DNA of 61,524 nucleotides from Nitrososphaerota archaeon (GTDB lineage: Archaea > Thermoproteota > Nitrososphaeria > Nitrososphaerales > Gagatemarchaeaceae), in assembly GCA_016200045.1 (NCBI GenBank), contig JACQFN010000001.1, positions 1 through 61,524 on the forward strand. Reading direction: 5' to 3'. A program made the translations under genes and the position numbers. The notes under the pieces are model-generated. The model was not told where the DNA came from. It ran no database searches and was given only the letters and a program-made list of their open reading frames with translations. Below, piece by piece: positions 1-61,524 of this stretch. Positions within the stretch are counted from its first letter, which is position 1. Each line of letters begins with the position of its first letter.

Positions 1-270
1 AAGGTAGCGAAGAAGTAATTTCCAACAGAAGTCTACTTCTCTTACCGAGAGCGCCTTGATGGCTCGGCTGACATTGGTGGGTGAACGACGACGAAGCCTT
101 GGATGGTGTTTGATATCGAAGAATTCCCCTGGATAGGGTCGATCCTGTTGGGGCGCGTTCCTAGTTTCACCCCGCAATTTGGAGGCTGAGCCTGAACGTC
201 ACCCATCCCAGTGTGGAGAACAAGCAAGATAGAGAGTAATAAGGTAGGGCCCATTCCGGGTGAGAAGAGC
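1..270. other. Left edge without a supported gene
   Basis: Only low-quality open frames are present, and the minus-strand one overlaps the thioredoxin-like gene. Nothing else is supported. Confidence 0.5.
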
Positions 271-555
271 ATGCCGCACACAATCCAAGTCTTCTCGGGG
301 GGATGCGAGCTCTGCAAGGCAGCTGCCGAGATTGTAGAGGCAGGCAAGTGCAAGGACTGCAAGATGGAGGTTTTGAGTGTAGAAGACGGAAAGACCAAGT
401 CCCTCATGAAGCGGTACTCAATCGGCGCCGTTCCCTCGATAGTCATCGACGGCAAGATCAAAGTCGTTGGCATCCCTACGTTTCCGTGGTTCTGCGGAGA
501 CGAATTCTACAGGATGCTAGGAAATCGCTACTCGCTAAGACAGAAATCTGGATGA
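271..555 (+). CDS. Thioredoxin/glutaredoxin-like small redox protein
   Basis: About 94 residues from the ATG at 271, which follows a purine-rich GGTGAGAAG. The product starts with a beta strand and then a CELC (CxxC) pair in GGCELCKAAAE, the place of a thioredoxin-fold active site. A second pair, CKDC, lies about 17 residues on. A cis-proline-like AVPSIVIDGK segment follows, as in glutaredoxin/thioredoxin-like proteins. The open frame extends upstream to 211, but the fold begins at MPHTIQVF. It probably acts as a cytosolic thiol-disulfide carrier; the partner is unknown (a thioredoxin reductase lies at 43.3 kb). The nearest gene downstream is about 370 bp away, so it looks monocistronic. Confidence 0.75.
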   Translation: MPHTIQVFSGGCELCKAAAEIVEAGKCKDCKMEVLSVEDGKTKSLMKRYSIGAVPSIVIDGKIKVVGIPTFPWFCGDEFYRMLGNRYSLRQKSG

Positions 556-720
556 ATTGTAACATAATCAACTAGATGAGCCTAATTTGGGCTCGAAATG
601 CTTGGAAGAGCTCATTTCTTGGCGGGCCCGACGGATAGAGGTCGTAGGTTCAAACCTAGAGATGCCCTGCACCGGAACCTCCCGATTGAGGTCTACGAGG
701 AAACGACCCGTCGATTCAAT
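556..720. other. Non-coding stretch with tRNA-like T-arm motifs
   Basis: AGGTTCAAACCT occurs near 648, and a similar GGGTTCAAATCCC near 747-759 is followed by a T run (763-769). They look like T arms but I could not build a complete tRNA on the plus strand. No coding sequence is supported. Confidence 0.4.
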
Positions 721-900
721 GCCCTGGCGGTGTCTTTCACCTCTCGGGTTCAAATCCCCACCGACTTTTTCAAAATCTGGTCTGCCTCATGTGAAAGGGA
801 TTCGAACCCGGGTCGCCGACTCGAAAGGCCAGCATACTTTCGGCACCTTCTATTGAAGTGTGACCGGGTTATACGCTATGACGCTCTATACTACCGGGGC
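721..900 (-). tRNA. Possible tRNA-Glu(TTC) with several introns, or a broken tRNA
   Basis: Read on the minus strand from 900, the sequence opens GCCCCGG-TA-GTAT-AG, like an archaeal tRNA-Glu acceptor and D stem. After an oversized D loop of about 50 nt comes GTAT-G, then a good anticodon arm (CTGGC, loop CTTTCGA, GTCGG; anticodon TTC), a short variable region and a T-arm start CCGGG-TTCGAAT-CCC. The next bases do not close the T stem or the acceptor. The best acceptor partner is CCAGGGC at 721-727, with one mismatch, beyond an about 80 nt insert that contains a TTTCAC/GTGAAA inverted repeat. The 3' end is therefore unresolved: either introns in the D loop and T arm, or a degenerate gene. Confidence 0.35.
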
Positions 901-925
901 CAGTTGGGGCTTTGGAGAACGCCAA

Positions 926-1648
926 TTAGAGCTTTCTCAGGCCCGACGGTCTCAGAAAACACCACTCGCCAAGGCTCTCGAACAGGGACCGTTCTTCTTC
1001 CGCGTTGGGCGGATTGCACCCGGTCAGTCTCAAGATTCCCGACTTTGGGACGTACGAGTTCCGTTCCCCTCTCTTTCCGACCACTTCGAGCGTAGAGGCC
1101 GCTTCATCGCAACCCAGGTCAGAAAGGTAGTACGTCCGCCCGGCGAACCTCTGTTGCTTGCTGCCTGCGTTCGGGAAGTCGGTGAGCAGGCGACAGGTGC
1201 CTGACGACCTTAGGAGGAGGAATTTGAGGACGGCGTGCTCGTCCGGAGTGAGCCCGCACCGGCCTTGGGATCGAAGCAAGGTCCAAAACATCGACCCCTC
1301 GATTCTCGGACCGAACCTGATTGTCGTCACGCCGCCTTCTCTTTCCAGATTGAAGTATTCCGCTTTCAGCATGTTCAGAGGCATGGCGGATTTGTTCGCA
1401 GCGAGTATCTGTGGAATAACCGGCGCAATGACATCCGTCGGGTCGGACGCCGACCATGCAAAACCGAGGGAGCTTAGGTGAACTTTCCTGGCCGACTCCG
1501 GAGCCCGAATCTCCTCACCGGCGTCCCTTCCAGGTTGCACCATTCCGATTCTATCGTTGATTAGAGCGGATTGAACAGCTGTTAACTTCGGAAGAAGGAC
1601 GACATGGCGTCCGCCGAGAACCAGTGAGTGCAGACGGAAGCGCAACAA
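926..1648 (-). CDS. Hypothetical protein
   Basis: An open frame of 240 codons from a TTG at 1648, divergent from the prenyltransferase gene. The first 80 residues look weak. From about residue 95 the sequence is protein-like: a FNLEREGGVTTIRFGPR strand pair, then a TPDEHAVLKFLLLRSS helix that resembles a winged-helix segment, then a basic C-terminal half. I recognise no family. The true start could be one of the internal methionines (for example near residue 35 or 89). It ends 26 bp from the tRNA-like 5' end at 900. Coding status is moderately likely, because the competing plus-strand frames are shorter and lower in complexity. Confidence 0.4.
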   Translation of the reverse strand: MLRFRLHSLVLGGRHVVLLPKLTAVQSALINDRIGMVQPGRDAGEEIRAPESARKVHLSSLGFAWSASDPTDVIAPVIPQILAANKSAMPLNMLKAEYFNLEREGGVTTIRFGPRIEGSMFWTLLRSQGRCGLTPDEHAVLKFLLLRSSGTCRLLTDFPNAGSKQQRFAGRTYYLSDLGCDEAASTLEVVGKRGERNSYVPKSGILRLTGCNPPNAEEERSLFESLGEWCFLRPSGLRKL

Positions 1649-1670
1649 TAGGCTCTCATGTCGAACAAAT

Positions 1671-1678
1671 GTTATATA
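1671..1678 (+). promoter_or_regulatory. TATA box for prenyl diphosphate synthase
   Basis: GTTATATA is the strongest TATA-like element here. It lies inside the longest open frame (which begins at 1658), so transcription would start near 1700. That argues for translation starting at the ATG at 1757 and not at 1658. Confidence 0.5.
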
Positions 1679-1756
1679 GAGTGTGAAAGGCGAATTTTCA
1701 GGGCGATTACATTAGACGGGCGGAAGTCCGTGTCGCTGGCGTCCATCGAGGGCAGG

Positions 1757-2569
1757 ATGAGACCCTACATCAGCAGGATTGACGATGCCCTCTCAGCAGA
1801 ACTCGCTTCCTACGCCTATTCCAGGTTCCACGACCCGCTCGTCTTCGCTGAGGAAGGGGGAAAGAGGGTGAGGCCGGTGATGCTGATGCTCTCCGCGGAG
1901 GCGCTCGGGTGCAAGGAGGACAGCGTCCTGGGAGCAGCGGTCGCCGTGGAGCTCCTCCACACCGAGTCGATAGTCCACGACGACATAATCGATGAAGAGG
2001 CCGTGCGCCGCAGCAGGGCGACGTTCCACGTGAAGTACGGTTACAGCGCGTCGTTGCTGACAGCCGATTTCGTATTCTCTATGATCCTCGCCATCGCTGC
2101 GAAATACGATGACAGGAGGATAGCCGAGGAAATCAGCAACGCGGCTCTGCACATGGCGGAAGGAGAGTACTCCGAACTCACGATCGACCCGAAGGTCTAC
2201 AATCTGACCTGGGACGAATACCTGAACATCATTGCCGACAAGACGGCTTCGCTCTTCGAGGCGTCGCTAAAGCTCGGGGCGCTCATCGCAGACGGGACCG
2301 AGAATGAGGTCTCTGCCCTGGCAGGGTATGGAAGGTCGGTGGGGATGGCGTATCAGCTGAAGGACGACCTGCTCGACTGGAGGTCCAACGACAAGGTGAC
2401 CGCCGGTCTTCTGAAGAAGTACAGCGAGAGCGAGGTCGTCGGAAAGATAACAGCGCTTTCTCAGACCTACACCGAAGAGGCGAAGAGGCACCTCCTGGTT
2501 CTCAGGCGGACCGAAGCCTCTTCGCTGCTGTCTGACCTGGCAGACTTCACAGTTCAAAGAAAGTTCTGA
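1757..2569 (+). CDS. Polyprenyl (geranylgeranyl/farnesyl) diphosphate synthase
   Basis: A trans-prenyltransferase of about 270 residues that condenses isopentenyl diphosphate with allylic diphosphates to make C15-C25 chains for archaeal lipids. Seen: GGKRVRPVM near the N-terminus, the first aspartate-rich motif in VHDDIIDEE, and the second in KDDLLDW near the C-terminus, all in the family order. I chose ATG 1757 (MRPYISRIDD) because it follows a GAGGGC-like ribosome site and a TATA box lies upstream at 1671. The longer frame from 1658 adds 33 unconvincing residues. Product chain length depends on residues just before the first motif (LLHTESIV) and cannot be read with certainty. Likely cytosolic. 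Confidence 0.9.
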   Translation: MRPYISRIDDALSAELASYAYSRFHDPLVFAEEGGKRVRPVMLMLSAEALGCKEDSVLGAAVAVELLHTESIVHDDIIDEEAVRRSRATFHVKYGYSASLLTADFVFSMILAIAAKYDDRRIAEEISNAALHMAEGEYSELTIDPKVYNLTWDEYLNIIADKTASLFEASLKLGALIADGTENEVSALAGYGRSVGMAYQLKDDLLDWRSNDKVTAGLLKKYSESEVVGKITALSQTYTEEAKRHLLVLRRTEASSLLSDLADFTVQRKF

Positions 2570-2604
2570 CCAGTTAGAAACGCCGTGGGCCGAAGTTCGC
2601 CCCG

Positions 2605-2913
2605 CTATTGCCCCAGGATTAGAATGGCTATGGCAAATCCGTAGATCGCAATCGCTTCCGCGAGCACGACGAAGATCAGCGCTGTCGTTCTCACTTCCGC
2701 CTTTTCCGTGACCGCCGCTATCGCGGCCGCTCCTGACTGGCCCACACCGTACCCTGCGCCGAAGGCTGCCAAACCGAATGCGATTCCTGCTGCCAGGTAT
2801 TTGTCGCCTAGGCCGACGTCACCCCCCACGTTCTGAGCACTCGCCATCGGGATAGCTGCCATGAGAAACATCAGTGAGGTGGTCGCTAGGAGGAGAAGTG
2901 GGAACTTTCTCAA
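2605..2913 (-). CDS. atpK: A-type ATP synthase subunit K (proteolipid c ring)
   Basis: 102 residues. The N-terminal 27 form a signal-like hydrophobic segment ending in SAQ, followed by a two-helix hairpin of mature proteolipid. The first helix is glycine/alanine rich (AAFGAGYGVGQSG). The second carries the ion-binding glutamate in VLAEAIAIYG. Such subunits form the rotor ring of the membrane Ao sector. The gene follows atpC on the same strand with about 70 bp between them. Subunits A, B, D, E, F and H of the enzyme are not in the window. The removable leader peptide is somewhat unusual for a c subunit but occurs in archaea. Confidence 0.93.
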   Translation of the reverse strand: MRKFPLLLLATTSLMFLMAAIPMASAQNVGGDVGLGDKYLAAGIAFGLAAFGAGYGVGQSGAAAIAAVTEKAEVRTTALIFVVLAEAIAIYGFAIAILILGQ

Positions 2914-2982
2914 GTGACGACTGCGAACGGCACGTTCGAAGACCGCTTATAAACATTAAACGGAAATTTCGTTTCTCGGAGG

Positions 2983-4038
2983 CTACACGTGAAGTTTGGA
3001 GAGGATCACTCGCGGCTCCATCCTTGTCTCCACCCCGATGGCGATTGCGGCGAGGTTTCCGACCTCGAACTCCAGCAGTTTGATCAGAGCCAGAGTCGTC
3101 CCTGGGCCCAGCCCCTGCCAGTAGAAGGCCTTGGACGCGGTCTCCTTTGTCATATGGACGAACCAGTCTTCGACCGAGTCGATGAGCTGCTCGTCCCCGG
3201 TCCCAGATAAGGCGGGCACGTGATATGATGACTCTACCAATTTGACAGCCTCCTGGACCGACTCCGTCCCGGCCATCCTTGCAAGGACCGCGGAGGTCAC
3301 CCGGTGCGTCGGAGTGATAACTAGACCCTTGGCTTCCGCCTCGGGAAGTCCCCAAAGTTTTGATCGGAGGATGCTCAAGACGTTGTAGGCGTCGACGTCC
3401 GCCGAGACTATGGCACCGACCCCTGCCACGTCGGTAGCCCTGGGAGACGCGTAGACCCGGAAGTTGTTGCTGTACTCCTTTGAGATAGCCGACAGCACCG
3501 TGTGGTCGATGTAAAGGTCGAAGAACCTGGCTTCCTTGTTGGTTTGGTATGAGGCAAAAGCCCGCTCGATGTCGGCATGGAATTCCGTCCCCGAAAGAGC
3601 GGCGACTGCCTCATTCAGGTCCTTTGACGACAGGACTTTGACCAGCAAGTCCCTTCTTCCGACGAGTTCTTCCGCCTTCATGTCCAGATACTCGACCGTC
3701 TCTTCGAACGACCTTCCGAGGGCCTTTGCCTTCAGCGCGATCTTCAGGTCCCATGCAATGTGCCTGAGGTAGTACAACTTCATGACTTCGTACTTTCCCG
3801 CACTGGTGTTAATCGAGTTGTGAACCGCAGCCAGTCTTTCGCGAAGAGCAAGCTCAATCTTTCTCGCCTCGAACGGGGGAGAGATCCCGGAGAGCACGCC
3901 TGAATACGGGGTGCTACGCAGGCGGTTGACAAGCTCTTCGAGGGACGCCGCCTCCGCTAGCTTCTTGACAGTCCCCGGGTCCAGGAGAGTGCCCTTGATT
4001 CCGAAGGCCTTGGTTCCTACGTAGGTCTTGCTCGACAA
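2983..4038 (-). CDS. atpC: A-type ATP synthase subunit C (central stalk-rotor ring connector)
   Basis: 351 residues, a normal length for the V-ATPase d / A-ATPase C family. This funnel-shaped all-helical protein couples the central stalk to the c ring. The start is a TTG (MSSKTYVGTK). Family-like features include helical blocks with TPYSGVL near the N-terminus, SVEDWFVHMTK in the last third, and a C-terminal stretch GPGTTLALIKLLEFEVGNLAAIAIGVE that matches the typical ending of this subunit. It lies just upstream of atpK on the same strand and is divergent from atpI, with about 190 bp of shared promoter region. Confidence 0.88.
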   Translation of the reverse strand: MSSKTYVGTKAFGIKGTLLDPGTVKKLAEAASLEELVNRLRSTPYSGVLSGISPPFEARKIELALRERLAAVHNSINTSAGKYEVMKLYYLRHIAWDLKIALKAKALGRSFEETVEYLDMKAEELVGRRDLLVKVLSSKDLNEAVAALSGTEFHADIERAFASYQTNKEARFFDLYIDHTVLSAISKEYSNNFRVYASPRATDVAGVGAIVSADVDAYNVLSILRSKLWGLPEAEAKGLVITPTHRVTSAVLARMAGTESVQEAVKLVESSYHVPALSGTGDEQLIDSVEDWFVHMTKETASKAFYWQGLGPGTTLALIKLLEFEVGNLAAIAIGVETRMEPRVILSKLHV

Positions 4039-4231
4039 AATCTTGCCCGCTTGTTGGTCCTTGAAACCGTGCGCCCTCTCGTGTGGTTATAATCGTTGCC
4101 CGGACAACAGTGTTTTCTTGCACGGGTCAATGACCCTGATAGCCTGACCGATGCCCGCAGTATTGCGCCTCAACCCCATCACGCTTAATAACGGAATTGG
4201 GTCGCGGCTGAAAACGCAAAGCGTGTAATCG

Positions 4232-6277
4232 ATGGGTCTAGCACGGCTATCAAAGGTCACCGTCATCTCGCCCAGGAGCGAATACGAGCAAGTGGCGAAG
4301 GCCCTGGCAAAGTTCGAGAACTTCCACACGCTAGAACACTCGACGCCCAACTTCGACCCCGCGGTGCAGGAGCTCGCGGTGAAGGCGGTCCGATTGTTTG
4401 CCCAGGCGGACCAGACCGTCAAGGACCTCGACATTCAGCTGATGCCAGGGACCATCGACATAGTCTTCCGAGGGGTGAAGGTCCCCCGCGACGAATTTGA
4501 AGCGGGAGACTGGGATGAGCTGTTGGCAAAGGCAGAGGCGGACCTGAATCCAATCGTGGATGACGTCCGGATTCAGAAGGGAGCGCTCCAGAAAGTAGTG
4601 AAGGACGAGCTGGACACGCAGAACATCATGGACGCTTTGAAGGCGGTTTCGGGGTTCTCCGCGGACCTCAGCCGCCTCCAGAAAGTGGATAGGCTCAAGG
4701 TCGTTTTGTCTGTCGTCGAAGCCGCGACGGGGACCGAGATGGGGAAGTCCCTCCCCGATGCGATTTTCATATCGCAGCCGCTGTCGCAGACGCACGCATT
4801 AGTCCTGCTGGCACTGCCGAGGTCCGAAGAGTCCAGGCTGGAAAAGACGCTGAAGGCATTCGAAGTTCGTCCTCTCCTCATTCCGACGGGCCTCCCGCAG
4901 AACCCTGCTGAAGCATACAGGACGCTTACCGAGGAGAACGGGAGGGCGAAGGAGGAGCGCGAGAAAGTCGAAGCCAAGCTCGCCGGAATCAGAGAGAAGT
5001 CGGAAAGGACTCTCCTGGCCATACGCGAGCTGACCGGGGTGGGGAGAGATGTGCTCGACGAGGCGAGGTCGTCGGGAGGTTTCAGCAGACTGGCAACGAT
5101 TTCCGGTTACATTCCAACGAAGAAGGAAGGCGAGTTCAGGGAAATGTTCGGGAGGTGGATGGTCTTCTCTGAACCGGTCCTGGGAGAGTCGCACGAAGGG
5201 AAGTTGCCGACCCTTCTTGAGAACCCGGTCGGACTTCGGACGTTCCAGCTGATAACCGGACAGCAGGGAGTCCCCGGTGCCGAAGAGGTCGACCCAACCC
5301 CTCTTGTCTCCTTCGTCTTTCCAATCTTCTTCGGGCTGATGTTCGGAGATGTCGGCCACGGCCTGATACTGACACTTTTCGCGCTGCTGGTCAGACAGAG
5401 AGGGACGGGAAGCCTCAGGCAGTGGGGGAACATCTTCCTGGTCGCAGGAATATCCGCCACCGTGTTCGGGGCTCTGGTCGGGGAGTTCTTCGGCTCTGCG
5501 CTGAACCTCTACCAAGTTCTTTCGCCGGTCACCATCAGCCAGATCGACATACTGGAGCATCCGCTCGGGGTCGACACCCCGAACCCTGTGGCCATCCAGA
5601 CGGTGATGGTGATTGCAATCCTGATTGGGATCGCTCACCTGATAACGGGACTTTCGCTCGACGTCTACGAAGCCTGGAAGTCCGGGGAGAAGGCAGAGGT
5701 CATCCTGGGGAAGGTCCCTACCCTGACAATGTACATCTCTGGAGTCGGGTACGGGATCGCGTTCATGGGCGCCGGCTACAGCTTCAACGTGCTGAGAACT
5801 TCGACGCCGGACCCTCTCTTCGGCCTTCCCAACAACCAGCTCGGGGGCATCTCGCTCGCGGTACTTACCTTGTCGATGGTGACACTATTCTGCGGAAAGG
5901 CGGTCGCGATCAAGCTTGGGAAGATGCACGGCGAATCGGTGGCCTCGGCCCTTTCAAACGGGGGCCTGGAGGTATTCGAGAGGATATCGCAGTTCCTTTC
6001 GAACACCATCAGCTACGTGAGGCTCGCGATCATGCTGCTCGTTCACGCCGTCCTCCTCCTCATAGTCAACAAGTATTTCCCGCTCACGAACCCGGTGATG
6101 ATCGTGCCTTGGATCATCTTCAACTGCCTGATCATAGCGTTCGAGGCGTTCGTCGTATATGTACAGGACCTCAGGTTGCATGTCTATGAGTTCTTCACGA
6201 AGTTCTACCGGGGGACCGGGACCCCGTTCAGGAAGATCCTCCCCGACAGGGAGAGGATCAGAATAAAGTGGCGGTAG
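4232..6277 (+). CDS. atpI: A-type ATP synthase subunit I (membrane stator a subunit)
   Basis: 681 residues. The first 300 or so form the soluble arm with long heptad-rich helices (EENGRAKEEREKVEAKLAGIREKSE). The rest is membrane domain with about seven to eight spans. The essential arginine that faces the rotor glutamate is visible in NTISYVRLAIMLLVHA. The FGLMFGDVGHG motif typical of the first transmembrane part is also present. It forms half of the proton path with the AtpK ring. It is transcribed divergently from atpC-atpK and convergently with the complex I operon, whose last gene stops 5 bp away. The start ATG at 4232 sits near the end of the divergent promoter region. Confidence 0.95.
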   Translation: MGLARLSKVTVISPRSEYEQVAKALAKFENFHTLEHSTPNFDPAVQELAVKAVRLFAQADQTVKDLDIQLMPGTIDIVFRGVKVPRDEFEAGDWDELLAKAEADLNPIVDDVRIQKGALQKVVKDELDTQNIMDALKAVSGFSADLSRLQKVDRLKVVLSVVEAATGTEMGKSLPDAIFISQPLSQTHALVLLALPRSEESRLEKTLKAFEVRPLLIPTGLPQNPAEAYRTLTEENGRAKEEREKVEAKLAGIREKSERTLLAIRELTGVGRDVLDEARSSGGFSRLATISGYIPTKKEGEFREMFGRWMVFSEPVLGESHEGKLPTLLENPVGLRTFQLITGQQGVPGAEEVDPTPLVSFVFPIFFGLMFGDVGHGLILTLFALLVRQRGTGSLRQWGNIFLVAGISATVFGALVGEFFGSALNLYQVLSPVTISQIDILEHPLGVDTPNPVAIQTVMVIAILIGIAHLITGLSLDVYEAWKSGEKAEVILGKVPTLTMYISGVGYGIAFMGAGYSFNVLRTSTPDPLFGLPNNQLGGISLAVLTLSMVTLFCGKAVAIKLGKMHGESVASALSNGGLEVFERISQFLSNTISYVRLAIMLLVHAVLLLIVNKYFPLTNPVMIVPWIIFNCLIIAFEAFVVYVQDLRLHVYEFFTKFYRGTGTPFRKILPDRERIRIKWR

Positions 6278-6281
6278 TGGG

Positions 6282-7757
6282 CTAGCCGAGGATTCCGGCC
6301 GCGGCGGCCGACGAGAGATTGATCGCCTGCTGGGGGAACAGGCCTATCCCGATGATCAGACCGACGGCGACCGCGAAAACGACCACGAACCAGAGCGGTT
6401 CCTTGACCCTCCCCGGGGCATCGGCCTCGTCGATGTACATCCGCTTTATGATCCAGGCATAGTACCCGAGGCTGAAGGCGCTGTTCAGGATGGCCGCCAG
6501 AGCCAGCCAGCCGAACTGGGCGTTTGAGACGGAAAGGAAGAGGAGGAGCTTGCTCCAGAAACCGCTTAGGGGGGGGACCCCGGCGAGGGCCAGCAGGGCC
6601 ACTGTCAACGTGAACGCCGTAATCGGCATCCGCCTTCCCAGGCCGTCGAAGGCGCCGAGGTCTGCCCTTCGGAGCTGCATTATCACCAGGCCGGCGGCAA
6701 GGAACGCAGCCCCTTTCATCAGGGCGTGGTTGATGACATGGAAGACGGACCCGGTCATTCCTATCGAAGCCGAAGCGCTCTGCGGGTCGGCGGAAAAGGC
6801 GACGAAGCCAATCAGGATGTAGCCTGCCTGCGCTATGCTCGAGTAGGCCAGCAGCCTCGTCATGCTCTTCTGTGTAAGGGCGCTGACGTTCCCAACGGTC
6901 ATCGTAACCAGGGCCAAAACCGCGAAGACGTTGGCCATCGTGAAGGCCGGGTTCTGGGTCACGACGTATGCGGTGGTTATCGCGAGGAGGACCCTGATGC
7001 CCGCGATGAAGCCAGCCTTCTTGGTCGCCGCGGCGAGGAGCGTGCTGACCGTGGTCGGGGCCCCTTCGTACGCGTCGGGAATCCACATGTGGAACGGGAC
7101 TATCGACATCTTGAAGCCGAATCCGGCCACGAAGAGGAGTATCGCGACGCTCGCCAATGCTGTCGCGTCAGACTGGGCAGCCAGGAGTCGAGAGAAGCCT
7201 TGGACGACCGCGGAGATCTGGGTAGACCCCGTAAGCCCGTAGGCCAGGCTGATAGCGTAGAGGATGATCGCGGAAGACATCGCCCCGATGACCGCGTACT
7301 TCACCGCGGCCTCGTTGGACCTGAGCTTCTTGTCGAACCCTGCCAGGACGTACGTCGGTAGGCTCATCAGCTCCCAGGCTACGAAAAGCATCAGGAGATC
7401 CTGGGAGTAGGAGAGCAGCAGCATCCCGAGGGCAGTGAAAGAGAGGAGACTGTAGTAGACTGGGTTCCCCTCCCCCTTCTGGGTCTCCAGAGAAGCAAGC
7501 GTGACCATGAGGGTGACCCCGAGCGTCACCAGCGCGAAGACCCCACCCAGGGCGTCCCCTCGGAGGAGGGAGCCGAACCAGGGCAGGTCTGAAGGGCTCA
7601 GAGTGAAGACCGCCACCATCACCATGGCCGATGCCAGCACGGCAGCCAGGATGTACCCCGAGAGGTTCCAGTCCCTCCCTTTGACGAGCTGCAGGAGCGG
7701 GAGGAGCAACGAGCACCCGGCCAGGGTGCCTATCGCGAGGGTGAGGAAGTCGATCAT
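6282..7757 (-). CDS. nuoN: NADH-quinone oxidoreductase-like complex I subunit N
   Basis: 491 residues with about 14 membrane spans; one of the antiporter-like proton-pumping subunits of the complex I membrane arm. Key charged residues are present: the span-5 glutamate in FVAWELMSLPTYVLAGF and the span-7 lysine in STLLAAATKKAGF, preceded by the family signature PFHMWIPDAYEGAPTTVS. It is the last gene of the operon; its ATG overlaps the nuoM stop by 4 bp (7754-7757), indicating translational coupling. The C-terminus reaches to within 5 bp of the convergent atpI stop. No sign of damage. Confidence 0.94.
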   Translation of the reverse strand: MIDFLTLAIGTLAGCSLLLPLLQLVKGRDWNLSGYILAAVLASAMVMVAVFTLSPSDLPWFGSLLRGDALGGVFALVTLGVTLMVTLASLETQKGEGNPVYYSLLSFTALGMLLLSYSQDLLMLFVAWELMSLPTYVLAGFDKKLRSNEAAVKYAVIGAMSSAIILYAISLAYGLTGSTQISAVVQGFSRLLAAQSDATALASVAILLFVAGFGFKMSIVPFHMWIPDAYEGAPTTVSTLLAAATKKAGFIAGIRVLLAITTAYVVTQNPAFTMANVFAVLALVTMTVGNVSALTQKSMTRLLAYSSIAQAGYILIGFVAFSADPQSASASIGMTGSVFHVINHALMKGAAFLAAGLVIMQLRRADLGAFDGLGRRMPITAFTLTVALLALAGVPPLSGFWSKLLLFLSVSNAQFGWLALAAILNSAFSLGYYAWIIKRMYIDEADAPGRVKEPLWFVVVFAVAVGLIIGIGLFPQQAINLSSAAAAGILG

Positions 7758-9235
7758 CCTATCGCTATCCTCTTGAGGAATTCGGCCACCGGGAGGGCCG
7801 GAGTCAGGACGACGTAGGACGCGACGATAAGAACGACAAGCGGGACGAGGTAGACCGCGAACGAGGCCGCGTCAGACCACCCCATGTCGTGAACCTCGGC
7901 CGAGCCTTCAGGCTGGGAAAGGACCGCCCTCCTGATCATCCACAGGAAGTACCCTGCCGTTATCACTGGCACGAGGATTGAGACGGCAGTGACGGAGTAG
8001 GCGGAGATTCCGGCTGCGATCACCATGAACTCTGCCAGGAAGCTGGCAAATGGAGGGAGGCCCATAGCCGCCGCAGAAGCCAGGACCAGGATGGCCGCTG
8101 TCCTGGGCATTGAGGTCCCCAAGCCTTTGAGCAGCGGGATCTCCCTGGTCCCCGCCTGGTGGTGGATGTACCCGGAGAGCATGAAGAGGCTTCCGACGGC
8201 GAGGGCGTGCGCGAACATCTGGAATATCGCTCCCTGTATGCCGAGCAGGCTCCCCGACACCAGTGTGGCGTAGGCCCCGAACAGCACGAACCCCATGTGG
8301 TTGATGCTCGTGAACGCGATCATTTTCTTCAGGTCCTTCTGCAGCACCGCGGCCGCCGCGCCGTAGAACATCGAGAACAGGCCGGCCGCCATGAAGAGCC
8401 AGGCGAACTGCGCCGAGGCCAACGGGAACAGGCCGATGCTTATCCTGAGGAACCCGTACCCGCCCATCTTCAGGAGCACCCCCGCGAGCAGGACCGAGAT
8501 CGGAGAGGGAGCCTCCACGTGGGCGTCCGGGAGCCAAGTGTGGAAGGGGACCAGCGGGAGCTTCACTGCGAAACCGATGAACGACGCGAGGAGCGGGAGG
8601 TACTGGAGCGAGACGGGGACGTTCCCCGCGAGGTCTGGGATGTCGAATGAAGGGGTCTGCATCCCGAGGTAGACGTAGAGGAACCCCAGGAGCATTATCG
8701 TGCTCCCGGCGTAGGTGAAGATGATGAACTTCAGGGACGCGTACTTCCGTCTGGGTCCTCCCCACACCCCGATGAAGAAGAACATCGGGATCAGGACGAC
8801 CTCCCAGAAGATGTAGAACAGAATCAGGTTGAGCGACGTGAAGACCCCCATGATGGCTCCCTCGAAGAGGAAGATCAGAGCGTAGTATTCGGGCTCGTGC
8901 GTATCGATCAGCTTCCTCGAGCCGAAGATGGCGAGGACCGTCAGCAGCGCCGAGACGAACAGGAGCGGGGAGCTCAGACCGTCGGCCCCGAGGTAGTAGT
9001 CCAGCCCCAGGAACCTGAAGTTGATCCACGCCGACCTCTCCTGGAAGAGGTACTGCCCCTGAGGAGGAGGCGAGGAGTAGACCCCCCAGAGGACGTAGGC
9101 GGCGGTCAGGAGGACGAGCGTCGACAGCCCGAGGGAGAAGTAGATCCCGTTCCTGCGGTTCATTCTCGTCGCGAAGTACGCCAGGGGAGCGCCGAGAAGC
9201 GGGATGAAAATGAGGAGGGAGAGGACGAAGCTCAC
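7754..9235 (-). CDS. nuoM: Complex I subunit M (second copy, with intact proton-channel residues)
   Basis: 493 residues, antiporter-like membrane subunit. The glutamate of span 5 is in FYIFWEVVLIPMFFFIG and the lysine of span 7 in SVLLAGVLLKMGGYG, after PFHTWLPDAHVEAPSP. Both are residues needed for proton transfer in the family. Start ATG overlaps the nuoL stop by 4 bp, and its own stop overlaps the nuoN start. Two NuoM-type genes flank nuoL in this operon; this one looks fully canonical, unlike the copy at 11408-12937. Expected in the cytoplasmic membrane. Confidence 0.94.
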   Translation of the reverse strand: MSFVLSLLIFIPLLGAPLAYFATRMNRRNGIYFSLGLSTLVLLTAAYVLWGVYSSPPPQGQYLFQERSAWINFRFLGLDYYLGADGLSSPLLFVSALLTVLAIFGSRKLIDTHEPEYYALIFLFEGAIMGVFTSLNLILFYIFWEVVLIPMFFFIGVWGGPRRKYASLKFIIFTYAGSTIMLLGFLYVYLGMQTPSFDIPDLAGNVPVSLQYLPLLASFIGFAVKLPLVPFHTWLPDAHVEAPSPISVLLAGVLLKMGGYGFLRISIGLFPLASAQFAWLFMAAGLFSMFYGAAAAVLQKDLKKMIAFTSINHMGFVLFGAYATLVSGSLLGIQGAIFQMFAHALAVGSLFMLSGYIHHQAGTREIPLLKGLGTSMPRTAAILVLASAAAMGLPPFASFLAEFMVIAAGISAYSVTAVSILVPVITAGYFLWMIRRAVLSQPEGSAEVHDMGWSDAASFAVYLVPLVVLIVASYVVLTPALPVAEFLKRIAIG

Positions 9236-11406
9236 CGGAGCCTAACCCCCAGGGCAACCAGCAGGAACGCGACCAGGAGGACAATTCCGATGGCGAAGAC
9301 CTGAATGTAGTTCTCCACGACCCCGGTCTGCGCCTTCCGGACGACCCTGGACAGGGCCTGGCCGGCGGCCGAAAAGCCGTTTGCGGCACCGTCGACTATC
9401 TTGACGTCGACCCAGTTCCCCGCGGCCGACAGGCTGACACCCAGAATCGAGCCTGCGTCGTTGACCCTGAAGAGCCCCATGCGGTCGAACTTCTCACTGA
9501 GCCAACCCGAAGCAGCGACAGGAGCGTTGACGAAGACCCTGTAATAGAGGGCGTTGATGTACCATCGCTTCTCGAGGAAGATGTACAGGTTGTGGAGAAA
9601 GCCGGTCCCCCCGACGAGCCTTTCCGGGCTCGTCCTCCTCAACAGGTAGAGCCAGGCCGACAGGAAGAAGCCGATTCCGACGAACAGCAGAGTCACCAGA
9701 GATGGCGCCAAGTTGAAGGCGACCGAGGGCCCCGTCGAGAGGGCCGAGGGGTAGAGCGATTGGACGTAGCTCGCCGCGGCCGCAGTAAATGTGGCGTCCA
9801 GATTCAGCGAGGGGATGACCTGACCCGCGAGGGCGGCGAGCCCGACGATCAGAGAGCCGAACGCTAGTATCGCGTAGGGGACCCACATCACCGGGCTCGG
9901 TTCGTGTACGTGGTGACCGGCCTGCTCCACCTGCTCGAGCCGCCGGCTGCTGCTACCGTAGAAGACCAACCCGAGCATCCTGAAGGAGTAGAACGCTGTG
10001 AGCCCTGCGGTGAGCGCCCCCACCGCGAACAGCCCGTACTGTCCCGCGTCCCATGCGGCTCCGAGGACGGCGTCTTTGCTCCAGAAGCCGCTGAAGGGCG
10101 GGATGCCGGAAAGGGACGCTGACGCGATGAGAACTGCCGCGAACGTGAGCTTCATCGTCGACCTCATTCCTCCCATCTCGCTGACGTACTTGGAATCGGC
10201 GGAGTGAATCAGCGCCCCGGCGGCGAGGAACAGGCATGCCTTGAATATCGCGTGGCTCATCAGGTGGTAGAGGCCGGCCGAAAGCCCTTGGACGAAGTCG
10301 GAAGAGAGCCCTGCCACTCCGACCGCCATCATCATGTAGCCGACCTGAGAGACGGTCGAGTATGCGAGAATCTTCTTGAGCTCGAACCCCACCAGCGCCT
10401 GGCTCGCAGCTAGGACGGCCGTGAACGCCCCTATCCAGGCGACGGTCGCGAAGAACGGCTGGACTGAGGCGGCGCCTAACGATGTGCTTGAAACTGCCGC
10501 GAAGTAGAACAGAGGGGCGATCCTGGCGACGAGAACGACCCCGGCCTTCACCATTGTCGCTGCGTGAATCAACGCCGATACAGGGGCCGGCCCAGCCATA
10601 GCGTCAGGAAGCCATTCGTGGAGCGGGAACTGAGCCGACTTCCCGACCGCTCCCCCGAAGATCAGCAGGGCGACCGGGACGAGAAGGCCCGAAGAATTGA
10701 GCGCCGGGACCCACGTGCCGTAGGTGCTGGCCAGGGCCTGGTAGTTGAAGGTCCCCGCGTAGAAGAACAAAATCAGTATCCCCGCGAGCATCGCGACGTC
10801 CCCGACCCTCGTCATCACGAACGCCTTCATGCCGGCGTGCGACGGGGAGTATGCCTGTTCTTCGCCCAGTGCCCTGTCACCCGGGGTCCCGACCCAGTCC
10901 TTGGTCTCGTCTTTCCAGTAGTGGCCGATCAGGGCGTAGCTGCAGAGCCCCACCATCTCCCACCCGATGAATAGCGAGAGGAGGTTGTCCGAAAGGACGA
11001 TGAGCTGCATGCTCCCGACGAACAGGCTGACGAAGAAGAAGTAGCGGTTGGAACCTCCGTCCTCCTTCATGTACTCGAGGCTGTACACCATGATCAGGAA
11101 GCTGACCCAGGCGACCACGTTCGTCAGAATCGCCGTATACGGGTCGGTGAGCACCCCCATCCTGAGGTTCAGTCCGGAGATCCAGGGGACGCTCTTCGGA
11201 ATGACGGAGTCGACGGTGTCCAGGGACTGTCCTGTGATTATCGGGAGAAGCATGCTGAAGGCGAACAGGGCGGACAGGAGGGAGAACCCGACCGCGACGA
11301 CGTTGCTCACCTTCCCGGCCTTCCTGAGCGCGGCAGACAGGAGCGCCCCTGTGTAGGGGAGCGCGAAGATCAGCCAGACGAAGTAGCTCGGTATCACAAA
11401 TGCCAT
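9232..11406 (-). CDS. nuoL: Complex I subunit L (distal antiporter-like subunit)
   Basis: 724 residues. It has the NuoL signature segments: GWEMVGLCSYALIGHYW (span-5 glutamate), PLHEWLPDAMAGPAPVSALIHAATMVKAGV (span-7 lysine) and HAIFKACLFL (span-8 lysine). The extra C-terminal 200 residues carry a charged loop and further spans, as expected for the long lateral helix that ties the membrane arm together. Start ATG at 11406 lies 2 bp after the preceding nuoM-like stop; its stop overlaps the next nuoM start. It pumps protons when electrons pass through the Q-module. Confidence 0.95.
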   Translation of the reverse strand: MAFVIPSYFVWLIFALPYTGALLSAALRKAGKVSNVVAVGFSLLSALFAFSMLLPIITGQSLDTVDSVIPKSVPWISGLNLRMGVLTDPYTAILTNVVAWVSFLIMVYSLEYMKEDGGSNRYFFFVSLFVGSMQLIVLSDNLLSLFIGWEMVGLCSYALIGHYWKDETKDWVGTPGDRALGEEQAYSPSHAGMKAFVMTRVGDVAMLAGILILFFYAGTFNYQALASTYGTWVPALNSSGLLVPVALLIFGGAVGKSAQFPLHEWLPDAMAGPAPVSALIHAATMVKAGVVLVARIAPLFYFAAVSSTSLGAASVQPFFATVAWIGAFTAVLAASQALVGFELKKILAYSTVSQVGYMMMAVGVAGLSSDFVQGLSAGLYHLMSHAIFKACLFLAAGALIHSADSKYVSEMGGMRSTMKLTFAAVLIASASLSGIPPFSGFWSKDAVLGAAWDAGQYGLFAVGALTAGLTAFYSFRMLGLVFYGSSSRRLEQVEQAGHHVHEPSPVMWVPYAILAFGSLIVGLAALAGQVIPSLNLDATFTAAAASYVQSLYPSALSTGPSVAFNLAPSLVTLLFVGIGFFLSAWLYLLRRTSPERLVGGTGFLHNLYIFLEKRWYINALYYRVFVNAPVAASGWLSEKFDRMGLFRVNDAGSILGVSLSAAGNWVDVKIVDGAANGFSAAGQALSRVVRKAQTGVVENYIQVFAIGIVLLVAFLLVALGVRLR

Positions 11407-11407
11407 C

Positions 11408-12937
11408 TTACTGTGACCCTACCCCTATCGGAAGCGAAGAAGCGAACGCCAGCAGGAACTTGGAGACGAGGTCTGGGTATATCCCGACCAGGATCGAAAC
11501 CACGATGACGCCGAGGAGAGGGAGGGTCATCGAAAGCGGGGCCTCCTTCACCCCCTCCAGGGACGTCGGGAGTGCGCCGAAGAAGACCCTCCTGATGGGC
11601 CAGAACGTGTATGCGACCGTAAGCAGCGTCGCGACCAGACCCAGGAATGCCACTGCGATGTATGCAGGCGAGCCGGCCGCCCCGGGGGAGAAGATTCCGG
11701 CGAACATGATCCACTCCGCCTGGAATCCGCTTGTGGGAGGGACGGCAGACAGGATGAGCGCGCCCAGGACGAAAAGCGCGGCGGTGAACGGCATCTTCGC
11801 TGCGAGGCCCCCCATCTGCCTGGAGTCCCTGAGCCCGGTCTGGGCCAGAAGGATTCCGGCTATCGAGAACATGACGAACTTTCCGAGGATGTGGCTTGTG
11901 AAGTAGAACACACCCCCTGCCACCCCGAGGGCGGACCAGCTGGCGAGGCCGAGGACGGAATACGCGTTCTGGCTCATGGTGGACCACGCGAAGATGTACT
12001 TCAGGTCGGTCTGCGCCAGTGTGACGGCTCCGCCGTAGAACATCGTTATCACGCCCCAGGCCATCAGTGGGAGGCTGAAGGCGTGGAAAGTGGCGGGCAT
12101 CCCGAACAACAGGACCCTCGCCAGGACGTAGCTTCCCACTCCCGAGACGATCGCCATCGTAGGCGCGAAAGCGGTCGGGGGTTCCGCCTCCGTGATCGGG
12201 AGCCACATGTGGAAGCCGAAGATCCCCATCTTCACGAGCCAGCCGAGGAGGATGAGCCCTGCCACCCAGTAGGCCCACGGACCTCCATCTGCACGGCCGA
12301 GGTCCGAGATTTCGAAGCTCGAAGGCGCACCCCCAGTCGCGGTCGCGACGTATGCCAGGGCGATCCCGGCCAGGAAGACGAACGCTCCCAGCTGGTTCCA
12401 GATTATGTAGATTGCACCCACCCGCTCCTTCTGGACGTACCCGAACAGGCTGATTATCACGAACGTCGGGATGAGGACCAGCTCGAGGAACAGGTACAGC
12501 TCGATGAGGTTCGTCGACAGGACGATGCCCGCCAGCCCCGAGCAGACGAGGAGGAAGTTGAGGTAGTACATGCGCAGCCTCCCCTTCCGTACCTCGCCGT
12601 ACAGAGCCTGGACCCGCTTCTCCATGTAAGGCATCGAGTAGACGGCTGTTGCCGCGAGGACAAGGTTGACTAGGACCAGGACCGGGAAGCTGAGGCCGTC
12701 CGCCAGGAACCCGAACCGCAGGCCTGCGCTCGGGGCCCAGTCGTACCCCTCCAGGATCTTCCCGCCGGAGTAGGCTTCGTCGCCTCCCGAGATCAGCAGC
12801 GCCACCGTGCTTAACGAAATGCCGAGGAACCCGACCCAGCCGACTTTCTTCCCCAGCCTCGGCCCGGCGAGGAAGCTGATTCCCGCTGCGACCAGCGGGA
12901 CGAGTACGGCCTGGAGCAGAATGTATGGATACGCCAT
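11408..12937 (-). CDS. Complex I NuoM-like subunit, first copy, with a replaced channel lysine
   Basis: 509 residues, multi-span antiporter-like protein. The span-5 glutamate is kept (LYLFLELVLIPTFVIISLFGY). The span-7 segment reads PPTAFAPTMAIVSGVGSYV; aligned by eye on the canonical APSPISVLLAGVLLKMGGYG of the second copy, the lysine position is glycine. The preceding WLPDAH is WLPITE. A lysine remains in the span-8 area (SHILGKFVMF). This suggests a subunit that may not pump in the usual way. It sits between nuoK and nuoL in the operon. The assignment to NuoM over NuoN rests on overall pattern and position. Confidence 0.88.
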   Translation of the reverse strand: MAYPYILLQAVLVPLVAAGISFLAGPRLGKKVGWVGFLGISLSTVALLISGGDEAYSGGKILEGYDWAPSAGLRFGFLADGLSFPVLVLVNLVLAATAVYSMPYMEKRVQALYGEVRKGRLRMYYLNFLLVCSGLAGIVLSTNLIELYLFLELVLIPTFVIISLFGYVQKERVGAIYIIWNQLGAFVFLAGIALAYVATATGGAPSSFEISDLGRADGGPWAYWVAGLILLGWLVKMGIFGFHMWLPITEAEPPTAFAPTMAIVSGVGSYVLARVLLFGMPATFHAFSLPLMAWGVITMFYGGAVTLAQTDLKYIFAWSTMSQNAYSVLGLASWSALGVAGGVFYFTSHILGKFVMFSIAGILLAQTGLRDSRQMGGLAAKMPFTAALFVLGALILSAVPPTSGFQAEWIMFAGIFSPGAAGSPAYIAVAFLGLVATLLTVAYTFWPIRRVFFGALPTSLEGVKEAPLSMTLPLLGVIVVSILVGIYPDLVSKFLLAFASSLPIGVGSQ

Positions 12938-12997
12938 TCGCTACGCGGTTCCTGTTGATTTTTCGCTGCCGGAGTGGTGTTTTCCAATATCCAACTC

Positions 12998-13327
12998 TCA
13001 TCCCTCCATCGACTTCAGCTCGCTGACGTCGACATCTTGGTGTATGCGGTATGCGACCACCACGATCGCGAGGATTACCGCTGCCTCTGCGGCCGCCAGG
13101 GCGATCGAGAAGAGGACGAACGTCTGGCCGACCCCGTTGACCGCCGTCGCCCCCGCAGCCGCGAAAGGCGCGTACTGGCTGAACGCGATGAAATTCAGGT
13201 TGGCCGCGTTGATCATTATCTCCACGGCGAAGAGCAGCCTCAGCGCGTTGCGCTTTGTGACGAGCCCGTAGATGCCGATTCCGAGCAGGAAGGCCGAGAG
13301 GATCACGAAGTCAGAAAGGGAGTTCAT
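12998..13327 (-). CDS. nuoK: Complex I subunit K
   Basis: 109 residues, three membrane spans. Glutamates occur within spans in LLFAVEIMINAANLNFIAF and LAAAEAAVILAIVVVAYR, the two buried acidic residues typical of NuoK (MnhC-like). The protein is part of the membrane arm between the Q-module and the antiporter-like subunits. Its ATG overlaps the nuoJ stop by 4 bp. About 60 bp separate it from the next gene, the largest gap inside this part of the operon. Confidence 0.93.
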   Translation of the reverse strand: MNSLSDFVILSAFLLGIGIYGLVTKRNALRLLFAVEIMINAANLNFIAFSQYAPFAAAGATAVNGVGQTFVLFSIALAAAEAAVILAIVVVAYRIHQDVDVSELKSMEG

Positions 13328-13815
13328 CGCTTCTCCTCCCTGTCGACCCTCGAAAGCGTCAGGGCCCCGACCACTGAGGCCGCAAGGACCAGGGCGAGGA
13401 CTTCAAGGACGGGCGAATAGTCGGTGGAGATGAGCTGGCCGATCTGGATGAACGTGGCGGAGTTGCGGAACTCTGTGAAGGCGGACAGGTTGGAGGCTAT
13501 CACCGACAGAGAAAGGACGGCGACAATCGCGATACCGGTGAGAATCCCCGAGACCCTTGCGAGCGACCCGGTCGGAAGCTCCTTCGCCCACTTCTCCTGC
13601 CTGACGAGCATGACAGTGAAGAGGATCAGGACCGCGACCGCTCCGACGTAGACCGTCACCTGGAAGACCGCGACGTACGGGGCGTCGAGGAGGAAGAAGA
13701 GAGACGCCACGCCGAAGAGGCTCCCGGCGAGGCCGATCGCGCCGTAAACAATCTCTTCCGCCTCGAGGGCGACTATCGCGCCCCCGACGGTCACGGTCAT
13801 CATTGCGAGGAACAC
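13324..13815 (-). CDS. nuoJ: Complex I subunit J
   Basis: 163 residues, five predicted spans, starting at a GTG (VFLAMMTVTVG). The pattern LEAEEIVYGAIGLAGSLFGVASLFFLLDAPYVAVFQVTVYVGAVAVLILFTVML is typical of NuoJ: acidic loop, LDAP(Y/F)VAxxQVxVYVGAVxVLxLF. This subunit contains the pi-bulge span involved in coupling. It lies between nuoI and nuoK with 4-5 bp spacing or overlap on each side. Confidence 0.94.
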   Translation of the reverse strand: MFLAMMTVTVGGAIVALEAEEIVYGAIGLAGSLFGVASLFFLLDAPYVAVFQVTVYVGAVAVLILFTVMLVRQEKWAKELPTGSLARVSGILTGIAIVAVLSLSVIASNLSAFTEFRNSATFIQIGQLISTDYSPVLEVLALVLAASVVGALTLSRVDREEKR

Positions 13816-13819
13816 GAGG

Positions 13820-15442
13820 TCAGCCGTGCTTGGTCGTCCCCTTTTCGGTGTCCATCTTCACCTTGACCATCTTGCCCTCGAGCTTAGGCGGGACGGCGAG
13901 CATGTCAGGAGTGTACTTCAGGCCCGTCTTGTCGTAGGCCGAGAGCTCGTAGTCGTTGGTCATGTAGAGGGCGTCGAAAGGACAGGCATCTACGCACAAT
14001 CCGCAGAACACGCAATTATGAACTATTTGGTTCGAAGCAACAAAACTATTTTCGTTTTTTACTTCCAGATTCCACACTTCCTGGTCAATTACGCTTTCGG
14101 TCGAAATCTTGACGACCGGCGATGCGATCAAGCCCTCGAACATCTTGACGTAACTGTGGGAGTAAGCCGGACTATTCTGGGCCTGGACGTCGACCAGCTC
14201 ACCCATTTTCTTCACGTAGGGGCTGTGTATGGTTACCGAATAACAGTCCTTACGGTTCTTCTGGTGGTTTATGGAAATTGAGGCTAGTATTCCCAGCCTG
14301 CTTAGGATGTACGTGTATTGGTCGGCGAGGACTTTCGAAGTCGTTCGAATGACGAAGTAGTTAGAGTGCATCGCATGCTTGTATGAATAATATTTGTCCG
14401 AGTAGTGACCGTCCCCCCAGTAGGCGGTCTTGATGAGCTCTGCCTGCAATTCATGGGGAAGCACTAACGCCCAAGCAGGAAGCTCCTTCTTGTTACACAT
14501 CGTGCCGAATTGCTTGAAGAATGCTGCTGTCCTTACCGAGTCAACAGCGAGTTTGAGGCCCTTTGACCTCTTGTCAGGTTTGAAGCTGACAGATTCGCCG
14601 AACATAGATTCTACGCACGCGACTATGTCTTTGGCGAGAGCCTTCTCGTCCTGATGGATGTCGAAAGTGACCCTGTATCTGTCTGAGTTCCCTTCGGAGA
14701 GATAGTATCCTATCAGTCGTGCCAGTGCTGGGCTGAACTCCAATGCGACGGACTCGACAGTAAAATAGCCTCCTCGCCCTGCCGGATGATAGAGCTCGTA
14801 TGTGTACTCCAATGACTGAACCTGTATCACTTCAGTTATGACTGGCCTCGTGAGATACGTCCTATACTGTATAGTCTCGGGACTGACCCACTTCGTTCCT
14901 CCCCCTGAATACACGAGAATAGGGTGGCCCTCTGTCACCGAAAGGGGCTCCGCGTTGCCCAGAGTCTTGAAAGTGAACATCCGACCCGAATACTTCCTTC
15001 GGAATACCTCCGTCACGGTATTGAAGTTGCCCTTGTGAGTAAGGACCTTGTCGCCGACCTTGATCTGCTCTATCGGCAAGATGCCGTTGGAGGTTATCAC
15101 CGGAGTCGAAGCAGGGACGCATCTGCCGTAGTCAACCGCAGGCCAGATGTCCTTCTTGTTCTGGGGCTTCCCCTTCTTGACCAGCTGCATGTCTATCGCC
15201 ACTGCCACCCCGTCGCAGGCAATCGCGCAGAGCTGGCACCCCGTGCACTTGTCCAAGTAGAGGATGTGTCTCCCCTTGAAGCCCGGAAGGCCCACCCCCT
15301 GCTTCGCGTCGTAGCGGTAACCGGGTCCCTCGAGGTCGAGCTTCTGTTCAGGGTACCTCAGTGTCATCCTGGGCTTGAACAGGTGGCGGATGCCGCTCCA
15401 TGTCGCGATGAACACGCCCTTGACGTAGGACCAGGTCCCCAA
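13820..15442 (-). CDS. nuoI: Complex I iron-sulfur subunit I, interrupted by an in-frame intein
   Basis: 540 residues as encoded; removing the intein (residues 108-476) leaves about 171, the normal size of NuoI. The extein carries two ferredoxin-type motifs: CTGCQLCAIAC (residues 66-76) and CVFCGLCVDACP just after the intein. These would bind two 4Fe-4S clusters (N6a, N6b) that pass electrons toward quinone. The intein sits exactly between YGR and the first cysteine of the second motif, so unspliced protein cannot build that cluster properly. It is flanked by nuoH (adjacent, no gap) and nuoJ. The frame is open throughout, so splicing is the expected fate. Confidence 0.95.
   Translation of the reverse strand: MGTWSYVKGVFIATWSGIRHLFKPRMTLRYPEQKLDLEGPGYRYDAKQGVGLPGFKGRHILYLDKCTGCQLCAIACDGVAVAIDMQLVKKGKPQNKKDIWPAVDYGRCVPASTPVITSNGILPIEQIKVGDKVLTHKGNFNTVTEVFRRKYSGRMFTFKTLGNAEPLSVTEGHPILVYSGGGTKWVSPETIQYRTYLTRPVITEVIQVQSLEYTYELYHPAGRGGYFTVESVALEFSPALARLIGYYLSEGNSDRYRVTFDIHQDEKALAKDIVACVESMFGESVSFKPDKRSKGLKLAVDSVRTAAFFKQFGTMCNKKELPAWALVLPHELQAELIKTAYWGDGHYSDKYYSYKHAMHSNYFVIRTTSKVLADQYTYILSRLGILASISINHQKNRKDCYSVTIHSPYVKKMGELVDVQAQNSPAYSHSYVKMFEGLIASPVVKISTESVIDQEVWNLEVKNENSFVASNQIVHNCVFCGLCVDACPFDALYMTNDYELSAYDKTGLKYTPDMLAVPPKLEGKMVKVKMDTEKGTTKHG
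14015..15121 (-). mobile_element. Intein in NuoI with LAGLIDADG-type homing endonuclease
   Basis: Coding for 369 residues, from Cys 108 to Asn 476 of the precursor. N-terminal splice block: C followed by VPASTPVITSNG...VKVGDKVLTHKG-like Hint sequence. Block B has the TEGH motif. The C-terminal end reads FVASNQIVHN with His-Asn before the +1 Cys. Between them are two dodecapeptide motifs, ARLIGYYLSEG (241-251) and LIKTAYWGDGH (336-346), as in LAGLIDADG homing endonucleases with an acidic residue in each (E and D). All catalytic splice residues are present, so it should be active in splicing and possibly in homing. Confidence 0.95.
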
Positions 15443-16633
15443 CTAGACTACCCCCAGAGATACGATCACCATCGTGATGAAGATGTTGGCGAAGGAAAGG
15501 GCGAGCAGCCTGACCCATCCCGCCCTCAGCAGGATGTCGATTCTGACCCTCGGCATGATGCTGCGCGGGAGCATCATGACCACCATCACCACGGTGGTCT
15601 TGAGGATGAACCAGACCTCAGGCGGGACCGGGGCCGGCCCGAGCCAGCCGCCCAGGAAGAAGGTGGTGAACAGCCCTGCCATGATGTACATTCGGGAGAA
15701 GTTCGCGAGCTGGAACGTCCCGAAGAGCATGCTCGTGTACTCGGTCATCCAGCCGGAGACGAGCTCGCTGTCGGCTTCGGGGAGGTCGAACGGGATCCTC
15801 TCGAGCTCGGCCAGCGCCCCGATGATGAAGACGATCGCGCCGAGGGGCTGGAGGACGATGAACCAGAGCCCGTTCTGCCTGGCCACGATGTCCATCAGGT
15901 TGAGGGACCCCGACAGGACCACCGCCCCCAGGAGGGACAGGATCAGGGGGATTTCGTAGGCCACCATTTGGTGGAGCGCCCTGAGTCCTCCGAGGAAAGG
16001 ATACTTGCTGTTGCTCGCCCAGCCGGCAAGCAGGACGATCAGCGGGCTGAACCCGAGTATTGCGAAGATCAGGATCGCCCCGACCGACGGGTTCGCGATG
16101 TAGGTGGTGGGGGAGAGGGGGACCAGCGCGATGAGGGCACCTGCCACCGCCATGAGCGCGAACGGGATCGCGACGAAGGTAGCCTTGTCCACGCCGTCCG
16201 GGATGATTATCTCCTTGAAGGCCAGCTTGAAGAAGTCGGCAATGTTCTGCAGGATCCCCTCGAACTTCCCTGCGTACATCGGGCCCGTCCGAAGCTGAAT
16301 CTTTGCGGTGAACTTCCTCTCGACCCACCCCATGAAGATGGTCGAGTAGACGGCGACGAAGGTGAAACCGGGGAAGACCGTGAGCGCGAACAGCGTCCGG
16401 GTCGGCTCGGTCGTGAGGAGCGACAACGACAGGGACAGCAGATCGAGGGGCTTCACCGTGGCGAGGGCGAACAGGTCGATGGGGAAATGGAAGACGGCGT
16501 CGAGCCCGTAATAGATGGGAACCCCCACGAGTGGGAGCAGGAGGAGGACCCAGAAAACAATCTTGAGAATCCGCTTGATGAAATCCTCGAAGGTAAGGAT
16601 TGGCTTCGACAAAGGGACTCTCCAGCCTTCCAA
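15443..16633 (-). CDS. nuoH: Complex I subunit H (quinone-site membrane subunit)
   Basis: 396 residues with about eight to nine spans. Signature pieces include GWVERKFTAKIQLRTGPMYAGKFEGILQNIADFFKL (the RxGP Q-chamber loop) and ALAELERIPFDLPEADSELVSGWMTEY, the strongly conserved acidic loop of NuoH. The N-terminal 70 residues are longer than usual. The start is a TTG at 16633; a TATA box lies about 25 bp upstream, which would give a very short or absent leader. It is the first gene of this operon. nuoA, B, C and D, which normally precede nuoH, are not here, and neither are E, F and G. Confidence 0.94.
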   Translation of the reverse strand: MEGWRVPLSKPILTFEDFIKRILKIVFWVLLLLPLVGVPIYYGLDAVFHFPIDLFALATVKPLDLLSLSLSLLTTEPTRTLFALTVFPGFTFVAVYSTIFMGWVERKFTAKIQLRTGPMYAGKFEGILQNIADFFKLAFKEIIIPDGVDKATFVAIPFALMAVAGALIALVPLSPTTYIANPSVGAILIFAILGFSPLIVLLAGWASNSKYPFLGGLRALHQMVAYEIPLILSLLGAVVLSGSLNLMDIVARQNGLWFIVLQPLGAIVFIIGALAELERIPFDLPEADSELVSGWMTEYTSMLFGTFQLANFSRMYIMAGLFTTFFLGGWLGPAPVPPEVWFILKTTVVMVVMMLPRSIMPRVRIDILLRAGWVRLLALSFANIFITMVIVSLGVV

Positions 16634-16653
16634 GAAGGCGCTTCGTCTTACCC

Positions 16654-16662
16654 GATATAAAG
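16654..16662 (-). promoter_or_regulatory. TATA box of the complex I operon
   Basis: On the minus strand the sequence reads CTTTATATC about 25 bp before the TTG of nuoH. The position predicts transcription starting at or within a few bases of the start codon. Confidence 0.5.
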
Positions 16663-16700
16663 ATGAGGAGGAACGCTCCTCGTCTCAACCACCCGTCCGG

Positions 16701-16997
16701 CTATATGACTTCGATTGAGCCTTCGGAGAAGCCGTGCTCCTTGAGCATCCTGGCAGCGTTTTCGCGATGGTCTCCCTGGAGTATCAGGATCCCGTCCTTC
16801 ACAGTCCCCCCGGTGGCCAGGGAGCGCTTCATCTTGGAGCCCAGCTCCTGCATGTCCTTCTCGTTCATCTTTAGCCCCTCGATGACCGTGGTGGGCTTCC
16901 CAAACCTCCGCATTTCCATCCGAATCTTAATGCGCGCCTCTTCACGGTCCAGCTCGGCGAGTATGTCCTCGAATCCCTCGTCTAGGTCCTTGCTCAC
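16701..16997 (-). CDS. Translation initiation factor aIF1 (SUI1 family)
   Basis: 98 residues, GTG start. The C-terminal SUI1 fold is clear: RRFGKPTTVIEGL, then KMKRSLATGGTVKDG, then ILQGDHRENAARMLKEHGF. These blocks bind the small ribosomal subunit near the P site and enforce start-codon choice. That is of interest because several genes in this window appear to use non-standard start codons. The gene is separate from complex I: the nuoH promoter lies between them. An acidic N-terminal helix of about 20 residues precedes the fold. Confidence 0.93.
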   Translation of the reverse strand: MSKDLDEGFEDILAELDREEARIKIRMEMRRFGKPTTVIEGLKMNEKDMQELGSKMKRSLATGGTVKDGILILQGDHRENAARMLKEHGFSEGSIEVI

Positions 16998-17147
16998 TGT
17001 ACGAAACCGTGTTGCTTTCAGGGACTAATTAGGCTTCCGCACGCCGACTCGTGGACTCTTACGACTAGAGGCGGGTCGCACCGCGCGTGAGATATCATTC
17101 GCTGGTTCTCGAAGTTTGCGCGCGACAAGGAATCAGGCCAAATTACC

Positions 17148-17154
17148 TTTTTAA
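17148..17154 (+). promoter_or_regulatory. TATA-like element of tRNA(CAT)
   Basis: TTTTTAA lies about 30 bp before the mature 5' end of the downstream tRNA, the usual archaeal distance. Confidence 0.4.
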
Positions 17155-17181
17155 CGTCAGCTCAAGGTGAACCCGCTTGTT

Positions 17182-17286
17182 GGGCCCGTAGCTCAGAGTC
17201 CAAGACGGGGAGTTCGGTCAGAGCAACCGGCTCATACTATGCAAGGAGACACCGGTTGGCCGAGCGTTCAAATCGCTCCGGGCCCA
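17182..17286 (+). tRNA. tRNA with CAT anticodon (Ile2 or elongator Met), two introns
   Basis: Acceptor GGGCCCG pairs with CGGGCCC at 17279-17285, with A73 at 17286. D stem GCTC/GAGC, anticodon stem ACCGG/CCGGT, T arm GAGCG-TTCAAAT-CGCTC. The anticodon loop reads CTCATA, then about 14 extra bases, then the closing A, so there is an intron at the canonical 37/38 site. The D loop is 26 nt between AG and GGTCA, implying a second intron of about 14-18 nt; the exact edges are not fixed by eye. The GGGCCC acceptor and A73 resemble archaeal tRNA-Ile2 (lysidine/agmatidine type) more than initiator Met. Confidence 0.85.
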
Positions 17287-17298
17287 CACCTTTCGCCT

Positions 17299-17766
17299 TT
17301 ACTTCTGGGTCTTTGTAGAAACCCAGTCCGGGAACCTGCTGAAATGCTCGTGGGCCATCCTCCATCCCCTCCCGGTCCTGTTGAAGACCATGGTCACCCT
17401 CGCACGGGAGCCCACGGGCGAGCCCTCGAACGAGTAGTCGTTGATGAACATGCCTTTGTAGGTCAGGTAGAAGGTTGCGACGGCTGCGTCTCCGAGGAGG
17501 TCCACTTTCAGGTCGTCGATCTGATACGAGTAGTCGGAGATGTTTGCGAATGCTGCCTGCTCGTAAACGAACGCCTCCTCCGAGTTCTGCCGGGTGTAGG
17601 GAGGGTTTTCGTCGAACTTGCTGAAAACGGCTGGAGACGAATGGAAATCGGAGAGTGTTGTGAGGTCCTTGTTCTTCCCCGCCTCGAAGAAGGCGATGAT
17701 GAGGGAAGTGATTGCCTTCTTGTCTTCGTCCGCTTGGTCGGGTCCCACATTTCTCCCCGACAGCAT
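17299..17766 (-). CDS. SnoaL/DUF4440-like (NTF2-fold) protein
   Basis: 155 residues. A first helix (KKAITSLIIAFFEAGKNKDLTTLSDF) is followed by strands with FHSSPAVFSKFDENPP. The C-terminal sheet contains AVATFYLTYKGMF and a GSRARVTMVFNRTGRGWRMAHEHFSRFP ending. This final strand pattern with WRxxHEHxS is typical of SnoaL-like/ketosteroid isomerase-like stand-alone domains. The ligand or reaction is unknown. It is convergent to the upstream tRNA (12 bp apart) and divergent from tRNA-Asn. Cytosolic, no signal peptide. Confidence 0.75.
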   Translation of the reverse strand: MLSGRNVGPDQADEDKKAITSLIIAFFEAGKNKDLTTLSDFHSSPAVFSKFDENPPYTRQNSEEAFVYEQAAFANISDYSYQIDDLKVDLLGDAAVATFYLTYKGMFINDYSFEGSPVGSRARVTMVFNRTGRGWRMAHEHFSRFPDWVSTKTQK

Positions 17767-17822
17767 TCATCATTTAAAGGGCTGACAACGTTTTTCAGCC
17801 CACCTCTGAACCGACGCTCTGC

Positions 17823-17911
17823 GGCGCCGTAGCTCAGCATGGTAGAGCAGCAGGCTGTTAGCCCGGGAGGCAGAGACCTGTTGGTCGTCGGTTCGAGTCC
17901 GACCGGCGCCG
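17823..17911 (+). tRNA. tRNA-Asn(GTT) with a 15-nt intron
   Basis: Acceptor GGCGCCG pairs with CGGCGCC (17904-17910), G73. D stem GCTC/GAGC, anticodon stem GCAGG/CCTGT, T arm GTCGG-TTCGAGT-CCGAC. The anticodon loop reads CTGTTA, then an intron of about 15 nt (GCCCGGGAGGCAGAG), then A. The intron is at the canonical 37/38 position. No CCA is encoded. Confidence 0.92.
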
Positions 17912-18010
17912 CTCGAAGAGCAACGTGCCCGAAGCTGGCCAATTTGGGCCAGGAAACCCGGAGGAGCGCTCAACTTCTTATCGCCGCGGTGATTCCCGCC
18001 TGACGCACGC

Positions 18011-18964
18011 TTGAACCTTGGTCACGAGCATGATATCGAATTTCGGCCTGTGCCTCCGTACAACTTCGAACTCACGATGAGTAAACCTGCAGGGTGGCGT
18101 CTCTTCAACAGGAACGAGGTTTTCGACAGGGAAACGCTGTGGACCAGCGCCAGGTTCGAAGGGGAACCGGTCGGATTCAGGTTGAGGTCCTATGGCACTA
18201 CGGAACGGCCGAGAATCCAGGTGAGAGCCTACTCCAAACGGCCCATGTCTTCGCTTTCCGTCTCCAAGCTTGCAAACAAGATTAGCTTCTTGATCGGAGC
18301 AGACGATGAGCTAGCCCCGTTCTATTCGATGGCAAGAGGGGACGGGGTGCTGAAGCACACGCTCGACGACCTCTACGGCATGCACAAGACGTTGCGATTT
18401 TCGCTCTTCGATTCCGTGATACTCGGAGTCTGTCTTCAAATGGCTACCCTAAGGAGGACTCTCTCGATGATGGACTCGATAGACGCGACCTACGGAGACA
18501 GTCTAGAGTTCGACGGGAGAAGGATGTTGACCGCGCCTTCTCCCCAGAGGATAGCAAGGCTCGACGTCGCGGAGTTCAGCCGAGCGTGCAAGCTAGGCTA
18601 TCGGGGAAGATACATCGTAGAATCAGCTAAGATAATCACGCATGGTTTCCCCGACGTTGAAGAACTCGCGAAGATGACCCCTCTGGAGGCCAAAGAGAAG
18701 ATCATGGAGCTCCCGGGACTCGGGGATTTTTCAGCCGACATCGCAAGCCCGCATGGGGGCTTCCCGATCGACGCCTGGAGCGTCCACGTCTTCAGCGTCC
18801 TGCTGTTCGGAAAGGACACGGTAGATGGCCGAGGAGCCATCGAACGGGTCAAGAAGGCAGGAATCAATAGGTGGGGCAGGTGGAGCTGGATGGCGTTCTT
18901 CTACGTCGCGCAGGACATACCCGACCTGTCAGCCCGGCTGGGAGTACGGCTCCGCCCGTCGTGA
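18011..18964 (+). CDS. HhH-GPD DNA glycosylase (AlkA/OGG-like)
   Basis: 317 residues from a TTG. The N-terminal domain of about 100 residues is beta-rich, as in AlkA/OGG1. The central helical part contains FDSVILGVCLQMATLRRTL, a typical first HhH-GPD helix. The hairpin-helix-hairpin is MELPGLGDFSADIA, followed by FPIDAWSVHVF with the catalytic aspartate. The lysine of bifunctional OGG-type enzymes is not evident in the hairpin, so a monofunctional base excision glycosylase for alkylated or oxidised purines is likely. An AlkD-type glycosylase gene lies 3 kb away. Confidence 0.82.
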   Translation: MNLGHEHDIEFRPVPPYNFELTMSKPAGWRLFNRNEVFDRETLWTSARFEGEPVGFRLRSYGTTERPRIQVRAYSKRPMSSLSVSKLANKISFLIGADDELAPFYSMARGDGVLKHTLDDLYGMHKTLRFSLFDSVILGVCLQMATLRRTLSMMDSIDATYGDSLEFDGRRMLTAPSPQRIARLDVAEFSRACKLGYRGRYIVESAKIITHGFPDVEELAKMTPLEAKEKIMELPGLGDFSADIASPHGGFPIDAWSVHVFSVLLFGKDTVDGRGAIERVKKAGINRWGRWSWMAFFYVAQDIPDLSARLGVRLRPS

Positions 18965-19012
18965 AGCCTCACGTTCACCTGCGAGGTTCGGTCGTTCCGC
19001 TTCGCACCGCTC

Positions 19013-19945
19013 TCAGAGCCAGCTCCTCCGGCGGAAGTAGAGCAGCATGACGATCGCAGGGCCGAAGGCAATCAACATCAGGAGTATGAAGGCGGTGAAC
19101 GGCCCGAGAAACGTCGGAGAGCCTGAAGCGATCCCGCCTGGGAGCAGGACGTTCATCCCGTAGATCGCCCCCACTACTGTCGCGGGTATCGTGAGCGTGA
19201 AGATGATCGTCAGGACTGATAGCACCTTGTTGGTAAGCTCGGTGCTCAGGACGTAGTCGGTGTCCTTGTAGATCTCGATCGTCTCCTCCGCCTCCTCAAG
19301 GACCGCCCAGGCCTTCTCGATGTGGTCGCGGATGTCCCCGAAGTACTTGTTCAGCTCCTCCTCGCTGAACCTCTGGGCGTCGACCGTCATGTCGAGGAAG
19401 AGCCTCCTTAGAGGCGCGACTGTCCTCCTGAGCTCCGCGATCAACCTCCTCTGCGTCATCAGCTCGAGGGCGACCGACAGCCTCGAATCGAACACCTTGT
19501 CCTCGACCTCTTCGAGGTCGACCTTGACCTTCTTGAGCATCGGGAACAGGTCGTTGACCAAGGTGTCTATCACGTGGTAGAGAACCCGGGTCGAAGACTT
19601 CATGAAGGACGTCCGGGTGGCTTCGTCGTCTCGGCACTTCTCGAAGACGCCGCCTACGCTTTTGAGCTCTGAGCTGTGGATGGTGACGAAGAAGTCTCTT
19701 CCCAGGAACATGGAAAGCTGGCTTTCGCGGGTAAGGCGCCTCGTCTGGTCGTAGACCGGGAACTGCAGCAGGACGAACACGTGGTCCTCATAGTCGTCCA
19801 CCTTCGGGAGCTGGCGCTTGGAGAGGCAGTCGTCGAGGTTCAGCGGATGGAACGGGTACCTGCTCCCCAGCTTTGTGATGTCGTCGGAGGTCGGGTCCTC
19901 GACGTCCGTCCAGGTCAGCCCTCCGACAGTAATCTGGCGCATCAT
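19013..19945 (-). CDS. corA: CorA-type magnesium/divalent cation channel
   Basis: 310 residues. The soluble funnel begins with WTDVEDPTSDDI and HPLNLDDCL. Long helices follow (EEVEDKVFDSRLSVALELMTQRRLIAELRR). Two C-terminal spans flank the pore signature IYGMNVLLPGG, with the GMN selectivity motif. A basic tail FRRRSWL follows. It would form a pentamer in the cell membrane. The GMN-x-x-L-P form is typical of archaeal CorA. It is the end of a minus-strand run and has no close partner gene. Confidence 0.93.
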   Translation of the reverse strand: MMRQITVGGLTWTDVEDPTSDDITKLGSRYPFHPLNLDDCLSKRQLPKVDDYEDHVFVLLQFPVYDQTRRLTRESQLSMFLGRDFFVTIHSSELKSVGGVFEKCRDDEATRTSFMKSSTRVLYHVIDTLVNDLFPMLKKVKVDLEEVEDKVFDSRLSVALELMTQRRLIAELRRTVAPLRRLFLDMTVDAQRFSEEELNKYFGDIRDHIEKAWAVLEEAEETIEIYKDTDYVLSTELTNKVLSVLTIIFTLTIPATVVGAIYGMNVLLPGGIASGSPTFLGPFTAFILLMLIAFGPAIVMLLYFRRRSWL

Positions 19946-19987
19946 AAGACAATCAACAGAGGGCCTGTCCTCCCCTCGAAGGTCGCT

Positions 19988-20410
19988 CTATACGGGGAAA
20001 GGAAAGAGATCCGGATAACTGACATTGAAGACCGCTCCAAGCGCTGCGTCGAGGATGAGGAAGAGTACGAAAGCGAGGACGGCAATCCCCACAGCTCCTA
20101 TCCAGCTCGTGTCGAAGGCAGCACGGTACACCGCGAGCCAGGCGATGAACGCCAGGATCAGGGCCCAGATCCCCGCCGACGCGCCCAGCACTGAGCCGAG
20201 GAAGAGGGTCACTCCGAAGTTGACTATCCAGTATACTATGGTCCCGCCGAGGGTCGCCCCCATGGCCTGTCCGAACCTAGCCTCTCCGCCTGTGATTGCC
20301 TTCGCAGAAAGGTACACAGGGATGGAGATGATTACCCAGAGAATCAACAGCCCGACGAGCGTGAACAGGATGTTTGCCAAGGAGGGCCTCGGCCTCGGTC
20401 TGGTCTCCAT
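19988..20410 (-). CDS. Small integral membrane protein, unknown function
   Basis: 140 residues with a proline/arginine-rich cytosolic start (METRPRPRPS) and four predicted spans. The spans are rich in glycine, alanine and valine. No catalytic residues or family signature are recognised. The gene lies between corA and the inositol-phosphate synthase on the same strand, 42 bp from corA, so it could share a transcript with corA. Coding status is supported by the hydrophobic pattern and clean ATG start. Confidence 0.65.
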   Translation of the reverse strand: METRPRPRPSLANILFTLVGLLILWVIISIPVYLSAKAITGGEARFGQAMGATLGGTIVYWIVNFGVTLFLGSVLGASAGIWALILAFIAWLAVYRAAFDTSWIGAVGIAVLAFVLFLILDAALGAVFNVSYPDLFPFPV

Positions 20411-20456
20411 TATTTAAAGCAGGAAACGGGTCAACCCGTTTGTCCGCCGAGTAGGT

Positions 20457-21509
20457 CTACCTGCTCACGAACGATTTGGCGAACATCTCGTAGGCGACGT
20501 CGAATTTCTCATGCTTTGGTGGCGACTTGAACCCGTACGCGCAAATCTCTTGGGCCTTCGCCGTTTCCTTGGAGCGGGCCGAGGACGATGTCGCTCTCAG
20601 CACGTCCAGGAGCACGTTCCCGGCATTCGCGCCGTCGGCTGACCTTAGGTAGACGTCCACCGAGATGCCGGAGTTCATGAACCCGGCCCCTTCGAACCAG
20701 AAATAGGATGTCCGGTCGTTTCCCATGTAGTCGACGAAGTCGGTCGTCCCGGCGACTGTCTCGAACTTGTAGGGCACCTCCGACGAGACCGAGGTGGTCT
20801 TGACTTCCCGCTTCGCCATCTTGATCCCCTCGTCGATGGTGTTCAGCGTCTCTGAGCCTCCCCCTACGTCGAGCTGGTAGCTCTTCGATACCTTGACGCC
20901 CCTCCTTATCATGAGGCCAAGGAGCCCCTTGTGGAAGACCGTCCCTCCGAACTGGCTCATCAGGTCGTCCCCCACCAGTGGAAGCTTTGCTCTCCCGAAC
21001 TGAGCCGCAAGCACGCGGTTCTTCAGGACCAGGGAGGGGGTGCAGTTCACGAATGCGCAGCCTGCTTCCAGCGCCGCCCGCGCGTATTCTTCCGAGGACG
21101 CGTCCGAGCCTGATGAGATCAGGTTCACAAGTATGTCGGTTCTTGACTTCTCGAGCTCACCCGCCACCGTCTTCCGCGTGGAACTCGAAAGCTTCTCCCC
21201 CTCAAGGTGAGGGGCGACCTGCCCCTTCAGAATCCCTGGAGAAACCTTCACCCCCGAGGGGGGAATATCTGCGTACCTCCTCGCGACGTTGGGGGCCTCG
21301 AAAAGCGCCTTGGAGAGGTCGCGGCCGACCTTACGCGAGTCGACATCGAACGCTGCGACCACGGAGAGGTCCTTCGGAGCCAGGCCGGCTACGACAGGAT
21401 GCCAGAGCCCCTTCGTTTCCTTCCCGGAATAGAATCTGAGCCCCTGTACGAAGACCGAGGCGCAGTTGCCAACGCCGGCTAAGGCCAGCTTTACCGGCAT
21501 GTTGCTCAC
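20457..21509 (-). CDS. ino1: Myo-inositol-1-phosphate synthase
   Basis: 350 residues, GTG start. The NAD-binding fold starts LALAGVGNCASVFVQGL. Conserved blocks follow: VVAAFDVDSRKVGRDL, NCTPSLVLKN, GDDLMSQFGGTVFHKGLLGLM, and SKSYQLDVGGGSETLN with the family lysine and asparagine. The enzyme isomerises glucose-6-phosphate to inositol-phosphate, which archaea use for archaetidylinositol lipids and in some cases for di-inositol phosphate. Its start overlaps the stop of the upstream small membrane protein (GTGA), so they are co-translated. Confidence 0.93.
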   Translation of the reverse strand: MSNMPVKLALAGVGNCASVFVQGLRFYSGKETKGLWHPVVAGLAPKDLSVVAAFDVDSRKVGRDLSKALFEAPNVARRYADIPPSGVKVSPGILKGQVAPHLEGEKLSSSTRKTVAGELEKSRTDILVNLISSGSDASSEEYARAALEAGCAFVNCTPSLVLKNRVLAAQFGRAKLPLVGDDLMSQFGGTVFHKGLLGLMIRRGVKVSKSYQLDVGGGSETLNTIDEGIKMAKREVKTTSVSSEVPYKFETVAGTTDFVDYMGNDRTSYFWFEGAGFMNSGISVDVYLRSADGANAGNVLLDVLRATSSSARSKETAKAQEICAYGFKSPPKHEKFDVAYEMFAKSFVSR

Positions 21510-21709
21510 TTGAACTTCGCTACTACAGCGAAGACGCCGGTGAGGAGCAGGAGTGCCCCGACCGCGTAGTTCACCGTCGAGATGACGGGGGCGAGCACTG
21601 AAACGTTCGAGTACGTGAGGTAGATTAGCGCTAAACCGAATCCGAGCACTATCAGCCCCACGAGTCTGATGAGCGCGTCGACCCTTGACTGCTGCGCCGT
21701 GAAGCTCAT
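21506..21709 (-). CDS. Two-span small membrane protein, unknown
   Basis: 67 residues from the ATG at 21709 (MSFTAQQSRVDAL). It has two spans (LIGLIVLGFGLALIYLTY-like and VNYAVGALLLLTGVFAVVA) and ends AKFK. The longer open frame from 21829 runs into the divergent AlkD gene and is not believable. The stop overlaps the ino1 start by 4 bp, so translation is coupled to inositol-phosphate synthase. A role in lipid-related membrane organisation is only a guess from the neighbour. Confidence 0.7.
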   Translation of the reverse strand: MSFTAQQSRVDALIRLVGLIVLGFGLALIYLTYSNVSVLAPVISTVNYAVGALLLLTGVFAVVAKFK

Positions 21710-21770
21710 TCCAGGTCTCTTGAAGGCGAACGAGGAAGGGTATTTAGAAGTTCTTTGACATCGGAGCCTC

Positions 21771-22454
21771 GTGAGAGCCTCGGACGTAGTAGCGGAACTC
21801 AGAAAGATGGCGGACCCGTCCGCAGTCAAGGGAATGGCGCGATTCGGAATCGCGACCGATGGCGCGCTGGGGATTTCCGTCCCGTCCCTCAGGCTGCTGG
21901 CCCGTCGGCTCGGAAGGGACCACGCGCTTGCGCTCTTCCTCTGGAAATCTGGAGTCCACGAGGCGCGGATTCTTGCTGCGATGGTCGACGAGCCTTCGAA
22001 GGTGACGGAGGGTCAGATGGAGGCATGGGTCTCGGGCTTCGATTCGTGGGATGTCTGCGACGGGTGCTGCGGTTCTCTCTTCGACAAGACCCCTTTCGCC
22101 TACGCCAAGGCCCTCGAGTGGTCAAGGAGAGAACAGGAGTTCGTCAAGAGGGCCGGGTATGCTCTCATGGCCGAGCTCGCCGTCCACGACAAAGCGGCTC
22201 CCGATTCAAACTTTCTCCGCTTCTTCGGAGCCATCCGCAGGGGATCGAGGGACGAGAGAAACTTCGTTAAGAAGGCCGTCAACTGGGCCCTCAGGCAGAT
22301 AGGGAAGAGGAATCCCCGGTTGAACAGGGAAGCGGTGAAGCTCGCGAAGGAGATTGCGGATATAGACTCGGCGAGCTCGAGGTGGGTGGCTTCGGACGCG
22401 ATTCGGGAACTGACGAGCAGATCCGTGCGGGCGAGGCTCAGGCGCTCTTCATGA
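21771..22454 (+). CDS. AlkD-like DNA alkylation repair protein
   Basis: 227 residues from a GTG, built of HEAT-like helical repeats. AlkD-like blocks are present: GISVPSLRLLARRLGRDHALALFLWKSGVHEARILAAMVDEP, then WVSGFDSWDVCDGCC, then FVKRAGYALMAELAVHDK, then NFVKKAVNWALRQIGKRNP. The family removes bulky or cationic alkylated bases. It is convergent with the topoisomerase VI A gene, overlapping its end by 17 bp. Its promoter region is shared with the divergent ino1 operon. Confidence 0.88.
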   Translation: MRASDVVAELRKMADPSAVKGMARFGIATDGALGISVPSLRLLARRLGRDHALALFLWKSGVHEARILAAMVDEPSKVTEGQMEAWVSGFDSWDVCDGCCGSLFDKTPFAYAKALEWSRREQEFVKRAGYALMAELAVHDKAAPDSNFLRFFGAIRRGSRDERNFVKKAVNWALRQIGKRNPRLNREAVKLAKEIADIDSASSRWVASDAIRELTSRSVRARLRRSS

Positions 22455-23535
22455 GCTGGAGCTTTTCCGGGAGGTAGGTGTCCACGATGTAGCTCAGGCC
22501 GTAGCGTGCGAAGGCTTCCTGCTCGCTCTTCTTCTTGATCTTCAGAAACACGTCGAGCTCGTCGTGCCACATCTTCTCCGTGTACCGAGGGTCCTGCTTC
22601 AACTCGTACAGCCTCTTGATGTCGACGTCCGTGAGTTTGTCAGACGGGAGCTTGTACTTCACTATGTCAGAGGCCCAGACCCCGAGCCAGACGGCGTCGG
22701 GAGTTGTCAGCTCTCGCAGGTGGGCGGCACCGGCCGAGCCGCTCTTGCAGACCATCGCGATGTGGGCCCCCCACGGGTCCGCGTCGCAGAGGATCCCGAC
22801 CGGTAGCCCGAGCTCCTGGTTCAGGCGCCTGAGAAGGAACCGGGTGGACCGGGGGGGTTGCCCTGCGGTGTTGATCAGGATGGCCTTGTACTTCTGGTGC
22901 ACCCTCTCCTCGATGAATCTGGTGAACAGTCCCCCCTTCTCTATGGCGATGACCATCTCGGCGTCCGTCTCCGCGAACTCCGCGGTCGTCAGGGCCGGGC
23001 CTATCATCACGCCGTCCGGGTTGGCCGAGAGGTCTGCCTTCTTGCCCTCGTAGCCCGGGACAGTGTACTCGATGGTCATGTTCCCGAATATGGCGCTCCG
23101 CTCTTCTGGGTAGATGTTCATCCCCTCTCTGGCCGTCTGCATGAGGACCTCGAGGTCGGTTATCAGCTCGTCCGACTCGGACTGGTCCTGGAACTCGACG
23201 TCGAAGGCCTGCGCCGAATAGAAGACGTCTCTGAGGGTCGATGTCCGCTTTTCGTCCACGAGCTTCTTCGCGAAATAGGCGAGCCAGACGAGCTGGGTGA
23301 AGGGACGGATGTGTTTGATGTTCCCGGAAGACTTCTTCACTGTCGTCGCCCCAAGGATGAACTGCTGGAGCTTCTTGTCGTATACGATGTTCCTCACCGA
23401 CCTGCTGGCAAGCGTGAGGGACGGGAACCTCCCCTCGTCCAGGTCGGAGTAGACGCTCTCTCCCAGTCCTTTCAGGAGGGACTGGGCGGTGGCCTTCCTA
23501 GCTTCTGCCGTACTCGTCGATTTTCTTTTGCTCAA
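22438..23535 (-). CDS. top6A: DNA topoisomerase VI subunit A (Spo11-like)
   Basis: About 365 residues. The winged-helix DNA-binding domain has the catalytic tyrosine in TLRDVFYSAQAF. The Toprim domain shows MVIAIEKGGLFTRF (acidic residue) and GILCDADPWGAHIA (DxD). With subunit B it makes a type IIB topoisomerase that cuts and passes double strands. I prefer the TTG at 23535 (MSKRKSTSTAEARK), inside the end of top6B, because it gives the usual distance to LLKGLGE. An ATG farther up (23607) is possible. It overlaps top6B by 38 bp in another frame, so the two are translationally coupled. Confidence 0.93.
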   Translation of the reverse strand: MSKRKSTSTAEARKATAQSLLKGLGESVYSDLDEGRFPSLTLASRSVRNIVYDKKLQQFILGATTVKKSSGNIKHIRPFTQLVWLAYFAKKLVDEKRTSTLRDVFYSAQAFDVEFQDQSESDELITDLEVLMQTAREGMNIYPEERSAIFGNMTIEYTVPGYEGKKADLSANPDGVMIGPALTTAEFAETDAEMVIAIEKGGLFTRFIEERVHQKYKAILINTAGQPPRSTRFLLRRLNQELGLPVGILCDADPWGAHIAMVCKSGSAGAAHLRELTTPDAVWLGVWASDIVKYKLPSDKLTDVDIKRLYELKQDPRYTEKMWHDELDVFLKIKKKSEQEAFARYGLSYIVDTYLPEKLQLMKSA

Positions 23536-26314
23536 TCTCCATCGGTCCCGTGGCGTTTTCCTCCCCGGAAGCACCATCTTCCTGAGCGGCTTCGTCCGGC
23601 TGGGCACCTTCCGCCTGCTTCGCTGCCTCGGCGTCTCCCTCCCCGATCAGCTTCCGGTACTTCGGCATGCGCTTCTCCCCGGCCAGCTCGGCGGAGAATT
23701 TCGCGATAAGAGGGAGATACTTGCCGTAAATGTTCATCTTCCTCTGGACCGCCTCCATGCTCCCCTTCTTCGAGAGGTAGATGCCGAGCCTTCTCAGGGC
23801 CTCCCTGGAAGCGTTCCTGATGTCCCTCTGGATCTCCGGCCTGTCCGCGATGTATTCCTTCCCGACCGTCTTGTAGGGGATCTTGGTGGAGCAGATGTGG
23901 GTGATTACCCCCACCGGGGCTTCGGGGGAAACGTGATACCTCCTCCAGTCGACCTCCTCGTTGAGGACTTCGAAGCTGACATCGCTCGAGTTGCCAGACC
24001 ACATCGTCTTTCCTCCTCTTTCGACCAACATTATGTGATTGGGAACCGTAGCGCACCAGACCTTTCCAGCATAGGAAACAGTCCCGACTTCTCTAAGCTT
24101 CGTAGCCTTGTGTTTCACATTTAGGTAGACACAGAGTCCCTTCCTATCGTAACCGAAACTTATCGCGTAACCGCACTTTAGCGCTATTTCGGCGACATCA
24201 TTTGCGAGTTTGACAGAAGAAGTTGTCCCAAAGACCCGCGAACCTGACTTCGTCACCGTTCCGTCACCCTTCATCAGAGCATCGAGAAGAACAACGAGTC
24301 TCTCCTTTGGAAGCCGTTTGAGGTCAGCAGGAATATGCTTCTCCTTGGCATGACCAAGGCGCGAGAAGTATTGGTAAGCCTGTTTGTGACTAAACCTTAT
24401 TTCGTAACTGTGAATTCCCTTCCAAATCCAACGGGGCCTTGCACCGATCGCGCGGATGCATCCATCGATTTCTTCCTTGTAGCGTAAGTCCTTGTCTCCA
24501 AGACCAATCGATATCACGTATCCCCCTTTGTCTCGGAACGCTGAACCTTCTGCGACATACCAGCCGACGAACCTCAACCATTGAGTGACGTCCACCTTGG
24601 CTACCCGGGGCAGGTGGTGGGAGCCTCGTTTCGCCGTCGCAGGAGGGAGAGAGTAAAACTCGGTATCCCATTCGCCCTTCCACCCGGCATCACGCTTCAC
24701 ATAGAAATGAGGCCTGGGGCCGTCGGTGAATCGAAGCTTCCCGTGACTTCCATTTGGCCATCCCCTGACGGTGTTCTTGTGAAGAGATAGTTGGACAGCG
24801 ATGCTGGAATAGTTCGAGCCCGACAACCGTAGCTCCTTGGCCTTTTCGTACGCGATTTCTCTCTCCCTTGTAAGGCTCGTGCGATTCGCAAATGCAGTCA
24901 TGATTTCGGACGCCGTGAAAAATTGGAAGGGACGGTTGGGTCTGGAACAGTACATGCTATGGTTCGGCGTCACAAGCAAGTCCACATAAGGCGACCTCAG
25001 GTGGACCATGGGGCCGTCGTGCGCGTAGCTGATAATCCGACTAGGTTTCTGGTACTCCAGGGAATCCGTCCCGGAATTGAGAGTCGCGATTTCATCCTCG
25101 TAGCTCAGTTCGCGGAATAGTTTGAACCCCTCCCTGGTTAGGACGCGTGTGTCATCGGAGTAACACTCGTCGTACAACAGGGGGATCCGGTTCGCGAACC
25201 TGAAGAGTTTGACACCCGGCTGGAGGACCTTCCCTCCGTAGGCGACCCCCACCTCCACCAGGAACGGGAACCCCGAGTACGACGAAGGAGGGCGGGAGAC
25301 GACCGTGGAAAACTCGGGCTGCAGCTCCTTCCTTATCCCTGCCAGGAGGATCTCCTCCCCCACTGGGGAGAGGCACGCGGCGTCCGGGGCGAGGAAGTCA
25401 GGGAACCTCTGCAGCGCGTCGACTATCGAGACTATCTGGTTGTTGTTGAGCCTCTTGGGAGGGAGCCTGGGGCTGACACCCGCGAACTCGAGGAACCTCA
25501 GCGCGATCCTCTCTCCCACCCTGTGGAAGTGAGAGACCATGAACGACTTCATGTCGTGCTCCTCGGAGAGCTTGATGATCCGCTTGAACGCCTCCACGTC
25601 GATTCCGTACGGATGGGGGAGCGTTTCCTTCGGCGGAGGAGGCATCGAGGTCGTCACGCGCTCGTAGTAGGTCACCTGGCCCTGAGGGTCGACGAAAGTT
25701 ATGTTCGCGTAGCTCGCGACGAGCGCGGTCTGCTTGAAGTAGTCCGCTATCTTCTGCGATGCCCTCAGGTAGTCACCATCGAGGGTGATGTCTACCCTCG
25801 TCCCGGTCGTCCCGTTGGCCTCCGAGTTGAACCTTTTCAGGACGACAGGCCTGTTCTCTCCGATGTCGATCATCATCTGGAACCCGTACTTCTTCTTCCC
25901 GTTGGGGGACGTCGTGATGGTCACCGGCCTGTTCGTGGTTATCTGTCCGTAGAGTATCGCCATGGTCCCGCCGAGGCCGAACATCCCTCTCGACTGCCGG
26001 AGGACGTACTTCGAACCGTAGAACACCTTTCCGAATGCGCTCGGCACGTGCTCAGGCGCGACCCCCGGGCCGTTGTCAATGACGGTGATCCTGTACGGCT
26101 TCGGGTCTGGGACGTCAGTGCCAGCGTTGTCCGAGATTATCCTCACGTACACGTCCGGGTTCGTCCCTGCCAGCTCGCAGGCGTCCATCGAGTTCTCCAC
26201 GAGCTCCCTGACGGCCATGTACAGGGCGCGCGCGGGATTCGTAAACCCTGCTAGGTCGCGATTGCGGTAGAAGAATTCCGAGGGCGATATTTCGGCGAAG
26301 GAGGCCTTGCTCAG
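23498..26314 (-). CDS. top6B: DNA topoisomerase VI subunit B, with intein; probable CTG start
   Basis: From the ATG at 26218 the frame gives 906 residues, but the conserved start of the GHKL ATPase lies before it. In frame upstream is SPSEFFYRNRDLAGF, then NPARALYMAVRELVENSMDA. An upstream TAG ends the open frame, and no ATG, GTG or TTG occurs between it and this block. The best start is the CTG at 26314, behind GGTGGT. Numbered from the ATG, the ATPase shows VIDNGPGV, GMFGLGG and GTRVDI, and the transducer shows FRFANRIPLLYDE at residue 340. The intein occupies residues 352-743; without it the protein is about 546 residues, a normal length. The C-terminus is acidic and low in complexity. Confidence 0.93.
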   Translation of the reverse strand: MSKASFAEISPSEFFYRNRDLAGFTNPARALYMAVRELVENSMDACELAGTNPDVYVRIISDNAGTDVPDPKPYRITVIDNGPGVAPEHVPSAFGKVFYGSKYVLRQSRGMFGLGGTMAILYGQITTNRPVTITTSPNGKKKYGFQMMIDIGENRPVVLKRFNSEANGTTGTRVDITLDGDYLRASQKIADYFKQTALVASYANITFVDPQGQVTYYERVTTSMPPPPKETLPHPYGIDVEAFKRIIKLSEEHDMKSFMVSHFHRVGERIALRFLEFAGVSPRLPPKRLNNNQIVSIVDALQRFPDFLAPDAACLSPVGEEILLAGIRKELQPEFSTVVSRPPSSYSGFPFLVEVGVAYGGKVLQPGVKLFRFANRIPLLYDECYSDDTRVLTREGFKLFRELSYEDEIATLNSGTDSLEYQKPSRIISYAHDGPMVHLRSPYVDLLVTPNHSMYCSRPNRPFQFFTASEIMTAFANRTSLTREREIAYEKAKELRLSGSNYSSIAVQLSLHKNTVRGWPNGSHGKLRFTDGPRPHFYVKRDAGWKGEWDTEFYSLPPATAKRGSHHLPRVAKVDVTQWLRFVGWYVAEGSAFRDKGGYVISIGLGDKDLRYKEEIDGCIRAIGARPRWIWKGIHSYEIRFSHKQAYQYFSRLGHAKEKHIPADLKRLPKERLVVLLDALMKGDGTVTKSGSRVFGTTSSVKLANDVAEIALKCGYAISFGYDRKGLCVYLNVKHKATKLREVGTVSYAGKVWCATVPNHIMLVERGGKTMWSGNSSDVSFEVLNEEVDWRRYHVSPEAPVGVITHICSTKIPYKTVGKEYIADRPEIQRDIRNASREALRRLGIYLSKKGSMEAVQRKMNIYGKYLPLIAKFSAELAGEKRMPKYRKLIGEGDAEAAKQAEGAQPDEAAQEDGASGEENATGPMEIEQKKIDEYGRS
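23990..25165 (-). mobile_element. Intein in topoisomerase VI subunit B (LAGLIDADG plus helix-turn-helix)
   Basis: 392 residues between LLYDE and SSDVSFEVL. It starts with Cys and ends MWSGN, followed by Ser +1. The penultimate residue is Gly, not His, a less common but known arrangement. Block B reads VTPNH. Between the splice parts lies a homeodomain-like helix-turn-helix, KAKELRLSGSNYSSIAVQ followed by LSLHKNTVRGW, about residues 456-490. Two dodecapeptide motifs follow: LRFVGWYVAEGS (548-559) and LVVLLDALMKGDG (641-653). A fully open frame suggests it is intact and was under recent selection. Confidence 0.94.
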
Positions 26315-26408
26315 GTTCTACCACCAGTCGCATTTTCTAACATGAATCGAAGCTTCTAACTGCGGGGGAAACCCCCGCCCACGAGTATCGACGCGAATCG
26401 GATTTAAC

Positions 26409-27008
26409 CTAACCCTCTAGTTTGCTCAATTTCTCCGCCAATTTTTCAGGGGACGATCCTTCCCAGAGGAACATCTTCTCCATCTTCCTTTTCGTCCTGG
26501 CCTTTTGCAGGGAGTTGTACACGGTGCGGTGCTGGCTCCCGGACGCGAGGCTCCGCACCGCCTCGGAAGCGAGCTGGACCTCGGGTGCGTCCCCGATAAT
26601 CGCGACGGTCCTCCCGTACACGGAAAGGTTGCAGTCAGTCAGTTCTTCGATTACGCGCCTCGACTTACCCTTCAGCCCGATGACGCGCCCCCGGATCCGC
26701 TCGAGAGAGTTCGAGCTCCCGCCCGCGAATTCCCTTAGGTCGATCACCTCGAACGCGGTCCCCTCCTCGGCCAGTCGCTTCGCCTTCTGAGGGGAGAAGC
26801 CTCTCCCTATGGCTTCGACCACCCTGACGGCCGTGAAAGGGTCTGCTTTTCCGACCGACTCGGACCTTATGGCGACTACGCCCTCCCGGCCGTCCACATC
26901 CAGCTTGACCCCGAGCTCGTTCTCAAGGAACCGTTTGGTCCCGCCCTCCCTCCCGATTATGGCCCCGACCCGCTCGACGGGTACCCTAACGATTTGTTCG
27001 AAACTCAA
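26409..27008 (-). CDS. KH-domain rRNA-binding protein (Dim2/Pno1/Krr1-like)
   Basis: 199 residues, two KH domains. The first has VGAIIGREGGTKRFLENELGVKLDVD (GxxG loop). The second has RIRGRVIGLKGKSRRVIEELTDCNLSVYG. A basic C-terminal helix, YNSLQKARTKRKMEKM, follows. The archaeal/eukaryal Dim2 family binds the 3' end of 16S/18S precursor. The TTG start overlaps the stop of the RIO1 kinase gene (TTGA), and this pair is a familiar archaeal ribosome-biogenesis unit. Confidence 0.92.
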   Translation of the reverse strand: MSFEQIVRVPVERVGAIIGREGGTKRFLENELGVKLDVDGREGVVAIRSESVGKADPFTAVRVVEAIGRGFSPQKAKRLAEEGTAFEVIDLREFAGGSSNSLERIRGRVIGLKGKSRRVIEELTDCNLSVYGRTVAIIGDAPEVQLASEAVRSLASGSQHRTVYNSLQKARTKRKMEKMFLWEGSSPEKLAEKLSKLEG

Positions 27009-27778
27009 CTTGTCAGCTCCCCGAGCCAGGACTCGGTGTCCTTCTTGACGATTCCGCGCTTCCTAAAGAACCTCACCATGTTCCCGACGTCCCTCTTGAG
27101 ATATTCCTCGGCCTGGGGGTGGGAGGTCAGCACTGCGGAGCCCATGTCGAAGAGGACCCTTTCTTCTTTCACCTTGAGCAGGTTGTACTCGGAAAGGTCC
27201 GCGTGGACGAGCTTCGCCTTGCGGTGGAGGGTTCCTACGGTGTCGAAGGTCCAGTCGTAGTCAGCCTCGTCCACCTCGGTCTCGGCGAAGGTGGCTGGGG
27301 CCCCCGGGGGCTCCCCGATGTACTCCATGACGAGGATGTTCCGATAGAACGCGACCGGCGTCGGGACCCTGATTCCGGCTGACTGGGCCAGCTGAAGGTT
27401 CTTGAATTCCTTCCTGACCCACAGGAAGATGGCCTCTCTCGAGTTCGAAGGGAGCTTCCCGAACCTCCTGTCCCCGGCGATGTATCCCATCCGTCTCTTG
27501 AACTCGGCCGAAGAAGTGAGGTAGATCTTCACGGCGAGCGGTTCCCCGTTCTGGCTGGCTCCGTAGTACACCCTCGCCTCCTTCCCCGAGTTGACCACTC
27601 CGAACAGGTCTCCCAGCGACTTCCTGCTGATGAGTTCCTCGACGGCCAGGAGGGTCGCCCTGTCGAAGACCTCCTCCATCGACTTTCGCTGGTCGGAGTC
27701 CTTCCTGAGGTACCGGCTCTCACGTTCGATGCGAAGGAGCTTCTCCTTCATCTTCGAGGACATGTCTTCTTCTTCCAC
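27005..27778 (-). CDS. rio1: RIO1-family serine kinase/ATPase
   Basis: 257 residues. ATP-binding lysine in LAVKIYLTSS, after GVVNSGKEARVYYGA. Catalytic loop LVHADLSEYNLL and metal-binding aspartate in VLFDMGSAV, all RIO-type, with the substrate loop missing as expected for RIO. It acts in late maturation of the small ribosomal subunit with the downstream Dim2-like protein. The N-terminal 45 residues are charged and helical (SSKMKEKLLRIERE). Divergent from grpE over about 65 bp. Confidence 0.93.
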   Translation of the reverse strand: MEEEDMSSKMKEKLLRIERESRYLRKDSDQRKSMEEVFDRATLLAVEELISRKSLGDLFGVVNSGKEARVYYGASQNGEPLAVKIYLTSSAEFKRRMGYIAGDRRFGKLPSNSREAIFLWVRKEFKNLQLAQSAGIRVPTPVAFYRNILVMEYIGEPPGAPATFAETEVDEADYDWTFDTVGTLHRKAKLVHADLSEYNLLKVKEERVLFDMGSAVLTSHPQAEEYLKRDVGNMVRFFRKRGIVKKDTESWLGELTS

Positions 27779-27797
27779 GCTGAGCCCAGGACGGTAG

Positions 27798-27806
27798 AAA
27801 ATTTAT
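27798..27806 (+). promoter_or_regulatory. TATA box of grpE-dnaK-dnaJ
   Basis: AAATTTATA lies about 40 bp before the grpE TTG, predicting a leader of about 15 nt. It is the only strong AT-rich element between rio1 and grpE. No bacterial CIRCE repeat is visible. Confidence 0.5.
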
Positions 27807-27843
27807 AGATTGGAAACAGTGCGACCAGAAATTCTCGGGGCGG

Positions 27844-28383
27844 TTGAGAAGAATTCTGGCCGAGGAAGAAAATTCGGGAGAAGGGACCGCGAGGGGGCCA
27901 GCGGAGGCACTGAACGCAGAGAGAAAGAAGTACGAAGAGTCTCTACTCCGTCTGAAGTACCTTCAGGCCGACTTCGAGAACTACAGGAAGAGGGCTGAGA
28001 GGGAGATGACGGAGGCGGAAGAGGCGTCGGCGAGGAGCGTCGCAGTCAAGCTCCTTGGGGTGATGGACGAGCTCGAGCTGGCCATGGAGCATTCGAAGGG
28101 AACCGAAGGCTCAGAGCTGGGGGAAGGGGTCTCGATGGTCTACAAGAAGCTGAACGGAGTCCTGGAGTCCCTCGGCCTAAGGAGGATAGAATGCGTCGGA
28201 AAGCCTTTCGACCCGGCATACCACGAAGCGGTGGAGAAGGTCGAGGGGACCGGGAAGGAGGACACCGTCGTTCAGGAGGTCAGGAGCGGGTTCACTTTCA
28301 GAGGTCAGGTGATCAGGCCCAGCATGGTAAAAGTTGAATTGGCGAGGCCGAAGGTCGTCCGGGAGGAGAAGAAGAGTGAGTAG
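27844..28383 (+). CDS. grpE: GrpE nucleotide exchange factor
   Basis: 179 residues from a TTG. A long coiled coil, [30 protein letters not shown], is followed by the four-helix/beta-wing domain. That domain has [16 protein letters not shown] and [20 protein letters not shown], and ends [17 protein letters not shown]. It acts as a dimer to release ADP from DnaK. The end overlaps the dnaK start by 8 bp (dnaK GTG at 28376), so translation is coupled. A bacterial-type chaperone set in an archaeon is usually taken as ancient transfer; base composition here matches its neighbours. Confidence 0.93.
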
Positions 28384-30229
28384 CGCCAGAGAAAAGATCC
28401 TGGGCATCGACCTCGGGACTACGAACTCGGCTGCGGCGGTCATCGAGGGAGGGAGGCCTGCCGTAGTCCCGAGCGCTGAGGGTGCGACCCCTGCTGGGAA
28501 GATGTTTCCGTCCGTGGTGGCTTTCACGCAGGACGGGCAGCTTCTGGTCGGAGAGCCCGCGAGGCGGCAGGCTGTCACTAACCCAGGGGGGACAGTGTTC
28601 GAGATCAAACGGAAGATGGGCACGGACTATCGGGTCAGCGCGTACGGCAAGCAGTACTCTCCCGAACAAGTGAGCTCGTTCATCCTGCAGAAGATAAAGC
28701 ATGACGCCGACGTCTTCCTCGGCTATCCCACCAAGAAGGCGGTCATCACGGTCCCGGCCCACTTCAACGACAACCAGAGGCAAGCGACGAAGGACGCAGG
28801 GGAGATCGCAGGGCTCGAGGTGGTGAGGATAATCAACGAGCCGACGGCCGCCTCCCTCGCGTACGGACTCGACAAATTAGAGAAGGAGATGAAGATCCTC
28901 GTGTTCAGCTTCGGGGGAGGAACGCACGACGCCACGATAATGGAGTTCGGCCAGGGGGTCTTCCAGGTCCTGGCTACGTCAGGGGACACGCAGACTGGGG
29001 GGACGGACGTGGACAATTCTGTGATCGAGGTGCTGCTGCAGGACTTCCGCTCGAAGACGGGGATCGACCTGAGGAACGACAGGACGGCGATGGCCCGCCT
29101 GAAGGAGGCGGCGGAGAGGGCTAAGATCGAGCTCTCCAACCTGACGTCGACCGACGTCGACCTCCCGTTCATGGCCTCCGACCAGGCCGGACCGAAGAAC
29201 CTCCACTACACGCTGACGAGGACCAAGCTGGAGGAGGTCTCGAGGCCCATCGTCTCGAAGACTGAGGAGACGATAAGGCGCGTGATGAACGACGCGAAGC
29301 TCACCCCCTCTCAGGTGGACAAGGTGATCCTGATCGGAGGGATGACGAGGATGCCTCTGGTCAGGAAGTTCGTGGAGGACATCGCCGGCAAGCAGGCCGA
29401 GCGGGGGGTAGACCCCATGGAGGCTGTCGCCATAGGGGCAGCGATCCAGGGCGCGGTGCTCGCCGGGGACATCAAGGACATACTGCTGCTTGACGTGACG
29501 CCTCTCTCGCTAGGGGTGGAGACGCTCGGAGGGATAGTCGAGAAGCTGATCGAGAAGAACGCGACCATCCCAACGAAGAGGAGCAAGACGTTCACGACCG
29601 CCGCAGACTTCCAGACGGCCGTTACCATCCACGTCGTGCAGGGAGAGCGTTCGATGGCTACAGACAACGTCTCCCTCGGGATGTTCAACCTCGAGGGGAT
29701 CCCCCCCTCGCCGAGAGGGGTCCCTCAGATCGAGGTCACGTTCGACATAGACGCCAACGGGATACTCATAGTCGGCGCGAAGGACCTGGGCACAGGGAAG
29801 GAGAACAAGATCACGATAACGTCGTCGACTAAGCTGTCGAAGGAAGAAAAGGACCGGCTGATCAAGGAGGCCGAATCGTTCGCCGACCAGGACAAGAAGA
29901 AGAGGGATGACGCCGAGCTGAGGAACGAGGTCGATTCCATCCTCTACACCGCGGAGAGGACAAAGCGCGACCTGGAGGGGAAGGTCGAGAAGGCGTCTCT
30001 CGAAAGGATCGACGCCGCGTCGCAGGAGCTGAGGAAGGCGCTCGAAGGGAACGACTCCGCCCTGATCAGGGAGAAGAACGAATCGCTGAAGAAAGTTCTC
30101 CAGGAAGTAGGAGCCTCGGTCTACCAGCAGGCGCAGAAACAGGCCGCGGCCCCCGACGGGGGGGCGGGGGCTTCCGAACCCTCGAAGGTCAGCGACGCAG
30201 ACTACAAGGTAGTCGAAGAAGGGAAGTAG
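28376..30229 (+). CDS. dnaK: DnaK (Hsp70) chaperone with an altered phosphate-2 motif
   Basis: 617 residues from the GTG at 28376, behind GGGAGGAG and inside the grpE end. The phosphate-1 motif is [43 protein letters not shown] and [12 protein letters not shown] are all present. The phosphate-2 motif reads [11 protein letters not shown], where the usual form is DLGGGTFD; the first aspartate, which helps hold magnesium in other Hsp70s, is serine. The substrate-binding domain and lid look complete, and the tail is Gly/Ala rich. ATP-driven folding with DnaJ and GrpE. Confidence 0.95.
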
Positions 30230-30238
30230 GTCGGGGCG

Positions 30239-31309
30239 ATGTCGGGGAAGGACTACTACGAGGCCCTAGGGGTCAAGAAGGGCTCGTCCAAACAGCAGGT
30301 GAAGGACGCGTACAGGAAGCTCGCGCTCCAGTTCCACCCCGACAGGAACAAAGACCCACAGGCCGAGGCCAGGTTCAAGGAGATTTCGGAGGCGTACGCA
30401 GTCCTCTCGGACGACGAGAAGCGCAAGCAGTACGACGCTTACGGAAAGGAGGGTGTTTACCAGAGGTACAGCCCGGAGGAGATCTTCCGGGGGGCCGACT
30501 TTAGCGAATTCTTCAGGGGGGGAGGGTTCGGCGGCTTCGACGACATTTTCGCACAGTTCTTCGGCGGGGGCCAGCAAAGGGCCGGCCGCGGCGAGGACCT
30601 CACGTACCACCTCCAGCTGAAACTGGAAGACGTCGTCAAGGAGACGTCGAAAGAGATCGAGGTTCCCAGGGAGGAGGTCTGCGGGAACTGCAAGGGAAGC
30701 GGGGCGAGGCCGGGGACGTCCCCCAGACAGTGCGCGTCCTGCGGGGGGTCGGGGCAGGTGCAGAGGGTCCAGGCGGCGGGTTTCACCCGCCTTGTCAGGA
30801 TCACCCAGTGCTCTAAGTGCGGAGGAAGGGGGTATGTCGTGGATTCGCCGTGCAGGGAATGCGGTGGACCCGGGATCATCTCGAAGACGCGGCGGATCAG
30901 GGTGATGGTCCCCGCGGGGGTGGAGGACGGCCAGACGCTGCGCCTGCGCGGGGAGGGGAACGCAGGTGAGAACGGGGTCCCTCCCGGAGACCTGTACGTG
31001 ATGGTGAACCTCCTTCCGCACCCGGTCTTCAAGAGGCAGGATAGCGACCTGTTCATGGAGACCAGAATCGGAGTCGTGGAGGCTATCAACGGGTCCGAAA
31101 TCGTGGTCCCGACACTCTACGGCGAGGTCAGCCTCTCGATCCCGGAGGGGACCCAGCCCGGGACCGTCTTCAAGGTGAAAGGGAAGGGGCTCCCGAACTA
31201 CGGAGCATGGGGGAAGGGGGACCAGTACGTCAAGGTCAACGTCCAGATCCCGAAGAGGCTCACGGGGGCGCAGCGGGAGCTCCTGAAGAACCTCGGCGAC
31301 GTCAGCTAG
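30239..31309 (+). CDS. dnaJ: DnaJ (Hsp40) co-chaperone
   Basis: 356 residues. J domain with FHPDRNKDP (HPD), a short Gly/Phe region (GGGFGGFDDIFAQFFGGG), and four zinc-binding CxxCxGxG repeats: CGNCKGSG, CASCGGSG, CSKCGGRG and CRECGGPG. The C-terminal substrate domain carries VPAGVEDGQTLRLRGEG. It stimulates DnaK ATPase. ATG at 30239, 9 bp after dnaK. The stop overlaps the convergent DUF424 gene by 4 bp. Third gene of the chaperone operon. Confidence 0.95.
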   Translation: MSGKDYYEALGVKKGSSKQQVKDAYRKLALQFHPDRNKDPQAEARFKEISEAYAVLSDDEKRKQYDAYGKEGVYQRYSPEEIFRGADFSEFFRGGGFGGFDDIFAQFFGGGQQRAGRGEDLTYHLQLKLEDVVKETSKEIEVPREEVCGNCKGSGARPGTSPRQCASCGGSGQVQRVQAAGFTRLVRITQCSKCGGRGYVVDSPCRECGGPGIISKTRRIRVMVPAGVEDGQTLRLRGEGNAGENGVPPGDLYVMVNLLPHPVFKRQDSDLFMETRIGVVEAINGSEIVVPTLYGEVSLSIPEGTQPGTVFKVKGKGLPNYGAWGKGDQYVKVNVQIPKRLTGAQRELLKNLGDVS

Positions 31310-31614
31310 TTGGAGAACTTGTAGATCATCAAGAAGGGGATGCCTTCAATCTCTCTGACTGCCTCTCGCGAACCGACTTCGTTGTCCACCGCGAGCGAGA
31401 CCGAGCGCTCGCCCGCCAGGTTGACGATCGAACAGGAGCGGATCAGGCGCAGGGCCTCCCCCCTGTCGACGACCTCGCCGAAGTAGAATTCCTTGGAGAT
31501 GTGGACCTGCAGCCTCCCTTCGGTGACCGTTCTTCCTATCAGCTCTTCATCGCAGATGTTGACGAGGACAGCGTCCTTGTAGGGCGACGTCCTTACCGAG
31601 AAGCGAGGGCCCAC
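31306..31614 (-). CDS. DUF424 family archaeal protein
   Basis: 102 residues, GTG start. Pattern DAVLVNICDEELIGRTVTEGRLQVHISKEFYFGEVVD followed by SIVNLAGERSVSLAVD matches the DUF424 (COG2412) family, small archaeal proteins tied by genome context to translation. It starts 2 bp after the aIF2-beta stop, so the two are co-transcribed. The biochemical role is not established. No signal or membrane segment. Confidence 0.8.
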   Translation of the reverse strand: MGPRFSVRTSPYKDAVLVNICDEELIGRTVTEGRLQVHISKEFYFGEVVDRGEALRLIRSCSIVNLAGERSVSLAVDNEVGSREAVREIEGIPFLMIYKFSN

Positions 31615-31615
31615 A

Positions 31616-32098
31616 TCAGGCGACCTTCGCGACCGACCGTGCGCCGCAGGCCTCGCAGACCATGAACCACATCCTCTTCTCCTTCTCGAGATGAGTGTCC
31701 GGGCTTCCGCAGACAGGGCAGAGGACCCCGTCCTTCATGTACCGCTGGAGGAGCTGTGTGAACGAGTCGCGGTCCTTCCTCCCGATGAAGATCGCCCTCT
31801 CCCCGTCAACCGAGGCAGCCGTCGCTAGCTCCTTCGCCAGGTACATCAGCACCCTCGCCGAGTCCCGTCTGAGCCTCTTCGGGAACTCTCCGTAGTTCCT
31901 GAATATCGTCTTGTTCCCTACCCAGATGACGTCCGGGATCGGGAGTTCGAGCCTGATACCCTCCGACTTCCTCGCGTCCTTGTCCAGGCCCGACCGGGCC
32001 CTTGAAAGGAGTTCCTCGTATGAGCGGGTCACGGGACGAACGGGCTCTTCTGGGTATTTCAAGTCTTCTGGATTTTCAGGGGCTTCTGTCCGTTTCAA
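31616..32098 (-). CDS. Translation initiation factor aIF2 subunit beta
   Basis: 160 residues, TTG start. An acidic N-terminal tail is followed by SYEELLSRARSGL, the core strand block DVIWVGNKTIFRNYGEF, a helix-turn-helix-like part (VLMYLAKELATAASVDGERAIFIGR) and a C-terminal zinc ribbon CPVCGSPD...CEAC. This subunit of the aIF2 heterotrimer helps deliver initiator tRNA. It is followed by DUF424 and divergent from the MTA phosphorylase gene, only 33 bp apart. Confidence 0.93.
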   Translation of the reverse strand: MKRTEAPENPEDLKYPEEPVRPVTRSYEELLSRARSGLDKDARKSEGIRLELPIPDVIWVGNKTIFRNYGEFPKRLRRDSARVLMYLAKELATAASVDGERAIFIGRKDRDSFTQLLQRYMKDGVLCPVCGSPDTHLEKEKRMWFMVCEACGARSVAKVA

Positions 32099-32130
32099 AA
32101 GATTAAATCGGAAAACAGGGCAGGCGGCCC

Positions 32131-32937
32131 GTGAAACAGAGGGCGGAGATCGGGGTCTTCGGGGGCTCCGGTTTCTACAGTCTCTTCAAGAAAGCTGAGG
32201 AAGTGTCGATCAGGACGACGTACGGCGTCCCAAGCTCCAAGGTCACGGTGGCGCGAGTTTCAGGAAGGATGCTCGCGTTCATTCCCAGACACGGGACCCG
32301 GCACCAGTTCCCTCCCCACTCGGTCCCCTACATGGCGAACGTCTCCGCCTTCGCGGCCCTCGGGGTGACGCGGGTGATCGCCCCGACCGCGGTGGGGAGC
32401 CTGAGGCCCGAGGTGGGGGTGGGGGACTTCGTCTTCTGCGACCAGTTCGTGAACTTCACTTCCGGACGGAAGGACTCGTTCTACGACGGGCCTGTCACCA
32501 CCCACGTCAGTACCGCCGACCCTTACTGCCCGGAGATGAGAAAGATCGGACTCGAGGCTGCGCAGAAGATGGGGCTGAAGTCCCGTCGGACCGGTACTGT
32601 GGTCGTCATCCAGGGTCCGAGGTTTTCCACCAGGTCGGAGAGCAGGTTCTTCCGGAGCCAGGGATGGGACGTCGTCAACATGACGCAGTATCCCGAGGTG
32701 GTCCTGGCGAGGGAGAAGGAGATGTGCTACCTCAACGTGTCGGTGGTCACGGATTACGACGTTGGGCTGGAGGGGGACCCGAGGGTCGTCCCCGTGTCGC
32801 ACGAAGCGGTAGTGAAGGCGTTCAACAGGAACATCGGGAAGCTAAAGGAGCTGATCGCAGAAGTCGCCCGGACGCTGCCGAAGGAGCGTGGATGCGAATG
32901 CGGAAAGGCGCTGGAGCACGCGAGGCTGGAGGCGTGA
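32131..32937 (+). CDS. mtnP: S-methyl-5'-thioadenosine phosphorylase (adenine-specific type)
   Basis: 268 residues, GTG start. PNP/MTAP fold: GVFGGSGFYSLF (phosphate loop), RHGTRHQFPPHSVPYMAN, DQFVNFTSGRKDSFYDG, NMTQYPEVVLAREKEMCY and VVTDYDVG. The TDYD signature places aspartates at the base, as in adenine-cleaving MTA phosphorylases. A C-terminal CECGK adds two cysteines. It splits methylthioadenosine into adenine and methylthioribose-1-phosphate. The stop overlaps the apt start (GTGA), matching adenine hand-over to APRT. Confidence 0.92.
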   Translation: MKQRAEIGVFGGSGFYSLFKKAEEVSIRTTYGVPSSKVTVARVSGRMLAFIPRHGTRHQFPPHSVPYMANVSAFAALGVTRVIAPTAVGSLRPEVGVGDFVFCDQFVNFTSGRKDSFYDGPVTTHVSTADPYCPEMRKIGLEAAQKMGLKSRRTGTVVVIQGPRFSTRSESRFFRSQGWDVVNMTQYPEVVLAREKEMCYLNVSVVTDYDVGLEGDPRVVPVSHEAVVKAFNRNIGKLKELIAEVARTLPKERGCECGKALEHARLEA

Positions 32938-33476
32938 CCCCCGACCTCGAGGCCGACCTGAAGCGGGCGATAAGGACGATTCCCGACTATCCCAGCAAGG
33001 GAGTGCGTTTCAGGGACCTCACGACCCTCTGGAAGGACGGGGAGCTCTCGAGGAGGGCGACGGAGGCGCTCGCAGACTACTGCAAGGAGAAGGTTGTCGA
33101 CAAGATCGTCGGGATCGAAGCAAGGGGCTTCATTGTCGGGGCCCCCATCGCCGACAGGATGGGGGTCGGGTTCATCCCGGCAAGAAAGGCCGGCAAGCTC
33201 CCGCACGAAAAGGTGGGCGCCGAATACGAGCTCGAATATGGGAAGCAGGGCCTCGAGATCCACTCGGACGCCATCAGAGAGGGAGAGAGGGTGATCATAG
33301 TCGACGACCTCCTGGCCACCGGCGGGACGTCGAGGGCTGCCAAGGACCTGGTCGAGAAGCTGGGCGGGAGGGTCGTCGGGCTCGCATTCGTCGCAGAGCT
33401 GACTTTCCTTGGCGGCAGAGGGAAGCTCGCCGGATACGAGGTCCGCTCGCTGGCCAGGTATGACGAGAAGGAATAG
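32934..33476 (+). CDS. apt: Adenine phosphoribosyltransferase
   Basis: 180 residues from the GTG at 32934; longer open frame upstream lies within mtnP and is not real. APRT signatures: IPDYPSKGVRFRDLTTLW, GIEARGFIVGAPIA, RKAGKLPHEKVGAEYELEYG and the PRPP loop VIIVDDLLATGGTSRAA. It turns adenine and PRPP into AMP. Overlap with mtnP and immediate continuation into the second phosphorylase gene define a purine/methionine salvage operon. Confidence 0.93.
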   Translation: MTPDLEADLKRAIRTIPDYPSKGVRFRDLTTLWKDGELSRRATEALADYCKEKVVDKIVGIEARGFIVGAPIADRMGVGFIPARKAGKLPHEKVGAEYELEYGKQGLEIHSDAIREGERVIIVDDLLATGGTSRAAKDLVEKLGGRVVGLAFVAELTFLGGRGKLAGYEVRSLARYDEKE

Positions 33477-33483
33477 CCGGGCA

Positions 33484-34200
33484 GTGGCAGTAATAGCCGG
33501 GACCGGGGTCGCCGAGCACTTCAGGGCGGGGAAGTCGGAGGAGATCAGGACCGAGTTCGGGAGCGCCTTCGTGCGCCGGCTCGGCAGAGGCTCGTTCCTC
33601 ATGCCCAGACACGGCCCAGGTCATGGGGTCCCGCCGCACATGGTGAACTACAGGGCGAACATCTCGGCTCTCAGAAGCCTCGGGATCACCAGCGTGATCG
33701 CGACCGGCGCAGTCGGTTCGATGAGCCCGAGGCTGGGGGTCGGGGAGTTCGGGTTGCTTGGCCAATTCATCGATTTCACCAGAAGGAGGGAGGGGACCTT
33801 CTTCGACGAAGGGTTGGCGCACACGGATGTTACTGAGCCCTATGACCGGGGATTGAATCGTCTGCTCCGGTCTGCCGCAAAGGAAGCCGGGGTGAAGGTC
33901 AGGGAGGGGCTGGTCTATGTGTGCACGGACGGCCCGAGGTTTGAGACCGCTGCCGAGGTCAGAATGTTCAGGAGGATGGGGGGAGAAGTGGTCGGGATGA
34001 CCGGGGTCCCGGAGGTGGTGCTGGCGAACGAGCTCGGAATGAAGTACTCGTCGGTCGTCGTTGCGACCAACTGGGCGGCCGGGATTCAGGGCGGGGTGAG
34101 CCACGAGGGTGTGACGAGGGCGATGAAGAAGGCCGGCCCGGTGATGAGAGAGGTCGTGGAGATAACGATAAAGCGGGTGAAGGAAGCGGGGCGGGGATAG
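33484..34200 (+). CDS. Second MTAP/PNP-family phosphorylase, probably 6-oxopurine specific
   Basis: 238 residues from the GTG at 33484 (VAVIAGTG); an ATG at 33460 overlapping apt is the alternative. Same fold as the gene at 32131: PRHGPGHGVPPHMVNYRANISAL, DQFIDF-like LGQFIDFTRRREGTFFDE, DGPRFETAAE and MTGVPEVVLANELGMKY. The base-recognition segment is ATNWAAG in place of TDYD, i.e. Asp to Asn, the change seen in inosine/guanosine-type and methylthioinosine phosphorylases. The substrate is likely methylthioinosine, inosine or guanosine. Stop and ahcY start overlap (TAGTG). Confidence 0.85.
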   Translation: MAVIAGTGVAEHFRAGKSEEIRTEFGSAFVRRLGRGSFLMPRHGPGHGVPPHMVNYRANISALRSLGITSVIATGAVGSMSPRLGVGEFGLLGQFIDFTRRREGTFFDEGLAHTDVTEPYDRGLNRLLRSAAKEAGVKVREGLVYVCTDGPRFETAAEVRMFRRMGGEVVGMTGVPEVVLANELGMKYSSVVVATNWAAGIQGGVSHEGVTRAMKKAGPVMREVVEITIKRVKEAGRG

Positions 34201-35432
34201 TGTCCAAGATAGCCGACCCCAAGCTGAGGCATGAGGGAGAAAGGAACTTCCTCTGGGCCAAGGCCCACATGGGGGCCCTGACGACCCTGGCCGCGAAGCA
34301 CTCGAAAGGGAAGCCCCTCGCAGGGGTCAGGGTCGGCGTCTGCCTGCACGTCACCAAGGAGACCTCCGTCCTGGTCGACGTGCTGGTCGGGGCCGGGGCG
34401 GAAGTGAAGCTCGCCGGGGCAAACCCGCTTTCGACCCAGGACGACATCGCGGCCTTCCTTGCGACGAAGGCCGAGGTCTGGGCCTGGAGGGGCCAGTCGC
34501 CGGAGGAGTATGCGTGGGCGATCGACCAGGTCCTTCGGGTGAAGCCCGGCCAGCTAATCGATGACGGGGCGGACCTGCATGTGGCCGCGCACCTGTCCCG
34601 CACGAAGGGGATAGCCGGGGGTTCCGAAGAGACCACGACCGGGGTGATGAGGCTGAAGGCGCTCGAGTCGGAGGGGAAGCTCGCGTACCCCGTGGTCGCT
34701 GTGAACAACGCGCAGACAAAGTTCCTGTTCGACAACAAGTTCGGGACCGGCCAGAGCACTTTCGACGGAATCCTGCGCGCGACCGCGCTGCTGATCGCGG
34801 GCATGAAGGTCGTGGTGGTCGGCTACGGATGGGCGGGCAAGGGGGTCTCTATGAGGGCCAGGGGGATGGGGGCAAGGGTGACGGTCGTCGAGGTCGACCC
34901 GGTCAAGGCAGTCGAGGCCCACTTGGACGGGTTCGAGGTGACGAACATCCATGAGGCGGCCCGGGACGGACAGCTGTTCATCACGGCGACGGGCCAGAAG
35001 GGGGTCGTCCCGTACGACGCCATCACGAGGATGAAGGAAGGCGCGATCCTGGCCAACGCCGGGCACTTCGACGTGGAGATCGACGTCAAGACCCTCCTCT
35101 CGAGGGCGAAATCGGTGCGGGAAGTGAGGCCGCACGTCGACGAGGTCGTCGTCCCGGGGGGGAAGAAGGTGTACCTGGTCGGCAAGGGGCGGATAGCCAA
35201 CCTCGTAGCTGCTGAGGGCCACCCGCCCGAGGTAATGCAGATGTCCTTCGCGAACCAGTTCATGGCCGCGCTCAGGATCAGGAAGGAGCACGGGAAGATG
35301 GAGAAGAAGGTCTATGGCGTGTCGGCTGCTGAGGAGCAGGAGGTCGCAAGGGCGGCGCTGGAGTCGATGGGGGTCAGCATCGGGGAGCAGACTGCGGAAC
35401 AGAAGGCCTACGCGAAGAGCTGGGAAGTATAG
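34200..35432 (+). CDS. ahcY: S-adenosylhomocysteine hydrolase
   Basis: 410 residues, GTG start overlapping the previous stop by one base. Typical blocks: GVRVGVCLHVTKETSVL, EETTTGVMRL, NNAQTKFLFDNKFGTGQSTFDGI, the NAD site VVVVGYGWAGKGV and TATGQKGVV. Ends AKSWEV. It splits S-adenosylhomocysteine to adenosine and homocysteine, relieving inhibition of methyltransferases. With mtnP, apt and the second phosphorylase it forms a unit clearing both by-products of SAM use. Confidence 0.95.
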   Translation: MSKIADPKLRHEGERNFLWAKAHMGALTTLAAKHSKGKPLAGVRVGVCLHVTKETSVLVDVLVGAGAEVKLAGANPLSTQDDIAAFLATKAEVWAWRGQSPEEYAWAIDQVLRVKPGQLIDDGADLHVAAHLSRTKGIAGGSEETTTGVMRLKALESEGKLAYPVVAVNNAQTKFLFDNKFGTGQSTFDGILRATALLIAGMKVVVVGYGWAGKGVSMRARGMGARVTVVEVDPVKAVEAHLDGFEVTNIHEAARDGQLFITATGQKGVVPYDAITRMKEGAILANAGHFDVEIDVKTLLSRAKSVREVRPHVDEVVVPGGKKVYLVGKGRIANLVAAEGHPPEVMQMSFANQFMAALRIRKEHGKMEKKVYGVSAAEEQEVARAALESMGVSIGEQTAEQKAYAKSWEV

Positions 35433-35443
35433 GCCTCACAAAG

Positions 35444-35451
35444 GTTATAAT
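35444..35451 (+). promoter_or_regulatory. TATA box of metG
   Basis: GTTATAAT is centred about 26 bp before the metG ATG at 35473, which predicts a leaderless or nearly leaderless transcript. The spacing fixes 35473 over the longer open frame from 35314, which overlaps ahcY. Confidence 0.55.
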
Positions 35452-35472
35452 TGCTCGGGCCCTTATTTCATC

Positions 35473-37137
35473 ATGGTGGATGGCCTCAACAAAGAGAATG
35501 TTATCATCACAGCAGCGCTACCGTATGCATACGACGACCTCCACCTGGGCCACATAGCGAGCACCCACCTCCCGCCGGACATCCTCTACAGATACCTCAA
35601 GCTGAACGGGAGGAGTGTCATACAGGTCTGCGCGTCGGATGACTTTGGGACCCCCATCCTAATCGCAGCAGAAAGACAGGGGAAGGACCCGGGGGAGTAC
35701 GTCAAGGTGTGGAACGAGAGGTTCAGGGCCGACCTGGGGCGGCTGGGAATCGTGTACGACGCATTCGACAGGACGAGCTCCCCCGAGAACGTGGACATGG
35801 TGCAGCGCTTCTTCAGGAAGCTGAACGAGAACGGATACATTTTCGAGTCAGAAGTTGAGCAGTTCTATTGCGAGACGGACCTCAAGTTCCTTCCCGACAG
35901 GTACGTCAAGGGCAAGTGCCCCTACTGCGGGGCCGAGGGGCAGTACTCCGACGGCTGCGAGAACTGCGGGCGGACGCTGCAGCCGGGCCAGATACTCGAC
36001 CCCAGATGCTCGATATGCGGGAGGCCTCCGGTGAAGAAGAAGAGCCTGCACTATTTCTTCAAGCTGTCCGCATTCTCAAGCAGGCTCGAGAAGTGGCTGA
36101 GGGAAAACGAAGGTCTTCAGTCCGACGCGAAGAATTACGTGCTGAACTGGATCAAGGACGGATTGCAGGACTGGGACATCACCCGAGACATTTCCTGGGG
36201 GGTCCCCGTCCCTCTGGAAAAGGCCGGCGGGAAGGTCCTCTACGGGTGGTTCGACAACCATCTATGCTACATCACGACCGCGCTCAAGGCGGCCGGGAGG
36301 CTAGCCGGGGGAGGGGAAGAATTCTGGAACGGTTCCAAGGTGTACCACTTCATAGGGAAGGACATAGTCTACCATCATTATCTCTTCCTCCCCAGCATGA
36401 GGCTGGGCGAGGGGGAGTTCAAGCTTCCCGACTTCATCCCGACGAGGGGGCACCTCCTCCTGCTAGGGAAGAAGATCTCGAGAAGCAAGAAATGGATGAT
36501 CACGGTCGGCGACTTCCTCGAACGGTTCCCGCCCGATTACCTCCGGTTCTACCTGACCCGGATAGTGCCGCAGAGCCAGGCCGACTCGAACTTCGACCTA
36601 CAGGAGTTCGCCGACAAGGTCAACAACGAGCTGTCCGCGAACATCGGAAACTTCGTGTACCGCTCGCTCGTGTTCGTGAAGAACAAGCATGACGGTCTTG
36701 TTCCAGCGCCCGGGACAGCCGGGGCCGACGAGAGATCTGTCCTCCGCGACCTCAGGCTGGCTGCCGCCGAGACCGGGATCCTGATAGAGGAGGGGCACTA
36801 CGACCGGGCTCTGAAGCGGGTGCTCGAGTTCTCATCTCGCTGCAACCAGTATTTCCAGCGGAAGGCGCCTTGGGAGAACCTGAAGGAAGAGCCCACCGCG
36901 GTTTACTATTCCTGCAACCTTGTGGCAGGGCTCGCGACCCTGATCTCCCCGTTCCTGCCGTTCAGTGCGGCTGAAGTCTGGAGGCAGCTGGGATTTCAGG
37001 GGCCGATAGAAGAAAGCGGATGGGCCTCGGCGGCGGAGCTGAGGGTCGAACCGGGGAGACGTGTCGGGGAGCTGAAGCCTCTCTTCACGAAGGTAGAGGA
37101 GAAGGACCTTGCTGCGGTCCGGGTCCGCCTGGGCTGA
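35473..37137 (+). CDS. metG: Methionyl-tRNA synthetase
   Basis: 554 residues, class I synthetase. HIGH-type motif in YDDLHLGHIAS. Zinc knuckles CPYCGAEGQYSDGCENC and CSICG. KMSKS-type motif GKKISRSKKW. Tryptophan-rich anticodon domain further on (FQRKAPWENL). There is no C-terminal EMAP/Trbp dimerisation domain, so the protein is the short monomer type. It charges tRNA-Met with methionine. The gene starts about 40 bp after ahcY but has its own TATA box. Confidence 0.95.
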   Translation: MVDGLNKENVIITAALPYAYDDLHLGHIASTHLPPDILYRYLKLNGRSVIQVCASDDFGTPILIAAERQGKDPGEYVKVWNERFRADLGRLGIVYDAFDRTSSPENVDMVQRFFRKLNENGYIFESEVEQFYCETDLKFLPDRYVKGKCPYCGAEGQYSDGCENCGRTLQPGQILDPRCSICGRPPVKKKSLHYFFKLSAFSSRLEKWLRENEGLQSDAKNYVLNWIKDGLQDWDITRDISWGVPVPLEKAGGKVLYGWFDNHLCYITTALKAAGRLAGGGEEFWNGSKVYHFIGKDIVYHHYLFLPSMRLGEGEFKLPDFIPTRGHLLLLGKKISRSKKWMITVGDFLERFPPDYLRFYLTRIVPQSQADSNFDLQEFADKVNNELSANIGNFVYRSLVFVKNKHDGLVPAPGTAGADERSVLRDLRLAAAETGILIEEGHYDRALKRVLEFSSRCNQYFQRKAPWENLKEEPTAVYYSCNLVAGLATLISPFLPFSAAEVWRQLGFQGPIEESGWASAAELRVEPGRRVGELKPLFTKVEEKDLAAVRVRLG

Positions 37138-38172
37138 TCAGTCGCAGGGCTGCAGCGATTCAAGGCCTTCCGAGAGGAAGGAGTCAGTTTCGTCGTCGAT
37201 CGTTCGGTCGCCCAGGACCTTCCTGACCGGGTCGTAGTCGTCGTACTTCGTGGACCTGAACCCTGAGGCGAGAAGGCTCACCTGGAGCTGCGAGCTCCCT
37301 GAGTACGTCGCTCCGTATTCGATGTCCACGGTCTGGTTGCTTATCATGGAACCGAGCCTCCTCACTGCCATCCCGACCTCGTTCCCGGAAAGCGTTCCGT
37401 TCCCGCTCAGCATGACTATCGCGCGGTTCGCCTCCTTGGCTTCTGCCAGCTTGCTTATGGAAACCACCGCCCCCGCGAGGGCTTCTTCCGCCTTGTCTGC
37501 GGAGCCGCTGCTCGCGACCCCCAGTAGGGAATACCCGTCTTGCAGGACCGTCCCGAGTAACTTGTTTAGGCCGGGGGGGAGTGACGCGTCAGAAGGGCGT
37601 GACAGGAGAGCTCCAAGCGCCTTCGCCGCCTCTCCGTTCGCCGATTCATACAGCCTTGTGAGGGTTGCGTTGTCGGGGGACGAGTTGAGGAGCGTGTCGT
37701 TGTCCACTACGATGACCCCCCTTGCGGCCTGCCTCAGGCGTCGCAGCGAGACCCCCGCGTAGAACTTCAGTTTCTTTTCATAGTCGAATGGCATGACCGC
37801 GACGCCCACGGTTATCGCCCCCGCCTCCTGGGCCATCCCGGCGACCAGCGGGGCCAGCCCGCTCCCGGTCGCCCCCCCGAGCCCGGCGATCACGAAGACC
37901 ACCTTTGAACCGGATACCGCGGCCCGGATTCTCTCGGACGAGCGCCCGGCAAGCCCTCTGACCATGGACGGAGTCAGTTTCTGGTCGACAGGTGATTCCA
38001 CGAGGATGTTCTCGCCCAAGGATCCGGTGAAGTCTTCCTTGTCGCACGACAGGTAGACGAATCTGTCGACGAGCAGCGATTGCTTTCCGAGAAGAGAGAC
38101 TATCCGGCTCCCCGCGCTGCCAATCCCGACGGCCGTGACTTCAGAAAATTGTTCGTGCATTCTAGGGCCCAC
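37138..38172 (-). CDS. Divergent FtsZ/tubulin-like protein lacking T7-loop aspartates
   Basis: 344 residues. N-terminal VGIGSAGSRIV and the tubulin signature VIAGLGGATGSGLAP are clear, followed by RGVIVVDNDTLL, a match to the FtsZ nucleotide-sugar region. The T7 part, which in FtsZ reads NxDxxD and completes GTP hydrolysis in the neighbour subunit, is here PGLNKLLGTVLQDGYSLLG, with no aspartates at those places. C-terminal domain is FtsZ-like (AIVMLSGNGTLSGNEV), with an acidic tail. Binding of GTP is plausible; hydrolysis in a filament is doubtful. Divergent FtsZ forms are known in thaumarchaea. Confidence 0.8.
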   Translation of the reverse strand: MGPRMHEQFSEVTAVGIGSAGSRIVSLLGKQSLLVDRFVYLSCDKEDFTGSLGENILVESPVDQKLTPSMVRGLAGRSSERIRAAVSGSKVVFVIAGLGGATGSGLAPLVAGMAQEAGAITVGVAVMPFDYEKKLKFYAGVSLRRLRQAARGVIVVDNDTLLNSSPDNATLTRLYESANGEAAKALGALLSRPSDASLPPGLNKLLGTVLQDGYSLLGVASSGSADKAEEALAGAVVSISKLAEAKEANRAIVMLSGNGTLSGNEVGMAVRRLGSMISNQTVDIEYGATYSGSSQLQVSLLASGFRSTKYDDYDPVRKVLGDRTIDDETDSFLSEGLESLQPCD

Positions 38173-38272
38173 GCCCTATGAATCGCCGGGAATTTACAAG
38201 GCCTGTTACTAAAACTCTTGACAGTCGCTTGGAAATTTGTTCACTAGCGTATCGCGAGGCTTCGCGTCCGCC

Positions 38273-38581
38273 CTAGTGCTTCTGCTTGAGCTCTTCTCTG
38301 TTGACGATCCTGTTCACCAGGTCGTCCATCATGTGGCCCCCGCACTCCACACGGATTACCTTTACCCCGTCTACGGACAGCGCCGCGTCTCGTATGCTCC
38401 GGCCGATGTCGACGGCGAGCGGGCTGTAAGCCGAAAGCGGCTGGAACTTCACCTTCATCGAGCCCGACCCGGTCTCCGACACTTCGGTCACTATGTTCAG
38501 CTCGCCGAACTTCCTGGTGGTCTCTTCGTCGACAAGCTCATTCAGCCTTTCTGTGACCTTCTTCGCGAGGTCGTCTCCCAA
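38273..38581 (-). CDS. MIP18/DUF59-like protein (Fe-S assembly family fold)
   Basis: 102 residues. The order is helix (LAKKVTERLNELVDEETTRKF), strand (GELNIVTEVSETGSGSMKVKFQP), SAYSPLAVDIGRSIRDAALSVDGVKVIRVECGGH. This follows the MIP18/DUF59 pattern, with PLAxxI replacing the usual S/CPL turn. The metal-binding cysteine of SufT-like members is not at its usual place; one Cys occurs later in VECGGH. Role uncertain. It stands alone between FtsZ-like and gcvPB genes. Confidence 0.6.
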   Translation of the reverse strand: MGDDLAKKVTERLNELVDEETTRKFGELNIVTEVSETGSGSMKVKFQPLSAYSPLAVDIGRSIRDAALSVDGVKVIRVECGGHMMDDLVNRIVNREELKQKH

Positions 38582-38639
38582 GCCGACGTTTCACTTCGAG
38601 GTGCATATATGACTCTACCGCCGCGGATTCGTGCGCGGG

Positions 38640-40118
38640 TCACCAATGGACTTTGAGGGAGAGGGGATGCGAGGCCTTGACCTCGTCGACTTTCCCCACG
38701 CTCGTGTTCCTTGGCCGGTCGCCCAGCGTCCCTTCCTTGAGGGACCTGCTTATCCTGTTCAGGGTCTCGGCGTACTCGTTCAGGATCTCGAGCGGCTCTG
38801 TCTCCGTCGGCTCGATCATCAGTGCCTCGCTCACGATCAGGGGGAAGTAGACCGTGGGGGCGTGCATTCCGAAGTCAAGGATGGCCTTCGCTACCTTCAT
38901 CGCGTTTCCGGGGACCTCGCCTTTCGCAGACACGACGGCCTCGTGCTTTCTGCGGACCCCCTTTCCGTGGGTGACCGGAAAGGCGGCTGGGTCGAGGCAC
39001 TTCCAGAGATAGTTCGCCGCAAGGACTGCGAGGGACGAAACGTTCGTCAGCCCGGTCGCGCCCAGGAGGCGAATGTAGACGTACGCCCGCAAGAGAACGG
39101 CCGAATTGCCGATGAAGCCCTTCAGGGGGCCTATCGTGTGCTCCAGGCCGTAGTCGAGCGAGTATCGACCCTCCGATTCGGAGACCACGGGGACCGGGAG
39201 ATAGTCGGCAAGCTTCGCCGAAGCCCCTACCGGTCCGGCACCCGGCCCCCCTCCCCCATGGGGGGTTGCGAAGGTCTTGTGCAGGTTCAGGTGGACCACG
39301 TCGAATCCCATGTCCCCCGGCCTCGCCTTGCCGAGCAGGGCGTTCATGTTCGCCCCGTCATAGTACATCAGACCGCCTGCGTCGTGGACGGCACGGCAGA
39401 CCTCTACGACCTCGCTTTCGAAGAGCCCCAGCGTGTTCGGAACTGTGAACATCATCCCGGCGGTGCGACTCGACGTCAGCTCGCTGACCGCCTCTGCCGT
39501 CACCTGGCCCGAGGAGCCTGAAGGGACCTTGACCACCTTGAAACCGGCCATCGCCGCGCTCGCCGGGTTGGTGCCGTGCGCCGAGTCTGGGACGATGATC
39601 TCGTCCCTTTTGCCCTCCCCCTTTTCGCTGAGATGTTTTTTGATCATGAGCACTCCCGCGAACTCTCCCTGGGCCCCTGCCGCTGTAGCCAGCGAGAACC
39701 TTGCCATTCCGGCGATTTCGCTCAGGGCCCGCTCCAGCTCGTAGAAGATTCCGAGGAGCCCCTGGACGGTTTCCTGGGGTTGAAGGGGGTGGACATTCTT
39801 CATACCGTCCGCTCCGGCGATGTACTCCGAGACCTTCGGGTTGTACTTCATGGTGCAGCTCCCGAGTGGGTACATCCCGAGTTCGACGGAGAAGTTCATC
39901 TGGGAGAGCCGGTTGAAATGCCTGAGGACCTGCAACTCGGAGACCTCCGGGAGCTTCAAGGCGCCCCTCCTCATCGACTCGGGGACGAGTGACGCGGGGT
40001 CTTTGAAGGCCTTCGAGGCTTCTTCGTCGAAGTGGACGGCGGTCCCGACCCTGCCCGGCCTGCTCAGGTCGCTGAGCAGCGGCTCGTCCCATCGGGCCTG
40101 CCTGAATTCCGGGGGCAG
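38640..40118 (-). CDS. gcvPB: Glycine dehydrogenase (decarboxylating) subunit 2, probable CTG start
   Basis: 492 residues from the CTG at 40118. The first ATG (39974) would give only 444 and cut off a conserved N-terminus (DEPLLSDLSRPGR, PASLVPE) that is encoded in frame just upstream. No ATG, GTG or TTG lies between the gcvPA stop and that ATG. The CTG follows GAGGAGGT with 7 nt spacing and abuts the gcvPA TAG. Key motifs: MYPLGSCTMKYNPK, DSAHGTNPASA and the PLP lysine in HLNLHKTFATPHGGGGPG. P-protein of the glycine cleavage system; T and H proteins are not in the window. Confidence 0.94.
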   Translation of the reverse strand: MPPEFRQARWDEPLLSDLSRPGRVGTAVHFDEEASKAFKDPASLVPESMRRGALKLPEVSELQVLRHFNRLSQMNFSVELGMYPLGSCTMKYNPKVSEYIAGADGMKNVHPLQPQETVQGLLGIFYELERALSEIAGMARFSLATAAGAQGEFAGVLMIKKHLSEKGEGKRDEIIVPDSAHGTNPASAAMAGFKVVKVPSGSSGQVTAEAVSELTSSRTAGMMFTVPNTLGLFESEVVEVCRAVHDAGGLMYYDGANMNALLGKARPGDMGFDVVHLNLHKTFATPHGGGGPGAGPVGASAKLADYLPVPVVSESEGRYSLDYGLEHTIGPLKGFIGNSAVLLRAYVYIRLLGATGLTNVSSLAVLAANYLWKCLDPAAFPVTHGKGVRRKHEAVVSAKGEVPGNAMKVAKAILDFGMHAPTVYFPLIVSEALMIEPTETEPLEILNEYAETLNRISRSLKEGTLGDRPRNTSVGKVDEVKASHPLSLKVHW

Positions 40119-41507
40119 CTACAGGACCTCCTCGAGGGCGACGGCAAGCTTCTCGATGTCTGACGACGTGTGAACCTCTGTAACGCAGAAGGAACCCGCC
40201 TCCGCGCGGAGGCCGAACTCTTCGGAGACGGGGTAGCCGCCCAGGACGTTCATCTCCGCTAGCCTTCTATGGACGTCGGCCGCTCTTCTCTTCGAGTAGG
40301 AGACCACGAACTCCTTGAAGAAAGAGCCTGAAAAGTGAGGGGAGGTCGCTCCGGGAACTTTCGAAATCCTCTTGGCCGCGTAGTGCGAATTCGCAATCAC
40401 GGATTCCCCGAGCTCCCTGAACCCGGTCTTGCCCAGGAGGGAGAGGTAGCACGCAGCCGCGACCGCCATCAGCGACTGATTGGTGCAGATGTTGGAGGTC
40501 GCCCCCTCCCTCCGGATGTGCTGCTCCCTTGTCTGGAGGACCATTGCGAACGCCTTCCTGGACGGGTCCGCAACTGAACTCGTGATCCCGATGAGGCGGC
40601 CGGGCGTGCTCCTCGCGAGGTTCATGTCCCTGACCGAGAAGAGGCCGAGGTGGGGCCCTCCGTAGTTCATCGGGATCCCGAGAGGCTGTCCCTCCCCGAC
40701 TGCTATGTCTGCCTCGTACTCTCCCGGAGGTTTCAACAGCGAAAGCGATATCGGGTCGACGCCGGCTATCGCCAGCGCCCCCGCCTTGTGGGCGACCGAG
40801 ACGGCCTCGCCCGCATCTTCTTCGATGACCCCGAAGTAGTTCGGATTCTCAAGATAGACCCCCGCGACGTCCGCCGAGACCTTGCTCCGAAGGTCGTCCA
40901 TGTCGAGCCTCCCGCTTGACTTGTCAAAGGCCACCTTCTCGAGGACCATTCCCGTCGGCTCAGCGTAGGTCTGTATCACGCCGAGGCGCTGGGGGCCTGC
41001 GTTCCCGGCGACCAGGAGTTTCTTGCGTCCGGTCACCCGACGGGCCATCCTGGCCGCCTCCCCAGCAGCCGACGCCCAGTCGTACAGCGAGCTATTGCAG
41101 GCTTCCATGGAGAGGAGGTCTGACATCAGGCTCTGGTACTCGAACAGGGCCTGGAGCATCCCCTGGCTGACCTCCGCCTGGTACGGCGTGTAGCTGGTGT
41201 AGAACTCCTGCCTTGCCGTGACAGACTCGACGACCGCGGGGATGTAGTGCGGCCATACGCCGCCTCCTAGGAAACAGAGCGCCCCGGGGTAGGACTTGTT
41301 CCGTGAGAGCCGTTCCCCCATCTCCCTCCGCATCCCGTACTCGGACGTGGCCTCAGGTATCCTGAGGCTCCGGTTCAGCCTGACCCCGGAAGGAATGTCA
41401 GAGAAGAGGTCTTCGACGCTCTCGGCCCCCGATTTCTTCAGCATCTCGGAGACGAGGGCCGGGTCAAGGTTGGGGAGGAACGGGTGGCGCGCCTGTGGTT
41501 CCGGCAT
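40119..41507 (-). CDS. gcvPA: Glycine dehydrogenase (decarboxylating) subunit 1
   Basis: 462 residues from the ATG at 41507 (MPEPQARHPFLPNL); the open frame to 42185 runs into the divergent gene and is not real. Blocks: FLGGGVWPHYIPAVVESV, FYTSYTPYQAEVSQGMLQALFEYQSL, NPNYFGVIEE, VGEGQPLGIPMNYGGPHLGLF and QTREQHIRREGATSNICTNQSLMA. It is the PLP-lysine-free partner of gcvPB. A TATA-like element about 24 bp upstream suggests a leaderless message. Its stop is adjacent to the gcvPB start, with the Shine-Dalgarno for gcvPB inside its last codons. Confidence 0.95.
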   Translation of the reverse strand: MPEPQARHPFLPNLDPALVSEMLKKSGAESVEDLFSDIPSGVRLNRSLRIPEATSEYGMRREMGERLSRNKSYPGALCFLGGGVWPHYIPAVVESVTARQEFYTSYTPYQAEVSQGMLQALFEYQSLMSDLLSMEACNSSLYDWASAAGEAARMARRVTGRKKLLVAGNAGPQRLGVIQTYAEPTGMVLEKVAFDKSSGRLDMDDLRSKVSADVAGVYLENPNYFGVIEEDAGEAVSVAHKAGALAIAGVDPISLSLLKPPGEYEADIAVGEGQPLGIPMNYGGPHLGLFSVRDMNLARSTPGRLIGITSSVADPSRKAFAMVLQTREQHIRREGATSNICTNQSLMAVAAACYLSLLGKTGFRELGESVIANSHYAAKRISKVPGATSPHFSGSFFKEFVVSYSKRRAADVHRRLAEMNVLGGYPVSEEFGLRAEAGSFCVTEVHTSSDIEKLAVALEEVL

Positions 41508-41526
41508 CTTTGTGGCCCGAAAAACG

Positions 41527-41535
41527 CTTAAAATA
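41527..41535. promoter_or_regulatory. Shared AT-rich TATA element for gcvPA and the divergent exported protein
   Basis: CTTAAAATA is the only TATA-like stretch in the 57 bp between the two genes and can be read in both directions: about 24 bp from the gcvPA ATG on one side and about 34 bp from the TTG at 41565 on the other. A short hairpin, GCGGC-TTC-GCCGC (41544-41556), lies on the plus side just before the start. Confidence 0.4.
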
Positions 41536-41564
41536 AGAACGTAGCGGCTTCGCCGCCAAACCTG

Positions 41565-43220
41565 TTGAAACGCATAGCATTTGTCGCCCTGTTTACTCTT
41601 CTCGTCCTTGCCGCATTCCAGGTGCAGGGGGTGGTACACGCGCAGGTCAATCCCTCTTTGACTGTGACCAGCCACTATTTCGTGAACAGGTATGGGTTCG
41701 CGACTGCAAACGAAACCGTCACTTTCTACAACAACTCGACGCTCCCGATCTCGGTCCCAGACATAGAAGTGGGTCTGGGAAGCCTTGGCTCCTCTGTCGT
41801 GGGCACCCCCGTGATAACCCCGGGGTACACTGTCACTGAGACGGCAGGAGGATACACAGTCCCAGGAGCTGGGAGCATTCTGGCCGCAGGCTCTAGGGAG
41901 AGCTTTACGCTCAGCACTCTGATCAACAGGATAACTTCGAAGTCGGCGAACGACACTCTTCAGGTGATGATCCTGATGGGGCCTTCGATAAACCTCCCAG
42001 TCGACCGGCTCGTCGTCAGCATAGCGCTTCCGTCTTCGACATCCTTTGAGACCCCTCCCGAAGGTTTCTCCGTCCCAGCCTCGGTGAGCAACGAGACCTA
42101 TTCGAGGGCGTTCGCAGGGCCTATTGTTCCTTCGGCGTTCGTGAGCGAGTTTACCGTTTCGACGACCTCTTCGAGCGACTTCCATCCGCTGCTCGTGTAC
42201 AGCGCAAGCCGGACGGTATCGATGGGGCCTGATGGAAACCCGGTGGTGACCGACGCGATCTACTTCAAGAACAACGGGACGGAGACGCTCGCCACTCTCG
42301 TCATCGCCCCGCTCATCCCGAGCGGCGGAAAGGTGACGATAATGCCGTCGGTCGAGCCCAGGCTCCTGGGCCCGTACCTCGCGACCCTGACCGGGTACTC
42401 GCTCGACCTGTCGAACCCGAGGATAGGCTCCTACGTCGGCGAGGGGACAGAGTCGAGGATAACATACAGGTACCCTCTGCCGTCCTCGTACTATTCAGTT
42501 TCAGGAGGGGTGATCACGGTCAACCTCCCGAACACTCCGCCGATCAACGCGTTCGTCAACACGTACTCGATCTTGGTTTCCCTCCCGGCGGGGGGAAGGG
42601 TGGTGCAGGGACCCCCGGCCGGGTTCTCGGACGTCGGGCCGAGGCAGGCAGGGCAGACGACGGTGTCGTATACCCTTGCCGTCGGGTGGGCGGTCGGGGA
42701 CGGGTTGCCGGCGGCGTCCCTGATCTTCGTCCTCTTGTTGGCTGGCCTCTTCGTGTCAAGGACGACCCTGACGGAAGAGGAGGAGACCGAGGAGGAGTCG
42801 TCCACCGAGCGGGCCTCCACCATGATCAAAGCCTTCGAGGAGAAGACGAGCATGATCAACGGGCTCTGGCAGGAGATTTCTGGGGCAGACCCCAACGACC
42901 TGGACAGGGCCTATTTCGACGAGATACGCAGCCGCATGGACTCGTTCAGGGGAAGGGCGCTCCAGAGGCTGAACGAGCTCAAGCAGAAATCGACGACTCA
43001 GAAGTTCTTCGACCTGCTCAACCAGATACATACAACGGAGCGGGAGGTGGACCGCGCCGCCAAGGACACTCTCAACCTCTACGAGCAGTTCTACACCAGA
43101 AGGATGAGGAAGGAGGTGTTCGACAGGCTGCAGCCCCAGTACCTGAGAAGGCTGGAGAAGGCATTGAACCAACTCTCGGACGAGCTTCATTCCGTTCAGA
43201 AGGAAGCCAAGCTTCTCTAG
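41565..43220 (+). CDS. Exported, membrane-anchored protein with cytoplasmic coiled coil
   Basis: 551 residues from a TTG. Signal peptide MKRIAFVALFTLLVLAAFQVQGVVHA. An ectodomain of about 370 residues follows, rich in Ser/Thr/Val and N-glycosylation sites (NETVTFYNNST), with beta-sandwich-like strands. One span near residue 390 (LPAASLIFVLLLAGLFVS) is followed by an acidic stretch (TEEEETEEESSTE) and a C-terminal helical coiled coil. The layout, with a tail ending in ITYRYPLPSSYYSV-like strands before the span, recalls ribophorin I, but I see no decisive signature. Function unknown; possibly part of a surface or glycosylation complex. Confidence 0.75.
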   Translation: MKRIAFVALFTLLVLAAFQVQGVVHAQVNPSLTVTSHYFVNRYGFATANETVTFYNNSTLPISVPDIEVGLGSLGSSVVGTPVITPGYTVTETAGGYTVPGAGSILAAGSRESFTLSTLINRITSKSANDTLQVMILMGPSINLPVDRLVVSIALPSSTSFETPPEGFSVPASVSNETYSRAFAGPIVPSAFVSEFTVSTTSSSDFHPLLVYSASRTVSMGPDGNPVVTDAIYFKNNGTETLATLVIAPLIPSGGKVTIMPSVEPRLLGPYLATLTGYSLDLSNPRIGSYVGEGTESRITYRYPLPSSYYSVSGGVITVNLPNTPPINAFVNTYSILVSLPAGGRVVQGPPAGFSDVGPRQAGQTTVSYTLAVGWAVGDGLPAASLIFVLLLAGLFVSRTTLTEEEETEEESSTERASTMIKAFEEKTSMINGLWQEISGADPNDLDRAYFDEIRSRMDSFRGRALQRLNELKQKSTTQKFFDLLNQIHTTEREVDRAAKDTLNLYEQFYTRRMRKEVFDRLQPQYLRRLEKALNQLSDELHSVQKEAKLL

Positions 43221-43240
43221 GTCAGCCCCTCCCTGGGGGC

Positions 43241-43248
43241 AAATTTAT
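43241..43248 (+). promoter_or_regulatory. TATA box of trxB
   Basis: AAATTTAT lies about 36 bp before the TTG start of the thioredoxin reductase; GGAGATGAAGCGAGG follows as leader. Confidence 0.45.
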
Positions 43249-43279
43249 GAATCGGAGATGAAGCGAGGAAGACAAGCGC

Positions 43280-44215
43280 TTGCAAGAAGATGTGAAGAAG
43301 CTAGTGATCATCGGCTCGGGACCCGCGGGCCTTACCGCCGCTATCTACGGCTCTAGGGCTGACCTGGACCCGGTCGTGTTCATGGGTACGAAGTATGGGG
43401 GCCAGCTCATGCTGACGAGCGACGTGGAGAACTTCCCCGGGTTCAGGGACCCGGTCATGGGCCCGGACCTGATCATGAACATGAAGTCTCAGGCGGAGAG
43501 GCTCGGCGCGAAGCTGATTCAGGAGGACGTCATCAGGGTGGACTTCGGGACCCACCCGTTCAGGGTCTACACCGACAGCGGGGTCACGCAGGCCCTTTCC
43601 GTGATAGTCGCGACCGGGGCAAACCCTAGGAGGCTGGACATTCCGTCAGAGGCCAGGCTGCAGGGAAAAGGGGTGTCGAACTGCGCGGTCTGCGATGGGT
43701 TCTTCTTCAGAGGAAAGAAGGTCGCGGTGGTCGGAGGGGGGGACACGGCTATGGAGGAGGCTACCTTCCTGACGAAGTTCGCGACCAGCGTTCAGGTCGT
43801 GCACAGGAGGGACGAGCTGAGGGCTTCCGCAGCGCTCCAGAAGGAGGCGTTCGGGAACCAGAAAATCAGTTTCCTGTGGGACTCGGTGGTCACAGAGGTA
43901 TTGGGGGACGGCCATGTGCAGGGGGCCAGGCTGAAGAACCTGAAGAGCGGACAGGAGACGGAGCTGCCGGTCGACGGCCTCTTCGTGGCGATCGGGTACG
44001 ACCCGAACACGGAGATATTCAAGGGCCAGCTGGAGCTCGACCAGAAGGGGTACATAGCGGTGAAGAACGAGACCGAAAGCAGCGTCCCAGGGGTCTTCGT
44101 CGCAGGAGACGTGCACGACTTCCGGTACAGGCAGGCGATAACGGCTGCCGCGGACGGGTGCAAGGCGCTGCTGGACGCGGAGAAGTTCGTAAAGACGAAG
44201 CTCGAAGTCCCCTAG
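43280..44215 (+). CDS. trxB: Thioredoxin reductase
   Basis: 311 residues, TTG start. FAD fold VIIGSGPAGLTAAIYGSRA, redox pair in CAVCDGFFFRG, NAD(P)H fold VAVVGGGDTAMEEA, and C-terminal FAD block VPGVFVAGDVHDFRYRQAITAAADG. It passes electrons from NAD(P)H (or another donor) to thioredoxin-like proteins such as the one at 271. HRRDELRAS after the nucleotide fold resembles the NADPH-binding HRR form. Convergent to the AmrS-like gene, overlapping its end by 4 bp. Confidence 0.94.
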   Translation: MQEDVKKLVIIGSGPAGLTAAIYGSRADLDPVVFMGTKYGGQLMLTSDVENFPGFRDPVMGPDLIMNMKSQAERLGAKLIQEDVIRVDFGTHPFRVYTDSGVTQALSVIVATGANPRRLDIPSEARLQGKGVSNCAVCDGFFFRGKKVAVVGGGDTAMEEATFLTKFATSVQVVHRRDELRASAALQKEAFGNQKISFLWDSVVTEVLGDGHVQGARLKNLKSGQETELPVDGLFVAIGYDPNTEIFKGQLELDQKGYIAVKNETESSVPGVFVAGDVHDFRYRQAITAAADGCKALLDAEKFVKTKLEVP

Positions 44216-44784
44216 TTTATCACGGAAATGAATCGGTCTTCGGACGACGATTTGCTCAGGGGCCCCGTTATCGGCGTGGCATAACCGCAGAATCTGCACC
44301 TGTTTCGGTCGTCCAGGTTGTACCCGCGGATCTCGTACCCGAACCTCTTGATGAGGACGTTGCCGCACTCCGGGCAGTATGTGCTCTCTGCAGGGTGGCC
44401 GGGGACGTTCCCGATGTAGACGTACCGCAGCCCCGCCTTCTTCCCGACCTCGAGGTGCTTTTCCAGGGTTTCGATCGGCGTCCAGGGGAAGTCCATCATC
44501 TTGTAGTCCGGGTGGAAGCGAAGGAAGTGTATCGGCATGTCCGGCCCCAGGTTGTCGTAGACCCACCTGCAGAGCTTTTCCGCGGCTTCTATCGAGTCCC
44601 CGACCCTGGGGATTATCAGGTCGGTTATCTCCGTGTGGACCCTTGTTTTCTGCTTGATTTCCAGGAGGCTCTGGAAGATTGGGTCTGCGTTCGGTATGCT
44701 GATGTAGCGTCTGACGAAACCGGTCTCGCCGCTTCCCTTGAAGTCGATTGTGGCGCAGTCGAGGAATCCGTCCATCATCTTCAC
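44212..44784 (-). CDS. C-terminal part of AmrS-like radical SAM protein, after an in-frame TAG
   Basis: 190 residues in the same frame as the upstream part, separated only by TAG-ACG before a GTG that could restart translation. Content continues the family sequence: LDCATIDFKGSGETGFVRRYISI, then HTEITDLIIPRVGDSIEAAEKLCRWVYDNLGPDMPIHFLRFHPDYKM. The typical zinc-binding end follows (CPECGNVLIKRFGYEI, then CRFCG). Alone it lacks the SAM cluster motif and most of the barrel start. Either readthrough, reinitiation giving a split enzyme, or a recent nonsense mutation must explain it. Confidence 0.75.
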   Translation of the reverse strand: MKMMDGFLDCATIDFKGSGETGFVRRYISIPNADPIFQSLLEIKQKTRVHTEITDLIIPRVGDSIEAAEKLCRWVYDNLGPDMPIHFLRFHPDYKMMDFPWTPIETLEKHLEVGKKAGLRYVYIGNVPGHPAESTYCPECGNVLIKRFGYEIRGYNLDDRNRCRFCGYATPITGPLSKSSSEDRFISVIN

Positions 44785-44787
44785 CGT

Positions 44788-46389
44788 CTAGGGGGTGTCG
44801 TAGCCGTTGGAGACGAAGATGTTGAAGAGCCCCTTCGACCTCGCTATCTTCCCGACGTCTCGCGCGTATTCCATGAAGATCGTCGGCTGGTTGTAGGTGT
44901 AGGCAATTCCCTCGCATCCGTAGGCCAGGGCGTTGCCGACTATGTCCTCGGGGGTCGCTTCAATCCCTTCGATCCTCCGGAGTTGGCTGATGTCGCTATT
45001 CTGGCAATATTGACAATTATGGACAAGAATTCCGTCTGCGACATAGTCGTGGTTGGTAATCGTCTCGATGCTGTAGACGGTCTCTTCCCGGTCCGTCGGC
45101 CGAGATGACTTGACATCCACCCAGAGTCTCATGTTGGCCATCCGGGGCCGGGAAAGACGTTCTATGACGAGCGCCTTCGACTCCTCAGGGTGGTTGTACA
45201 GGTAGGAGCCAGGAATTCTGAGAACTTCCCAGCCGTTGGCTCGCAGCGTCTCGTCTCTGACGCGATCGCTGTCCTGAACCTCAGGGCTGTGATAGTGCCA
45301 CCACCCGTCTACTTCGATGTCCAGCTTCTCTTCGACAAATGCTGCGTCCGCAATGTAGTACGACTTCGAATGTTCGAGCCGCTTCTCCACTCTGACTCTG
45401 TGTTCCTTCTCGTAAGGTAGTTCCAGCGAATCCAGCACTGGATAGAGTTTGAGTTGAGACTTCGATGGGTGATTGTGGTGCCAAGCCTGCATCCTCCCCA
45501 CGTTTCTGTGCCACCCGTGAGTGTCATCTTCGAGGAAGCGCCGCTCACTTGACTGGAGCGCACGTCGAGCTATCGCAGAGTCTTTCATCGGATTGTTGAT
45601 TTTCATCCGCTCCCGACTTCGGAAGAGCAACTCATCCGAATGTTTCATGCCCAGTATATAGCACCGTCCGCGGTGACGATTCCAATTATCGTAGCCTGTG
45701 AGTTTCTCACCGCACTTGTGGCACGCGAATACCCCAGTCCTCCGGTGCTCGGCGTGTTTCTCATTCCACCTTGCCGTCTGTGTCTGCCAAACTCGAAGAA
45801 TCTCGTCTCCTGCTCTCAGCTGTCTCACGGTCTTCCACCCTTTCTTTGTCATGACAGGGTGCTCTTCTGTCAGAAGAACTGGCTCTTGGCCGTTGTCGCC
45901 GTAGGATACTTCCCACAGGCGTCCCTTTAGGGCCTCCGCATGGGTTACGACGTTAGGCTCGATGCGCATCCCCTGATCGACGTTGTAAGACCAGAGCATG
46001 TCACCAGGAAGGAGACTTTCAACATCCTTTGTGGTTCCGTCTGAAAGCAGCACTTGCGACCCCCCCGGATGGCACGCCCATGAACATCCGCTCGTCGCGA
46101 CTGAGAAGATCTTGGACCCGGGCCGGTAGTGAACTACAGGTTTCTTCTCGATCGGGTCGATGTGGCCTGCCATTACCTTGCCGTAGACGAGGAGATAGAG
46201 CCTTCCTCCGACTACCCCCCTGACCCCGCAGAACCCGACCTGGCCCTCGCCGATCTGGCAGTTCCTCGCGCAGGCCGTGCATTGGACCCTTCCGGTCGGG
46301 AGGTTCCTGTAGAGCTCCGCAGGTCTCCCGCTCGCCTGAGTGAGTTTCCCTAGAGTCGCCATTTGGTGGTTGGACGGCTCGCCGGCCAT
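44788..46389 (-). CDS. AmrS-like radical SAM protein, N-terminal part, with intein
   Basis: From the ATG at 46389 ([12 protein letters not shown] 46362 is also possible), 533 residues, ending in a TAG within SNGYDTP. Family features: [21 protein letters not shown] near the start, then ATSGCSWA followed, after removal of the intein, by CQYCQN, giving the radical SAM motif CxxxCxx[17 protein letters not shown] and [10 protein letters not shown] follow. This is the AmmeMemoRadiSam/PflA-like family, which works with AMMECR1 and Memo proteins (neither is in the window). The intein splits the cluster motif. Full function needs both splicing and passage through the TAG. Confidence 0.85.
45016..46074 (-). 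mobile_element. Intein in the radical SAM motif with Vsr-like (EDxHD) nuclease and zinc finger
   Basis: 353 residues from Cys to Asn, with VADGILVHN then Cys +1. Block A is [13 protein letters not shown], block B TEEHP. The central part has no dodecapeptide motifs. In order (intein numbering) it has a CxxC-H-C zinc-finger-like segment (CHKC...HRGRC, 118-138), a NUMOD3-like stretch ([16 protein letters not shown], about 155-175), and a nuclease-like block (235-287) with [19 protein letters not shown] and QDSDRVRDE, then GWEVLRIPG. The E-x-D-xxx-H-...-D spacing fits the EDxHD/Vsr/DUF559 nuclease fold. All splice residues are present. Confidence 0.9.
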
Positions 46390-46484
46390 TAAGGATTTGC
46401 AGAGTTGAGAAGAGAGAGGCGTAGAGGTCGCGTCGCGTCCCAAACGCATATTACATATGTTATTTCGGGCAGGCCGAGTTCAGG

Positions 46485-47282
46485 TTGCCCGACCTCGTCG
46501 AGCTGCTCCTGCTCGGGGGAGTGGCAGGCTTCACCATCTACTTCGGCCTTCCGGTGGCCCTGCTCGGGGTCGGCGAGCGGCTGAAGGGTTTCCTGAACGC
46601 CCTCGCTGTGGGAATCCTCATCTTCCTGATAGTGGACGTCTTCAGCCACGCCTGGGAACTGACCACAGACGCGGCGACGCTGGCCTTCCTGGGGCTGGAA
46701 CCTGCCGGGGACGCCTACGTCTATCTGCTGATGATGTTCGGCGGCCTGACGCTGGGTCTCCTGGGCCTGCTCCTCTACGAACGACTGTACATGGGCAGGC
46801 GCCCTGAGGAACCGGGCCCCGAGAAGCTCTCGACGCTGATCGCCTTGGGGATTGGGGCGCACAACCTGAGCGAGGGGCTCGCGATAGGCCAGGCATATCT
46901 CGGAGGGCTGATTGGCCTGAACACTGGCCTGGCGGTGGTTTTGGTCGTGGGGTTTGCGGCGCACAACGCGACTGAGGGGTTCGGGATCGCAGCACCCCTG
47001 TCCGGGGCGGGACAGAAGCCTAGGGTCTCCTTCTTGGCTAAGGTGCTCTTCATCGGGGGGGCGCCGACCCTCGTCGGAACCCTGCTGGGGAGCATCCAGT
47101 TCTCCTCCGCTGCATACGTCCTCTTTCTTGCCCTGGCGGGAGGGGCGCTGGTCTATGTCACGATGCTGATGTTCAACACGGGGAGGCGGCAGTACGGGAA
47201 CGGGTTGATGATGCTGGGTATTTTCATCGGATTGTGCGCGGGATTTCTGACGGACCTCATCGTCACCCTCGGCGGGGTATGA
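46485..47282 (+). CDS. ZIP-family divalent metal transporter
   Basis: 265 residues, TTG start close to a TATA-like ACATATGTAATATG (46450s), so probably with almost no leader. Eight spans. Metal-site motifs in the two central helices: GIGAHNLSEGLAIG and GFAAHNATEGFGIA (HNxxEG). The variable loop between spans 3 and 4 is short (GRRPEEPGPEK) and lacks a histidine cluster. Probably imports zinc or iron/manganese. The 3' end overlaps the convergent PadR regulator by 20 bp, a possible regulatory pair. Confidence 0.9.
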   Translation: MPDLVELLLLGGVAGFTIYFGLPVALLGVGERLKGFLNALAVGILIFLIVDVFSHAWELTTDAATLAFLGLEPAGDAYVYLLMMFGGLTLGLLGLLLYERLYMGRRPEEPGPEKLSTLIALGIGAHNLSEGLAIGQAYLGGLIGLNTGLAVVLVVGFAAHNATEGFGIAAPLSGAGQKPRVSFLAKVLFIGGAPTLVGTLLGSIQFSSAAYVLFLALAGGALVYVTMLMFNTGRRQYGNGLMMLGIFIGLCAGFLTDLIVTLGGV

Positions 47283-47616
47283 CTGGGGCGGGCCTGATCC
47301 TCCGCCTCGGCTGCGTCCCGATCATTTCGCCATAGGCCCTCCTGAAGAACCCGAGCGCGACCCTCAAGACCGCAACTCCCCGAGGGGTGAGCTCGTAGAC
47401 GCGGTTGCGCCCCTCATCGCGGTAGGTGACGAGTCCCTTCCTGCTCAGCTCCTTTAGTGCAGGGTACAGGGTGCCCGGGTTGGGCTTCTCTCCTTTCCTG
47501 CTCTTGATCTCGTAGGCGATCTCCTGGCCGAACATCGGCCTCTTGGCGAGCAGCCAGAGGATCATGAACGTGAGCATCCCGCGCATGTCGCACATCTCCA
47601 CGTCGACTTCGTTCAA
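47263..47616 (-). CDS. PadR-family transcriptional regulator
   Basis: About 110-117 residues. Winged helix: RGMLTFMILWLLAKRPMFGQEIAYEIKSRKG, then KPNPGTLYPALKELSRKGLVTYRDEGRNRVYELTPRG, a classical PadR wing. The C-terminal helix (LRVALGFFRRAYGEMI) would dimerise. A TATA box at 47653-47660 rules out the longer frame from 47673; the start is a TTG at 47616, or GTG 47601 or ATG 47595. A CDMRG motif precedes the fold; its cysteine could bind metal together with the neighbouring ZIP transporter's substrate, but this is only a guess. Confidence 0.88.
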   Translation of the reverse strand: MNEVDVEMCDMRGMLTFMILWLLAKRPMFGQEIAYEIKSRKGEKPNPGTLYPALKELSRKGLVTYRDEGRNRVYELTPRGVAVLRVALGFFRRAYGEMIGTQPRRRIRPAPVIPRRG

Positions 47617-47652
47617 TGAAACAAGTCCCTGGACTGAACGTCCCATTCGAGT

Positions 47653-47660
47653 ATAAATGG
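47653..47660 (-). promoter_or_regulatory. TATA box of the PadR gene
   Basis: Minus strand reads CATTTATAC. It lies inside the longest open frame, about 40 bp before the TTG at 47616. Confidence 0.45.
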
Positions 47661-47719
47661 ATTGGGCGTCCAATAGAACCTCAACCCAGAGAAGGGCCGC
47701 GGGTATCGCCGAGTAGTGG

Positions 47720-47794
47720 TAGCCCGGGGAGGATTCGAACCTCCGTCAAGGGCTCCAAAGGCCCCTATGCTTGGCCGACCTACACCACCGGGCT
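47720..47794 (-). tRNA. tRNA-Gln(TTG)
   Basis: Acceptor AGCCCGG pairs with CCGGGCT, A73. Anticodon stem GGGGC/GCCCT with loop CTTTGGA (anticodon TTG). T arm GGAGG-TTCGAAT-CCTCC. No intron. CCA is encoded directly after A73 (47717-47719), unlike tRNA-Asn in the window. Confidence 0.93.
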
Positions 47795-47823
47795 TCAAGT
47801 TTTCGGCAGGAAAGGAAGGTGAT

Positions 47824-48876
47824 TTAGACTTGTTCGGCAGTTTCCAGGATGGCAGAAGAAATCCTCGGCACCGGGTCTTCCATCCTGTCGAGCGCGCGAG
47901 CAGCTTTCTTTGCGAAGCCGGCCTTGAACGAGTCCGAAAGCAGGCGCTTGGCGTCATTCAGCAAGGCCTTCACTCCCTTCGCCTTCACCGCGAGTCCGGC
48001 CGAAACAAGGTAGTCTTCGATGACATAGGAGCCCTGGAACGCGGAGATGGCGGGGACTCCTGTCAGAGCTGCCTCCGCGGTCATCGTCCCCCCCATTCCC
48101 ACGAATAGGTCGGATGCCTCTAGTAGCCTCCTTCCGTCGACGACGCGGTCCGGGACTATGAACTTCGAACCGTGCCTGCGCTTCACTTCTTCAAGCTGGT
48201 GGACGTACCTCGTCAGTACGACGAGGTTGCAGCCGGGTAATCCTTCTGCCAGTCCTCCGAGCACGGCGTCGGCCCAGGATGAATCGGTCCCGGCCAGATA
48301 GGGCGCGTCGCTCTCTTCTATCCTGACGACCACGGTCTTCCTTCCGGATGGGAGCTTCGGTATCGGGCCGTTGACCGGCTTGCGCTTGAGCCAGACCGCC
48401 GGGTCCAGGGCCCTGTAGCGTGACACCTGCTCCTTTGCGATTCCAAACCTCGACCAGGCGGAGTAGGGGATCACCCACGGGCAGAGAAGACGATGGCTCA
48501 GCGGAATCGAGAGCCTCCCAGCGGTCTCGGAGTGCGGGGAGTCGTTTACCGCCACATGTCTGACTCCCATGCCGAAGGCCACCCTAGCGCAGACCGCGGA
48601 GGCTATCGAAACGGCGACCTCCGGGGCGAACTCCGCGACTACCGGAATCAGATCGGCCTGACGCCGGGTGGCGGCGAGGAACTGCTCCATCCTGCCTTTC
48701 TCCCCGCGCTCCCCAACGTACCTCATGTCGAGCCCCGCTATCTCCGCCATCCCCTCCACTTCCCTGTATCTCCGGGAAGTCACGAGGACTTCAGCGCCAG
48801 AGCCTTCGAGGGAGTCGACGATCGGCTTGAAGAAAAGCACCTGCTTCGGAGTCAGCACGTCGAACCAGACTTTCAT
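47824..48876 (-). CDS. DUF354 family protein, GT-B glycosyltransferase-like
   Basis: 350 residues. The start MKVWFDVLTPKQVLFFKPIVDSL and then VLVTSRRYREVEGM and HVAVNDSPHSE match DUF354, a UDP-GlcNAc 2-epimerase/GT-B-like family. The C-terminal nucleotide-sugar half is seen in SDLFVGMGGTMTAEAALTGVPAIS, a typical GGT..EAA..G.P turn. Probably acts on surface sugars together with the glycan genes at 49-55 kb, from which it is divergent. No membrane span or signal. AT-rich TATTTAA lies about 40 bp upstream. Confidence 0.82.
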   Translation of the reverse strand: MKVWFDVLTPKQVLFFKPIVDSLEGSGAEVLVTSRRYREVEGMAEIAGLDMRYVGERGEKGRMEQFLAATRRQADLIPVVAEFAPEVAVSIASAVCARVAFGMGVRHVAVNDSPHSETAGRLSIPLSHRLLCPWVIPYSAWSRFGIAKEQVSRYRALDPAVWLKRKPVNGPIPKLPSGRKTVVVRIEESDAPYLAGTDSSWADAVLGGLAEGLPGCNLVVLTRYVHQLEEVKRRHGSKFIVPDRVVDGRRLLEASDLFVGMGGTMTAEAALTGVPAISAFQGSYVIEDYLVSAGLAVKAKGVKALLNDAKRLLSDSFKAGFAKKAARALDRMEDPVPRISSAILETAEQV

Positions 48877-48998
48877 TCGGTCAGACCTCTCAGGTTGGCG
48901 AACCGCCTCTGAATTATTTAACCGATGCCGCCGACTTCGCCTGCCGAAGTTCGGTTTTCAGAGTCCTGACAATCGGCCCGGGGTGCGTCGAACCCCTA

Positions 48999-49006
48999 AG
49001 TATAAT
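48999..49006 (+). promoter_or_regulatory. TATA box of the sugar-nucleotide operon
   Basis: AGTATAAT about 38 bp before the GTG of the dehydrogenase-like gene at 49040. Confidence 0.5.
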
Positions 49007-49039
49007 TAGAATGGGTCAAAAAGCCAGGTTGTCTCTCTC

Positions 49040-50170
49040 GTGTCCAAGCCCAAGGTAGCCCTCTACGGACTTACCAGCGAGGGTTACAGGCTTGCGTCAG
49101 GCATCGCAGACAGGGCCCAGGTCACGATAGTGGACGAAACTCTTCAGGTGGCTATGGACCTCAACGCGCAGTTCCTGAAGAAGAACCCGAACCTCGAAGA
49201 AATGATGAACGAGGAGCCCCTGCTCAGCGTGAAGCCGCTCGAGCAGGTCCTCGGAGAGGCGGAGTTCGTCGTCTTCACTCCGAAGCTACGGAGGCCGTCA
49301 GAGGAGAGCCTGATCGAGGCCGGCTCAAAGCTGAGGGACGTGTCCCGCTACGTGTCGAAGGGGACGGTCTTCGTCAACGCGCTGCCGACGGGCCCGGGCG
49401 GGAACTCTGAGAACATAATGCTCATCGAGAAACAGACCGGCCTTAGGGTCGGGGAGGGCCTGACGTACGCCTATGCCCCGCTCCGGCCGAGGGAGCAGAA
49501 GCCCGCCGTGGTCGCGGTTGCGGGCGGGAAGGGCGGGGGGACGCTGCAGCCCCTCGGGATGACCGAGAGCTCGCAAAACGTGTTCTCCGCAGAGCTCGAA
49601 TTCGCTTCATCCGTCCTGGGGTCTGCAATCGTGTCGGTGACGGAAATCGAGCTGGCCAGGAGGGCGCGCGAGGCCAGGGTGGCGATCCAGCGGCCGTCGG
49701 ACGTCTTCATCGACGAGTTCGCGAAGTATCTGTACGAGCTCAAGGCGATTCAGGCGAGCGAAGAAACCGGCGAGTCGATCTCATACCTGGCGGGGGCGAC
49801 CCTGAAAAGCCTGGAAAACTACATCCGGTACGTCGTCGACGAGACACGAGAGGTCCTGAAGGAGAAGGAGCTGAAGGCAAGCAGAACGAAGATCGGGCTC
49901 CTCTGGTCCCTGGACCGGTACGAGATGCGCGGAGAGAGGCTGCAGCTCGCGGATAGCATCCAGCAGAGGCTGCGCGACTACGTCACAGACGTGGAGGTGA
50001 TCCCGGGGTCCAAGGTCAGGGGCGGGGGCGAGGTCCTCGACCCTTTGAAACACAACGTCCTCATCGCTTGCTCCAAGGAGGACCACGAGTCTGTGAAGCA
50101 GGTTAGGAAGGGACACAGGGACCTCGGACTGACCATTGTCCTCGCCACCCCCGGCCTAAAGAGGGATTGA
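49040..50170 (+). CDS. Nucleotide-sugar dehydrogenase-like protein
   Basis: 376 residues, GTG start. N-terminal Rossmann strand VALYGLTSEGYRLASGIADRAQVTIVDE; the glycine pattern is not standard (GLTSEG). AEFVVFTPKLRRPSEESL and VFVNALPTGPGGNSENIMLIEK resemble the UDP-glucose/ManNAc dehydrogenase family. GEGLTYAYAPLRPREQ is where such enzymes have their YAPER-like segment. The catalytic cysteine is not obvious. It may be a degenerate or re-purposed member; C-terminal part (IGLLWSLDRYEMRGERLQLADSIQQRL) looks like the UDP-binding domain. First gene of the cluster. Confidence 0.6.
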   Translation: MSKPKVALYGLTSEGYRLASGIADRAQVTIVDETLQVAMDLNAQFLKKNPNLEEMMNEEPLLSVKPLEQVLGEAEFVVFTPKLRRPSEESLIEAGSKLRDVSRYVSKGTVFVNALPTGPGGNSENIMLIEKQTGLRVGEGLTYAYAPLRPREQKPAVVAVAGGKGGGTLQPLGMTESSQNVFSAELEFASSVLGSAIVSVTEIELARRAREARVAIQRPSDVFIDEFAKYLYELKAIQASEETGESISYLAGATLKSLENYIRYVVDETREVLKEKELKASRTKIGLLWSLDRYEMRGERLQLADSIQQRLRDYVTDVEVIPGSKVRGGGEVLDPLKHNVLIACSKEDHESVKQVRKGHRDLGLTIVLATPGLKRD

Positions 50171-50216
50171 GTCCCATAATCCTATATCACTTCACCGGCG
50201 GCAGGAAATCAACACC

Positions 50217-51149
50217 ATGGCAAGGATAGGAATCATCGGCACCGGGGGATGGGGTAAGAACCACGTCAGGGTCCTTGGGGAGCTGGGGAGCCTTGCGGCC
50301 ATCTGCGACCTGGACAAGGACCGGAGGGAATTGTATTCGAAGAACTACCGGGTCCCAGGGTACGATTCAATCGATGAGATGGTCGGGAAGGAGGGACTGG
50401 ACGGGGTCACAGTCTGCACCCCAGCGTCGACGCACTTCGAGGTGGCGACAAAGACGTTGAAGGCCGGGCTCCACACTTTCGTGGAGAAGCCCATGACAAC
50501 CACCTCCTCCGACGCCAAGGACCTGGTGAATACCGCGAAGGTGGCAAACAGGATTCTGACCGTGGGGTTCATCGAGAGGTTCAACCCACCGATATCCGAG
50601 CTGAAGAAGACCATCTCCGAAGGGAAGATGGGGGAGCTCATCCTCCTCGAATTCCACAGGGAGAACAGGCGGGGGCAGGGAATTACCGACGTGGGAATCG
50701 TCAAGGATGCCTCGGTCCACGACATCGACACAGCGAGGTGGCTCTTTGCCGAGGAGCCCAAGGTGGTCTTCGCCAGGGTGGGGGCGGTCCAGTCGGAGAA
50801 CGAGGACTTCGCGGCAATAGTCATCGGGTTCTCGAAGCGGAAGACGGCCTTCCTAACGACGAACTGGGTGACCCCGAACAGGGTGAGGACACTGACGGCC
50901 GTCTTCGCCGGGGGGGTGGTGGACGTAGACTTCGTCACCCAGAAGACAAGCCTACACGAAGGGAACGTGACGACCGTCCCGACTAGGCCCTTCCAGGAAC
51001 CACTGATGCTGGAGCTCAAGGAATATGTCTCGGCCATCGAGGAAAACAGGAAGCCGCTCGTCACGGGAGAGGACGGAATGAAGACGACAAGGATCGCCGA
51101 GGCAGTGCTCGCGTCAAGCTCGACGGGGACCCCGATTTACCTTGGGTGA
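50217..51149 (+). CDS. Gfo/Idh/MocA-family sugar oxidoreductase
   Basis: 310 residues. NAD fold IGIIGTGGWGKNHVRVLGELG, then GVTVCTPASTHFEVATKTLKAGLHTFVEKPMTT with the family EKP lysine. GFIERFNPPI and KDASVHDIDTARWLF (catalytic His/Asp region) follow. The closest functional type by context is the WbpB/WlbA-like oxidation of a UDP-HexNAc uronate at C3. It is followed by an acetyltransferase whose start overlaps its stop. Confidence 0.92.
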   Translation: MARIGIIGTGGWGKNHVRVLGELGSLAAICDLDKDRRELYSKNYRVPGYDSIDEMVGKEGLDGVTVCTPASTHFEVATKTLKAGLHTFVEKPMTTTSSDAKDLVNTAKVANRILTVGFIERFNPPISELKKTISEGKMGELILLEFHRENRRGQGITDVGIVKDASVHDIDTARWLFAEEPKVVFARVGAVQSENEDFAAIVIGFSKRKTAFLTTNWVTPNRVRTLTAVFAGGVVDVDFVTQKTSLHEGNVTTVPTRPFQEPLMLELKEYVSAIEENRKPLVTGEDGMKTTRIAEAVLASSSTGTPIYLG

Positions 51150-51639
51150 CAAAGTGAAGAAGCCCATCAACTACGTGGCCGCGGACGCGAAGATCGGGAA
51201 GAACGTGCGGATATGGCACTTCGCGTATGTCGGCTCGAAGACGATAATCGGTGACAACGTGAAGATCGGGTCTCTCGCCCACGTCGACTATGACGTCCGG
51301 GTCGGGAGCGGGACCATGATAGAGGGAGGGGTGTACATCCCGCCGCTTTCGAGGATTGGGAAGAAGGTGTTCATCGGGCCGGCAGCAGTCCTGACGAACG
51401 ACCCGTACCCTCCGAGCAAAAGGATGGTCGGGGTGGTCATCGAAGACGGAGCGGTCATTGGGGCTAGGGCCGTGATCCGGGCAGGCGTGAGGGTCGGGAA
51501 GAGGAGCGTCGTCGCGATGGGTGCGGTCGTCACCAAAGACGTCCCCCCTGGAAAGGTCGTGATGGGAATCCCTGCGCGGGTGAAGTTCGACAGGAAGGAG
51601 TTCGACTCTAAGATGAAGCAGTGGGAGTCCGGCTCCTGA
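51142..51639 (+). CDS. Left-handed beta-helix acyltransferase
   Basis: 165 residues, TTG start overlapping the previous stop by 8 bp (GTG 51154 is an alternative). Hexapeptide repeats throughout: AKIGKNVRIWHFAYVGSKT, IGDNVKIGSLAHVDYD, VRVGSGTMIEGGVYIPPLS, VIGARAVIRAGVRVGKRSVVAMGAVVTKDVPPG, ending MGIPARV. WbpD/WlbB-type UDP-sugar N-acetyltransferases look like this. Together with the two preceding genes it suggests synthesis of a diacetamido-uronate-like sugar; the needed aminotransferase is not seen here. Confidence 0.88.
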   Translation: MGDKVKKPINYVAADAKIGKNVRIWHFAYVGSKTIIGDNVKIGSLAHVDYDVRVGSGTMIEGGVYIPPLSRIGKKVFIGPAAVLTNDPYPPSKRMVGVVIEDGAVIGARAVIRAGVRVGKRSVVAMGAVVTKDVPPGKVVMGIPARVKFDRKEFDSKMKQWESGS

Positions 51640-51862
51640 GCCTCGAAGCTGTGTAGAGCTCAGCAAGCCCCTGCATGACCAGGAACCAGAGGACTCCCAG
51701 CCCCAGGGTGAGGCCCACCTTCAGGATCGCGAGCACGGTGAAGCTCCCGATGTCGTGAATCGGGGGGGCGAAGTTCAGGATAAGGTCAAAGAAGGCGTAG
51801 ACCTCAGCTATCATCAGGAGCCAGGCGATGACCATGATAGAAGCGATGGGCAGGAGGCGCAT
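51608..51862 (-). CDS. Small two-to-three-span membrane protein
   Basis: 84 residues: MRLLPIASIMVIAWLLMIAEVYAFFDLIL, a loop APPIHDIGSF, then TVLAILKVGLTLGLGVLWFLVMQGL and a basic tail. The 3' end overlaps the acetyltransferase end by 32 bp. It starts 2 bp after the GlcNAc-1-P transferase stop, so it belongs to that transcript. No family recognised; a helper of the transferase is conceivable. Confidence 0.6.
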   Translation of the reverse strand: MRLLPIASIMVIAWLLMIAEVYAFFDLILNFAPPIHDIGSFTVLAILKVGLTLGLGVLWFLVMQGLAELYTASRLRSRTPTASS

Positions 51863-51863
51863 C

Positions 51864-52904
51864 TCAGAGCACCCACGTCATCAGTGACGTCAGTACGGAA
51901 AGCCCAGCCGAGAAAGAAGTGAGCGCGAGTACCGACCTCACCAGGTCTTCCTCGTGCAAGGGGCCGTCCAACAGGATCATCCTAACGAGAGTTACCGGCG
52001 CGGAAGGCTGTTCCGATGCGTACACCCTGCCGTCGTCGCCTATCAGGGTCGGCCTCCCGCCCATCTTCCTGCGCTCGACGAACCCGCGGACGCTCGACAG
52101 GATGTAGAACGAGTTCAGCACTGCCGGCATTATCGCCACGATTGCTGCGACCTCCACGCCCCCGGTGATTGCGAGGCCGGCGAACATGGTCCCGAGCATC
52201 AGGCTCCCGCTGTCCCCGTCGAACGCCTTCGAAGGATGCTTGTTGAAGAAGTAGAACCCCAAAGACACGGCGACGAGAGGCATCGCGGCTGCAACCCTGG
52301 CCAGGGCGAAACCCGGCGTAGCGAGGGCGTGCAGGGCGATCGCGGAAAGGAGCGCGACTGACGTCAGTATAGAGAAACCGGACAACTCCCCGTTGAACGC
52401 GTCTACCATGTTGAAGGCATTGGCGACGACAGGAAAGGAGACAAGTATCAGGAGGGTGTAAATGGAGAAGTGTTCGCTCGTGGCCCCAAGAATCGGAAAG
52501 GCAAGGCTTGGGGTGAAAAGGTCGGACTGGAACACCGAAGCGACGACCAGGGGCGCTGCAGCAAGGACGAGGAGAAGGGGCTTGGTCCTCGCTCCCAGGA
52601 CGAAAAGGTCGTCTGCCAGCCCCACCGCGAAGGCGACCGACATCGCCCCCACCAGTGCGACAGGGACCAGGGTGCCGAACGCGGCGAAAGCTACCAACTC
52701 TCCGGCCACTGCGGCCAGGAAGAGGACAGGGCCCACGGGTTCCGGGACCTTCGTCGGCGGGTTCTTGTGGAGGTCCTCAGACACCTTCCCCTTCCTCACC
52801 AGGAACCTCAGGTAGGGCTTCATCAGCAGGATGAGGAGCACGAGCGGGGCAATGAAGGAGGACGCCAGCAGGACGACAAGGACCGGGGCGGGGAGCAAAC
52901 GCAA
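51864..52904 (-). CDS. GlcNAc-1-phosphate transferase (MraY/WecA/Alg7 family)
   Basis: 346 residues, about ten spans. Family sites: GLADDLFVLG (magnesium-binding DD), NAFNMVDAFNGELSG (NMxDxxNG), and FFNKHPSKAFDGDSGSLMLGTMFAGLAI (FDGDSGS). The enzyme transfers a HexNAc-1-phosphate from UDP onto polyprenol/dolichol phosphate, the first step of lipid-linked glycans for N-glycosylation. It fits with the neighbouring sugar-nucleotide genes and the GT-C enzyme at 53.9 kb. Confidence 0.92.
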   Translation of the reverse strand: MRLLPAPVLVVLLASSFIAPLVLLILLMKPYLRFLVRKGKVSEDLHKNPPTKVPEPVGPVLFLAAVAGELVAFAAFGTLVPVALVGAMSVAFAVGLADDLFVLGARTKPLLLVLAAAPLVVASVFQSDLFTPSLAFPILGATSEHFSIYTLLILVSFPVVANAFNMVDAFNGELSGFSILTSVALLSAIALHALATPGFALARVAAAMPLVAVSLGFYFFNKHPSKAFDGDSGSLMLGTMFAGLAITGGVEVAAIVAIMPAVLNSFYILSSVRGFVERRKMGGRPTLIGDDGRVYASEQPSAPVTLVRMILLDGPLHEEDLVRSVLALTSFSAGLSVLTSLMTWVL

Positions 52905-52961
52905 TCGCCGCTTCCACTTTCTGATTAAACGGTTTCTGAAAGGTTGGCAAGCGCTTCAATG

Positions 52962-52969
52962 TTAAATAT
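52962..52969 (+). promoter_or_regulatory. TATA box and ribosome site of the OB-fold gene
   Basis: TTAAATAT lies about 31 bp before the ATG at 52997; GGAGAG (52985-52990) is a good ribosome-binding site 6 bp before the start. Confidence 0.45.
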
Positions 52970-52996
52970 GGCCGAGAATCGACCGGAGAGAGAAAG

Positions 52997-53290
52997 ATGA
53001 ACATCAGCGACCTCCGAGACGGCATGCGAAGAGTTGACGCAGAGGGAGAGATCTCCGAGATTTCCGACCCGCGCAACGTGAACCTCAGGGCAGGCGGCGA
53101 AGCCAGGGTTGCAGATTGCACGCTCAAGGATGACAGCGGGCAGATCAAGCTGTCCCTTTGGGACGACCAGATCGACCAGGTGAAGATCGGAGCAAAGGTG
53201 AGGGTGACCAACGGGTACACCAACAGCTTCCGGGGAGAGGTCCGCCTGAGCGTCGGAAAGTACGGGAAACTAGAGGTTCTCGAAAGTTAG
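52997..53290 (+). CDS. Single OB-fold nucleic-acid-binding protein (RPA/SSB-like)
   Basis: 97 residues. One OB fold: VDAEGEISEISDPRNVNL, ARVADCTLKDDSGQIKLSLWDDQIDQVKIGAKVRVTNGYTNSFRGEVRLSVGKYGKLEVL. The phrase LKDDSGxIxLxLWDDQ and the closing GxxxLSxGxxGxLxV are shared with thaumarchaeal/crenarchaeal SSB-type OB proteins. No zinc finger or acidic tail, so it could be a small ssDNA- or RNA-binding protein. Confidence 0.88.
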   Translation: MNISDLRDGMRRVDAEGEISEISDPRNVNLRAGGEARVADCTLKDDSGQIKLSLWDDQIDQVKIGAKVRVTNGYTNSFRGEVRLSVGKYGKLEVLES

Positions 53291-53326
53291 GGACGCTCGC
53301 GACGTCAGGGGGCGTGTTGAGTCGAA

Positions 53327-53824
53327 ATGGGGACCGGAGGGGTTTTTCTGAGGAAGCTAAGGGCAAGGGTTTCAGACCAACCGACTGGGTTCGTCTGGGT
53401 AGAGGACAGGAAGCTGGCCGCGTCCGGGTATCCGGGTTCGGCGGGGCAGCTGGGATGGATACACCGGAAAGGGATCGGCGCCATTCTCTCCCTCACCGAG
53501 GATCCCATTCGTCCGGAGCTGGTCGAGGGGTCGGCCATGGTCTTCGGCCATGTCTCGATGAAGGACCACGAGGTCCCGGACAAGGGGAGCCTTGACCTTG
53601 GGGTCGCATTCATACTCGGCCAGCTGAAAGAGGGTAGGTCCATCCTTGTCCACTGCTTGGCGGGCGAGGGGAGGACGGGTTGCGTCCTGGCTGCATACCT
53701 CATCTCGACCAGGGGGCTGGGTGCACCCGAAGCGTTGAAGACCCTGAGGGAGATCAAGCCGCTCTTCGTCGAGCGTTCGCAGGAACGGGCGCTGTTCGAC
53801 TACGCGCTCGGCGCAAAGTCATAA
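53327..53824 (+). CDS. Dual-specificity/tyrosine-type protein phosphatase
   Basis: 165 residues. P-loop HCLAGEGRTGCVLAAYL holds the catalytic cysteine and arginine (HCxxGxxRTG). The general acid is likely in MKDHEVPD (WPD-loop equivalent). FVWVEDRKLAASGYPGSAGQLGWI at the start is typical of archaeal DUSP-like enzymes. Substrate could be phosphoproteins, RNA 5' ends or lipids. It starts about 35 bp after the OB-fold gene. Confidence 0.9.
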   Translation: MGTGGVFLRKLRARVSDQPTGFVWVEDRKLAASGYPGSAGQLGWIHRKGIGAILSLTEDPIRPELVEGSAMVFGHVSMKDHEVPDKGSLDLGVAFILGQLKEGRSILVHCLAGEGRTGCVLAAYLISTRGLGAPEALKTLREIKPLFVERSQERALFDYALGAKS

Positions 53825-53851
53825 GCAGAAGGCAGGCGGTCACCGACGGGC

Positions 53852-55630
53852 TTGTCGGGAAGGAGGGTCTTGATTTGCGCAGGGTTCCTTCTCATCCTCG
53901 TCCTCGCGCCTAGAGGGAGCGAAGCCGCGGGTCCAACCGGGTGCAGAATCGGACTGACGGCCCAGCCAGTCGTCGTCAACTTCCCCTACGATGCGCTACC
54001 CTCCCCCGGTGGAGTGACGTTCGGGGAAGTCCTCGACGTGAACTATTCCTCCTCGCTGATTAACCAGACTGTCCTCCTCCAGTTCTTCAACGGCTCGGAA
54101 TGGGTGGAACTGGGCGGTTTCACGGCCAACTCGGTCGGGTTCACCGAGGTCGACTACGGGCTGAACAATCGCTGGGCAAGGTTCGGGACGAACAGCGTCA
54201 GAGCGGTCGGGGGTGGATGCGCCTCATCCGACGTGACGTTCTCGATAAGGCAAGACCCTGGCGCCGCATGGTCGGACGCTGCGGTTTATGCTGGCCTCGC
54301 CACCCTGTCGATGGGTTTCTTCTTTCTGGGCAAGAAGCTCGGCTGGGGAAGGTACGTCTTCCTCGCCGGAGGGGTTTACCTTGCCATCGCGCCGTTCACT
54401 GGGCAGAGATACGACATCTACTTTCTGCTCAGCTCCGGAATAAGGATCCTCCAGCACGTCAATCCCTTCGACCCGGGAAACCCCCCTCTCTACCCGGGGC
54501 CGTTGAAGTGGGCATACCCTCCTCTGTATGCAGTGTACAGCGCCTTCTCGTTCGTCATCTTCAAGCTGGCCACCGGAGCGCAGGTCCCGTCGGTCGAATC
54601 GCTGACCTATGCCGGCTGGCTGACCTCCACGTACAACGTCTACCTGGCTTACGTTCCCGCTGGACTCCCTCTTCTCGTGGCGCTGCTGAAACTCCCCATG
54701 ATTGCCTCCGCGGTAATGACGGGCAGCCTCCTAAGAAGGATGACGGGGGACGACCGCGCCGGCGTCTGGTGGCTGGCCAACCCGCTTGTCATCTTGGTCG
54801 CTGCGATATGGGGTCAGCTGGACCCGATTGCCACTCTTCTCGCCATGGCTTCTATCTATGCCTTCGAGAAAGGCAAGCCCTACCATGCGTATCTGTTGGC
54901 ATCTCTGGGGGCGGCGATCAAGTTCTGGCCCGCCCTCCTGATTCCGATGATGTTCGCCGTTTCCCTCAGAAGGTCGGGCCTGAAGTCGGTGAAGCCCCTT
55001 TCTGCCGTCCTTCCGGCTGCCATGATCACGGTAATGCTGTATGCCGTCTTCGGGAATCCGTTCAACAGCCTCTTCGTCCTCGCATACGCCAGGGGGATCC
55101 CGACCTTCGCGGGGGCGTTCAGCGTGAACGGCCTCACCTGGCAGGAGTTGCTTTTCGTGTTGCGCGCCCCTCCCGTTCCTCTCTTCCTTCTGATTGGCCT
55201 CCCCGCGTACTTCGCGATCCTCGTTCGGATGTATCGGAAGGACGACGGCGACATCGCAAAATGGGCAGTGGTATCCATCCTGGTCCTCTTCCTGACCTAC
55301 AACTATGTCAATCCGCAGTACTTCTACTGGATCGTCCCTCTGTTGATCCTCCAGGGGAGGAGGCGCTCTGCGCTCGTATTCAGCGCCCTACCCCTCTGTT
55401 ACGTCGCACTCAGCTACAACCTGTTCTACTTCGTCTCCCCCGCGATACTCCGCGACGAGTTCTCTTTCGACGCTTCGATATTGGAGCAGCTCAAGGTAGG
55501 TTACTTCTACCAGATGGGACCGCTGTTCGTCATCGGTGCCGGGATGGTCCCCACCGTCGCCTATGTCTGGTTGGCCTATCGCGAGGTAAGCAAGGGTCAC
55601 GGCGGACCATCGTCCGGGACGACCGCTTAG
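53852..55630 (+). CDS. GT-C membrane glycosyltransferase (GT87/DUF2029-like) with an N-terminal ectodomain
   Basis: 592 residues. Signal-like start (VLICAGFLLILVLAPRGSEA), about 115 residues of beta-rich extracellular domain with N-glycosylation sites, then about ten spans. GQRYDIYFLLSSGIRILQHVNPF, with an acidic residue after the first span, is typical of GT-C enzymes using polyprenyl-phosphate sugars. NPLVILVAAIWGQLDPIATLL, LLASLGAAIKFWPALLIP and TYNYVNPQYFYWIVPLL also follow GT87/PIG-M patterns. The fused ectodomain is unusual. Probably adds mannose-like residues to lipid-linked or surface glycans. Confidence 0.82.
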   Translation: MSGRRVLICAGFLLILVLAPRGSEAAGPTGCRIGLTAQPVVVNFPYDALPSPGGVTFGEVLDVNYSSSLINQTVLLQFFNGSEWVELGGFTANSVGFTEVDYGLNNRWARFGTNSVRAVGGGCASSDVTFSIRQDPGAAWSDAAVYAGLATLSMGFFFLGKKLGWGRYVFLAGGVYLAIAPFTGQRYDIYFLLSSGIRILQHVNPFDPGNPPLYPGPLKWAYPPLYAVYSAFSFVIFKLATGAQVPSVESLTYAGWLTSTYNVYLAYVPAGLPLLVALLKLPMIASAVMTGSLLRRMTGDDRAGVWWLANPLVILVAAIWGQLDPIATLLAMASIYAFEKGKPYHAYLLASLGAAIKFWPALLIPMMFAVSLRRSGLKSVKPLSAVLPAAMITVMLYAVFGNPFNSLFVLAYARGIPTFAGAFSVNGLTWQELLFVLRAPPVPLFLLIGLPAYFAILVRMYRKDDGDIAKWAVVSILVLFLTYNYVNPQYFYWIVPLLILQGRRRSALVFSALPLCYVALSYNLFYFVSPAILRDEFSFDASILEQLKVGYFYQMGPLFVIGAGMVPTVAYVWLAYREVSKGHGGPSSGTTA

Positions 55631-55633
55631 CTG

Positions 55634-56872
55634 TCACCCGCCGTCCGTGTCTTGCCGCCTTCGAAGCACCACGAGCGTCTGGTCGCCGAACCTGTTGAAG
55701 GGGAACTTTCCTGACAAGGATGTCTCCGCACGCTCGAGGCCCGAGGTCAACTCTCTGAATCGGAGGTAGTGGTCGCTGAGGTATGCAGGAGGGAGGAAGG
55801 CGGGGAGCGCGACCATCTTCTCCACGCTGAACATCGGCGAAAACGTTTCCACGAATGACTTCGGGGAGTAGTAGTATGAGGGGATGTCCTTGCCCCCCAC
55901 CGAGACCATCACCGGCTGTCTCTTCCGAGGGTTCATCTTGGCGAATTGGAGCGCGAAAAGGTGAGACAGTGCTTCTGAAAGACAGAGGTTGTTCCTGACA
56001 GAGCAGACGAGCAATCCGTTCTCTTCCAAGAGTCCGTGAAGTTCGAACGCGAACTTTCGCAGCCGGGGCTCGCAATTCAGAGCACCGTTGAGCGAATAGG
56101 CCACTCGCGGCTTCTTTTCCCCAAAGACCTCCCGCGCCAGGGAGATGTCCGACGCGGCGAGTCTTAACGGAATCACTTTTTCTTTGGCTCGCCTGGCCGA
56201 AGCCTTGGCCCTAAGCAACTCCAACATCCGCTCCGAGATGTCAATGGCTACCACCCGGTCGACCCATCTTGACACCTGTATGGTCTCCGCCCCCGTTCCG
56301 CACCCGATTTCGACTACGGCGTCCTCAGGATGGAGATAGCCCCGGAGGATCTTGAGCGATCGTCGTCTAATCCAAGTGTTGATGAAATTCCGGTTTATGG
56401 TGAAGTCGTATTCCGTCGAGGCTGAGTCAAACGCGGCCGCGACTTCTGAGTAGTAGTCGTTCCCCCCGTTCATCCAGTCCGCGAAGCTTGTCGTCGCCGA
56501 GAGTTCCCCTGACGCCTCCCCCCTTCTTAGTCGCGGCCCGAACGGGGTCAGCCTGATGCAGGCGTGAGAATCCCCATACCACCTTCGCGTGAAGTTCTCT
56601 CCGTACTTGTCTTCGAACGCCCGCATGACCGAGGCCAGATTTGGGGTAGCCGTTGCCGCAGAAGCCTCGAACACGAAGTCCCCTTCCCTGACCGTGGCGC
56701 TGTTACCGGAAAGGGCGTTGAGGACCCAGTCGCTTCGGGGATTGCCCGGAATCACGTAGTAGGCCCCTCCCAGTGGAATGAACCGCAGCTCGACGACGTG
56801 AGGGAGACCCGTCTTGCGGCCCCTTGTGAGGAGCCTGATGTACTTGGACGACTTCATCGATTTTCCGTTCAC
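55634..56872 (-). CDS. Fusion of a flavin/F420-binding (DDN/DUF385-like) domain and a SAM methyltransferase
   Basis: 412 residues. Residues 1-110: RLLTRGRKTGLPHVVELRFIPLGGAYYVIPGNPRSDWVLNAL, a split-barrel fold like deazaflavin-dependent nitroreductases (TxGRxTGxPxxVxLxF). Residues 170-310: class I methyltransferase, VVEIGCGTGAETIQVSRWVDRVVAIDIS, SLNGALNCEP and a C-terminal CSVRNN strand. A linker (FADWMNGGNDYYSEVAAAFDSASTEYDF) is typical of SAM methyltransferase entry helices. The start overlaps the nucleotidyltransferase stop by 4 bp. The substrate is unknown. The combination is unfamiliar to me. Confidence 0.75.
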   Translation of the reverse strand: MNGKSMKSSKYIRLLTRGRKTGLPHVVELRFIPLGGAYYVIPGNPRSDWVLNALSGNSATVREGDFVFEASAATATPNLASVMRAFEDKYGENFTRRWYGDSHACIRLTPFGPRLRRGEASGELSATTSFADWMNGGNDYYSEVAAAFDSASTEYDFTINRNFINTWIRRRSLKILRGYLHPEDAVVEIGCGTGAETIQVSRWVDRVVAIDISERMLELLRAKASARRAKEKVIPLRLAASDISLAREVFGEKKPRVAYSLNGALNCEPRLRKFAFELHGLLEENGLLVCSVRNNLCLSEALSHLFALQFAKMNPRKRQPVMVSVGGKDIPSYYYSPKSFVETFSPMFSVEKMVALPAFLPPAYLSDHYLRFRELTSGLERAETSLSGKFPFNRFGDQTLVVLRRRQDTDGG

Positions 56873-57780
56873 GGCTTGCGGAAGTTTGCATACCTCTTTC
56901 TAAGATTCGCGTATCTGTTCGATTCATAGATCAGATGGTCGCGTCCCGCCATCGCTCTGAAGACGGAACCGAAATTGCCTTCTTTGGCAAGTTTCCTATT
57001 CGCACAGTCCGCCCTCATCCTTACGTACGCCCCGACTACGACGTACAGGAACCGTTCCAAGATTTCACCCGAGAATCTTCGGCTGGAGAGACTTGAACGG
57101 TCTGCTGTGCCTCGCGCAGTTTTCAAAGCGAAGAGCGTTGGAAAGAATTCCGCCATCCACCCGGCCCTGCGGAGGAGCTGGCGAAAGTAATCCTCGCCCT
57201 TCAAGACCACGACCTCGAGTGCGTCCCTCGCAAAGAGAGGACCTCCGTCTCCGCTGAACGAAGCCTGTGCGTAGAGTTCATCCATTGTGCAGCTGAGGCA
57301 GATCGCTGCCTCGGAGCGGTGGAACAACCTCCAGACCCTGGCCATTATCAGAGCCTGCGTGAGGGTCGTCCACATCCGTCCCCGAGGGGCCACGCAGAAC
57401 AGATCCAGGTCTTTCGACCACGAAGCGGACCCGTACGAAGTGGACCCGCTCACCGACAACAGAGAGAAGGGGGTGGAATGAAGGAGGGCGGAGAATCTGG
57501 ACGCGCTCCTCAAGTTGGCGACGACGAGCATCCGATTCTTTTGCTCAGCTTCGACGAGGAGCGCAGGGCTGGTATGGGCTGCCTTTGTGACAAATCCGGA
57601 ATCTAGGTAGTATTTCGAGCTAAGCTGAGGCGAGCGTTTGATTGCATCTTGCAGCTCTTCTTCGGATATTGACTCCGGGAGCAGCATCAGCAGCTCCCGA
57701 AGCGTAATCAGCGAACCGTGGCTGCTGGCGACATCGACCAACGACGACAGTCTGCCTGCACTTTGGTCGGAGAGGTTCAT
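56869..57780 (-). CDS. Nucleotidyltransferase-like protein, middle gene of a coupled operon
   Basis: 303 residues from the ATG at 57780; the longer frame from 57996 lies inside the upstream gene. SVSGSTSYGSASWSKDLDLFCV gives the GS...DxD active site of the polymerase-beta-like nucleotidyltransferase fold. The N-terminal 80 residues (LRELLMLLPESISEEELQDAIKRSPQLSSKYYLDSGFVT) look like a winged helix. A second acidic site may lie in CTMDELYAQ. The C-terminal part has aromatic and basic helices (ESNRYANLRKRYANFRKP). Both ends overlap neighbours by 4 bp. Not a recognised named family. Confidence 0.7.
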   Translation of the reverse strand: MNLSDQSAGRLSSLVDVASSHGSLITLRELLMLLPESISEEELQDAIKRSPQLSSKYYLDSGFVTKAAHTSPALLVEAEQKNRMLVVANLRSASRFSALLHSTPFSLLSVSGSTSYGSASWSKDLDLFCVAPRGRMWTTLTQALIMARVWRLFHRSEAAICLSCTMDELYAQASFSGDGGPLFARDALEVVVLKGEDYFRQLLRRAGWMAEFFPTLFALKTARGTADRSSLSSRRFSGEILERFLYVVVGAYVRMRADCANRKLAKEGNFGSVFRAMAGRDHLIYESNRYANLRKRYANFRKP

Positions 57781-58691
57781 CTGGGTCTCCTCCAGATGTA
57801 ATGTCGTTTCGAAGAAAGGGCGATGTCGTAGATTGCGAAGAAGTGCGCGATTTCTTCGCTCAGAATTGCGAGTGGGAGAACACGGAGGTGCTTCGGATGT
57901 CCAGCGAGGGCCTGGACCACGATCTTCAGACCAAGGACGGGGCGTGACGTGAGCAGGGACTCGAGCGTCTTGGGCTGAGCCCCCACCTTCCGCCATACCT
58001 GAAAGTGGCCGAACAGGATCCTCCGCCGTCTGCCGATTGCGTCAGAGATTCTCCGGGGGGTCTCGACCCCGACTTTCGCAGTGAAACAGAACTTCACCGA
58101 GTATCCGCGTACCCTTGCTATCGACGCCAAGAAGGCGCCGTCGTTTACGAGCCCGAACGGCAGGCGGGCGACTGCCTTCCTCCTGATGGCGACGAGCTCG
58201 TCGCTGCTATGGTTCGAGACGCCGAGATGGTTCAGAGTGAGAGAGCATTGGTTGTGCGCGTCCCACATGAATTCCTCCAGTCCCTGCGCAGGTCCCCCTT
58301 CTCTGAGCGGGAAAGGCGAGGCAGAGACAACCCCGGTAGTGGGTTCGGAGGCAAGCGTGGAAAGGACTTTGCGGACGGCGCCCTTTTCTGGATGGGCATC
58401 AGAATTGACGAGTACGAGATACTCACTCGTGGTATTTTCCAGTATTCTGTTTATTGCGTCGGCCTTGCCCTTTCTGATGGGCTCTTCTATGAACTTCAGC
58501 CGAGGATTGTCAGACTGGGAATTCTTTAGCCCCTCCAGCTGAGACAAAGGGCATTCGCTGGCAACGACCACGACCGACCGCAGCGGTATCTGTGAGTCGC
58601 TGGAATCTGAGAATACTGTGTCTATGACTTCCCTTAGCCCTGTTAAGGGCCCGGTCGCACAGATTCCGACTGAAAATCCCGGCTCGCTCGT
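57777..58691 (-). CDS. Family 2 glycosyltransferase without a standard start codon
   Basis: The GT-A fold begins upstream of the first usable GTG (58571): in frame and open are EPGFSVGICATGPLTGL, REVIDTVFSD, then LRSVVVVASECP. No ATG, GTG or TTG lies between the TAG at 58704-58706 and that GTG. An ACG at 58691 is 7 nt from AGGAGAG. Later motifs: RKGKADAINRIL, EYLVLVNSDAHPEKGAV (DxD equivalent NSDA), NDGAFLASIARVRGYSVKFCFTAKVGVETP. The C-terminus has a hydrophobic amphipathic tail. It leads the operon with the nucleotidyltransferase and fusion gene; its stop overlaps the next start (ATGA). Confidence 0.8.
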   Translation of the reverse strand, partial: TSEPGFSVGICATGPLTGLREVIDTVFSDSSDSQIPLRSVVVVASECPLSQLEGLKNSQSDNPRLKFIEEPIRKGKADAINRILENTTSEYLVLVNSDAHPEKGAVRKVLSTLASEPTTGVVSASPFPLREGGPAQGLEEFMWDAHNQCSLTLNHLGVSNHSSDELVAIRRKAVARLPFGLVNDGAFLASIARVRGYSVKFCFTAKVGVETPRRISDAIGRRRRILFGHFQVWRKVGAQPKTLESLLTSRPVLGLKIVVQALAGHPKHLRVLPLAILSEEIAHFFAIYDIALSSKRHYIWRRPR

Positions 58692-58707
58692 TGGGTATCT
58701 CTCCTAT

Positions 58708-58989
58708 TCAGAGGGTTATCTTCAGCAGCGCGACGACCCCCACAAGCTCGACTGAGCCCATCAGAGCCATGAACGGCACGGCCTCTTCAAGGAAGTATGG
58801 CTGCAGCAGGAGGTACGCGGCGGCTGTCCCCGCGCTGTGGACAAGGAGCAGGAGGGAGAAGATGAACAGGCCGGCGGCGTAGGTGGCTTTCGTCGAAAAG
58901 GCGGTCTTCCCGTAGACATAGGCCAGGAACCCGAAGAATCCCGCGTTCACCGTGTAAAGGGCGATGGCCAGCCAGAGCAAGTCGGACAT
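58708..58989 (-). CDS. Three-span small membrane protein, unknown
   Basis: 93 residues: MSDLLWLAIALYTVNAGFFGFLAYVYGKTAF, then YAAGLFIFSLLLLVHSAGTAAAYLLL, then AVPFMALMGSVELVGVVALLKITL. It ends just before the GT2 operon leader. Divergent from a winged-helix regulator about 100 bp away, which may control it. A proteins-of-this-size pair (membrane protein plus wHTH) suggests a membrane stress or sensing unit, but nothing specific can be read. Confidence 0.7.
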   Translation of the reverse strand: MSDLLWLAIALYTVNAGFFGFLAYVYGKTAFSTKATYAAGLFIFSLLLLVHSAGTAAAYLLLQPYFLEEAVPFMALMGSVELVGVVALLKITL

Positions 58990-59089
58990 GCCTCCTGGGA
59001 ACGGACAAGAATCCGTTTAAGCATATTTCAGAATCTTGTCATAATCGCTCGATTCGGTAATAAGAGCGGGCAATGTTGACCTGCTGCCC

Positions 59090-59392
59090 TTGGACGACCC
59101 CGAGCTGCGGCGGGTGCTGTGGTTCGTGCTCGGAGGCGCCAGAGGTGGGGAAAACCGGGCCAGGATTATCCACGAGCTCAGTGTCAGGCCGATGAACCTG
59201 AACCAGATAGCGGAGAGGCTGGGAGTGGACTACAGGACGGTGATGTACCATGTGGTGGTGCTCAGAAGAAATTCGTTGCTTTCCAGTCGGGACGACGCAT
59301 ACGGCGCGATGGTCTTCCTGAGTCCGCGGCTGGAGGCGGGGTTGTCGATCTTCAAGGACGTTTGCGCGAGTCTTCGAATCAGATTCGAGTGA
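59090..59392 (+). CDS. ArsR-like winged-helix transcription regulator
   Basis: 100 residues, TTG start (LDDPELRRVLWFVLGGARGGENRARIIHEL). Helix-turn-helix MNLNQIAERLGVDYRTVMYHVVVLRRNSLLSSRDDAYGAMVFLSPRL is a clear wHTH with wing. The R-x-R-I-I-x-x-L opening is common in archaeal ArsR-type regulators. No cysteine pair for metal sensing is seen. Divergent from the 3-span membrane protein, a plausible target. TATA-like TAATAAG lies about 25-30 bp upstream. Confidence 0.85.
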   Translation: MDDPELRRVLWFVLGGARGGENRARIIHELSVRPMNLNQIAERLGVDYRTVMYHVVVLRRNSLLSSRDDAYGAMVFLSPRLEAGLSIFKDVCASLRIRFE

Positions 59393-59458
59393 AGCGCCCT
59401 AAGGGGAATGGAAAGAAGGAGATAATTAGACGACGTCCACGGCTGACCTGAAACCCGG

Positions 59459-60031
59459 TTGCAATCTGGTTCTAGTGCGGATCGGGTGCAGGAGAAGTAC
59501 AGGCAGGTGATGTCGGAGGTTGCGGCCAGGTTGAGCCCGTTGCTGGACCTGGACTTGCGCGGGGGGGCTACAATCGACAACCGCGGAAGGGTGAAGGGAA
59601 GAGTCTACCTCGAGAACCCTCATTTCAACAGCGAATTCACCCTCCTGAGGCTGAGCCGCCAAACGTTGGCGGACGGCAATCCTGGGGATTACGAGGTCAA
59701 GATCGTGAGCGAGACCCTTCCTGGAGTGAACGGGTTCACGAGGTCCTTTCCGGGGACGAAGTCCAACAGGAGGATGAAGGCACTGGCCGCGGCTACGAAA
59801 GAGGCCATCTCAAAGTTTGAAGGTGTCCCGGTGCGGGTCGACGTAGGAGCTGCGATTGCACCGAACGCGGCGCTTGTCATACTCGCCGTGGCTTTCCCCA
59901 CCGCTCTTTTCTGCGGAATCCTCGGCTTCTTCTACACCGATTCTATCATGGGATTCCTGGAAGGGGGGCTTCTTGGAGGAGGGGTCGCCGCTGCCCTGAT
60001 GACGAGGACCATCTTCCTGGAGTTCGACTGA
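59459..60031 (+). CDS. Membrane-associated hypothetical protein with two C-terminal spans
   Basis: 190 residues. The first 125 form an alpha/beta soluble domain (VMSEVAARLSPLLDLDLRGGATID, GRVYLENPHFNSEFTLLRLSRQTL, YEVKIVSETL). The rest is two spans (ALVILAVAFPTALFCGILGFFY and FLEGGLLGGGVAAALMTRTIFL). Charged pattern suggests cytosolic N-terminus. Lies 66 bp after the winged-helix gene, possibly the same transcript. No known family recognised. Confidence 0.6.
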   Translation: MQSGSSADRVQEKYRQVMSEVAARLSPLLDLDLRGGATIDNRGRVKGRVYLENPHFNSEFTLLRLSRQTLADGNPGDYEVKIVSETLPGVNGFTRSFPGTKSNRRMKALAAATKEAISKFEGVPVRVDVGAAIAPNAALVILAVAFPTALFCGILGFFYTDSIMGFLEGGLLGGGVAAALMTRTIFLEFD

Positions 60032-60166
60032 AAGGGCGACGCAGGATTCCCTTACGAGGAGCACCCGACCTCTCGGCAACAGGTTCGATCGAGCGGGGTC
60101 CGCAGTTGCTCGTAGAAATCGGAAAGTCTCCGGAGATGTTCTCGGTCGGACTTCAGTTGATAGCGT

Positions 60167-61276
60167 CTAGACGTCTCTGATTACCATGGCGGCGAGGGCG
60201 TTCTTCGCATCGCGGTCCCCTTTCAGGAGGAGGTATTCGCCAAATATGCCAAACGAACATGAGACGCCCTGCCTGTAGTGATGGCAGTAGACATCGATGG
60301 GGACTGAGGTGGGAGCGTAGTATGCAGCGACCCCGTAATACCTCGCCAAGTCGTAGAAGGTCGCCAGGACGTCCGTCCCGGTGAAGTTTGTGACGAAGTT
60401 CACATCCCAGTGACGGAAGTTGTAGCCGTAGAAGATCCTGGACCCCGGAATCGGACCGCTGTGGTTGACGACCGCGAAGTCCACGTAGATCTCTTCGCCC
60501 AGCGAGGGCTCAGGAAGGAAGATGCTTCCGAACCAGTTCGTCGACATGTTATCGAAGGGACTGGAGGCAGATTGCCACGCCGCGGTCCCGTTGAACTCGA
60601 GTCCGTGACCGGCGACGAATGTCTCCATATTGGTCTGGGCCGAGTAGTTCACTTTCGCATAGAACGTGTTCCCGTCGACGGCAACGATCTTTCCGCCTGT
60701 CGCTACGAACTCTGCGAACTGAGAGTATTCGAAGTCTGTTACGTATTCTTCGTGGCCGAGGACCAAGACATCGGTAGTCCTGATGCCGTTCGAGAAGAGC
60801 GCACCTTCATTGACATCGATGTCGGTGATTGTCTTGACCGAAGGTACGATCGAGGTCAGCGTCTCCAACAGTATCGGACTCTCGGTGAAGTTGTCGCCGA
60901 CCTCGGTCCACTTGTCCAGAACCACCTTGCTGGAAAGCATCTCCAGGTTCGTAGTTATGAACCGCGGCGGAGGCATTCCGTTTGAGCTGGACACTTGGGA
61001 CTCGGACTGTGAGTTAAAGACCCTGGAAGCATACTCATAGAATGAGTAGAATGACCCGCTCCCGTTGACGAAGAGCAGGTTCGTGCCGTTCACGTAGGAA
61101 CGGAAGTATGGGCTGATCGTAAACACGGGTTTGACGTATGTGACTCTGACACCTTCTTTCAAGCACCCAATCGGTTTGTAGCAGTTAGGGTCCGCAGGCA
61201 GGATGTAGTACAGGGCGCTGGCAAGCACGATGGCGCAAACCGCAAGCGCAACGCCGTACGCCAAGCTCTTTTTCAT
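60167..61276 (-). CDS. Exported/anchored protein with a GATase-like N,N-dimethylformamidase-type domain
   Basis: About 369 residues from the ATG at 61276 (MKKSLAYGVAL). A single N-terminal span or signal anchor is followed by an extracellular region with many Asn-x-Ser/Thr sites. The core block TDVLVLGHEEYVTDFEYSQFAEFVATGGKIVAVDGNTFYAKVNY resembles the GHxEYxS...F...GGxxxxxxGNxxxxxV pattern of the large-subunit N,N-dimethylformamidase-like family. Catalytic residues cannot be confirmed. Cysteines near the C-terminus (YCHHYRQGVSCSF) could bind metal or form a disulfide. Stand-alone gene. Confidence 0.6.
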   Translation of the reverse strand: MKKSLAYGVALAVCAIVLASALYYILPADPNCYKPIGCLKEGVRVTYVKPVFTISPYFRSYVNGTNLLFVNGSGSFYSFYEYASRVFNSQSESQVSSSNGMPPPRFITTNLEMLSSKVVLDKWTEVGDNFTESPILLETLTSIVPSVKTITDIDVNEGALFSNGIRTTDVLVLGHEEYVTDFEYSQFAEFVATGGKIVAVDGNTFYAKVNYSAQTNMETFVAGHGLEFNGTAAWQSASSPFDNMSTNWFGSIFLPEPSLGEEIYVDFAVVNHSGPIPGSRIFYGYNFRHWDVNFVTNFTGTDVLATFYDLARYYGVAAYYAPTSVPIDVYCHHYRQGVSCSFGIFGEYLLLKGDRDAKNALAAMVIRDV

Positions 61277-61388
61277 TCCGGCATGGTTTTCTCGGTCCGG
61301 GATTATTAAGCGAGGTTCGATACGTCTTCCAGAACAGTCGGTGCGAATCGTCAAGCGTTGCATCGTAGCCAATCCGAAACACGTGTAG

Positions 61389-61473
61389 TGCGGGGGGTGG
61401 GATTCGAACCCACGAACCCCTAAGGGATGGGAGCCTCAGTCCCACGCCGTTGACCATGCTGGGCGACCCCCGC
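61389..61473 (-). tRNA. tRNA-Leu(GAG)
   Basis: Class II tRNA. Acceptor GCGGGGG pairs with CCCCCGC, A73. Anticodon stem TGGGA/TCCCA with loop CTGAGGC (anticodon GAG). Long variable arm TCCCTTAGGGGTTC-like, T arm GTGGG-TTCGAAT-CCCAC. No intron. TTTTAGAA about 25 bp upstream on the minus strand serves as TATA. Confidence 0.93.
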
Positions 61474-61524
61474 ACAATTTGCAGGCCGCCCTTCATCAAT
61501 TCTAAAACCCTTTGCAGTAACAAG

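Follow-up and report, generated by a model that had tools for sequence, protein, structure and literature searches.

A putative mobile intein with a DUF559/Vsr-like nuclease domain in the [4Fe-4S] cluster motif of archaeal AmrS

The window, which is the whole stretch of 61,524 nucleotides from a Nitrososphaerota archaeon that was analyzed here, carries on its minus strand a gene for the radical SAM protein AmrS whose coding frame is split by an in-frame insert. The host frame is assigned to AmrS by TIGR04337, with values of 6.6e-41 and 6.6e-46 for the two parts that an in-frame TAG codon separates, and no second AmrS match was found in the window genome besides the two halves of the gene. The N-extein (46075..46449, minus strand), the start codon of which is not proven, ends with GCSWA, and the C-extein (44212..45015, minus strand), which contains the TAG, begins with CQYCQN, both halves being matched by TIGR04337. 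The neighbors of the gene in the window are a thioredoxin-reductase-like gene (43280-44215) and a ZIP-like transporter (46485-47282), and inspection by eye gives similar neighbors for some of the relatives (L064, L068). Here and below, G numbers denote the genomes compared (G000 being the window genome), L numbers denote loci, and f numbers denote families.

The insert (45016..46074, minus strand) is exact to the base and comprises 353 amino acids (CHPGGSQ...ILVHN), running from C1 to N353 and followed by the extein Cys+1, as delineated by Pfam, conservation, and empty-site comparison. An earlier sequence-only reading had placed an intein at these very positions and its site inside the CxxxCxxC motif of AmrS, and both assignments hold: Pfam Intein_splicing (PF14890) matches residues 10-353 above its cut-off (3.7e-11), and the insertion point lies exactly before the second Cys of the motif, between GCSWA and CQYCQN. 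The intein-free site that the reading had proposed to look for in relatives is likewise exact, the gap at the junction being 0 residues in empty AmrS genes vs 351-355 in full-length occupied ones and 353 in the window. Because the insert precedes the second Cys of CxxxCxxC, the unspliced protein would presumably be unable to form the cluster motif.

The N-terminal splicing (Hint) part, residues 1-98 (45781..46074, minus strand), contains C1 and T69-E-E-H72 and is defined by PF14890, conservation, and the structural model, and the C-terminal splicing part, residues 314-353 (45016..45135, minus strand), is defined by the end of PF14890 and by TIGR01443. Between them lies the homing-endonuclease region, residues 99-313 (45136..45780, minus strand), as delimited by alignments A2/A3 and the model. 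The features of class 1 inteins are present, i.e., C1, T69-xx-H72 (TEEH), H352-N353, and Cys+1, with T69, H72, H352, and N353 invariant in the first 15 members of the family. The Hint part has a beta-rich predicted fold, and its top PDB matches are intein structures. The Hint ends are thus those that the sequence-only reading had described, and its statement that LAGLIDADG motifs are lacking is borne out, no LAGLIDADG match being among the family matches of the intein and 19 members. Judged from its sequence, the insert is confirmed as a class-1-type intein, which its conserved residues predict to be capable of splicing.

The endonuclease region is built of three elements. The first is a CxxC-x12-H-x3-C motif, probably zinc-binding, at residues 116-139 (45658..45729, minus strand), where C118, C121, H134, and C138, which make up the CxxC-H-C noted in the sequence-only reading, are invariant, first in 15 and then in 19 homologues, with weak C2H2 matches only in Pfam. 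The second is a segment of predicted helices at residues 155-183 (45526..45612, minus strand), recognized by its conservation and by its likeness to an open reading frame of phage phi673. Its core, N161-P162-M163, is invariant in alignment A1 and nearly so in A3. The reading had called this stretch NUMOD3-like; the conserved core stands, but the resemblance is by eye and at the motif level only, since in 19 members no Pfam NUMOD family reaches E<=10. The third is the nuclease domain, residues 203-307 (45154..45468, minus strand), identified through PF04480, PF18741, and Foldseek, which includes the predicted active-site block D243...E254-x-D256-GWW-H260 (45295..45348, minus strand), located from invariant columns and from alignment to the structures 3r3p and 3hrl. 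In the first family alignment of 15 members, the invariant positions of these elements comprise, besides the zinc-motif residues and N161-P162-M163, also E224, D243, E254, D256, G257-W-W-H260, and D270. The block noted in the sequence-only reading is represented by E254, D256, and H260, with D243 and D270.

The DUF559 model (PF04480) matches the intein above its cut-off (3.1e-7, 30.7 bits vs 20.6), and REase_MTES_1575 (PF18741) matches at 5.5e-8, below its own cut-off. A DUF559 match to the nuclease segment is found in 19/19 members, the best at 6.5e-10. The model of the full intein has a pTM of 0.47, and a fold search with the whole intein returned mostly intein structures among the top 50; the nuclease was therefore folded alone with 19 homologues, giving a mean pLDDT of 84.8 and about 86-95 over the core. 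The top PDB matches of this model in Foldseek include PvuRts1I (4oq2), I-Bth0305I (3r3p; probability 1.00, TM by target length 0.66-0.69), NGO0050 (3hrl), and Vsr (1vsr; rank 10), as expected for a Vsr-like core. I-Bth0305I is also the best, though weak, match in a sequence-profile search against solved proteins (E 0.006). In the sequence alignments, however, the residues D, ExDG, H, and D are kept with NGO0050, while fewer are kept with I-Bth0305I, and the domain is therefore best filed under DUF559/MTES_1575, within the Vsr-like PD-(D/E)xK group that includes EDxHD. The profile and structure checks thus bear out the Vsr-like nuclease of the sequence-only reading as to group, while the EDxHD label gives way to a more suitable one.

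The in-frame TAG of the C-extein (44788..44790, minus strand), which is absent from the sequence-only reading, corresponds to a GAA or GAG codon in three close relatives. Since it lies in the C-extein, the spliced product would be truncated in the window genome, and AmrS looks broken, or misassembled, there. A read-through with pyrrolysine was considered and rejected, the best match to PylS in the window genome being 29.8 bits vs a cut-off of 178. A long-standing pseudogene was also rejected, dN/dS after the TAG being low (0.16 vs G003 and G005), and dN in this part is 0.157 and 0.171 vs 0.135 in a control pair. The low dN/dS, together with a dN near that of the control pair, indicates that the stop arose recently or stems from an error of assembly. 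Further stops were noted elsewhere: an AmrS homologue of a related genome (G093:C19:2377-3378) has one in-frame TAG; L026 (5001-6059) has an in-frame TAG inside the intein, near the zinc motif, where its near twin L027 reads through; and the G474 copy (L078) has one in-frame TAA in an intein-bearing AmrS gene. The stops in the L026 and L078 metagenome-assembled genomes are either polymorphism or assembly error.

The intein is not confined to the window genome. In a search of 151 relatives, the full intein was found in G005 of the same genus, the closest intein relative with 81% identity, and, at 41-58%, in G045, G066, G061, G037 (here truncated by the end of the contig), G058, G084, and G091. 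The GTDB collection gave nine intein loci, which overlap partly with the genomes of that search and are labelled Bathyarchaeota, Nitrososphaeraceae, Thaumarchaeota, and archaeon RBG_16_50_20, and the nuclease profile, searched against the whole phylum, brought in G388, G451, and G492, which belong to one family of the same order, as well as G212 and family f72 outside the order, the remaining matches being partial and mostly short proteins. Altogether, about twenty further members share the same AmrS codon junction, in Nitrososphaerales and in other archaea of the phylum, including Bathyarchaeota-labelled metagenome-assembled genomes, and in every member examined the host is AmrS and the junction the same. 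Among viral contigs, no relative with the intein was found, and none by the nuclease profile, and plasmids gave only partial DUF559 matches. Other inteins were seen in the relatives, with frames assigned by eye, in peptide release factor-like (L011, L019), MCM-like helicase (L012), and Mrp-like ATPase (L014) genes.

The site is exactly empty in AmrS of most relatives, and four states occur at this one codon. Empty is, e.g., G121, the sister of the occupied G388 (support 99 in the AmrS tree), and the intact state is represented by the window, G005, G388, G492, and G669. In G582 the nuclease is decaying, with D243 replaced by G, DGWWH by EEWRH, the zinc motif altered, and the NPM segment deleted, the splicing ends being intact, and in G036 the intein is reduced to 193 amino acids, retaining no more of the nuclease than a remnant of its tail. 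The four states require 20 changes on the AmrS tree. Such a coexistence of empty, occupied, decaying, and nuclease-free states appears as expected for a mobile selfish element.

The extein and intein trees were also compared. In the extein tree the window's family (G000, G005, G037, and G045) forms one group with support 95/99, but G045 leaves it in the intein tree and joins G084, a member of a different family (91/92). G058, G061, and G066 form a clade in the intein tree (100/99) that is rejected when tested with the extein data (AU p 0.006), and, conversely, testing with the intein data leads to rejection of G066+f10 and G058+G212, two groupings of the extein tree (AU p 0.004 and 0.0007, respectively), although these groups were picked after seeing the trees, which makes the p-values optimistic. 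The f1 inteins as one clade are weakly supported and not clearly rejected (AU p 0.07, and 0.52 without G045). Between G066 and G061 the identity is 74% for the intein vs 67% for the host protein, and between G000 and G037 it is 58% vs 77%. The conflict of the intein tree with the host-gene tree indicates that the intein moves horizontally.

On the basis of these results, we consider it highly probable that the insert is a full-length mobile intein that splices out, homes into empty AmrS genes by means of its DUF559/Vsr-like nuclease, spreads, and later loses the nuclease. The AmrS precursor would be translated with its [4Fe-4S] motif interrupted by the insert, and the Hint domain would then excise the insert and join GCSWA to CQYCQN via C1, T69-xx-H72, H352-N353, and Cys+1, in the standard Cys pathway suggested by the conserved residues. 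The freed intein would act as a homing endonuclease, whose CxxC-H-C and NPM segments may bind a long AmrS target and whose DUF559/Vsr-like domain may cut intein-free alleles at or near the cluster-motif codons. Repair of the break off the intein-bearing copy would carry the insert across, and the element would pass between archaeal lineages by transfer, the nuclease being lost later. AmrS would be a good target because its cysteine codons cannot change and because imprecise loss destroys the enzyme.

The decayed and deleted relatives (G582, G036), and also the stop codon in the window host gene, could be expected if the nuclease were already inactive and the intein persisted only since splicing must be kept. 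We regard this as unlikely, considering that all catalytic and zinc residues are intact in the window and that the dN/dS of the nuclease domain is 0.06 vs G005; in six pairs the values are 0.05-0.24 (some with dS >1), which indicates purifying selection. It is also conceivable, with a still smaller probability, that the intein has been retained as a switch by which AmrS responds to redox state or iron, where oxidation of the cluster cysteines that serve as splicing nucleophiles would block maturation. Such a role would be in line with the use of the second cluster cysteine as Cys+1, with the use of the third by another intein described below, and with the stress-responsive splicing of a mycobacterial DnaB intein reported in PMC6195587, but the sporadic presence in near relatives and the many empty sites are more what one would expect of a selfish element than of a fixed regulator. 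That the DUF559 domain serves anti-phage defense rather than homing, as weak NCBIfam matches to the large anti-phage proteins Hhe (0.0023) and ProA (0.032) might indicate, is very improbable, given that the intein in which the domain resides has one fixed site, that some members have lost the domain, and that its build is close to that of a phage intein-associated open reading frame. Finally, an assembly chimera or a contaminant joined to AmrS, which the draft status of the window genome (25 contigs) and the stop in the host gene could bring to mind, is hardly credible in view of the same in-frame junction in many independent genomes, including the single-contig G005 and G388, and of the closest intein relative being from the same genus.

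For the mobile intein favored here, a competitor may exist within the same motif. At the junction that precedes the third Cys in the CxxxCxxC motif of AmrS (site b; 45006..45007, minus strand), which is empty in the window and lies 9 bp downstream of the first site, ten relatives carry a LAGLIDADG-type intein of 399-468 amino acids (L060-L067, with L068 and L069 partial), eight complete and two cut by contig ends. LAGLIDADG_3 is matched in the one site-b intein that was scanned. This second intein type, 9 bp away in the same motif, is newly found here. Within one genus, G037 has the DUF559 intein at Cys2, G031 has the site-b intein at Cys3, and G039 is empty, the C-exteins of G037 and G031 being 94% identical in DNA. 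No AmrS gene with both inteins was seen, and no frame among the matches listed is long enough. With ten of each among about 120 AmrS-bearing genomes of the 151-genome set, however, about 0.8 doubles are expected by chance, so that the zero observed is not significant and mutual exclusion is to be taken as a conjecture. We thus propose tentatively, giving it a little less than even weight, that two inteins whose nucleases differ in fold, DUF559/Vsr-like at Cys2 and LAGLIDADG at Cys3, compete for one [4Fe-4S] motif of one archaeal enzyme family and destroy each other's target, and so exclude and replace one another between close relatives. Adjacent haloarchaeal MCM inteins are known to hinder homing of each other (PMC10643990).

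With all stages of the homing cycle at one codon and a second intein 9 bp off, competition between homing elements and the way in which inteins gain and lose nuclease domains become directly testable. Discussions of archaeal inteins usually treat them as carriers of LAGLIDADG nucleases. To these is added a widespread cellular family, in several lineages of one archaeal phylum, in which a single uninterrupted intein holds both a nuclease of the restriction/repair type and a zinc-binding motif. The intein proteins are, moreover, candidates for use as site-specific nucleases and as splicing domains. The sequence-only reading knew of no earlier description of an archaeal chromosomal case in an AmrS gene. 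The family extends beyond this one archaeon, and the literature searched yielded no account of a continuous intein from archaea with a DUF559/Vsr-like nuclease; intein and DUF559 occurred together there only in the mention, in an intein section, of a DUF559-containing gene of a hot-spring cyanobacterium.

Several known systems share individual features with the AmrS intein. The site-b inteins (G017, G027, G032, and others) reside in the same gene and motif but differ in position, length, nuclease, and the use of the third Cys as Cys+1. The Rv2578c-type inteins (NF038136) are also inserted in a radical SAM protein, and the model aligns to both ends of the present intein, but the match is far below the model cut-off (45.5 vs 700 bits); nothing was found in the literature searched on Rv2578c and an intein. 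Split inteins with a Vsr-like nuclease were reportedly described by Dassa in 2009 ("fractured genes") from phage-like metagenomic genes. An association of Vsr-like/EDxHD homing endonucleases with split inteins is also stated, citing Dassa 2009, in PMC12350094. Those systems likewise combine an intein with an EDxHD/Vsr-like nuclease, but they are split, whereas the AmrS intein forms a single continuous chain within a cellular enzyme of archaea. Corynebacterium phage phi673 (MG324353) has a 212-residue open reading frame with CxxC, NPMKDP, and DUF559 inside a helicase intein, which aligned over most of the nuclease profile (E 4.5e-15). In this case (L116, MG324353.1: 1337-3847 and 1971-2609), the homing endonuclease frame is nested out of frame with the intein, and the host protein and site are unrelated; the helicase of the sister phage phi674 is without intein (PMC6132909). 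The predicted nuclease fold is shared with I-Bth0305I (PDB 3R3P), which is also the best sequence match among solved proteins. It belongs to the EDxHD homing endonucleases, a family that is mostly described as phage-derived and in which the nuclease is tethered to further DNA-binding segments (PMC3943268), as is also predicted for the AmrS intein. I-Bth0305I is, however, intron-encoded (the chain is named "Mobile intron protein"), whereas the AmrS nuclease shares the reading frame of an intein in an archaeal chromosome, is preceded by a CxxC-H-C motif, keeps ExDGWWH, and is closer to DUF559/NGO0050.
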